From Paralichthys olivaceus (Eukaryota; Chordata; Actinopteri; Pleuronectiformes; Paralichthyidae): a stretch of DNA of 64,000 nucleotides. The stretch's first letter is position 1, and every line of letters starts with the position of its first letter. The notes under the pieces are model-generated. The model was not told where the DNA came from. It did no database searches and was given only the letters and a program-made list of their open reading frames with translations. Location of the stretch: the NCBI RefSeq assembly GCF_024713975.1, contig NC_091114.1, forward strand, positions 11,442,001 through 11,506,000, in the 5' to 3' direction. A program made the translations under genes and the position numbers. This document shows positions 1 through 64,000 of this stretch, piece after piece.

Positions 1-1848
1 GGGCACATCAAGTAGTTTAGAAGAACCAGCCTTGAATTTTATTTAACTTAATTTGGTTGAAAAGGGGAAAACCAAGCAGGTGTGAGGGTGGTGGTGCATT
101 ATGGGAGTCGGTTTAGTTAAGTTACCACCTCAAATCACTTAAAAACATACTGACTCCCGTCATCGTCCTCAGTTGAGGATATATATTGAAAAAGAAACTT
201 ATTTCTTTTGTTTTACTTATTTGTGTGTGCTTTTCTTTGGAGGGGATAATGTGCAATGTCAGTGCTGAAAATGCTAATTAATAAATCATGTTTGCAAATC
301 TCAGGATTCTGTCATTCGTTCACATTTGACGAACGGTTCAGAAACTTACTGATGTCGAGTCATTAATGGATGACTGGAAAGGTGATTTCAGATATTATTT
401 ACAACCTCTAGTCACAATGTCAATATTCTCTCTGTACAATTCCAGGTCCTCCCTGAATGTTTCTTCAGAAGGTGATTAAAAGAACGGCACACGTGACAGA
501 TTCCAGAAAAACACACAAACTTGTCATACAAAACTCACCCTTCTTAGACTGCACATCTCGCTTCAGGTTACAAAACTAAACACCAGCTAGAGAGTATAAA
601 GATTTTAAACCTCACACCTTTTTTAAAACCGCATCAGTAACCAAACAGCACACTATGTACACATGAAGTATTAAAATAGACTTTAAAAGTAGTATTTCTA
701 CAGATTGTGCAATGAGTTTGTCATGATCAGAAAAATACTTAACGTTAAACATGAACGTGCCTCATGATTAAAACCCCAGTTTGGCAGTGAAGACTTTCTC
801 TACATTATTGGGTCATCATGCAATGTTGGCACTTTACCATGTTAGGTTTGTTCTTTACTCAAAAAAAAAAACTTCTAAAATGACACTTAAAGGAATATGA
901 AGGTGTTGTGTATATAATGTTTCTGTTTAGAAAATAAGCTAAACTCCAAACCAGAGCGTTGCATGAATACAATACAAACTACATTAATCCTGCACTTGTA
1001 GGATTTAAACCTTGTTCCTTCCACTTGAGTTTCAAACCCTTTAGATTTATTATCTCTGCCAAGGAGGTTGTTTTCATCTGCATTTGTTATTTGGCAGTCT
1101 ATTAAAAAAACTCAGGTTTAGGACCAGGAAGAACCCATTCAGTCTATGCGGTAGTGCGTTTTTCAAAACATTCTCTGATCTCTGAGAGAAAGTTACGTCT
1201 CTAGACAGAAAAAATATCAGACGTGTTCAGGCGACTGATATTTATGTGCGTGTTTTATATGGTGCAGATCCAAATAAAAATCTGTAGTATATGTAAATGT
1301 GGTTTCCTATTCTTTACATAGCAGAATGTGGTCCTCCAGTGGTATTTCATTAACAACCAGAAGTTAAGTGTGTTCCCAGCTTGACTACAACAAAAAGGAC
1401 ATCTTGTTTTTTTAAATCTGACTGAAAACCTTTGGATGTATTTTTTTTTGGTTATTTTTTATAAAGTGCAGGAAATCCTCCTCCCTCTCCACTTCAATTT
1501 ATCAGTGTTGCAACCAAGTGCATCATTATCATCACACTGGCAGTCGATGCCTCAACAGTCCAGACACCTTCTCCTCATGTGCATCTTACACCTCGATCTG
1601 CAGGTTTTTAGCCTTTGTCAAGAAATAATTCTTAACCTTTAACCTCGTACTGCAGCGGTACCAGCAAATTAAAAACACCCACACGGTCACACACCTTCAA
1701 CACTTCTACGGCACCACAATCTGAATATGAATACAACGATAGACCTTGATATACATGTCAGAAAATAAAATGTTTGGAGTTAGGCCCATAGACAGTTCAT
1801 CTCAATCTGTACTCAGTCCCATCCCAGGTCTGTCTCTCTTCAAGCCCT
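1..1848 (-). other. slc2a4 3' UTR and downstream flank
   Basis: There is no coding exon here. On the minus strand, AATAAA polyadenylation signals lie at 1045-1050 and 38-43 (seen as tttatt on the plus strand), so the slc2a4 3' UTR could be about 0.8 or 1.8 kb long. Part of the stretch is an interspersed repeat fragment (about 1055-1300). A 68-codon plus-strand frame at 1436-1642 has no family features and is taken as chance. Confidence 0.5.
1055..1300 (+). repeat. Diverged interspersed repeat, family A copy 1
   Basis: The stretch runs from gccaaggaggttgttttc to cagatccaaataaaaatctg and shares blocks with the copy at 7640-7880, notably the match around aaaaatatc...gttgatatttatgtg. From memory it resembles a high-copy fish repeat that starts with GCCAAGGAGGTTATGTTTTC. 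Boundaries are approximate. Confidence 0.5.
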
Positions 1849-4800
1849 TTAGTTGATGCTCTCCTCGCCCAAGTAGTCCAGCTCGGTGCTGGGCTTATCC
1901 ATGTCCATGTCCATATCCATGTCCATGTCCATCATTCCGCCCACTGGGTGCTGGTGGAAGCTTGCCGCGATCTGGTCAAAGGTCTTTCCTTGAGTCTCTG
2001 GCACCCGGAAGAATGTGAAGATGAGGAAGAAGAGAAGGAGTGCTGCGAAGATCAGGAAGACGTACGGCCCACAAAGATCCTGCCGAGGACGTCAAGATTA
2101 GACAACATTCCAAGGACAATGCAGAAAATGCCAGAGCTACTGCAGTGGGATACTCACAGCGACATACTGGAAGCACATGCCGACGATGAAGTTGGCCGTC
2201 CAGTTGGAGCAGCCGGCCACCGCCATCGCAGCCGGCCTTGGACCCTGAGAGAACAACTCAGCCACAAAGAACCAGGGAATCGGACCTGGACCCACTTCGA
2301 AGAAGGCGACGAAACCGAAGATTGACAGCATGCTGATATAGCTCATCCAGGGAATGCTTTCCTGTCAGGTAGAAAAAAAATATTGTTCAGACTGGGTTTG
2401 TGGAGACGTATCCAGTGTGATACGGTGCAAAAGGTTTGCATCTTTGGGAGACTGACCAGTAAAGCGAGAGCCGTGGTCATGATGATGGCACAGACGCACA
2501 TTCCTCCCAGTCCGAGCATGTGGAGCGTCCGTCGTCCCATCCTCTCGACCAGGAAGAGCTGTCGATGAAAGGACAAATTAACATTTTGACCCGATAATGA
2601 ATTTAGATTTAGATGAGAAGAAGATGAATGTTTGAGCCAAATTTCACAATAATCCATCCAATAGTTGTCGAGATATTTAAATCTGGATTGTTCATTTCCA
2701 TCACGGGAAGCATGTTGCTAAAAAACTCTTGATCCATGGAATGACTTTGAAACATCTCAACTTGCCAAACCAAACCAGACTTGATGATGCAGGAATGAAA
2801 ATGGCCTCCGCTGTTATCTTATTTGCTCTTTGATAACAGTGTTAAACAGTAATGGAGGCACACTTTGATTCAGAGCGAAACTGAAAGGTTTATTGTGATG
2901 AATCCCAAAAAGATCAGATGCTTCATATGAAATTCTCATGTAAGACGGAATACATGAAAAAAGAAAAGGTGCGTTGGTGCGATTACTCACTGAGACCACA
3001 GTGAAGGCACAGTTCACCACACCAGCTCCTATGGTGGCGTAGACTGGACTCTGGACTCCTGCCTTCATGAATATACTGGTGGAGTAGTAGAAAATCTGCA
3101 GGAGGGGTGAACAGAATCAGGTTAAGTCAATAATACCCTGCAGTGATTCCTGTCTGTTTGAAGGATGCGGGGTGTCTCTACTCACTGCATTGATCCCGGA
3201 CAGCTGCTGGGAGAGCTGCAGCAGCATGGAGATGATGACGGGCTGGCGGTAGATCGGCGAACGAAAGAGCTCCGGGATGGACACCTTCCTCTCCATGTCC
3301 ATCCTCCTCTTCTCCTCCTTCATCTCGGCCAGCATGTCGCCCACGTCCTGCCGGCCCGTCAACCTCCTCAGGCCTGCACGAAGGGGGGCGTGAAGGAGTG
3401 AGAGTCAAGAAGAAAAGTGCACGTTTGACTGAATGGCATGTTTAAGGACACTTTACGCTGAAACCCACAGAGCCACTAGGCTCAATTTAAGATCTGATAT
3501 GTGCAAATACTGGAATCTCTTTGTACAGAAAGCAAGGTATTGTTCTGTAAGTCAGGATTCCCCCCACATTTCAGGCCCTGACCCCAAAAACCGCTCCAGA
3601 GATATCGGACCCCCATTTTCCCAGAGGATTTCCCAGAAATATGAAATTTTATTTGATTTATGGAAAATAATTCCTCCTGTATTATAAATAACAGTAAATA
3701 AAAATATAATACAAATTCAACCTAATATTTAGAATTTAAATTAAGATGATAAAAAAAATGTGGGAATTTAAAATATAAACATAAATCAGCATTTATTTCT
3801 GCATTGTCTGTTCAGTCAAATTGTTTTTTGTATCAGCAAACATAAACGCAAATACTGATATTTCTATGCCTTAAATCAGTTGGGCTCTATAGTTTCAACG
3901 CTCTTGTTTTGAGTGCTCCAGCCCCGCTCACCATTCTTGGCGTGATGCTCCTTGCAGCGGACGATGTAGAGGAAGCGGGGGCTCTCTGGGCAGAAGGGAA
4001 GAAGAGCCATCTGAAGAACAGTCGGCACCACAGTTAAACCCAGCAGAACAGGCCAAAGGTCCTCACCACCCAATAATGACTGCAGGCCGAGAATCTGCAC
4101 GAGAAGAGGAACCAGATGACATGAGATTCAAAAGCTTCTGCAAATTATTTCAAAATGAATCACTGACATAGAAACGTGAGACATAAAGTAACATAAAGGA
4201 ATAGAATTTGAGAAATTGTCTCATGAATTGTCAAAAGTTCGTCCGTCCACATTATCGTGTGTGGTCGTACCTGTGCAATGAGAATACCAGTGACTATAGC
4301 CAGTTGGTGCAACGTGCCCAGTGCTCCTCTCAGACTCGTTGGAGCGATTTCACCCACGTACATCGGCGTCAACCCTGATGCCAAACCTGCAGGGAGGAGA
4401 AGACGGACGACAGACAGATGGTTTGTATCAGGCATGAAGGAGACGACAAATACAAAACATACTGCCACAGCGGCCTGCTCACCACAGTAGGCCCCGATGA
4501 CAAAACGTCCGAGGATCAACATTTCATAGGAGCGACAGAGCTTGGACATCCCCATCAGACTTCCTCCGATGAAGGCAAACAGGTTGTTTATGAGCATGGC
4601 TTTCCTCCTGGAAAAAGAAAAACACAGATAAGCATTTTTGGATTCATGCTTCTCAAACATCTGGATCTCATAGTGTAAATTAAATTAGTCAGAATGTATT
4701 ATTATTATCAAGACTGCCCCATGATTCAGGTCCATGGAATAAGATTTGTTTATTGAGTGAGGGTTTTGGGAAAAAAGCATGAATTTGTCATCCAGAGTTA

Positions 4801-7800
4801 CTGAAAGCACACATGGGAAGCTAGTCTTGTTTTTGGCCTCCAGGGGGCAGTGCTGCATTAAAATACAGGAGTCACTTGGTGTTGGAATGCTTCTTTCTGA
4901 TAAGTAGATGAGTGGTGACTAAGCCCCCAGCTGGCCTCACCAGAATAAAACACTTGCAGTTTGACATCACAACATGGTTTTAAAGATAATTTTAGACCAT
5001 CATAATAAGTCGTGACAGAGAGCTGTGTGGAACAGTTTCGAACAATAGTTAATCTAAAGACCACCACAAAACACACACGTTTATATTTACTCTTTCTCTA
5101 TAAATGTAAAAATCATTATGTAAATAACACATTGGGCCGTAACTGACTTCTAGTTGTGATTTAATACCCAGATCCAGATCTGCACCATGATGAACCACAG
5201 GTCAAGTTTCAGTCCTCCACAAAATTTCACGGAAATCAGACCCCATGTCCTGAGAAAACACACCTATAAAATGTGATTTAACATAGAATATGGAGCTCGG
5301 GGATGGAGATGGAGACGGAGAGTGAAGGCCCTGACACGAAAGGCCTGGTCACCCATAATCCTTAGCTGCGACTGTGGAATGGTGAGCAAGGCTAGGTTGG
5401 TGGCTACATGACCTCCGTGTTCACTGGAGATGCATCAAAATCCCTTTGACCCCGGAGGTGACAGCAGCTCCACCGTCTTTAAGAGCCACAGAAGGGGATG
5501 CTCCATTATTTTGAGCGTCCTTGTCCTGAGTGCACCCACCAACCCCCCTCTCACCCTCTCCTCTACAGCCCTCCTGACCCAGTGCTGCCAGCTCGGATGA
5601 GATCTCCTTTCAGTCAATGGAAGATGTGGTCTCCAGTTTGAATCCCAGCTCAGGTTACAGTGGGAGTTTCCCCTGAATGACTGAAACTGGATGTTGGGAT
5701 AGATCTTGCATCCACACAGAAGTGAAAGGGATATACTTATGGTATGAGCCACTAGAGTATTTACTACTTTATTATTACTTAACATCATTGATTTTCATTA
5801 CTTAAATACAAAAAGTCATAAGTCTAGTGAATTTAAGTCTAGTGAATTTAAATGTGGTTTCATGAGGGAACTGGTCATTACGTGTTCTTCTGGACCTCCT
5901 CTCATTGCATTCAAAATCTCAGTCTTTAGATTTATGCAATATGACCCAGTGTCAGTTTCTGTTTATGGCTTTCATGCATTTCATTGTGCAGGTGCTGTAT
6001 AACGTCTGTGCAGCACAGGTGACTTTACAGCCTCGAAAATGTCCTGAATCTTTTTTGGGGAAAACGACACAGAAATCTTAAACTTCAAGTAGAGAGTTCA
6101 ACATCTTGTTCCTCTACCTGCCCAGCCACTCAGAGACAAAGCCCACGCAGAAGGAGGAGAGCATGCCCCCGATGGAGAAGATGGCCACAGACAGCGACCA
6201 GAGGGAGGTGAGGGTCCCTGTTGGGATGGGTTCTCCATACCGGTGAATCCATGTCGCGTTGTAGTCCTCCTCAATAATCTGCAGGTGACAAAAAACCAAA
6301 ACAACAGGTTTACACAACAAGGTAATCTGGGAAATGAAATCTGTTCTGCAAGTTTCCTTCTCTACAGCTTTTTAGGCTTTAATACCTCTTAATTTTTAAC
6401 TTCATGTATGTATTTGGACTTTTGCATATAATCATAGTAACTTATTGCCTTGAAATGTTTTTAGCTTTGAGACCAAGAGGAAATTAGAAATTGGGAATCG
6501 AAATCAGCATTTGTAAAAACCTCAGGATGTTTTATTCTAAGCAGACTAATGTATAATGTAAAATTATATATTATATAAGTCATTTAAGTTCTGCTTTTTT
6601 TGTTTCGTCTTATGTGACATGGGGAATGTGTCTTAATGTGACCTGCACCCTGACCTGTGGCCTACAGCATTTTACTAGTGTTTTAATGTTGGCATATGAA
6701 CAAGAGCTACAATCCCAAATATTAAATTGATTTATTGACACAGGGAAGTGAAATCTAACAGAGAAACATCCTTATGGTGGATGAGTGCAGCACATACACA
6801 CACACACACACGCACACCAAACACGTTAAGATACAGCAGCAGCTCATCTTCAATTCTGGCGTCGCTGTGTGTGTGGAACCGTGTCAGCTGAGTCCAGTTT
6901 GCAGCTGAGGGTCAAGGTAAGACAGATTTACGAGCAGATGCCTGAACACCAGCTTGACTTGAGGACACTCGTCATGTCTCTGAATGAATGTGGACGTGTG
7001 ACAGCTAACATGGTCTATTCTGCCAAAACACTGTGAAGCAGGTTCATGGAAGAAACAAACACTTTGCGGAACCCTTGTTTGGGAAAAGATAAGTTAAACA
7101 CTTCAGAGAAGAAAGTTGACAAGTTGTGGAACATGTGGAACATCTGTGCATCTGTATCCTTGCTGCAGTGCAGATGCACAGAGAGCAGCAGCGTCACTGA
7201 AGGCTCACTGCACCATGTTGTCGTCCAGATGAGACAAAAACGAAATCATGTGAGACGTTGTTTGACATAAACCAGACTCTCAGTTTGTTGTCGTTGTGTT
7301 GATACAACTAAAGGACGCACGCCACACTGAGCCACACCACCCGCCCCTCTCTCTCTCTCTCTCCCTCTCACTCACTCTTTAACATTAAATTTTTGCATTT
7401 ACAGTAACTCCCTTGCACGACTTCACTGCATCCCAGGCCTCGAGGCAGCATGGCCGCATGATGTGGCATCAAACACGCCACCTTGTAAAATCGTATTTGA
7501 GAAACAGCTGAGTTGACATCTGGGTAAATGCCACAGTTTGAGCCACCCAGCATGCACCAGCACCTCTATAAACACCAGCTCTGTTCCATGAATCCAGGCA
7601 GGCGCTTGCAAAGCATTTTTGCTTCCGCAAATTTGGTTATGTTTTCATCCCTGTCCGTTTGCTTGTTGGTGGTTTGTGTGTTTGTTAGCGGGATAATGCA
7701 AAAACTGCTGGTTTGATTGCCACGCAACTTGGTGGAAGGATGATGTGTGGATCCAAATCATGGGTCAGATTTTTGTCCTTGATTCCTCAGAGAATAAGTC

Positions 7801-9868
7801 ATTCATCTTGATGAAAAAAAAATATCTGGCATGTTTAGGAGGTTGATATTTATGTGCAATTTGGTCCCTCTAGTCCTGGGATATCATTTCAAATTCCATC
7901 CAAGTGATCAGTGCCCAGTTCGTTACCTTCTGTGGTGCATTGATGACGCCGATGTTGTATCCGAACTCCAGAGATCCCAGAACGGCAGTGAAGACTGAGA
8001 GCGCAAGGGTTCCAGTCACCGTCTGCACGAGAAACACACACATATTTAAACAAAATACCTAAACTATAACAGACTGAGTGAGTACTGCTGAGAGTTGTTA
8101 TTGTAAAAATAACAGGGAGGTTAAATACACACACATGCACATAGCCCCACTCCACCAGCATCAACTATATATAACTATGATCCTGATGAGAGACAATCTC
8201 TTTAGCGCTGCTCAAGACCTCACAGGCCTCTTTACTGAACATTAGCTTCCCTCCACTTTCCCATCAGGCCACATGGCATCTGTGACAGATGAGACGACCT
8301 TGGGGAGATGAGGACTTCCCCTCATGAAAAGTGTGTTTGAATACTCTCCAAGAGTTTTTCATCTCATAACGGGCAGATTAGTTTACACGGAGGATAGCTG
8401 CTGTGATTTTATCAACTTCTGGAGGACGTATGAAGCCAGCTGGACATGACAACAATGCATATCCATCATAGTCGTAATATCGCTTCCTGTAAAGTTGATA
8501 TTTTAGTAACTTGAGTCAACAACAACAGTATGGTGTGATTTAAAGCAAAGTCTGGGTCTTGGTTTGGGCGGAATAATGTTTTTTAATGGAGGAAAAAGCA
8601 GTTTATACACTTGGCTAGTTATTCAGTAAAATTAAATAATAAATTCTTCGATCAGTCTGTTTACCATTCATTTCCATTCCGTTCAATGGATCATGAAGGT
8701 GTAGCATTCGTCATAACTTTTGTCTTGACCTTGCTGTGTTGAGTCTGCAGATAAGTGCTCTTAAGCGCCCACGAACCAAAACAAAGGGGTGTGTGTTTGC
8801 TCATGTGCATGTGTCCTTGCAGAAAAGGCAACGCGATGAGAAGCAGCCATGTTCTATTACACTGTGTTTCGTCACAGCTGAATGTGCAGTCACTTATTTA
8901 CTTTTCGGGTATAAATATGCACCTGTACTTTTCAAGCTTTGACTTCCTGCGATTTCCACACAAATTAAAAGCTGCCACTGATGATCCAGTACTAAGATAT
9001 AATGATTTCTTTATTCTATATTAAAACACTTCTGAGCATCAATCTGCTCTCATACGGACTGTTTCAATGCCATCACAGATCCAATTCCTGTTGACTTATG
9101 CATAAGGAGATTGAACTGTCCATTGGAGGAATGTAACATTAAAACATTTTCATCCACCTGACCTAAATGGTTTTCTTAAAGAGAGCTGGAGGGAGCACAC
9201 AACACAGGCATTGTTGATGAGGGTGGTAAAACGGAACAGGCCAAACCTCTGTGGCCTTACAAACCCACAACACTGAGCTCTGGCCTGTAAACTGAGATAT
9301 TTGCCTCGTCAAGGTCAAGCTCAGAACTAAATAAGGGACAAAGCCACTTTAAACCTGAGCTGATGTTAGTTTTTCTCCCTTTCATCACTGACTAAACCAC
9401 AAGTTTCTGTCAGAACCAAAATATATAATAGATTATTATCATTACTCTCAATTCTTTAGGATATTTTGACACGAATACTGGCCATTGATTTCCATATTTT
9501 CAACGCTTATCTTACATGAAGCATGGAGAAATAAGAACAACCGTGTCAACCAACTGTATTTTACATCATTTCTAAATAATTGTATTATTTTTAGTTTAGA
9601 TTTAGCTAAAAAATTGTTTTTGCATTGCTCGATGCAAAATGCAGTTTGTCATGGCACGGCATGCAACTCCACTTACAGTTTTTGTGTAGGACAGCGAAAA
9701 CCCCGTGCGTAAAACCTCTCCAAACTAAAATTACGCACGGATTAAGACGGATTTTAGCACAGCAACACGATTAATCACGTCACCTCTGTGACAAGGAGAG
9801 AAGCCACCACAAATACTGTTAATGGAAAATATTACCTCCCCTCCGAGTTGCTGAAACCCGGCCGGCAT
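1849..9868 (-). CDS. slc2a4: GLUT4-type facilitative glucose transporter
   Basis: Twelve-helix plasma-membrane hexose carrier; in vertebrates GLUT4 is the insulin-regulated form of muscle and fat. Coding exons, minus strand in transcript order: 9836-9868, 7927-8022, 6118-6278, 4483-4607, 4271-4386, 3932-4094, 3186-3373, 2991-3095, 2457-2558, 2158-2361, 1849-2079; total 1524 nt, 507 aa (human 509). Visible family motifs: [18 protein letters not shown] in helix 1, WLGRRKAML after helix 2, [61 protein letters not shown] and [16 protein letters not shown]4 rather than GLUT1 or GLUT3 is indicated by the 11-codon first coding exon, [11 protein letters not shown], carrying the FQQ aromatic trafficking motif, and by the tail [15 protein letters not shown], close to human KPSTELEYLG. 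The tail upstream of it is unusual: a Met-Asp repeat stands where the dileucine lies in mammals. The neighbourhood with tp53 and polr2a agrees with human 17p13.1. The gene is certain; the paralog is very likely. Confidence 0.95.
1899..1934 (-). repeat. 6-bp tandem repeat coding for Met-Asp in the slc2a4 tail
   Basis: Six near-identical ATGGAY hexamers in the last slc2a4 exon encode one Met followed by six Met-Asp pairs, just before KPSTEL. The unit matches the codon frame, so expansion or contraction would not shift the frame. Confidence 0.9.
2625..2765 (-). repeat. Possible interspersed repeat fragment in slc2a4 intron
   Basis: The string around ccaatagttgtcgagatattt resembles a common fish repeat phrase, from memory. 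It lies in the intron between coding exons 8 and 9. No second copy is visible in the window, so this is tentative. Confidence 0.3.
5150..5290 (-). repeat. Diverged interspersed repeat, family A copy 2 (inverted)
   Basis: The sequence agatccagatctgcacc followed by caagtttcagtcctccac reads as the reverse complement of the central part of family A (copies at 1055-1300 and 7640-7880). It lies in the 1.5-kb slc2a4 intron between coding exons 3 and 4. Confidence 0.4.
5818..5885 (+). repeat. Family A 3'-end fragment
   Basis: Contains two tandem copies of aagtctagtgaattt followed by aaatgtggtttcatgaggga, which I recognise as the 3' part of the same fish repeat. It lies about 0.5 kb from copy 2 within the same intron. 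Confidence 0.4.
6797..6812. repeat. (CA)n microsatellite in slc2a4 intron
   Basis: Short CA dinucleotide run within the intron between coding exons 2 and 3. Confidence 0.8.
7640..7880 (+). repeat. Diverged interspersed repeat, family A copy 3
   Basis: Contains gttagcgggataatgcaaaa, aacttggtggaaggatg and gttgatatttatgtgcaattt. The 17-mer aacttggtggaaggatg recurs exactly, inverted, at 10524-10541. It lies in the slc2a4 intron between coding exons 2 and 3. Confidence 0.55.
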
Positions 9869-10330
9869 GACTTTGGCAGCTCCAGACACCCAGTGGCAGT
9901 CGGTGACAGATGCGTCTAGGGCCAAATGGAGACACGTGAAACTCCCCTCAAAAGGACAACAAGCTGCAACTTGACCCTTGAGCCCCTTTTGCGCCGAAAA
10001 CCAATGGAAACTTAAATCCAAAAGGGGAAGATCACGGTGATCGACCCAGTACGTCCTGTCGTGCAGAGTGTCCTCCCTACTTTGAGGTTTGTGTTGCGTC
10101 CGTGCTGCTGAGAGAGACGAACACCCGCACACCCGCGTGCACACCTCTCCAAAAGGGAGGGGAGGGGGCGAGTGGAGAGGAAGGATTGAGGCTGTTGGAT
10201 CTTGAGGTCCGGGGACGGAACGGAGGACGCGCTCCTGACCTTAACGACCATTGGCTGAAGATGAGAGGGGAGCGAGCATGTGCACAGGAAGAAGCTCCTG
10301 GAGGAGACTGATGTGATCTTACAGACAAAA
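9869..10330 (-). promoter_or_regulatory. Probable slc2a4 5' UTR and promoter region
   Basis: This segment lies directly upstream of the slc2a4 start codon and is followed by a run of 16 Gs (10331-10346). It is more GC-rich than the intergenic DNA beyond. I see no clear TATA box and cannot place the start site. Several short overlapping frames here are taken as non-coding. Confidence 0.4.
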
Positions 10331-13300
10331 GGGGGGGGGGGGGGGGTCTGGCTTTGATTGTGAAGTGTCAGGGTTGTGATTACATTATAAGATTCCTGCT
10401 TGATTGAGCAATCCTTTATCCATAGCTAGAGGTTTGCTCAGGGCCAAATTTGGTCCCAGAGCCCAGTTTTCTGAGCCATGTTACATCATGTTGATGCTCC
10501 ATTAGAATTATAAACTCCACATCCTTCCACCAAGTTTCATGACAATCCGGCCGGTCGTCTTTGTGTAGAATAGAGACAAAAAAACGCCAGTGAAAACATA
10601 ACCTCCAGGTAATTATTAAAGGTAAAATATGGAGGCTGCATGGCTGCACAGGGGCCGGACCTCAGGCGAACCCATGTCAGTCAGACATGAATCCAGCTAT
10701 GACTCAACATTTCTCATGCAGCAAAGAGGGGCTCGTCTTTGACGCCCCTGGTTGCCATTGTCTGCCTTGCCAACAACCATAAATCCCTTTCTATTTCAGA
10801 TCACATGCCAAAGAGGTCAATCACCACACGCTCACTCTGTTCCACTAACTCTCCCACTCCTCGCTCTTGCACACAACAAAGCCCAGGCCCCCTTTCAGTG
10901 GGCGACAGGTGGGACCCTATATTTGGGCTCAGCCACCTGAGTTAGCAGAGTAGGTGTGATTTGTGGATGAAAGTGACGAGTGTGTTGGAGAATCTGCCAA
11001 AGAGCTCAATGGAAAAATATCTGCTGTTCGTTTCTCAGTAGAAGACACAAGCCCAGCCTTCACAGACACACCCCCCTCCCTGCCTTCTCCCTCTGCTGCC
11101 TTCATACGCACATTGAGAGCTAGTGGGGGGGAACTTGACACCCCTCTTGCAAAGCCAGGGGCCCCACACACACAACTGTGTGAGCGCGTGTGTGACTCTG
11201 ACTAAAAGTAGAGAAACTTTAAACCATCAGAACACTGGTCGTAGTGTCCCAACCAGCATAGTTCCATGGTCCATACCAGGGACACACAGAGGTAATATTA
11301 CATTTCCACAAAGTATCACATGAATTCATAGAGAGGGAGCCAAGAATTATACAAGTACAGACTTGGAGAAGGTACAAATAACATCACACCCACAAGCTTG
11401 TCAAATATTTTAAAGTGTTCAGCAAAATGTGTGTTGTCCCCAAACTGCATGTTTTAGTGTTATCTGAAACACACACACACACACACACACAACGTGACTG
11501 CCCTTTATTACTCACCCAAGTGATGAAGCAAAGGCGCCTGTGTAAATACTGTCCCTCCTTGTCATGACCTATGTGTGTGTGTGTTTGTGTGTATATATAT
11601 ATATGTGTGTGTGTATGTGTGTGTGTGTGTGGTCGGTGAGGTTAACCGGTTTAAAATCATGCCACAGTAAATTGAGTGGCGTGACGGACGGCAGGTGCTG
11701 CGCTGTAACGGTCAGTTTCAGCGTGTGACAGGCTGCGACACTTCACTGGGTCATTGGTTTACTGTGAGAAAAATCACAAATTCATGAGTTCAAAAATATT
11801 GTTAACAAACACAAGGTTTTTATGGAATCCTCCACAAACACACACATGTATGTCCAGCCTCTTCTCATGTGACTTGCCATGTGTTGTGACATGCACAAAG
11901 GAAATTATTCAGTTAAATTTGGCATCAAATTTACTGAATCATATCCACCAGCACTTGAAAAAATTCTAATTCATGCTGCATGTGATCTTTTCCCTTTGTG
12001 GTTCTGAGCCTGTTCTGATGGACCTCACTCATTATTGTGTCTATGTGCAGTGCCACTCAGGATCAGGTTCACAGAAGACTCGCTGGCACCATCAGCACAT
12101 TCATTCAAAGGTCAAACCGCCGCCGAGACCCAAAGTGGCACCAATAACTGCCAAGCACCCCGAGAGATGGACGAGGACCAACATTCGGTGCGTGGTCGTT
12201 GGATGTGACTCCAGGTGCCAGTTCAGGACAAGCAACCAGCAGCATGGTACGACAGGAGTCATCTGAGCGAGGCCCTGCTGGGGCTCTCTCTGCAGCTCTG
12301 TTCCCCCAGCGGCACAGACGTATATCTTATCAGCAAAGGGGCGTTTGAAGGGTGAGGGTTATGACATCATCCAGCCTGTTATAAAATCATGGCACAGTGA
12401 AATCAGATTTAAACTCCATCTGTAAACAGGCTGGACTGTATTTAAATAGCATTTGTTTTGGTCTTTTCAAGTCACATTCATATATCCTGCACGTCTATAT
12501 CACACATTCACAGAAAAGCCATCAGGGGCAATTTAGGGCTAAGTCTTGCCCTCATAAACTTTTCCATGTAGACTGGAGGAGCAAGGGATCGAAACACCGA
12601 CGTTCAGGTTAGTGGACGACCCGTTCCACCTGCTTAGACACAGCCACCAAGCATCCCTGACAGTCCTGAAGCGAGACACTGACATTGGCCACTCAAGGGA
12701 CCAAGCTTAAAAAAAGGAAAAAACAGTGCACAATATCATGAAACAACAATCATTGTACTATCATAAAGCTAAGACATGCTGTAGTGATAAGTATTTTACA
12801 TGGCTTTTATATTTCTGTAGTTTTTTCCTTTGAGTGCACAGAAATAAGCACAATCACTGTTTCTAAGAGTCTGACTCTTTCATTAAAGAGAAAATTGGCC
12901 TCATAAACCTCAGTGAGTTCATGTAAGTTCATGATGCAATATTGTACCATTCGTTTTCTTTCTGTAATCTTATGTTGCCTTCAAGTGTAATAGTATAAAG
13001 TAAATTACATATTGTAGTTATTTGTCAAAAATAATTTCCTATTGTTATATTATATTGATTAGATACTATAATAAGAATAGCTGATATGCTTCTGACAAAT
13101 GTATGATACAATAATAAAAACAAATCAACCATCTACACATTAAGCAGCATTTAACAAACTCGATTTATGAGAGTTTCTAATGAGTCATTTAAGCACATAC
13201 AGATACTGATTAGGAAAAATGTATGTGTATCATGCTTTTAAATCTTGTCTAAAAATACTTTTTGAAAACTTTTAGAAATGCTTGCCTTTATAAATACTGC

Positions 13301-13720
13301 TTTCAAGTATTTTTTATTTTTATTTAGTCACTTTTACTGATGTATCTGTACGTGGCAATTGTCCTTTTGGACGACTGCCTTATCTGGTTTTTAATTTCTT
13401 GGGTTGCACTTTGTAACAGTGTTAAGTTTCAAGTTTATCTATGTCATTCCTGCCATATCTGTAAAACATACAGTGGAAAGAAAGTGCGTCTCTCTGGACC
13501 TGTGTGCACAAACAATACAACAAGTGCAATAATCATAAAGTGTAACCAAGTGATAATTGAAAATAATAAAACAAACATAATATTTAAGTTGTTGAGATTC
13601 TCAATTATCTTCATTCATGTCATCAATGAAACATGAGAGTTCTTATATTTCCGACAGTTTGAAAGCAGCAGTGTGTGTTTGGCGGTGTTGCGTTTGAGTC
13701 CATCAGGAGAGCAGGCCGCT
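10331..13720. other. Intergenic region slc2a4-tp53 with microsatellites
   Basis: About 3.3 kb separates the divergent slc2a4 and tp53 genes. It holds a poly-G run (10331-10346), the family A copy at 10395-10600, a CA run (about 11469-11492) and a TG/TA run (about 11571-11632). Its AT-rich right half (12700-13600) has no recognisable gene. A 97-codon frame at 11973-12266 has no family features. Wrap53, which abuts TP53 head to head in human, is not present here. Confidence 0.6.
10395..10600 (-). repeat. Diverged interspersed repeat, family A copy 4 (inverted)
   Basis: Carries the reverse complement of aacttggtggaaggatg plus flanking similarity (catgaaacttggtggaagg read on the minus strand), about 0.5 kb upstream of the slc2a4 start codon. 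It is the fifth fragment of one family within 10 kb. Confidence 0.45.
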
Positions 13721-13725
13721 CTGTG

Positions 13726-13730
13726 ATTGG
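13726..13730 (-). promoter_or_regulatory. CCAAT box (ATTGG) upstream of tp53
   Basis: A single inverted CCAAT motif lies at the left edge of a GC-rich block (13700-14000) that precedes the tp53 coding exons and probably contains the promoter and non-coding exon 1. The start site and first donor cannot be placed by eye. Confidence 0.4.
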
Positions 13731-14840
13731 ACGCTGATAAAGACCCGTCCCTCTTCTTCTTCGTGGGAATCCCCGACGACAGCGTGCTGCGGACGAAGCT
13801 CACAATATTTTGTTTTCTCCAGCTCGACTCCCACCCGCGACTCGTTCCCCCTCGGACGGCAGCAGGGGGGAAGCTCTAAGTAACCGCGTGGTCCCGGTTC
13901 TTCCTCCTCTCCTCCGGTGCAGCGGACACCGGAGAGCCGCCGGTAAAACACCGTGTGTCCGGGGGAAGAAAAGTTTCGGTCCAGGAACGTAATGCTAACG
14001 TAATTAGCCAGGGGGAAGCTAGCTAGCTTAAAAACAGTCGCTAGCTAACACAAAAGAGTCGGTGCGCCGCTTACTCGACGGTCGTTAGCATGTTCGCTTG
14101 TTTCTCCTCATCGTGAAGTTTAACTATTTGCCGCGTGTTGGTGTAAAGTGCCGACGAGGATCAGTGGAGCCTGGTTCATTCAGTGTGTGAGGCCCATTGC
14201 TCGACAGAAAATGGACGACAGCTAGCGTTAGCGTGTTTTTTTTTTCTTTTCGCGTGCATTGTTTTTAGCGCTGCTAGCTTTCCTTTCTAAACTTTGTATT
14301 CCCCGATACATGTGTGTGTAATGTAAGTTTTAATAAGTGTTTAAACTGGTTAAAGTTAGCTAGTTGCCCAGAAAGCAAAGGCCTACTTCCTTTTTGACTT
14401 TGATTTCCTGTGCGGCAGATATGAAGGTCTTAGCAGGTCTGAGTTAATGCGTGTGGCTAAATTTATTAACACATAAACATTACACTTGTTAATCTTCATT
14501 TTCTTTTTGTTGATTTTCCCACTTTGTTCTTAAATTAAAGTCATTTTCTCTTTGCCTTTTGGATATTATGATGGTTATTCTTCACAGTTTCCAGTGATTT
14601 TCATGTACTTGACAATTAATTGATGTAACAGAGAAACTAACATTAATCGACAGCTAATTGTGCTTGATGTCATATGCAACCCGATTACTGGAAATCAGTT
14701 AAATTGGGAATTGGATTGAGGTTGAAGTACAGCTTTACTGTTCTAACACAACTTCTTACTTCCTCATTGTCACTGTAGCACTCCTGCATCTCTGCCTCTC
14801 CGTCATTTCCTCTCTGCTGGTGAAGACAGGAACTAAAAAA

Positions 14841-17800
14841 ATGGAAGAGCAAGGTTTGGAAAATGAGGAGTTGACCCCGAGCCTTCCCCTGAGCCAGATA
14901 TCCTTCCCAGATCTGTGGGCGAATGTGTAAGTCATGTTTTGGTTAGATGTACTGTTGTAGATATACAAAAATGTAAGTTCACTTCAGAAAAGTTAATTAG
15001 TTTGTTTTTGCAGAGTGATGCCGTCCATCTCCAGCATCCCAGGGCCAGTGGATGACATGGACATGTTGGTAAGCATTCATACGCATGCCTCTGTTTGGTA
15101 AAATTAAGAAGGAGCTTTATGTTCTGTAAAAATATTCATATGATTGTCACTTAAAGGGACAGTTTACCGAAACCTAAAATGCCTCCATACTGCTCCTGTG
15201 GTGTTATGCAAGTGTCTGTAAACCCTGACATTCATATTCGACTCAATGGCCTCATTTACACCATGTTTTTAACCTGAATGTCCGCTTCCTGAATTAGCAA
15301 TGCTACCGCATACCCTTGGGCAAATTGTGTGTGCATGCGAGGGGTGGACATTTATTAATGGGTGAATTACATTTTTTTCGTTGAACTGTCCTCTAAATCT
15401 TACCTTGTTTGTTAATGTAGACCGACTGACCCATGCTCATATTTTTGTCCTTTTGCAGCTCATGCAAGATGAGTTAGATTTGAACTGCCTGTTTGAACTG
15501 CCTCCAGAGACGGTAACTAAAGATGGCGTTATTCCCCCAGCCTCCACCGTCCCGGTCACGACCGACTACCCTGGGGAATATGGCTTCCAGCTTCGCTTCC
15601 AGAAGTCTGGCACAGCGAAATCTGTCACCTCCACTGTAAGAAATCACTTGGCTAGAAATGTTGTCTTATTAAACTTGCTGCACGTTATTTCAAAGGATAA
15701 ACATACCAGAATAGTTTGACTATTATCTTTATCACCAAGAACATTCACACTTTCTGCTAATAGTGTGAGATAATTATTCAGAATCTAAATGCTTGATCCT
15801 AAAAGTTTACATCAACAGCACTTGCAGCAGATTATCGTGCAACCAAACTTGGTGAGGAGCTCAGTCGGCAGTTTGAGCTCCGTATCTAAGACAAAGGGAA
15901 TTTCAAAAGCGGCTCAGTGTTAAGGTTCCATTCAGTTTGAACCAAGTTTCTGTCATTCATAGTTTAATGATTACTAACTCTTAACTGTGCTCCTGTCGAG
16001 TATTTTGTTAATAAACTAAATTACATTCATCTTATCGTCTAAAACTAGTATAGTTTTTTAATTTCAAGCATTTTGAATCGAAACGTTTTATAAAACACTT
16101 TCACTGTTCTCTGAAGTTATATTCTTTTTAAAGTTACTCAAAATGTTTTACAGGTTGAAAATCTTTTAGACAAACATTAGTTTTAAAAATCTCATCTTAC
16201 CACAGCGCTGCGTTGAAAATCCATTCTTTGGTATCTCTCGTGGTAGCATTCATGTGGAATCTCATTGTGGTGATTCGCTAAATTTTAAGGTCCAGAATCA
16301 GTCACTGCGTTTGAAGAGCCAATGGCGTTAATGTCTCTATCGTGACTGATGCAACAGCCCGCTATGGTTGGTCAGTTTAGTTGAGGGTTAGGGTGGTCTG
16401 TCCTGAAACTCCCACCCCCTTGACGTGCTCTGGTCTGTGGGTGAGGTGCAGTCTGGTTGTAAAGTATAGCTCTGACATGACGGGACATGTTCCTGGACTG
16501 TCTTCCTCCAGCACTGAAATGGTTAAAAACAGAATGACGCAAGGTAAAAAATTGCATTTTGTGTTTGATAGATCTGGCCTCACCGATCTGGAGAAATCAT
16601 CGTAGTTTTTTTCTTTAAAGTACTTTACCTACTTTTTTTGAGTCTTGAGTCATTTCGAGCAGTCTGCTTGTATTTTCTGAAACAGGTTTCAGACCGGGAC
16701 CTCGTTTTTGAGTCGCCACATTCTGCTCTTCTTTCTCCACAAGTGGAAAGACAATAAGGTGTATGGCTTTCTCGCCGTGTTTCTCTCAGTTTTCGGAGCT
16801 TCTCAACAAGCTGTATTGCCAGCTGGCTAAAACCAGCCCTGTGGAGGTGTTGGTGAGCAAGGAGCCTCCTCAGGGTGCTTTCCTCAGAGCCACAGCGGTC
16901 TACAAGAAGACGGAGCATGTGGCTGATGTTGTCCGTAGATGCCCCCATCACCAGAATGAGGACAGTAAGTAAAATGTTCCTTGTATGTGTGGTGGAAGAG
17001 AATGTGTCTTTGCTAGAAGAATCTGATTAATCTGAGGTGAAGTTTCTTTCTGATTTGGTTTTGCATCTGTGTTTTGTGTTCAGCTGCAGAGCATCGCAGC
17101 CATCTGATCAGACTGGGGGGCAGCCAGAGGGCTCAGTATTTCGAAGATCTACACACAAAGAGGCAGAGTGTGACCGTCCCATACGAACCCCCTCAGGTAT
17201 GGCTTCCTCACTCAGGGGAACATGTCCACTCTACACGATCCTTGTCTTTCTCTAACTGTATGAACCTCAACAAGCTGTGAATATATGTTTTTTTTTTTTT
17301 TCTTCAGCTGGGCTCAGAGATGACGACCATCCTGCTGAGCTTTATGTGCAACAGCTCATGCATGGGCGGCATGAACCGCAGACAGATCCTCACCATCCTG
17401 ACCCTCGAGACTCCTGAGTAAGTCTTGTTTTGTTTTATTCTTTATTTTCAGATAGTAGTATATATTACAAGACATGTGTAATTTCCTCTGCCATCTACAG
17501 ATTTTTTTAAATGTTACGAGCTTTGTACTGTTTTGGGAGAGGAAAAGTTTCCACACAAAAGTTATGGACACATTTTGAGGAACATTGGAAAGAGAAAAAA
17601 GTCTTGTCTTTAATGAGATGTGTTGAGGGTGGGGGAGTGCTCCTGAAACTGAAACATAGAAGTGGCATGGGGGGGGGATGGGCAAATGGCGTGAGTAGAT
17701 ATTGGTTGATGTTTAAACCGTCTCGTCTTACATCTTACGTATTTGATTTGTTTATGCAGCTTAGGAAACCCTTTCTTTCTTTTTTGACCCTCTCATCCGA

Positions 17801-18517
17801 CTGTTCGGTTTCTTTCCAGGGGACTGGTGTTGGGTCGGAGATGCTTCGAGGTGCGTGTCTGTGCATGTCCAGGAAGGGACCGTAAAACCGACGAGGAAAG
17901 CAGCACCAAGACACAAAGCGGCCCCAAACAGACCAAGAAGCGTAGTATGTTCGTGTTGCATTACATTGGACTTCAGTTTCCATTCGTTCTTTCTGGTTCC
18001 TTTCTAACTTCGCTTTTATTTTAGAGACTAACCCAGTTCCCCACACCACTACGATGAAGAAATCAAAGTCTGCCTCCAGCGCAGAGGAAGAGGACAAGGA
18101 GGTCTTTCATCTTCCTGTGAGTAATGATGCAGTGTGGCACAAAGCAGGATTTCTTTACAGAATCTTCTGTGATATGAATCATTTCCCTTTCATTAATGAA
18201 TTCATTTTTATTGCAGATTGTCGGTCGGGGCCGCTACGAAATGTTTAAAAAAATCAACGAGGGTTTGGAGCTTCTGGATAGAGAGAAGTAAGAAATTGCA
18301 TCAAAAAACAAAACTTTGCAATCAATTCCAAATGTCTGTTAAAATAATTAATTTTTTCAGTTTTCTAGCTGAACTATTACAAATGTGTCACATCTTCTTG
18401 TTTTTTTTCCCCCTCTGCACCAGAACCAAGAACAAAGTCTCAGTGAAACAAGAGCTCCCTGTTCCCTCCACTGGAAAGAGACTCCTGCAGAGAGGAGAGC
18501 AGAGCGACAGTGACTGA
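14841..18517 (+). CDS. tp53: Tumour suppressor p53 transcription factor
   Basis: Stress-activated tetrameric nuclear transcription factor. Coding exons: 14841-14926, 15014-15068, 15459-15635, 16790-16964, 17084-17196, 17308-17417, 17820-17944, 18025-18116, 18217-18287, 18424-18517; 1098 nt, 365 aa (human 393; the proline-rich region is short). Order: transactivation domain with the Mdm2-docking pattern FPDLW (residues about 22-26); DNA-binding core from [15 protein letters not shown], with [20 protein letters not shown] and [14 protein letters not shown] keeping the zinc ligands and the residues equivalent to human R175, R248 and R273; nuclear localisation signal KQTKKRK; tetramerisation helix [20 protein letters not shown]-terminal tail with VKQE, a sumoylation-type motif, ending SDSD. 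The start ATG follows an acceptor at 14780, so exon 1 is non-coding. A polyadenylation signal AATAAA lies at 18699-18704. Intron 4 carries a candidate internal promoter. Confidence 0.97.
16473..16492 (+). promoter_or_regulatory. Candidate p53 response element in tp53 intron 4
   Basis: Positions 16483-16492 (ggacatgttc) fit the p53 half-site RRRCWWGYYY at all ten bases. The adjoining ten bases, 16473-16482 (tgacatgacg), keep the CATG core with three mismatches, giving two cores exactly 10 bp apart with no spacer. The position, in the intron between the exons ending AKSVTST and starting FSELLN, corresponds to intron 4 of zebrafish tp53, which from the literature hosts the p53-inducible promoter of the delta113 isoform. 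Confidence 0.55.
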
Positions 18518-18704
18518 GAAGCTCGTTGCCTTGATCATGACGACAAACGCCATCTCTTAATCCTTCACATCGTCAGGTTTTATATCTGGTTATTTACTCG
18601 TCATCTGATACCTAAAATCACCTCCTGCCGCCCTATGCCAGAAAACTTGAGCTGATTACTGTGTTAGCGCTGTACAGTGTTAAGAACATTTACTTATGAA
18701 TAAA

Positions 18705-20300
18705 AGTTGAATTCATTATGAAGAGGAGAGCAGTTGACTCTGTAAACAGACCCTGTCTCACTGCTCTCACTGTAGAGGTCCAGTGAAATGGATTTTGAGG
18801 AAACGGGACATTGGGGTGGGACCTAAAATGGTGGGTGCCTGGATTCAGTCAGTGTTAATTTTTGGGGTGGGATTTTTATTTCAGTTTTAATGACTCCGTT
18901 TTTAAAATGTGTCATTCCTGTTGGCTTTTATAATGCATTCATTTTAATCAGATTTTAATTGGTAAAAAAAAAGAAACCCAAAGAGATCCTTTTTTTTTTT
19001 TTTCGTGTTTCATCAAATATTAATTATGATCAAGTGCGTTTCAAACCTGAAAATCCAAACAAGGTTCATGTCTTTGTTACTTTGTTTACATTTGATGTTT
19101 GGTTTCTCAAATTGAAATTTAGGGAGCACGTTTGCATTACATACTTGTCTCCTGGACCGTGTCTACTTGACATGGATGGGTTTGTAGAAGGGCATGTCTC
19201 TCGATGTCAGTATGTTGTGAATGCAGTTTTTGTTTTTGTTAAGTTTTTGGAAAAGCAGTAAAAAAAAAATAAAAATAAGTATTTACGTTTGAATGGGGGA
19301 AATGAATTAACTGGTTCACTTAGTTAAATTTGTTGCCACTTTTGATATTACAACCAGCAAAATGCTTGTCAAGCAATCCTGCAAACCACTTCTGCTTAAT
19401 TTTCTTCTTCTGTTGTTCTGTAGTCAACGACCTGGACCAAACAACACGGGTATGTTCCGTGCATGCAAACAAAGACATTTAAAAAACAGACAGGAGCAAA
19501 CTTAACGCTACATTAATGCACAGCTATGCCGTTTTTATTTTTATATCTGTTCAAATCAACACTGTTTGTCTGATGAGGGGCTGGCTGGATCACCCCCCCG
19601 AAAACCTGATCACAAGTTTTTAGTACCTGTGAGTTTTCATACAACAAAATTACACCTTGGAGAAAATGAGAGGATTTGCACACATGCAATTTTCTTTTGG
19701 ATACTTGGACAACAATCACACTTAGGTACATTATGACATGTTTCTTTTCATGGGACCTTTAAAATAAAAATAAAAATTCAGGATATTTGTTACTTGTTTG
19801 CTTCCATCCACAAGTTTAATCAGCACTTGAGTTCAACCAATCACTGTCTTTTAATAAAACCACTCTAATTTTACACTGCCATGAAATATACGTAAGGCAT
19901 TTCCTTTTTTTAATTGTATCTGTTTCTTTTATAGATTATTTTGGGAGCGTAGTTTTATATAAGAGGTTTATCTTTCTACTGTTTATTTTTCATGTTCTTT
20001 TTGTACTAATTTTCATTTTGTTAGTCAAAGCTTTAAGCCAAAAATAAATGCTTAACGTCACAAAGTTCTCCTGTATTTTTTTATTTGTACTGTTCTTTCT
20101 GTCACTGGTGTTTTTTGAATATTGGTGTTTTGCATTTCTGGAAGTTCAATTCAAAACCACTCGTGTTTCACAGCGTTATCTGAACAGAGCTGTGTGTTTT
20201 TTATTCAAATGTCTTGTTTGAAAACCTGTTGACCGTCTCTGTGGGGATCAGATGTCTGTCTGTTTATATGACCTCATATTGAGAGTTTATTTCCTTCCCT
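18705..20300. other. Intergenic, tp53 3' flank
   Basis: AT-rich stretch after the tp53 polyadenylation signal. Further plus-strand AATAAA strings (near 19267, 19762 and 20042) leave open a longer tp53 3' UTR. Reading frames here (for example 18959-19261) are low-complexity and show no domain; I see no gene. Confidence 0.5.
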
Positions 20301-20494
20301 GTTCAGAGAGTCAGAGGATTCATCTGTTGCTTGGGTGAGTAGCTGGACGTCAACTCTTCCAGTTTCAAATTAATTTATAAGGTTTATGGACTGCTTTGAA
20401 TTATATGTGGTTCCTACTGTTTGTATGTTACAGTACTGACGTTTTCCAGAATCCTCTGTAGGACAACATGACAAAGTTTTCTCTCCAGGATAAA

Positions 20495-23400
20495 ATGTGT
20501 ATTTTAATATCTGGGGGTGAGTGTTGTATTAATGTCTTTTCTCATTACACTCTGTAGGCTCAGTGTTAAGTGCTGAAAATGATTGTCTGTTTATATGCTT
20601 TATATTCATACGTCCATTGAAAATTATGAAAAATTCATTTTGCACTTGTTTGGATGCCAAGGTTATGTATTCAAATGGGATTTTGTCCATCAGTGTAAAA
20701 TCTATATATTTTTTCAGCCACGTGAATCTGAGACATCCTTGGTTTTGCGAAGCCAGTGGTAAATGTAATGATTTATCTGAAGTTACCAATAAATCAACTT
20801 ATCATATTTATAGTGGGTTGATTTTCTGCCCATCTATTTGACACAGCACCAGAAGAGATTCAGAGTTGAGTGCTAAGCAGTAATTGCAAAACACTTTGAC
20901 AGACCAGAAGCAACTGTTAATTAAATGAAACTTGTTATAGTGAGTTCATCCTCGAGACCTTTGTCTCAAAATCAAGACAGAGTAATATTCATAAGGATCT
21001 TGGCAGCCTGGTTTTGTATCATGTTTTTGTCATTTAAACCATATCATTTGAATGAATAGAGAATATTCTGACCTGTTTACATATTGTGCAGAAATGTGTT
21101 GCAGCTATAGATACTATATCAAGAATATATAACTAGGTTCTGCTTGTGTGTTAATTGTAGAAATGTGTTCAGATGTTAATGCATTGTAGAAAACATGATT
21201 TGCTGATTATGGAACTCGAGAACATGAACAGATTAAACTTTGTTGTGCGTGTTTGGAGTCTTGACTTCATCTCCACTGTTTGTACGCTTCTGCGCAGCAC
21301 TGATGTTGATGATGTGCAGCGAGGCCCAGCAGGAGTTCTTCCCCCAGCTCAGAAATCTGACCTGGGACGAGGCCCGGAATCACTGCCAGGTACAGAATGA
21401 ACCTCAGCTTCAGGGAAGAGGCTGAAACGTGAGGTCCGAGTGTGAAAATACTGGAAACTCAAATTAATGAGCCATCCTGAAGCTGACGAGACGTTTCAAT
21501 TTGAGGAGTCAGGTCCAGGAATCATTAATGTCCAATACTTTGTGCCACTGTATAAGGGACTTCTTACCTTTTGGCTGAGATAAAGGAAATTAGGGGTTGC
21601 CCACTCTTCGGGATTGATCCACGAATGTCTGTCTGTGAGCAAATTGAGCATTTGATTGAACCTTGATAACATGCTGGATCACACAGATATCCATAGAAAC
21701 CAGGAGACTGCAGTTGTAGGAAAAGATATCAACTCTAGAACCTTGAAACGTCCGAGGGATATTCACCATCTTGTCCTATTTTTGAAATAAGCTCAGTTCT
21801 GTAAAGTAGAAATTAAATATTTTCATGTCTCATCAGGTCTGTTTCAAAGAGCTGGTGACGCCGACCCCCGGCAACATCCAGATCATTGCCAAGAACCTAA
21901 CCTCTGACTCCTGGATCGGCCTCCGCAAGTATTTACATCCCTCCAGTCTGCCGTGGAGCCGCTGGGCCAACGGGGACCCCCTCACCTTCCAGAACTGGTA
22001 CCCTGGTTGGCCTGTGTTGAAATCCCACTTCCCACAAACGAACTGCTCCTGCTCGGAGGGGCAGACCCCAGAACTCTTTGAATCCACCACCGAGAGCATA
22101 ACAAACTTCAGTGACCTGACAACCCTCGAGTATATGAGCTCATCGATGATGTTTCCCAACTTTACAGAGACTGAAGAAGACTCGTGTGTGGTCATGCTCA
22201 GATTTGGGCCTTGGGTTGAAAAGAGCTGCTCCGAGCTTCTGCCTTTTATTTGTTATGATGGTAAGACTCATTTAAAAGCTCCCCACATAAATACTACACT
22301 ACAACACATGAGTATGTTGTGATAAACAGTACTTTACTATCTCTAAAGAACACAACTTATTGGATTTATCATCATCTCATTATTCTTGACATGTATATTT
22401 CTTGAATTTTTAAAGGTAATTCCTCCAGTTTCATACGGCATACTACTACTATCTTTTTTTCTGTACAAGTACATTGATTTTTTAAAATTTTAAATTAATG
22501 TATCCCTCTATGATTTTCTAGATCGTCTCTCTGGCCGAGCCAACGTGACTGACGTGACAACCAGCTCCGCCACTCTCACTTGGCTGCCTGTGCCAGGTGG
22601 CATCAGCCATTACCGCGTGGAGGTCAGAGGTGACGTCCAACTGACAGAAATCCACAATCCGACTTCCGACCTGACCTCCAACCTTTCCAGCCTGACAGCG
22701 GGCACCCGCTACTCCATCCAGGTGTTCCCTGTTAAATGTGAGCGGGACCTGAACCCACAAGTTGCCACCTTCTACACCAGTGAGTCACATTTGACAGTGT
22801 CATTAAGATCCTCTGTACTTTATTTGATTTCTTTTCCATTTAAGGGAAAACAATATCTGAGATTTTGAGAATAAACTTGTAATATTATGAGTTAAGTCTT
22901 AGTTCTAGGCTACGTGTCATCTTACAGGGTTAATACTTTCAAAAAGTATCAGGTAAAGATTGTGCAAGAAACTGAGAAAGAATCACACAGACTTGGAGAA
23001 AATGTCTGTAAGTGGTAATCTGCCAGATATTCAATGGGATTGAGTAGATCTTTAAAAAAACAATGAGACTGATAAACCAGAGGGAGTGAAACTCTGGTTC
23101 TAATTTATCTTCTTTATTCTCATAATATTATGACATTATTTTCAAAACTGTTGTTTCTTCATATGAACCCAATTCTGCATCATCTCATCTCAAACCTCAT
23201 CTTTTTTGCAGAACCTGACAAAGTCCAAAACCTCACTGTGGCCATGGTGACAGAAACATCAGTGTTTCTGAGCTGGAACAAACCGTCTGGACACGTGGAT
23301 TTCTACCTCGTGGCGGTCCACGGTGCTAACTCTTCGACTGACACAGAGAGCTCAGAGGTCGGCGATTTGATCCCTGGAAGCAGTTACACGTTCACCGTCC

Positions 23401-25559
23401 TCTCAGGACTCCACAACTCCATGTTGAGTGAAGGATCTCACATCACGACATTTACAAGTGAGTTTATATCATAAAATATGAATACAAATAAATAATTAAA
23501 ATAAATAAGTATAATACTGTTAAACCTGCATATATCACATAATGTTTTTAAACAGACCCTTTAGCTTTTTTATATTTTATCTGCTACAGAACGTAAACAG
23601 GAAATGCACTGTGTCTCTGAGACCAGTGAAAACACATCAAAACCTTGTTCAGGTTTTAAATGAGGAAGACTTTTATATTTGGTTGTTTCTTCCGCTTACA
23701 AAATGAAATTCAAATCAGTGAAGCCACATCTGACCTGAAGTTACGCCTGTGACGTTGTTGTATTTGTGGTAATGTTTGTTCCCTGTTGTCAGAGCCTCGT
23801 AAAGTGTCCAACCTGAGTGTGTCTGAAAACACCAACACCTCACTGCGGCTCAGCTGGAGGCCACCAGAGGGGAACAGCACAGCTTTCCGGGTGCAGGCCA
23901 GGAACGACCACAACAAGTAGGTGTTTGGAGATACATTATTTTGCAAATCAATGAGCAGTGATAATGTTGCACTTACTAAGAACACGGCAACATCGCTATA
24001 ACAAAAATACACAATCACTTTTCTTGGTGGTAGTTGTAACTGTGCCTCCTCCTGACAGCGAACTGTTCGACGAGGTGGTGCAACGCGACTGGACTCAGAC
24101 TCAGCAGGAGAAGAGAGTGACGAGGCTGCCGGAGGGCACCAAGATAACCCTGAGTGTGGCGGTGATCGCCAATGGCACCGTAGAGGGAGACAAAGTGACT
24201 ATCGTCAACTACACTGGTAACCCTCTGCTTTATGGCTTCACTGTGATGAGCACAAACTCTGTCCTGAAAGTTCACTAATCTGACTCCTGCTTTAGCTCCT
24301 GGACCGATTTCACACCTGTACTTGGAGACGACGGATCGCTCCCTCACAGCCAACTGGACCGGGCCTGCTGGTAACTACTCGTCTTTTAACATCACGCTCA
24401 AGCTGGAGGGTCAGGATGTGGATGCGACAGCAGACGTGACCGAGCCTGTGAAGGAATTTGTCCAGCTGAAGACCGCGGCCAAGTACACAGTGATCGTCCG
24501 CAGTGTGAGTGGACATCTCCAGAGTCCGCCAGTGGAAAGCTCCAAATTCACCAGTGAGTCATTTGACCTTTCCCTCTGTTTGCATGGTTTGCATACCAAA
24601 CAAATCAATAATATAATACAGCAATAAAGGGAAGATGTAACAGAGACAGACTCAATCAAAGGTAAATATATGAAAAGGCTGTTGCTGGAAAAATGTTGCT
24701 TGAACTACAAATCATTTCTTTCTCTCTTCCCATTTGTTCAGAACCGCTCCCTCCCACTAGTGCCACAGTCGTTTCAACCAGTAAGACCCAACTCACCTTC
24801 CAGTGGACGGGCCCTGACAACGCAGCGGCACCCAGGTACCTGGTGAACCTCAACTCCAGCTTCTGGGGCCACAGGCAATCGTTCTCACTGGACAATAAAA
24901 CCATTCACACGTTTGAGAACCTGACCTCAGGGACCAAGTACCAGTTCCAAGTGCAAACCGCGACAGATGAAGTGCTGAGTGTCCCACTGATCATTTCAAG
25001 CTTCACAGGTGAGGAGTCATGAAGGCTTTAGTCTTACGTTCAACAAAGTGCATGCTTTACTTTACCAATCCATTTTCCTATTTTTGTTGGTTTTAACGTT
25101 GACATGCTTGATGGCAAACAGCTGACCATGCAAATTCAAAACCAGGAATGAGAGACTGAGTCTTTGGTCTGACTTCCTCTTTACACATCTGTTTGTTCTC
25201 CAGAGGCAGAGGAAAGACAAATCAGTCTGTCCATGTTGTGCTCCTCCTCACAACCTCTCCTCTGTGCTAAGGACGCCACAGAGGAAAGTGTGTTCAGTCA
25301 GGTATGTGGTTCATCAGCATGACCAAACAAATACGTGGGTTTAGAGAGAAACGTACAAGATAAAACAATGTTTTTGACTTTTGAGAAAGGGACCAAGAGT
25401 AAGTATTTGAAAAAAATTGTTTTTATGTCCATCAACCATTTATTTTTTTTAAATCAATGTATTTGTCCATTGCAGCTGGAGGCATATTATAAAAATCTAC
25501 TGGGGGACAATGTTTTCTGGAAACTGGAGAAGCAAGAAAGTGAAAACACTATTTCTTAA
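20495..25559 (+). CDS. Secreted C-type lectin domain plus five fibronectin III domains
   Basis: I do not recognise a named gene. Coding exons: 20495-20516, 21298-21389, 21837-22260, 22522-22779, 23212-23457, 23793-23916, 24059-24216, 24296-24553, 24742-25008, 25204-25301, 25476-25559; 2031 nt, 676 aa, all junctions in frame. Order: hydrophobic signal peptide (MCILISGALMLMMCSEA); one C-type lectin-like domain, residues about 20-180, with LTWDEARNHC, SWIGLRK, WSRWANGDPLTFQNWYPG, EDSCVVML and CSELLPFICYD; then five FN3 domains. Domains 1, 2, 4 and 5 each sit on one phase-1 exon and domain 3 is split over two. The C-terminal 60 residues (from EAEERQIS) are unassigned. There are many NxS/T sites and no transmembrane helix, so secretion is inferred. 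The lectin domain lacks EPN/QPD and WND calcium motifs. A non-coding first exon probably ends at 20334 (donor ggtgagt); polyadenylation signal AATAAA at 25613-25618. Function unknown; adhesion or immune recognition is only a guess. Confidence 0.85.
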
Positions 25560-25619
25560 ATTTCAGTGATATTGCTCTTGATTGTGTTTTCTGCCATGAA
25601 TTTTTCATCACAAATAAAA

Positions 25620-26410
25620 TTAAGAACTATATATGTATATATAGTTTATGTAATGTGCACTGTACATCAGAATTTCAAGAATCAACAAACTGAGAATATA
25701 AATAAACCTTTAATGTTGTTCTGTGTGGACATTTCGCCTGCATGAAAAGATACTTGTCATTTTCTTTTTTACCTTATGCATTTTTATTTTTAGTGTATCA
25801 CCTTTCTTTAATAATTAATCCTAAAATTCAATTAGCTTGAATTAACATTTTAAATGCATAAATAATAAGAAGAAAAGAAGAAGAAGAAAAGAATCAAAAG
25901 CCATGGGATCCTAAAAAGGTGGGAAATCTGCCACAGGAAAAAAATCAATTCTGTTTTTCCAAATAACAGATTTAAAGAGCAAGGAACGAACATTATTGTT
26001 TTTACTAACAGCAAATAAACTAGATGAAGTTTGATGATGGGAAGATAATGAATTAATCAGATCAGCAGCTAAACATACAAACATGTAGACGAGCATCTGA
26101 TACTCACAGGAAACCAAAAACAGGCCTAGTGAATATATAACCCCACATATAACACCTCCAGCCTCCGAGAAGCTGCTGTTATAAATACTTGGTGCAGATG
26201 TTAGCTGGTGGTTCTCTACACACCCGGCCAACTTCCTCTGCTCAGGGGTTTTTAGGACTTAATACTTAAAATTTCTTGTACTCTATTGTGGAAGTGAGCT
26301 GTTATAATATGAGGAAGGGGCGTGGCGGTCACATTTACTGCAGCTACGCGGGTGAAGATGTTGTGATTGACGAGAGAACGAGCGGCGAAAAAAGACAGAA
26401 CAGGGTCAAA
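25620..26410. promoter_or_regulatory. Intergenic with probable promoter of the downstream lectin gene
   Basis: AT-rich spacer between two same-strand genes. Its last 130 bases become GC-richer and include ggggcgtggc near 26317, a GC-box-like motif, followed by the start codon of the type II lectin at 26418. I see no TATA box at a fitting distance. Confidence 0.35.
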
Positions 26411-26417
26411 CGCCAGC

Positions 26418-29006
<2,589 letters not shown>

Positions 29007-29623
29007 CAGGCTGCACATCCAGCACACACTTTATAGTTATTTGCTCATGACGTGCTGCAGACACTCTGACGCTTTTCACATTTTATGAAGAACATTTGGA
29101 CAATATTAATATCATTCAACTTATTTTCTAATATTCTTGCATTAAAAGAGAAGGAAATGTGTCCAAAAAACTTTTTAAAAGAGCTTTATATTGTTATAAA
29201 TATGTTTTACTAATTGAGATATGTTTCAATTACAAGTTAACTCTGTGAAATGTATATATAATAAGTAATAACTCTGCTTATGTGCAGAAAAGTGTATTTC
29301 TCTGCATATTATCGTAACTGTTAGAAGACATCTAAAAAAATGATTGTTCAAGATAAATGTTCTATATATATTCTTTTTTTAGCTTCTATGGTCAGCATTC
29401 AGATGCAGTACATCCTTTATTTTTATCCACAGTCAATTTTTACTCAAGTTTAATTCCCTTTAAAGGGAGAAATTGAGATTCATAGTTTAAGTTCTAAATA
29501 TTTTGTTTTGAAAGTCTCATCATGTGAATTTTAAATGTAACTGGTGACTTTTAAACGTCACTTCCTCAAAGACAAATTTGATTCTTTCAAGTGTCTAATA
29601 AAAGTAATTAAGGTCTGTCTCTC
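29007..29623. other. Convergent 3' flanks
   Basis: AT-rich spacer between the ends of the plus-strand lectin gene and the minus-strand PRY-SPRY gene. A minus-strand AATAAA (plus strand tttatt, 29416-29421) may end the PRY-SPRY transcript; ATTAAA near 29141 may serve the lectin gene. Nothing else is seen. Confidence 0.45.
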
Positions 29624-32600
29624 TCATTTTGAGATTTCGTGTGGGGGCATGATTCTCATGAGTGTGCGACCATCCAGCGGGGCGAACAGAGGGTACAGCT
29701 TCTCTCTGAAGGTCCCTGTGAAGGTGTAGATGTGGGACTTTGTTTCTGCGTTGTAGAAGGAGATCTGGCCTTCTTCGTAGTCTAAGTAGATCCCCATACG
29801 TTTAGCCACGAGGCCGACCGGCAGCGGCGTCTCCGGCTTCGTGCAGGCGAAGAAGTCGTGTGTGCTGCGCCACAGGGCCCAGAAGCCCTGCTTGGGGTTC
29901 ATCGGGAAGCGCCCCTGCCGCTTGGAGTTGGCGGTGGCCAGTCCCACGCGCCAGTAGCCCTTGTTGGCTATGTCCACCTCCCAGTAGTGGCGGCCGCTGC
30001 TGTAGCCCTCCCAACCCAGCACGCACGGCCAGCTGTCGAAGCGCTGGGGGTTGTCAGGGAGGTTGGATGGCGTAAGGCCCTCCTGCACCATTCGCTGGTC
30101 GTCTGACATCTGCAGCCACGGGTGGCTGGTCATGGGGTCAAGACTCACATCAGCTGTAGGGAACGGGAGATAAATCAGGTTATTTTACTGTAACCCCGAT
30201 GTTTGCTGTTTTCCCAGTTGTCATGTGAGGTGAATCAAGGTCCAGGCTGATCTTACCTGACGCACTGCAGATCCAACTCCAAACTGAAAATAGAGAAACA
30301 GACATTATAGCAGCGCTGCAGTGGATAAACTATCTTTCTCATTTGATTGTTTTTTAATTTGAAATCCACTTCAGGCTTTTCAAAATGAGTCAAACTCAAA
30401 GAAATGCAACAGGCAATTTTAAAAATACACACCTGAGTTGGGGATATATCTTGGAATTCCTGCTTTCCAGGTCTTTTGCTTTGCCAGTAGCCATACCTTT
30501 GGGATCATCCTCTAAAATGGGAAAAAAAGATGATAATAAATCCTTTATTTTTCCTTTGCCCCAGTGTCTTTGTGGCGATGGAATCTGCAACTATGAATCA
30601 CATGTGGACCCTCAAAAAGACACTCCCTCCCCCAGCTGGCTATCGTCGGCTTTCAGTGGCAAACACGAGGCTCGTCGCATCATAACAAGAAGCTGGCTAA
30701 CATTAAATTAAAGCCCCAAACGACTTCAACATGTAAAAACGAAATGATCACATCAAGTAATTAGTAAGAAATGAGAAAAATCTGTTATGTGCACGACACC
30801 ATCATCCGCAAATGTGATGATATTTTATCTGCAAAGTCACTATCAGTTCTCGAAGGCCATCGATATCAGGGCAGCAGTAGATCAGGGTCATATAAACTGA
30901 ATCACTTGGTTCAGTTATTGAGCTCGCGCACGCATTCAAGGAGCAGGGTTCAGTCAAATCACCCGTTACATAATATCATAACCTGCTCATATCTGCGCCG
31001 TGTGGCATTAAATGCAGCTTTATGAGAGGTTCATCTGCGAGTATGTTTTTCGTGGTGCCTGTGTTTGTGGACCTGGCTGCTCACCATGCTGTCTTCCTTG
31101 AGCAGAGACCAGGTGATGAACTCCAGCAGCGGCAGCAGCTTGACCAGCCGCTTCTTCTTCAGGCCCAAAAGACGCAACACTTTGCCCAGATCCTCGCTGT
31201 GCACGCCGCAACTCTGCAGCAAACACATCACGTTCCTTTTAGATGCAGGATTTGACACTGCACATGCAAATAACATTTGTTTTGCTGGCATTAAAGTGAA
31301 AGTCATAACTTCTTTGGACTTTGGTTTCACCTCAGTGGCCGTCTGCAGCTCCTTCGCCCACTCCATGATCCTCATTTGTGCTTCCTCATGTGGGTTCTTA
31401 TCGTCTTTATTTTCCTGACACTCAGACGCCCAGGGGCTTTCCTTCAGGAGCTGAGGACACAAAAAAGGAGAAGTTGACATTTTTGCTACTTGGCCACACG
31501 CACAAACGCACATCCACCCACTGGTCTGTGTACCGACCTTGTCGACATGACGGAGTTCTTCCGCCCACTCCAGGATCAGTTTCCTGCTCTCCTCGAGACT
31601 TTGCTCGGTACGTGTGTCTGAACGTTTTCCCTCTTTGGTACTGGGGCCTTCCTCTGAGTCCCATCCGCCCTGATGAAAGTACAGAGTACAGACTGTCAGA
31701 CAATATCTTAAACACACAGTGGTGTGCTACTTTGAAATTTAGAGGACTTAATGTTTTAAGACCAGAGCTGAAGACATTTCTGGAATCTGATTTGCATCTT
31801 AAATCAGTTTTAAATCTGGCACATGTGGGAAATTTTGCATTTACATATTTCAAAAGGCCTGTAGGTTAAAGTCAAATGGGCTCCAGTCCCGGTCCTGTGC
31901 TTCAGTGCAGCAAGGCAGAAAGTCATGTAGCCTGGTTGTAAAGGAGAAAAATCTTATCCTATCAGCATCCAGCCTCATGAACAGGAAGTAATCGCTGCCC
32001 ATAGCCATTATGCAATCATAACTCCTGGTTGACGTGAACTCATTCTGCCCTTGCTCTTGGTGTGGGTCTTTAAGAGAAACTTGCAAACCTTATCTCCAGC
32101 TATGAACTTTAAACTGGGTGAAATAGTCAGATAAATAATCCTATGACTCCTTGTGTTGTCATATCTGAAACAAAAGGCTTTTGCCTGATTTGTTGTTTGA
32201 CTCCTCTGCGGAGCTGACCCACATCTCCTTTCCTTCACTCAGCTCCTACCTTGCACACTTGGTCCACTTGCTCTTTCCAGTGTTGGATGAACAACACGCA
32301 CTCCTGCAGGCTGCGCAGATCCTTCAGGCCGTTCTGACGAGGTTGTTGCTGCTTTTAAACGCAAAACGGGCAAAGTTTTAGATGAGAAGTTCAACAGAGT
32401 CATAAAGGTGATTTTTAATAAACCAAGAGTCTGTGGTGCACCTGTGAGTTTCGCGTGAGATCGTTGGGTTGGACAGGTCTGCTGGGGGCCGAGCTGTGGG
32501 CCTGGATGTCCTCCTGGGGCAGGTTCCAGCGCAAGGCACAGATGGAGCTGCTCTGGGTGGTGCTGCCATCCTCCAACTCTGCAGAAGGAGAAAACAGTTT

Positions 32601-32930
32601 GAGTGACGGATACGGTTGATCCACACAACTGATTCCCTGGAGAAAATGAAAGGAGTTTTAAGTTTTCTAACAAAGGAAGTAAATCAGTGGGACTGGGTAA
32701 CAATATTTCCAAAAGCAATCAAGTCTGATTGTTGGTCTTGAAGGATGTCCAACATTTTACAACCCTGTTTAAAGCAGATGTTAAAGTAGCTATCAGGGTT
32801 GGATTTGATTTATGCTCTGTGATTTACGCTCTGCATTTTCATCACAGGCTGATCAAAAGTCATGAGGTTGCAGAAGGAGCAGATTTTTAAAAAGATACCC
32901 ACTTTTGGTAGATTTCAGGATGCTCTTCAT
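29624..32930 (-). CDS. PRY-SPRY (B30.2) protein lacking RING and B-box
   Basis: Coding exons, transcript order: 32903-32930, 32442-32578, 32250-32333, 31538-31669, 31331-31450, 31085-31213, 30433-30511, 30257-30283 (27-nt micro-exon), 29624-30153; 1266 nt, 421 aa. The C-terminal ~180 residues are a PRY-SPRY domain: DVSLDPMTSHPWLQMSDDQR, then LGWEGYSSGRHYWEVDI, WRVGLA, GFWALW, VGLVAKRMGIYLDYEEGQIS and FTGTFREKLYPLFAP. This domain, usual in TRIM and butyrophilin proteins, binds protein partners. There is no RING, B-box, signal peptide or immunoglobulin domain, so ubiquitin ligase activity is not expected. The N-terminal half is charged and probably helical, with a 21-residue motif repeated at the ends of three consecutive phase-0 exons. 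The start ATG is the first in frame after a stop in the non-coding exon ending at 33817. The middle junctions are less certain than the SPRY exon. Not recognised as a named gene. Confidence 0.8.
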
Positions 32931-33816
32931 CTTTATGGTGGCGTTCTCATTCCTGTGAAGAAGAACTCACATGAGAAAAAGAAATACCATTTGGAAGAAG
33001 TATGAAGAAATCACCCGAAGAATAATTTTCTTGTCTAAAACGGTTTCAATTTTTCTTTTATCCTTTAGATGATGATTCCACAAGCAAAAGACTACAGTAT
33101 AAAAAAACCTAAAAGGCCTGAAATGAGACTATCACTCAAATAAAAGTGTAAGTAACATCAGCAAAACACACTTTAAATATCAAAAGTAAAAGTACTCTTC
33201 ATAAAAGGAAAATGTACGTTTATCCCATTAATTATTCAATAATATTTAATAATAATATTTTTTATTGATGTACGTTTTGAATACAATTTAACCTGGAGAA
33301 AAATATTATATTTCAAAAATGAAATTGTCTTGAAGAATACACAAATGATTGTGAAAAATATTCAAGTGTAAACATGAAATAGAAAATTGAGAAGCACAAC
33401 ATTGCTTTATGGTAATTCACAATATATGCTATATGTTTGTTCTATAATTAATTTCTTTGACTTTAAATATTTTTTTAAAACTCAACTTACTTATAAAACA
33501 AACAAATTATTTATAAATTAATTTACTTTTGACCACAACTCAATAAAAAACAATGTTTAAATCAGTGATATTTAAAAATATTTCTTTCGTTATGTTTAGA
33601 AAACCTGTATTTTCTTAAGGTTGGTGATTACATGCAAATAAATAAACTTAAAAGTAAAACAAATAAGTGCTAAATAAATATATACCTGCAATGCAACATG
33701 ATATATTAAAACTGTATCAAACATAATACATTCAAATGAAATATTAAAACATGTTATGGATTCAGTCATATCACACAGACCTGCAACATAATCATATATA
33801 ATCATGTTCATCCTAC

Positions 33817-33900
33817 CTGTGTGAGGGAGTGGTGGTGCAGCTCTGCAGGTGGAGAAGACTGGACGGTCGCTGCTGCTGCTCCAGTCTATTTGTTCCTTCC
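33817..33900 (-). other. Probable non-coding first exon of the PRY-SPRY gene
   Basis: Ends with a good donor (CACACAG|gtagga on the minus strand). The joined reading frame has a TAA upstream and no ATG before the one at 32930, so this exon would be 5' UTR. The upstream limit is not defined. Confidence 0.45.
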
Positions 33901-34776
33901 TTCGTCTCCCTGATCTTTGGACTCTTTTATGGCCTCTGATTCAGGGCAACGTTCTGCAGGAGTGCTCTGAACCAAAACCCTCGCTGCTTCCCGGCAACTG
34001 CTGGCACGTCAGCCATGAGGGCAGAGAGGGACGAGTCTTTATAACAGTGATAAGTGTGCGGATATCACTGACTGTGACGCACTGATTCTGGAGCATGTGT
34101 CACTGAAACTATTACCAGGCTTAGCTGAAAATGCATTTATGTGCTGCTGAACATTTCTTAATCTCTGCCCTCACACAGCATTTGAGATATTGATATTTAT
34201 TCTTGTTTACTGTCATCAGTCATTTCTTCTCTCCGACAGAAACTACCATCAAATATGTGGAGTTTGTTGTGTTGTCGACCGTGTAGGGAGGAACTACTGC
34301 GGATACAAGGACATAGTAACACTTTCATCATAATCCCATGTGTAAATTTGTCTTTTATTCCTTTACCCCCCCCCCCCCCCGTTTGCATGCCTGCTGTTAC
34401 CCAATCACTTCCTGGTAACAATAAGGAAGAGACATCAAAGAGACGCACATTACATCTCTGTCCCTCCCCACATGCATCATCATCATCATCATCATCACTC
34501 TGCTGTTTCAACTTGCCGTCATCAGCCTAATAAGTCATTAATACATCTCACAGGACCTGGCAGGACCTGTGTGTGTATTATGTACTGTAATGAACTATGA
34601 TTGTGACATTATCACGCTGGGCTGTTGGGTTCATATAATATCCCGAACACATATAAAAACCACGAGCGAAGGTTCGGCTGAAAGTGTCGTCACATCTGTG
34701 AGTGAACCTGAAAACCCTCAGAGTCATGTGTGTTGACAGGAAAACTCAAACCATTTCCTCAGCAAGTAGTTTCAGA
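33901..34776. other. Intergenic between PRY-SPRY gene and capg
   Basis: Contains a poly-C run (34366-34380) and an ATC trinucleotide run (about 34473-34498). The minus-strand AATAAA at 34777-34782 probably marks the capg 3' end. No gene is seen. Confidence 0.5.
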
Positions 34777-35070
34777 TTTATTTTTCAAAAGGCAAAACTG
34801 TGACACGAGAACAAATGTAAAAAAAGGAAATCTTTTACTTAAGGTACTGTGTTTTGTAACTTTTTGTTGTGTTAGCTGAAGAAGCTTGTTTGCTTTTACA
34901 AAAGTGGCATCACGTCTCAGATTCAACCAAAGTCCAGAACGATTTACGGCAAATTACAAATATGTACATTCAAATATTTGCATTTAAAAAGAAACAGGTT
35001 GTGTGAGATTCTGTCTGGTTTCAGATCGTCCTCTCGAGTGCAGGGTTTGTCCAACGCTCCTGTGAAATGT

Positions 35071-38000
35071 TTAGTTCCAGTTCTTAAAGAACTGCTTGAA
35101 GATGATGGTCTCCTTCCCCTGCGGCAGAATCTCCACCTGTAGCACAAAGCACATAACATTTCTCACCGTAAACATACAGAGGTGATGCTGAATGTACCGA
35201 GGGTGACGTTACAGACACAACTCCCTGAGGGCTTTATGTTTCAGTTAAAGAGCGATGAGCAGTACCTGTGTTTTCATCCTGGGGTACTTCATTTGCACGA
35301 TGAAGTTATCTGCCATCTGCAGGGCCTCCCTCTTCTCCTCAGCGTTGGCTCCATTACCTGACACATGACAAAATGATGGAACTCAGACCCGACTCGCTGT
35401 TGAACCATCAAACATTTTTCACGACGCTCATTAAATTTTCATTTGACTGGACACTGAATAGCATGAGCATCTAACGACTATCGCTTTCCTCGGTTTGCAT
35501 TTCAGGCAGCAGATGTTCTCCTGGGGGTCAAGCAGCGTTTTACTCACCTTTCCACACGAAGACCTTTCCGTTGGCACCGTTGTCCAGGATGAAGCAGTCT
35601 TCACGAACCAGCTGCTCCTTGGCAAACGGGCTCTTCTCCGACACTTTGGTCATCGTCATTGAACCAGTGGCGTCTGACACCTGTGGAGAGAACGTACACG
35701 GGTTTATGTTTTTGCTTAATGGAAAAATAATGGGGGCCCCTTCATGGAGCCAGACCAGGCTGGCAGGAGTCAAACAACACGAAGCCGCAGGGGGCAGGAA
35801 CTTTGCTGACCCCCTGCATCGCAGTGTTGCTCTTGCATGGAAAATAACCTCTCTGGCACAGAAGGGCCAAGTTTAGATGGTTCGGACATCTTATCATGAG
35901 GTTTACCAGACATCCCCAATGGGGACGAGGCCTGCAGGGGTAGACCTTGAACTCTCTGGAGGGCCTAAATATCCCATCAGGCCTTGGGAACGCCTCAGGA
36001 TCCTGGGGGTAGTTTCCTCCACGACCAGATTTCAGATAAGTGGATGGATGGCGAACAGATGTGAATAGCAATTTATATACAAATGCAGATGGAGTTACCT
36101 TGTAGAGCGAGGCAGAGTTAGAAGCGTCTGCTTTGCTGTCCTCTTCTGGCGTACTCTCTACCAGAGCGGGCATCTTTCCCAGGACCTGATCATCAACACA
36201 GGAAAACCTTAAAAACCTCTTATCTGTGTTTTGGGTTCATGTAACTTAATTTCTAGTATTTCTTGGTTGTAACTGTTGACATGGAAAGCATATAAACCAT
36301 ATGAATTCTTCACAATTCCGTATTTACCTTGAGCATCTCCTCAGGCTCCTCCCCTTCGTTGGAGTCCATGATTTTTGCTTTACCGTGTCTGTCCGTGTCA
36401 CGGATCAGTGAGGCGATCTCGCGCACTTTCTGCTTCTCGAAGAGGTTGGCTTGCGATCCGATCCATGACACAATCGTCTGGAAAGCAGTGAGGCCGCATC
36501 AGATAAACAAATAACATTTAAATATTATTATATCCTGCATGTCCATCTTTATCTATGTGTCCTCACCTCTCCAAGGTCCAGGATGAAGCAGTCTCCCTTG
36601 TTGAAGCTGCTCCAGGACATCTCCACCTCCTTGGCACGGATGTTGCGTTTCCCCTTGATTTGGTACAACCTGTGCACCGTCCCCGAGCCCTGATGCCTCC
36701 TGAAGCCCGACTCCACACCACCCTCCTGACGAAGAACAGATTTAAAGTAGTAAAACGTCTGGTCGCTGCTAATCTTTTTTCTTTTTTTACATTTGAAGTT
36801 GTTCTTCCTGCTGTTAAATGTCACAGAGATTTCAGGATTAACATCATTGTTTGTTTTAACGTGATAAACTTGGCATCTTTCATAAATGAACTCTGGCACA
36901 TCGCTTTATGTAGGGTGCAGTGAAATTATAAAAGACCTTATCTAACAATAACAGACGCCAGACGAAATAAATATGATAAAATGAAACACTGGCCCTCAAT
37001 ATAATAAATTACATTTGATTGGAGACATCTCTTCAGTTTCAGTTTCTTCACAGGTTCTTAAATTGAATTTGTTATAACTTTAACTTTTTGATGCATAATA
37101 AGTGCAGTCTTATTTTTTAGCCGGTTATGCTTCTGTAATTTCCAGAAATGTTTCAAATAATGTCCAAGATATTTTCTGGAAAGATTTTGGTAACAATTAA
37201 GAGATAATCAGTGTGCAAACTTTATACCTAGAGGTAAGCTTACAATGCAACATATATGAAAGTTTAAAACATAATACATTTTATTCTATTTATTCAGTTA
37301 TATTGGCTTTAGTGACATTTTATATAAAGGAATTTATTTCAATTGCTGAGTTGTTACAGTGTAAAAATATAAACCACTTTAGTATTTCTTTGAAACTTTA
37401 TTGGAAATAATTCAGAAATAATTCATAAACTATCTATCCCATAAAATAAAGCATTTTTTTGCCTGTTGATATTTCACTTTTTCTAACATGTCAACATCCA
37501 GAGTCAGATCCCTGGTGCTCACCTTGTAGCTGACTCCTCTGGGGAAGAGCGTCATGAACTCCGGGGCCTCGTAGCCCTGAACCTGCCGGTGCTGAATGGG
37601 GTCGCCGCCCAGGAAGTTGTCCAGCTGAGTGACCAGCATGGCGCACGCCACCTGCTCATCCCGAGACGACTTCTCACCTGCAGCCAAACAACAAATGTAC
37701 AAAATATAAAGTAAAAAAGGTTCAGAATGATGAAAACCTTTTTGTGAAAAGTGTGTATCAATCTTTGTGAGTTTGAGAGATGCAAGTAGTTTTAATTCAT
37801 TCATTATGACTATTCTACAAAATGAATGTAAGCTCTTTAGTACACTTTGTCAAAACCAGATCTTTTCTACTGTATTTTGTATAATTACAACAAAATGATG
37901 GAGACAGCAAAAGTAGTGAAATCGCTCTGAATACATTTTTTTGACCCCTGAAATTCTTACTAAGGCAGAGCTGAAGGACAGAGGGATGTAAAAGCACAAC

Positions 38001-39443
38001 AAGAAAGAAGAAAAAGAAAGAAATCAGAAAGGTTAAAATGTCAAAAATGAGGAAAAGGAGCGACAAAGGTGAAAGAAACAACACGGAGGTCATTAACTGT
38101 AAACGAGTGGAGGAGGGGTCAGAGGGTAAAGGGCCCTCAACCAGCTTTGTGTTTCCTGAGCACCACATACACGCTGGAAACAACAGCCACATTTGAGCAC
38201 TGTCACAGTCCTCCTGCAGTTTTAATGAGCCCCGCTGAAAAACCATCCCTCGCTTCCCTCGGGACCTCTGTTCCCTCTCTCTTGTCATCCGTCCATCCCC
38301 CGTCCCCGCACAATGATGCCGCGGGTCAGTGCTGTGGCTCGTGTGTCATCGCTGTCATTAGCGGGAGGGTTATTAGCTCCTCGAGCGCAGCACTGGGCCA
38401 GGGTTGGATGTGCAGTAAACACTGGACGGTGGTTAAAGAGTAGAACAAGACACACGAGAGGCCATTTGTTCTCCTTCCCTGTCAAAAACCCGGTGACTAC
38501 ATTACCCACAATGCAAACTGGCTGCTGACTGATTCAGGTGTAACTCCACATGCTCATTTCTTTTTTCCATTTTTCAAACTTGAGGTGGAATATCAGATCC
38601 ATAGACTTTATAGGAAGTGAAGCCAAAGTATATTCATCGCCTCCTGGTGGCTGCCTGCAGTATAAGTTGTAAATCTCACATCCAAACTCATCAAATGAGT
38701 ATGAATATGAATATGAGTGTATTTTTATATTCTGATTTAATTATTAGCAGGATTACACAATAACTGTTCCACCGTGGGGCCTGGGCTTTTTTTTCATTTT
38801 CCTTAATTATCTTAATTTATGATAAATAAATCTTTTTTTTTTAATTAGACCACTTCCTTTTTTCTTTCATATTTCTACTATAAGAACTAGATGATCATGT
38901 GTAGGAGGTATTAAGTCCCATTCTGGTCTAGTTTCTGTTGCCATATTTACATCCTGGCTCTTGAGAATAGGTTGAGCACAACAACAGACCCACAGTACTT
39001 CCTATTATCTTGATTCTTTCATCTTTTATTTTTGAAACATTTCTTGCTCCGGGCAGAGTATTCAGGTTGTTTTTATTAAAATAAAAAAAAGCTTCTTCTA
39101 TTACTGATTTCACTATAGAGGTGCAATACACCCAGACACACTGGAAACCTGTTGAGTGAACGATCAGACTACACAGCTGCACGTTATATAATCCTATTGC
39201 ATTGTGCCTTGTTACAGAGACAACTCCAGTTGTGTGTCCACCTCTCTCACCTATCCACATGTGCAGGTTGGCCCCCAGCTGGTCGCGGTTGTCCAGCACC
39301 AGATAGGAGTCCCCGTTGTAGAAGGCCCCCACCTCGGAGGGATCCAGCAGCACTGCCTTCATCTTCTCCACCCTCCACACTCGCAGGCCCGGCTGCCGGA
39401 CCTCATCGCTGAACTGACCCGGTGCTGCCTGGAACGGGAGCAT
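35071..39443 (-). CDS. capg: CapG, gelsolin-family actin barbed-end capping protein
   Basis: Calcium-regulated protein that caps actin filament plus ends. Coding exons, transcript order: 39251-39443, 37523-37677, 36567-36725, 36328-36477, 36099-36185, 35548-35680, 35266-35357, 35071-35136; 1035 nt, 344 aa (human 348). Three gelsolin-like domains rather than six identify CapG: domain 1 with [37 protein letters not shown] and [16 protein letters not shown]; domain 2 with [16 protein letters not shown] and [11 protein letters not shown]; domain 3 with [29 protein letters not shown] and the end [21 protein letters not shown], matching the human CapG terminus. The start was chosen at the ATG one base into exon 2 (39443-39441). 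A probable exon 1 (donor at 41385) carries its own out-of-frame ATG. One intron is largely a retrotransposon relic. In some fish, CapG-like proteins are abundant in cornea. Confidence 0.93.
35715..36065 (+). repeat. LINE-type retrotransposon 3'-end relic in capg intron
   Basis: The plus strand reads like the degenerate 3' end of a fish non-LTR retrotransposon: tggttcggacatcttatcat, caggcc ttgggaacgcctcagg, then ataagtggatggatgg, the typical ggatgg-type tail. Remnant coding such as a WFGHL-like phrase appears with stops, so it is dead. It fills most of the capg intron 35681-36098 in antisense to the gene. Family assignment (Rex/L2-like) is from memory. Confidence 0.55.
38585..38705. repeat. 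Possible MITE-like fragment in capg intron
   Basis: The phrase catagactttataggaagtg ... cctcctggtggctgcctgca resembles a common fish non-autonomous repeat, from memory. A similar atagactgtaaaaaaa end occurs near 44773. It lies in the 1.6-kb first coding intron. Confidence 0.3.
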
Positions 39444-39444
39444 G

Positions 39445-41385
39445 CTGCAAGAGGAGAAGAAGACGAGATGTAAGACAACAGGAAAGAAGAAGTTGGCTGA
39501 AACCGGAAGTAGATAGGTTGTGTCATTGTCTCCATTTGGGAAGAGATGTCTGGTTTTGGATGCATGAGGGAAGTGACTAACATGTCACGATCAGAAGAGG
39601 AGGGTTTTTCTTTCTTCTAACTTCAGTCTAGAAAATTTTAACTGCTTCAGCTCCTCTGCGTGACTGAAGAGGTGTTTTTTTGAGACGTTGTTGAGGATGT
39701 GGTCGGAGTGATGAGCGCTTTAACACTTAATGAATGGTTGTGTGTCGCTGCCTGAAGCCCACAGGCTACATAACATCACTTTTTATGCAACACAACACCA
39801 AGTGAGCTGCACATTCAACACAACACTAGTGTCATTGCTCACACAAAAAAAACACAGGTGTGGCTGTATTCATGCTGGATCACATGGCAGGGAAGGACCA
39901 GCCTTTGTAATGTACTTTTCCATCACTGCGTCACATATTTTCTCACCGTCTGAGAAACAAAACTGCTTGTGGACGTTAATAGAGTGAATGTGTGTCTCCT
40001 TCTGTGTGCTGGTGGCAAACTGAAACCCAACAAGATTTATGAACAGATGAGTTACTGCTGCTTTTCTCTGTCTCTTCATTCTGTCCCACGGCTTTGTCAT
40101 GTTGTGAAAATCACACTTGTGTTGTCAGTATTGTGATTTTCTGGTATTAAAAGGCACATTACCGCTTCATAAATCGATGCTGGAACAAAATAATATACAT
40201 TTTTTAGGAGGTTTTTTATTTCTTTATCGAGTTATCTCTAGATTAGCATTTTGTTTTAGCTGTATTCAGTTTATCATTTATTTATCATCTAAAAAGTGAA
40301 TTCCATCACTTCACAATTCTCTCGGGCCTAACGTGTCACATTCAACAATAGTTGAGAGCCAAAGAATATTCAATTTACATTTAAATAAAAGGTTATAATC
40401 ACAACTGCACACAGTTAACAGGGCTTCCTCTCTGATGAGGGAGACCATGAGCTGTGGGGGTGCTTGAGCTTTTTTTTTTTTGCTTCCTTCCTTTTGAGCT
40501 TCATGACATTTTCAAATAAACTCTCACTATATAACAGTGTTCAAATAAACATTAACACAACAAAGGGTGGAGCATTTATGAATGAGAAAACTCATATAAT
40601 TATATAACCTTTATATAAGCTGTTTATGTTTGAATGGCGCTGGCACCAAACCATAATGATAACGGAGGATTAGTGAAGATGGCTCTCACATACACAACAG
40701 TGTTAAACATTAATCATGAGGCAGCAGTGTGGTCAGTCGCACAGGATGCTAACATGTTCAGGATGTTTGCACTGAAGCATGCTGCCATCAGCCTCTTTGG
40801 GCTGAATGCTAATCTCAGCATATTAGATGTTACTACAAGAATGCTAAATAATAATCTCAGCATTCAAATATAAGCATCTAAACATTTCTGAAAATGCAAA
40901 GAATTTATTTATTGATTTCACATTTATTTATCTACGTGGTTCTAATTCAAATAAAAATACGCAATCATCTTTTTCCATATGAGACAAATATCTATTTTAT
41001 TTGAACACCTCATCTTTACTGTTATTGAAGGAAACATACGAATGGAGTGAATGCTCTTTGAAACCTTCCAGACATCAAATAACCACTGAACACAACAGCA
41101 GCAGCTTCACTCTGTCAAACCAAATGATTCACTCTACTCTCGTCATATATTGGATATCAATTATTAGTTTTACACCTGTCGGTCAGTTGATGCTGGTCGC
41201 TGAGACGATAGAGACAGAGACAGTGCAGCAGAGTGGAGGAGAGGATCTGACGGAGCCAGCAGACAGGAAAAGGCCCCGGGGCGGCACAAGGCAGGGGCCC
41301 TCGGGTTAAGGTTACAATGCCTGCGCAGCCACTCTAAGAGTAAATAAGACCCCGGTCCACTTAACTGTAAGATCTGCTCTGGTAC
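39445..41385. other. Intron between candidate capg exons 1 and 2
   Basis: About 1.9 kb, AT-rich. At 40640-40900 the repeated aatctcagcat phrases look like a degraded interspersed repeat. I see no further exon. Confidence 0.35.
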
Positions 41386-41430
41386 CTGCGGCATGCTGTC
41401 TGACTCCAGCTCCATCCTGAGGGTCCACTG
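41386..41430 (-). other. Candidate capg first exon with upstream ATG
   Basis: On the minus strand the segment ends ATGCCGCAG|gtaccag. It has an ATG at 41415-41413 in a strong context (AGGATGG). Spliced to the acceptor before 39444 it gives a short frame starting MELESDSMPQ that runs 10 codons here and 13 more in exon 2, stops at 39405-39403, and overlaps the capg start out of frame. Whether this exon joins capg needs cDNA. Confidence 0.4.
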
Positions 41431-41715
41431 GCCTGTGAGTGTTTGGGGATGTGAGGGATCGTCCGTTGGGGAGCGTGTGAGTGTTTGCTCTCACCTGGCC
41501 TGGTTAGCTTATATGCTGGAGGTAACTGGAGCTGGCGTGTTGTAAGCCTACCTGCAGGGTAGGATGCTGAGCGTGTGCATGTGAGTGTGTGTTGGGGGAT
41601 GCGAGGGTCAGGTTCCTGGTTCCTGGCTAAAGCTAAACAGCAAGTGGATAATTACTGGAGAGCGGGCCGCTGGCTCCTCCATCTTTCCATTCTCCCTTTC
41701 TCCTCTGGCTCCAGC

Positions 41716-41750
41716 CCTCCTCCTCCTCCTCCTCCTCCTCCTCCTCCTCC
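41716..41750. repeat. (CCT)n trinucleotide repeat
   Basis: Uninterrupted run of about eleven CCT units about 0.3 kb upstream of the candidate capg first exon. Confidence 0.9.
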
Positions 41751-42187
41751 TTTATCCCTGTATGACTTCTCACTAACCAAGATGCTTTATAACCATCTAT
41801 TTCTTTTCCAAGCAGGGAGTGTGACATGAGGAAATACAGGCCCCTGACATGTGACTCTTGGGCCCACTCACTTCCTCATACATTTAAAGTATCACTGAAC
41901 CCACTTTTTTGTAATCCCAATTATATTAGATTATTTGAATCATATCATATTATATAATATATATATAATTTTTTGCTTCTCTTGACTAACAGCTACTTGA
42001 CATTGAAACAGTTTTGTGGTTATTAATGTTGTAATATATTATATTTGGTTTTATATTCAGGCATTGACAACACACTTTAAATTGACTAAGAGCTGAAACA
42101 GGGACATTTCAAAGAATAAAGTAAGTCCTGCTAATGTCGAGAGAACAAGGCACCATGAGAAGAGAGATCCTTGTGCTGTCAGTGTCA

Positions 42188-42275
42188 GACAGAGAGAGAC
42201 AGAGAGACAGAGACAGAGAGACAGAGAGACAGAGACAGAGAGACGGAGACAGAGACAGAGAGACAGAGTGGACAG
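42188..42275. repeat. GA-rich minisatellite, unit AGAGACAG
   Basis: Imperfect head-to-tail copies of agagacag over about 90 bases. Confidence 0.85.
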
Positions 42276-42366
42276 AGCAGGTTAGATGGAGACAGGAGGT
42301 CACAGATCTACAGCTGCAGGGGTCACTGAGTCAATCAGTCATTCATGTGATGATTGATTAGACAAG

Positions 42367-42368
<2 letters not shown>

Positions 42369-42401
<33 letters not shown>
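42369..42401. repeat. (TG)n microsatellite
   Basis: Uninterrupted TG run of about 16 units. Confidence 0.9.
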
Positions 42402-42405
<4 letters not shown>

Positions 42406-45290
42406 TGCTGTATGTTTATGAGATTAGAGGATTTGAATCAAGACAGACTGAAGCAGGAAGAGGCTGAGACAACAGAGAGATCGAGGAAGATTAAATTAAC
42501 CTTTTAGAGTTGGAGTGAACTTTTGTTTTTAATTCACATTACACTAATCTTCTCCTCTGACATGAAGTACAAGATCTCAGAGGCTGATACCTCTTCAACT
42601 ACCCCCCTTACTTTATATCAAGGAAGTTGTAACACCTAGATTACAGGAAGTGAGACAGAAGGTTAGGAGGAAAAGAAACTAAAGGTCGAAGTTTTTCCAG
42701 AATGATAAAATTAAAGTGTAACAGTTAGTTTGAATGGACACATGCATGTCAGAAAAAGCGGAGGAACTAAAGATTCATTGTACCGCTGGGAGATTCCTCT
42801 GCTGAAATTCAGGAATGTGATGAGCAGACAGAGACAGAAAGAAGAAAAAAAGGTTTCAGGGTAAAACAGTTGAAAGGAAAAGGAAAAAAAGAAGAAGGGA
42901 GAAAAAACAGGACTGACTTTGAGATCTTACAGCAGAGAAGAAGAATAACAACCTTACTTTAATCTTACCTTAGAGAGTGAGTGAGCAGTGGGACACAAAC
43001 ACGTCTGAGCAGAGAGGGGAGTGAAATGAAGTCTTGCAAGAAGTAACTCGTCCCTAAACACACACATCCTTTCACACACACAAACACACACACACACACA
43101 CACAAAATATTTCCTGCCTTTGTGTGTGGCAGCCATAGCCCGGCCCCCTGACTCAGCCACAAAAGGAGAAACAAGTCCTGAAACCTGATTGAATCAGTAC
43201 TTGATTTGGAGGTAGTCTTCAAAAGCAAACTAAGCTTGTTTCACAGAGTAAATACCAAGCTGATAAAACCAAACTAGTAACCTGTTTTTTTAATATTTTC
43301 ACCTCTTATGTGTTTCTGTCTTTGGAAAAATACAAAAATATGTGACAAAATGTCTTTAAAATCCATCAAACTCCGCTTCCTCCACTTTCTAGGACCGTTT
43401 ATTACTATGGGGTAGATATTATGCCATATTCCGAAACTCAGAAAAGCTTTGAAAGGTTGAAACTTAGTGTTTGCAAGCTTTAAATCTAATAAAAACAGGT
43501 TTAGCATGATTGACATTAAGTTTTGAAGAATTGTATAATATCGGAAAAACATTCAAATCTCTGCAAACAATGAGTCGAGCATCTTTTTATTTCGACACTG
43601 CGCTCCGGACCTGCACTCGTATTGTAGCTTGTAGCATGACTCACTCCACAGTTGGCAAATATTGCCATAGCAACCAGCCCAAATACAGTTATTAGTCACA
43701 CGTGGTTTCAACCGAAGTTGAACACGTCTTTATGTCTGTTAAGTTTTAGCAGCACGGTGCGTCCGCAGATCATCGTGTGGCTCAGTGATTCATCATTTTC
43801 ATGGGTGACTCTCACACAAGGCTGAAGGGACCCACTGGGTGAGCCCACTGATTATCTCCTCGAGGGCGTGTACTCACAAGAGATGATAACATCCTCCTCA
43901 CCAAATAATTTGACTTCTATCTGTAAACGTCACGCTCTCAAACGAGGGGCCTTCAAAGTTCATAAAGTTCACGTTCAGCTTTGAGTTAAGAAAATGTTGA
44001 TCAATTGAGTCTGGGACTGGAATTTTAAATCAACTGAAATACATTGGAATGTTTTTAAACCTTTTTTATGTTAAACCAAGTAAGAATTTTAACAAATGTA
44101 TTCAAATAATATTTATGCAACAAAATTAGTACTGACACTGCAGTAAAATATCAGATAATCAGTTTCCATCGATGCATTTTGAATGTATTCATTTTTTAAA
44201 TCTCCTTTAGGGGCCGTATTCAAGAGCCCCTCACACTTTAAAGCAGAGGTCCCTTATAGACGGACACAGGAACTGAACTCCTGAACTGGAGGAATCACTT
44301 AAAACAATCTCAAATAGTTTAATTAAACCCAGTAAATTTCATTTTAATTCTTAATAGAGATCCCACAGACATTACACAGGCTACTATACCACACTACAAG
44401 TCCACCATCTAAAAATAATCATCACTTTCTCCTCCACTCACGTGCTCTCTGGGTTTACTGTAATCCCATCATTGTCAGAAACATATTATATAAGTGATAT
44501 GATCATTATAATGAGCTCAATCACATATGATCTAATTGAAATGTGTCTGTGATATTACTGCCTTGCTCAGAGGTTTATGTCAGATAAACACTGCACAGAT
44601 GTTAAGTGTGTTGTGTTTTAGATTTTCAATATGATAATCAATATGAGCCTGTTTCTAGATCTGGTGTGAATGAGCCTGATTTGTTTAAGAGTTAGTGGGA
44701 TCACAGCGCCCCCAGGTGGATGGAACATGTTAGTTCCACTCAGTGCACACAGATGTTCAGAATGCTGATGTTATAGACTGTAAAAAAAAAAGGCTCTTAT
44801 TAATGATGCAGTGCAGATTCTTCCCCTCACGTTATGTAAGTGAATATTTAATTCAATCTTGAGGTACATTACTTTGAGTATTTCATTTTTCTACCACAAC
44901 ATAGTGCAAACTGTATCTAAAATGATTAATGTGTATCATATCTATATACAATCTGAAACGTGAGGTACTTTCACTTTTTAAATTTAAAATCAGTTTAATA
45001 TCACGTTAACCCAGTAATCAGCATTTCGGGTAATAATAGGCCTTTATCAGACTTAAGCATTATAAGTATTATCAATAAAAAGTATTCATTATAAAAATAG
45101 TATTATACAGTATCGATGTTTAGATGCTATTTACTGGCTTCATCTGTTCAAAACATTTTCAAGATGTCCAAATATTTTGCACATCAGACTTTACCCACCG
45201 TATGTGAAATGAATCTACTCTAATACATTTTCTATTCCCCAATGAACATGTGACATACATGTGACAGAACAGGCAGAAACATGTAGTAAA

Positions 45291-47660
45291 ACTTTTATTC
45301 TTTTTCCAAGTCAAAAAACAAACAGAACAAAGATACAGAGAATGAGATAATGAATCGATTTCTATACAGTGGCAATTTTAAGTTAAACCTTCCTTTGCCC
45401 AGACGTGGCATCCTTCCTCAGTTCGAAACCCTGTCTCACCTCTGGACACACGCTAACCGCACACACATACACACTTTCAATCATTCATTCACCCTGGGAG
45501 TCCCAGCGCCCTGAATTGACCGGACGGCACACAGTTAAGACGACAGGATTGGATGCAAGCATAGTGGACAAAATGTGACATTTAAGTGGCTTAGAGGAAA
45601 GCAACAAGTTCCACCACAATATGAAGTTAGTGCAGCAACCAACCCTGCTTTATCTCAAAGGCCAGAGGATGCAGCCCCGTCAGTTCAAGACGACCCAATT
45701 AGAAGCAATGTTTCACAAAATCAGACAAAACACTTTTAGAACAGAACGCAAAAAGAATTACTGGTTGTATTTTTACTTCCTCGGGACTCCCAGTCTGATC
45801 CGATACATCCCCACCCTCCCCACGTCACTGGTACGTACACTGGAAGAAAAAAGAAACACTGATTTCAGAAATGAGGATGACTTGTGGATGAAGAGGGAAG
45901 AGGGAGGAGACCCAGCTTATCCAAAAATAAATCAAAAACCGCAACGAATGATCAAATAGAGCGAGGAGGGAAAAAAATGTTCCATTGTCATCAAGCATAG
46001 ACGCTTCCTCAAACTGGGTCGAGTCGTGTGAGAAAGCACCGATATTCAAACGAAAGGTCACACTAATGTAGTGGGTAAGGTTGTTTTTTTAAGAGAGGCC
46101 AAAAGTGATGTTTCTTTGGAAGATCTCTGCTTAAAAGGAAATAAACTGTTTCACTCTGACTTTTTGTCCATCTAACCGCAGCGATGCCACAACCCGTCGG
46201 CAGCACGCAACGTTCCGTACAACTTTCAGTGAAAAGAGTTGGCGCTATGATGGCTGGACTATTGGGGGAGAGCAGAGGGAGGTGAAGAAAAAAAAATTTA
46301 AAAAAGCACTCCCCTCCATCCCCTGCCCCTTCATCCACAGTGTATGAACACGAGCCTCCTGCAAACAAGGTTCACAAAGTCACCAAAAGCAAACAAGAGA
46401 AACCACCCCCCCCCCCCAAAAATATTTAATTCGAAAATTTTCTCTATTCATATTCACACAGAATAGTAGTTAACTTTTTCTTAAATAAACTGAATAGTCC
46501 AAATAAACCTGTGTACACGTCAACTATTAGAAATAGGACGAAGATTAGCAAAGAAGTGGGAGGGATTCGAAAAAACAAATTTCAACCTAAAGTTTGATTA
46601 AAACGTATTAACATGTGCTACTCATGCAAAACAATGACAGAAGCAGCAACGCCAAACTACTATCCCTCGTCCATGTGCGTCCCACTTCATCCAAGAATCA
46701 AAATCAAAGACAGAATAATAATTCTGACCATTATTTTCTTCCATATAAATCTTTAAATTCCCAGTGTCATGGGAAGAATAGTATCTGGAAAAGTTTTTTT
46801 TAATTTTTTTTTTTGCTTTTGATGCACAAGTCTGCAAAATGGTAGAGGACAAGAGGATGCTGGTGGGTGCTTTCATGACATCTTTGAGGTTTTGTCTTTG
46901 GGGTGTGAAGGAGGAAGAGGGGAGGGTGACGGGTACACGCACCTATGTAGTTAATGATGTTCAGAGTTAATTTTCCTTCCAAGCCAGTTTTTCTCTCCTA
47001 TAATATATATATATATATATATATCATCCACCTCTCCTGCAGACAATCCAACCCATCAAACACCTAAATCTCCATCTTTAACAAAATGCCCCCAAAACTG
47101 GCAGCAACTGGACTTTAACAAAAGAAGCAAATGGTCTAACAAGATACAACTTGGTGAAATATGCAGTAAACAAAGTCTAAACCTTACCTCCTTGATTTTC
47201 TTTAGAGCTTATGCTTTAGTGATGAATACAATCCACTCAGATTTTCAAAAAAAAAGGCTTTTGGCAATGTGTATGCTTTCCAGGAACGACTATACACCCA
47301 ACATTTAGAGAATGAGAGAGAGACTGGATGTTATACACTAGAAAGTTAAAAAGGGACATTTTCTCCCCCTCGTGTGTTCACCACATCCTCCTCTCCTTGT
47401 CATTCCCTCTTGGGATTTGCTTCAACATCCCATGTGAAAATTAAAAAACTATTTCAAAAGGCAGCCTTTTTTTCCTTCAGGCAAAGCAGTTCAAGTCTTT
47501 CACATCATAGTTTTATTTTAGATTTTTGGGGGGCAACAGTTGGGACCCCTGTGGCTAAAAACACTGCCACCTCCAGCTGGTTAAAATGTGCTGTCCTTCA
47601 AGTGTCCTCCGTGAGGTGACACAGGTTTTTCAGGTGCCCCTCCTCCTCTGTGGTGGCTCA
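45291..47660 (-). other. Probable polr2a 3' UTR, proximal and distal ends
   Basis: Directly downstream of the polr2a stop. On the minus strand a proximal AATAAA lies at 47512-47517, about 0.15 kb after the stop, and a distal one at 45294-45299, about 2.4 kb after it. Between them are a poly-C run (about 46406-46418) and a (TA)n run (about 47000-47024). Plus-strand frames here (for example 45621-45959) show no family features. Confidence 0.45.
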
Positions 47661-57826
<10,166 letters not shown>

Positions 57827-58100
57827 CCTGTCTATTCAAAGAGACGCGTCCTTCCTCGGCACGCCGCTTTATGAGCAGGAACAGTCTTTAGACGGCCACC
57901 GCGGCTCTGGTCTGGCCGCCAAAAGGGACGGGAAAGTCTCCGGAGGCGAAATCCCACGGAGCTCAGCTGTAGGCTGCCGCAGCGGAGGAATTATTAGTGT
58001 TTTGGTCCTGATGATTTAGACCGATACACTCCCTCCTCCTTTTAGCTCTAGCCTCTGTGGCGCTCTCAGCGCTTGTGAGCGCTGAAGGGACCAGCGCGCC

Positions 58101-58108
58101 TTTATATA
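58101..58108 (-). promoter_or_regulatory. TATA box of polr2a
   Basis: The minus strand reads TATATAAA followed by ggcgcgc, 275 bp upstream of the start codon. It predicts transcription starting near 58070 and a 5' UTR of about 245 nt, if no 5' intron exists. Confidence 0.6.
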
Positions 58109-58165
58109 GACCGAGCGCTTGTTACGGGGTTGCACACTCAGAAAGGCAGGGGCTGCCTCTTCGGA

Positions 58166-58173
58166 GGGCGGGG
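58166..58173 (+). promoter_or_regulatory. GC box (Sp1-type GGGCGGGG)
   Basis: Perfect GC box about 60 bp upstream of the polr2a TATA box, in a GC-rich region. Confidence 0.55.
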
Positions 58174-58198
58174 ACTGGCTCTCCGTAGTAAAACGCTC

Positions 58199-58455
58199 AT
58201 TGGCCATTTAAGACGTTGACGTGAATAATTCAGTTTGTATCACGCACAGCCAATGAGGCAGCACGTTTATTTGCTCGGCGAATCAGAGCCAAAGGCGGGC
58301 GTTGGTTCGATCTGAACTCATCCCTATTGGCTGCCTTTAACCCAAGTAGGCGGTGCGTTGATAAATTTGCATCCGGGGAATGAATATTAAATTTACCTGC
58401 GCTCTATTCGTCAGCCACGTCATTAATATTAAGTAGGCGAAGGGAGACGACCAAT
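58199..58455. promoter_or_regulatory. Cluster of four CCAAT boxes and a CRE-like site
   Basis: ATTGG at 58199-58203, CCAAT at 58250-58254, ATTGG at 58326-58330 and CCAAT at 58451-58455, in both orientations, with TGACGTGA at 58217-58224. NF-Y site clusters of this kind are common in bidirectional promoters. In human, ZBTB4 lies divergently upstream of POLR2A, so a plus-strand partner gene starting near 58.5-58.9 kb is plausible. Confidence 0.5.
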
Positions 58456-58499
58456 GGCTGCGGAGAAACGAGCCTCATTAGGATAATTTCATCAAAACC

Positions 58500-58950
58500 C
58501 TCCCATTTTCCGATGTTTGCCGAATGTGTCCGATGTGGATTTCTCCCCTCAGAGCAAAATAAAAAAAAACCTCTGTTGTCTGCTTCGTCTCGCTCCGGAT
58601 CAGCCTGAGCTCTTAGAAAAGTGGCCGAGGCCTGTACCGAGGCTCCATCAAACGGGGGGAAAGTGTCGAAACACACGATGTTTTCATCCCAAAAACACTG
58701 TCAAACGGATTATTCCTCGAGCCACGTCAGGGAAATATCGACCTGTCGTTTTTTTGCCCCGTGAATTTTTGGATCTGCGGGACTTCGTCGCAAGCCTCGG
58801 ACTCGCCCGCGCACGTTGGCCTGCCAGCGGACTGGATTTTCCCGCATGGCCCATAGGAAAGTCCGGGGGAAGCCTTAAGTGTTCATTTAGCGTCAACTTG
58901 TGAACTGTTTTGACTGTTTTTCCACTCACACGCGTGTCGGGTGGTGGGTT
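58500..58950 (+). other. GC-rich block, possible first exon of a divergent gene
   Basis: CpG-containing segment to the right of the CCAAT cluster with a 128-codon plus-strand frame (58517-58903) that shows no recognisable domain; I take the frame as incidental. It may be 5' UTR of a gene running beyond the window (zbtb4 would be the syntenic expectation), but nothing here identifies it. Confidence 0.3.
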
Positions 58951-61900
58951 GATGTCAGATAATGTCGTTCTTTTGTCTTTACGGATTTATTTTATTGTGA
59001 AAATGTGAATGTTTGACCTAGGCCATTTTTCGAAAGCGATCCGTAACACCGTCGTTTTGGCGGTAGCGACATCTGCTCGTTTAATAATGAACTTACTGAT
59101 GTTTTAAATTCCCTAATCGTTTTATTTTCATACGTAATTCAGAAGCTTGCTTGGTGATACGGTAATTTTTTTATCGTTTGCTTTATTAGAAATGCTGCCG
59201 GAGATGGTGGTTAGCTAAAAGTGCTTAGCTAACATCGACGGAATGTTCCCTGCTGCTTTTTCACTATTTCACTCATCCTCTGTATTAGCAATGTAGCTTT
59301 GATAGCTAATTATAACGCGATTATACAGTGTTTTGTTCAGAATATGTCATTTTATGTAGGATCATTAGCCCGATTAGGCTTAAACATTGTGGGACAAAAC
59401 GTCCAGCTAGCTGCCTACCAGTAAATACTCATCCGATTAAATCCTCGGTCTTGTTGACGAGCTTTCGTCTCATCGTTGAGACGGCGACGTGCTGGTTTTT
59501 GTTTACAGAGGCGATGAGGTTTATTATCATTACATTACATTATACCACTGTTTTCAGGATTAAGGGAAAGGCTACAAGAGCTAGCTTAGTCGGACTCAAC
59601 ATGGCGGTGTCTGAGGATATTCTTCTTGTTGTGAATGAGAAAGATGGAGGCTGGAATATTCTTGTTGACTTCCTAGTTCAGTGGTGTAGCTGCATTTCCT
59701 TAAAAAATAATCATTCAGTACCGTGATTACACGTAAAACGACACAAAGAGGGTTTTAGGTTCCAATGTGGCAGGGCGATTACATTGTAAAGCCTGTTAGC
59801 CAGTGTTTCAATAGTCTGAGCTCTTCGTCACTGTCGAAAGTTGAAGCCATTTTGCTAACTACAAGCTTATTGGTCTCGCATTGGAAGAATGCTGCTTCTT
59901 GCTGTTTAGCCAGTACGTGGTTATAACCCGTAGTTTAATCAACAACACTGTTAGCATCAATCTTGTCTGCAGATCAATTATTTAGTTAAACAATAGATTT
60001 ATCCAATTAGCTCCTGCTAGTTACATCCAAGGTAAGTGAAGAAACAACGTTCGGCTCCTGCTGGTTATTCAAAATGTCCAAAAGCTAAAAAGGGGCTAAT
60101 GTTAATGTCAGATTCCTTTAGAGCTGTAAATCTTAATCATCCATTTTCAAGCAGAGATAAGGTTTGTGTGAAAGGTGCTGAAATTCGTCTGTGTCGTCCC
60201 TTTGTGTAATAACAGTAAAAAGGAAATGCAAGTAAAAGCCAGACACAATATCTGAACTTCTCTATAATCCATCCGTGCTGCGAGTGCATGATCTCAGTAT
60301 GTAGTGTTTATAACATGTATGACTCTGTAATACTGCTAAAAAGAACATCTTGTCAGGCTATGTTGTAATTATTGCTGCCATTGGACTAAATAAAGACACT
60401 GAACCAACATCATGACTGGGTTGATCTATTCTTTTCTGCACAATTAAATCAGCACATTTATGTGAAACTGTATGACTGGTATATCTCAGTGTTTGTGTGT
60501 TCCTCTGCCAGCATGAACATGCCTCTTTGCCATCATCCCTTTTCGCCAGGTCCAGCAGAGGACAGTATCTTTCGAGCCCAGCAGTGAAGCTAGGTGCCCC
60601 ATCTGCAAGTATCCTTATAGAGTGAAACTGTTCTGAGTTGGAAAAAAGATGTAGCATGCATGTCAGATATTTGAAATCTTTGGAATGCGACAGTAAATCA
60701 CTTTGTTCACCATGTGCCATGCAATGCCATGACTATACAAAGGATTCATTATTGACCAGCTGGCTCCCTCCTCTGGCTCACACTGAGAATGATCAGCATT
60801 GCAAAGATATTGCACAACCACGTTTTCAGTGCAGAAGCGAGTCCCACCAGACTGTCAGACCTGCTCCCTCCACTGCTCCAAGGAGGTTACTGCATAGGGG
60901 CGAACACCCATCAGGTATGTAGCTTGGTAGTAATTTAACAAAATATCTTCAGTGGTTGTGCAATCTGGTTATTTTAAAACTGCCTTCTTTTAACTGTGAC
61001 TTCTTAAAACATACACCAGACAGGACAGTGCTTGCAAACGGTTTATGTAAACAGAAAATGTAACGCAAACCGCAGAGGGGGGGAAACAATCATACAGCTG
61101 ACTTAAGTCTGATCCCTATCATTGAAGTGTAAAGAAACTAAACACTTTGTCAGGTACTGTGTTGCTGAACTTGTTTTTCCACATTTATGCTCTACATTTG
61201 GTCTCCACAACATTTCAGAGGGATATGAGGTTATTGAGCACTAGCATTTATCTGACTGAGCTGTGGAATTTACATACAGAACAGAATCAGTCTGTTAAAT
61301 ATGAGTTGATTATACAGTGGCATACATAACATGAAGTTAATAAAAAAAATTGCATAGATAATAATGACGCATTTGATCATTTAAGACTATTTGAAAGGAG
61401 TCAGTATTTTTTTTTGCTTTTGATAGTACTTGTGAAACATGTACTTTGTCTCGGGTGAAAATTGCAGAATGTTTACTAAATGAATGGGTGTTTTTATATT
61501 TGAATTGGAATTAAGAAGTGGTTTGAAATATATATGTATTATATACCTGTCGTTTCCGTGTTAAAATTGAAGAGTGGCTGATGGTTTTGGGAGTTGGACA
61601 ATTACGCCATGATCTGGGTGACTTGTCACAGGTTGTTGACAGTGGTTTGCTTTGTGAAGTCTAAGTGCACATTTTAGTTAAGTATATTATTGGGTAGAAC
61701 TTTGTGTTTTGACCTCAACTGTCCATATATTCAAATTCACATGTGTAAACAGTACATGTGGCACATGTGACTGTTCTCCAGACACATGATTTCCTGTAAA
61801 CGGAGATGATTCATGTATCTATAGGGGGAGCTCTTGTCTGATGATGTCAGAGTCGGACTGTGTGTGCGTTTGCAGGGTTTGGTGGGGACGTGGGGAAGGG

Positions 61901-63600
61901 AGGAGCTTTGCAGCACAATAAAGTAAAGAACAAGAAGAGAGGGAGAGACAGGCAGATGCAGAGGATGGTGGGAGGCGCAGACTATTTATTTTCTCTGTGA
62001 TTTTATTGTTAAAAAGCCGAAACTAACTGGATTCTCATTATTTCAACCTCATTATTGTATTGAACAAGCGAGTCATTGCAGGTGAAGTATAATCCAGCAA
62101 AAAACTGAATATACTCACAATTTCCAAGAGAATTAAATCACTGTGAGCATGAATAACTAAATATAAAATGTCCTTTAAGGCTGTGAAGATCGATTTTGTG
62201 GGTCTTAGTAGTAAGTTTGTAAATCACATGGTCACTATGTGATTTACTGGACACTATGGTGTAAAAAGTCACAGTTTACCTCACTGCCTCATTCTCAAAA
62301 TCAAACGTAGACCAAAAACTTGTCACTTGTCAAGTCATGACGGTTTATTTTTTCTTGTGCGCAGACAAGAAAGGAATTCCCCATTATATGAACAAAAAAA
62401 CCCATTCTTAGGTCTTACTTCGCCTTAAGTTATGCACCAGGATGTTTTGTAATACAGATGGGTGACGCAAGGTCAGAGGCATGCTCTCTTCGATCCCATT
62501 GGAAAAGACCAGCCCATTTCTGTTCGCAAGAGAATGTCCTGTTCTTTGGGTGTTTGTTTTGGCTGATGTCAGCCCCTGCCAAGCGTCTTCATCTTTCCTT
62601 TGTCCATCCTTTTATCACCCGCACACTCTTTTCAGGCCTTCCAAGTTCTCATCTACCAGGATTCCTTTCAGGCGCCTCATTGACGGAAAAATAGTTAAGT
62701 CACCTAGTATTTGACTCAGAGGACGCCGCAGAGTTTTGCAGGAGATCTGCGTTTTTGTTAAGGTTCTTTTCAGCCTTTTCCTGGAACTATCTGGGTGCTA
62801 AATTAATTGCTCTTGATCCCACCTCGCGTTGCAATCGGCTTAGTGCTAATCTGGGGTTCTCACAGTGCAGCCAAGTCTCGTCTGGGCAACCCTGCACTGA
62901 GCTGTCCACTGTGCTCGTCTCCCAAGGTCTTGACCCCTGGCGCTGCCTTTCAGGATCTCCTTTGCCGTGCATCCTATTTTTTTCCCCTATCCGTCTCCTC
63001 TCACCTATTGTTGCGCTCTTCGGAACTCCATTTATGTATCGTGAATCCACTTGGCCTTCCTCTTCACCCTTGTACTCACATAATTGCTTTACCTCCCTCA
63101 CAGAAAGTTTATCTTCCCCGTTGTGCTCGAACCTTCCTCATAATTTCTCTCACGCCCTCTTCTACTGTCTTTTGTTCTCTCATTCCATGCCCTCCATCCC
63201 TCTCTTTTGCACTCTCATAGATGGCCTCATGCTGCTTGCGGTGGCTCATTCTCAAACATACAACTTGCCCTGCCTCTTTTTACTTTTCTCACTTTTTTGT
63301 GTTTGGTTTCTCTCCTACTGTTGTGTTTCCCCTGGCATGTTGCCATTCCCTCTGACCATCTGCCTCTCTTTCTTTTTTCCCTTTTCCCTCTTAACTGTCC
63401 TTTTCCCTTACTTCTCTTGTCAGCACAGCTAGTAGAAGTGATATATCATTTTATTTTCGATCACAGGACAAGTTCACCTCATGTTTCTTTTCCCTTTGTG
63501 CAAGATTTCCTCAGTACCCCATGTTTCCGGGAGGTTCTGATTGAAGTGTCAGCGTGCTATTTAAAGAGGCGTGCAGAGACAGGGTTGGTTACGGTGCCCT
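58951..63600. other. No supportable gene; possible 5' introns
   Basis: A segment at 60552-60913 is flanked by a good acceptor (cccttttcgccag) and donor (catcag|gtatgt), but all three frames contain stops, so it could only be a non-coding exon. From about 62450 to 63450 the plus strand is strongly pyrimidine-rich, which keeps a 225-codon frame open (62755-63432) without any domain. Confidence 0.35.
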
Positions 63601-63677
63601 TAAAATACAGGCTGTCTAGAAACAGGAAGTAGCATCGCCCCGAAGCGCAGCAGCAGCAGTGCACAGCCTCAGCCAAC

Positions 63678-63881
63678 ATGCAGCCACTTCCTCCTGAACA
63701 GAGGCTCCAGCAAAAACAACCCCTCATGCTTATCGGAGAACTGTGCACTCCTTCCTCCCCTCCGCTGCCCGTCCTCCTGAATGGTGCACATACACCGCAG
63801 GCTTTTCACCCCGCCACCATGGACTATCTTGCTTTCTCCCATTCTCTTGTGCTTACAGGCCTCCCTCCTCTCTCCCTCTGA
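63678..63881 (+). CDS. Unassigned 67-codon open reading frame near window end
   Basis: Starts with an ATG in fair context (gccaacATGC; MQPLPPEQRLQQ...). It contains a second in-frame ATG at 63820 in a perfect consensus context (gccaccATGG). It ends at a TGA without a clear donor. It could be the beginning of the next gene or a chance frame in CT-rich DNA. Confidence 0.2.
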   Translation: MQPLPPEQRLQQKQPLMLIGELCTPSSPPLPVLLNGAHTPQAFHPATMDYLAFSHSLVLTGLPPLSL

Positions 63882-64000
63882 ATGTCTGTCTTCGCCAGTA
63901 CAGCATGCCTCAGTAGCTGCCTGGAGATGAAGGAGCTAATTAATTTGATTTAGCCGTTCTCTCTCTGGCAGTGGAAAAAACAGCCCCCCCCTCTCTCTCT

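Follow-up and report, generated by a model that had tools for sequence, protein, structure and literature searches.

A candidate p53-responsive promoter and a candidate in-frame intronic start codon in intron 4 of the Paralichthys olivaceus tp53 gene

The tp53 locus

The plus strand of the window (the whole stretch of DNA that was analysed, 64,000 nucleotides) carries a complete teleost tp53 gene. The coding region spans positions 14841-18517 and consists of ten coding exons, which are numbered 2-11 here and encode a protein of 365 residues (Table 1). The introns between the coding exons all have GT-AG boundaries (9/9), and the reading frame is open throughout. Pfam analysis of the full-length product reports P53 (E 3e-63) and P53_tetramer (E 7.7e-14), while P53_TAD scores 19.2 bits, slightly below the cut-off of 20. 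Intron 4 directly precedes the exon that starts with the (Y/F)S..LNK segment, as seen from the gene model and the human alignment, the intron that serves as an internal promoter in human and zebrafish.

The gene is flanked by a sugar-transporter domain to the left and by RNA polymerase II large-subunit domains to the right (Pfam; six of the nine reading frames were matched). By comparison with human synteny, these neighbours are consistent with a tp53 locus. Downstream of tp53, a receptor-like gene is represented at 21810-22868 by C-type lectin and fibronectin III exons. A long tandem array of 21-nt units that shows higher-order periods (47701-48726) lies inside a minus-strand open frame (47661-48899); this frame reads the heptads of RNA polymerase II (YSPTSPS), so the array is a coding repeat. 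A further tandem repeat, with a 64-bp unit present in 2.5 copies with 94% matches (53770-53927), is flanked by frames with matches to RNA polymerase II large-subunit domains. ARAGORN detected no tRNA genes in the window, and Rfam gave 0 matches at the gathering threshold in 13000-21000.

Table 1. Positions of the tp53 exons and of the features of intron 4 within the window.
Feature	Position	Strand	Description
tp53 exon 2, coding part	14841-14926	+	GT-AG gene model
tp53 exon 3	15014-15068	+	GT-AG gene model
tp53 exon 4	15459-15635	+	GT-AG gene model
tp53 intron 4	15636-16789	+	1154 bp, 1.8% of the window; exon-boundary model
G+C-rich block around the p53 site	16300-16510	.	G+C 0.517, against 0.336 in the preceding 664 bp of the intron
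Candidate p53 response element	16473-16492	.	TGACATGACG + GGACATGTTC, spacer 0, 17/20; sequence level
Possible upstream ORF	16519-16605	+	28 codons plus stop, with another ATG at 16534; not in the exon-5 frame
Donor-like site AAG|GTAAAA	16544-16549	+	Score 3.45, approximate matrix
Weaker donor-like site AAG|GTGTAT	16759-16764	+	Score 2.0; overlaps ATG 16763
Candidate start codon and nine intron-coded codons	16763-16789	+	MAFSPCFSQ, continuous with exon 5
tp53 exon 5	16790-16964	+	GT-AG gene model
tp53 exon 6	17084-17196	+	GT-AG gene model
tp53 exon 7	17308-17417	+	GT-AG gene model
tp53 exon 8	17820-17944	+	
tp53 exon 9	18025-18116	+	
tp53 exon 10	18217-18287	+	
tp53 exon 11, coding part	18424-18517	+	

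A candidate p53 response element

A p53-like site is located in intron 4 and ends 298 bp upstream of exon 5. The downstream half-site (16483-16492, GGACATGTTC) matches RRRCWWGYYY perfectly (10/10) and directly adjoins a weaker half-site (16473-16482, TGACATGACG), which matches at 7/10 positions, with mismatches at positions 1, 8 and 10, and has a CATG core. A perfect half-site abutting a weaker CATG one had been noted in the preliminary description, and both the sequence and the coordinates are as given there. In the consulted part of PMC5007497, RCWWGY is described as the most critical part of the half-site motif; one mismatch of the weak half-site lies inside it.

Whether the site exceeds chance depends on the measure, the weighted score speaking for it and the plain mismatch count against it. 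With the weighted matrix, which is approximate and CATG-weighted, 16473-16492 is the top spacer-0 p53-like 20-mer of the 64-kb window; it keeps first place when spacers of up to 3 are allowed and drops to second at up to 13. Among 3000 dinucleotide shuffles of intron 4, one attains its score at spacer 0 and 0.57% do so with spacers of 0-13; of 60 shuffled versions of the whole window, two attain it. A flattened form of the matrix places the site first for spacers up to 3 and up to 13 alike; an equal-weight IUPAC matrix places it second for spacer 0 and outside the top 30 once spacers are allowed. Plain counting over the window gives no excess, either of sites with at most three mismatches (11 observed, 20.3 expected) or of CATG-form sites (3 observed, 2.46 expected). 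A perfect half-site is present in 37% of the 3000 intron shuffles and a perfect CATG half-site in 8.3%. With at most three mismatches allowed, 46% of them contain a site at spacers 0-13 and 4.3% contain one at spacer 0. The double-CATG form appears in 0 of the 3000, by a criterion that was chosen after the site had been seen.

The four best p53-like sites of the 64 kb under the CATG-weighted matrix with spacers 0-13 (15059-15090, 16473-16492, 17218-17247 and 17851-17870) all fall in the tp53 gene body, the one at 17851 being exon-8 coding sequence. At least three top sites in the gene body were seen in 0 of 300 local shuffles with this matrix (mean 0.24). With the same spacers, the number of top-4 sites in tp53 is two for the flattened matrix and one for the equal-weight matrix, so the clustering hinges on the choice of matrix and is not robust.

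The site lies within a block of raised G+C content (Table 1), of which no second copy was found within the window. The CpG observed/expected ratio of the block is 0.43, so it is not a CpG island; the block is a candidate promoter or regulatory core.

The candidate intronic start codon and its leader

ATG 16763-16765 is in the frame of exon 5, and this frame is open upstream as far as 16712. The preliminary description had claimed that nine codons read from this ATG straight into exon 5 and that its context is weak at -3; both points are borne out, the context being GGTGTATGG, with T at -3 and G at +4. The ATG by itself is not beyond chance, to which the first reading gave too little weight. 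Shuffling with the real acceptor end kept yields an in-frame ATG ahead of any stop in 30% of cases, and 3 of the 9 tp53 introns, intron 4 counted, have an in-frame upstream ATG, which makes ATG 16763 alone ordinary. The other two introns with such codons are those before 18217 (ATG 18196; region 18178-18216) and before 18424 (ATGs 18332 and 18383; region 18200-18423).

The interest of the codon lies in the protein, where M49 is followed by no further Met until M207. Full-length Met residues are at 1, 31, 44, 46, 49 and 207, and exon 5 has no in-frame Met codon. Human Met133 and Met160 align with L114 and T141 of Paralichthys olivaceus p53, and zebrafish Met113 corresponds to V126, the zebrafish context VQMVVD having been taken from a primer in the consulted part of PMC2958959 and reverse-complemented by hand. 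ATG 16763 is thus the only in-frame AUG that would give a largely intact DNA-binding domain; for a transcript that begins within the final 300 bp of intron 4, it is the sole open in-frame AUG before Met207. The base at -3 need not be fatal, because the human Delta133 AUG is reported to be preferred although its context is far from Kozak's (PMC8423303, in the part consulted).

No ATG in any frame occurs within 16537-16762, the 226 bp before the candidate start, so 16763 is the first AUG for any transcript starting within that interval. This depletion has a P of about 0.10, which is weak and carries little weight. The possible upstream ORF (Table 1) comes into play only when a transcript begins before 16535; it would be present with all 28 codons in transcripts beginning before 16519 and would grow to 42 codons in those beginning before 16477.

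A scan of 16490-16786 found two donor-like sites scoring above 0. The stronger, at 16544, outscores 8 of the 9 real tp53 donors, which range from -0.32 to 4.65 on the same approximate matrix; its +5 base is A, whereas G occupies that position in all nine real donors. Splicing from 16544 or 16759 to 16790 would remove ATG 16763, and no in-frame start results after splicing at either site from any ATG after 16475. A leader from 16475 spliced at 16544 has only ORFs of 16-35 codons, none of which joins the p53 frame. Splicing matters here because the first intron of zebrafish Delta113p53 is spliced while the human P2 leader is kept, and the first reading overlooked it as a rival.

The predicted short protein

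The product predicted from ATG 16763 has 268 residues, the nine coded by the intron followed by residues 107-365. Pfam reports P53 at 194.3 bits, matched from position 27 of the profile, and P53_tetramer at 52.1 bits. The product therefore lacks positions 1-26 of the DNA-binding domain profile and retains the tetramerisation motif; P53_TAD is not detected in it, in agreement with the earlier claim of an N-terminally truncated form without transactivation segments.

Comparison with known p53 isoforms

In the consulted part of PMC4333405, intron 4 of both zebrafish and human is reported to hold a promoter that depends on full-length p53. Human P2 is described as occupying the final 250 bp of intron 4, with an mRNA that keeps the intron end unspliced into exon 5 (PMC8423303, in part); the candidate site here, ending 298 bp before exon 5, lies just outside this interval. 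In the part of PMC7946636 consulted, mouse is said to be without P2 activity.

The isoforms that start in exon 5 resemble the arrangement in promoter and differ in start codon. Human Delta133p53 and Delta160p53 come from P2, at the 3' end of intron 4, with an unspliced leader like the one proposed here (PMC8423303, in part), but start at Met133 and Met160 in exon 5, where Paralichthys olivaceus has L114 and T141. Pig Delta152p53, also from P2, shares the intron-4 promoter (a candidate here) and a gene without a Met133 equivalent; its start is the counterpart of human Met160, a position held by T141 here (PMC7946636, in part). Zebrafish Delta113p53 shares the p53-dependent intron-4 promoter, again a candidate here, and the loss of the transactivation domain, but its start is an exon-5 Met in place of V126 and, within intron 4, its mRNA has a first intron of its own, about 1 kb long, that is spliced out (PMC4333405, in part). 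The arrangement had been described earlier as that of Delta113p53; this parallel fails, as the exon-5 start Met is absent, and zebrafish TA5p53 is the closer match.

The zebrafish TA2-5p53 isoforms are described as products of an intron-4 promoter with AUGs in intron-4-derived sequence and without the first 93 residues; camptothecin induces them, and they counteract p53-driven apoptosis (PMC4333405, in part). In the same excerpt, TA5p53 comes from a transcript with 32 extra bp and has nine extra residues. The predicted Paralichthys olivaceus form shares with it the intron-4 promoter (as a candidate), the nine extra N-terminal residues and the exon-5 boundary at which the protein resumes, although 106 residues are missing here against 93 in TA5p53. 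The AUG of TA5p53 belongs to a first exon that is alternatively spliced, and it exists only in alleles carrying a CATT deletion, whereas here the codons from the AUG abut exon 5 and require no splicing. A short intron-4-coded N-terminus in frame with exon 5 is thus present (MAFSPCFSQ), and N-terminal codons spliced from a first exon inside intron 4 are absent, as judged from the two donor-like sites in 16490-16786. The nine intron-coded residues had been put forward as a departure from the known arrangement; this is so relative to Delta113p53 and not relative to TA5p53, which by the excerpt also gains nine, so intron-coded residues are not new in themselves. A TA5p53-like function would, from the sequence, be a better claim than membership of the Delta113/Delta133 class, which fails by the start codon.

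Starts outside the full-length reading frame are also described for zebrafish DeltaNp53, whose intron-2 AUG was shown to work by reporter and which involves intron-2 retention (PMC2958959, in part), and for Drosophila DeltaNp53, which starts in a cryptic exon (PMC7698932, in part). In both, as in the form predicted here, the start Met and first residues are coded outside that frame; they use intron-2 retention or a cryptic exon, in contrast to the intron-4 codons considered here. Intron 2 of the present gene (14927-15013) has no in-frame ATG of the kind zebrafish DeltaNp53 uses, the exon-3 frame being open for only 5 codons upstream. In the paralogous genes, the P2 promoters of DeltaNp63 and DeltaNp73 are internal promoters that give a unique short N-terminus. 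The TA2-5p53, DeltaNp53 and mouse precedents indicate that intron-coded p53 starts are known and that P2 is not universal. In the literature surveyed, mostly titles and the beginnings of abstracts, no intron-4 p53 isoform was found in fish other than zebrafish, and no precedent was met for a contiguous, splice-independent intronic start in a p53 gene without exonic Mets.

A possible p53-driven isoform and the alternatives

The arrangement may be explained by a P2-type internal promoter in intron 4. Full-length p53 would bind 16473-16492 and, after stress, induce transcription from within the final ~300 bp of the intron, the transcript continuing unspliced into exon 5. Ribosomes would start at AUG 16763, and the resulting 268-residue protein, lacking the transactivation region, would attenuate apoptosis driven by full-length p53 in a negative feedback, as zebrafish TA5p53 and Delta113p53 do. 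We put forward the full chain, from promoter through TA5p53-like isoform to feedback function, tentatively, as a possibility that falls somewhat short of being probable. The site, the reading frame, the absence of exonic start Mets and the domain content are observed; p53 binding, the transcription start, the lack of splicing, translation and the feedback function we infer.

The P2-type reading is favoured because the top weighted spacer-0 site of the 64 kb, a 17/20 match to the response element, falls in an intron that makes up so little of the window, and because it sits in a local G+C rise near the human P2 interval. The lack of any other in-frame AUG before Met207 that would spare most of the DNA-binding domain, and the zebrafish and Drosophila precedents for starts of this kind, also count in its favour. 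The position, the p53 site and the reading frame fit the p53-driven intron-4 promoter claimed earlier; an in-frame ATG is expected by chance at about 30%. The reading is further weakened by the T at -3, the donor-like sites at 16544 and 16759, the mismatch in RCWWGY, the lack of excess in plain counts and the reported lack of P2 in mouse. It is also weakened by a comparison of intron 4 with the zebrafish Delta113 5' primers, which gave no significant similarity (the scores are reached by 96% and 35% of shuffles).

Chance could have produced both a p53-like sequence and an in-frame ATG, each without function. The ordinary frequency of such ATGs, the many intron shuffles with perfect half-sites or with sites of at most three mismatches, and the lack of excess of 17/20 sites across the window speak for this account; against it stand the weighted score, reached once in 3000 intron shuffles, the double-CATG form seen in none of them (with the caveat on that criterion given above), and the match in location to a known promoter intron. 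On balance we consider it somewhat unlikely. A real response element could also act as an intragenic enhancer, for example by raising full-length tp53, with no transcript start in intron 4. According to the consulted part of PMC5007497, p53 elements may lie anywhere in a target locus, and the tp53 gene body contains all four top-scoring sites of the window when one particular weighting is used. Against this, that clustering changes with the matrix, and intron 4 of human and zebrafish is reported as a promoter; we consider the enhancer account very unlikely.

The internal promoter could, alternatively, be real and p53-driven while its transcript is spliced, for example from 16544 to exon 5, so that ATG 16763 is removed. 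The mRNA would then give a protein from M207, with most of the DNA-binding domain missing, or no stable protein. The spliced first intron of zebrafish Delta113p53, the score of 16544 relative to the real donors and the short ORFs of the spliced leader agree with this outcome, whereas the A at +5, the human P2 mRNA, unspliced at this place, and a product that would not resemble the Delta113 protein argue against it; we regard it as distinctly unlikely.

If the P2-type reading with a start at AUG 16763 is correct, the same ~27 bases would serve as the pyrimidine-rich acceptor of the full-length mRNA and as N-terminal code of the stress-induced mRNA. It is doubtful, though conceivable, that fishes without the known exon-5 start Mets keep a self-restraining p53 isoform through a start codon moved into the 3' end of intron 4. 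Were this true, the design of the p53/Delta-p53 feedback would be conserved even as its start codon changes from one lineage to another, and the feedback may have an earlier origin and a broader distribution than assumed; isoform searches that rely on exonic Mets would miss an intron-coded start.

Other features of intron 4

A bacterial promoter scan of intron 4, a model that is not informative for fish, found 2 promoters against 2.5 expected. The intron contains one direct and one inverted pair of 24-nt repeats, 79% alike.
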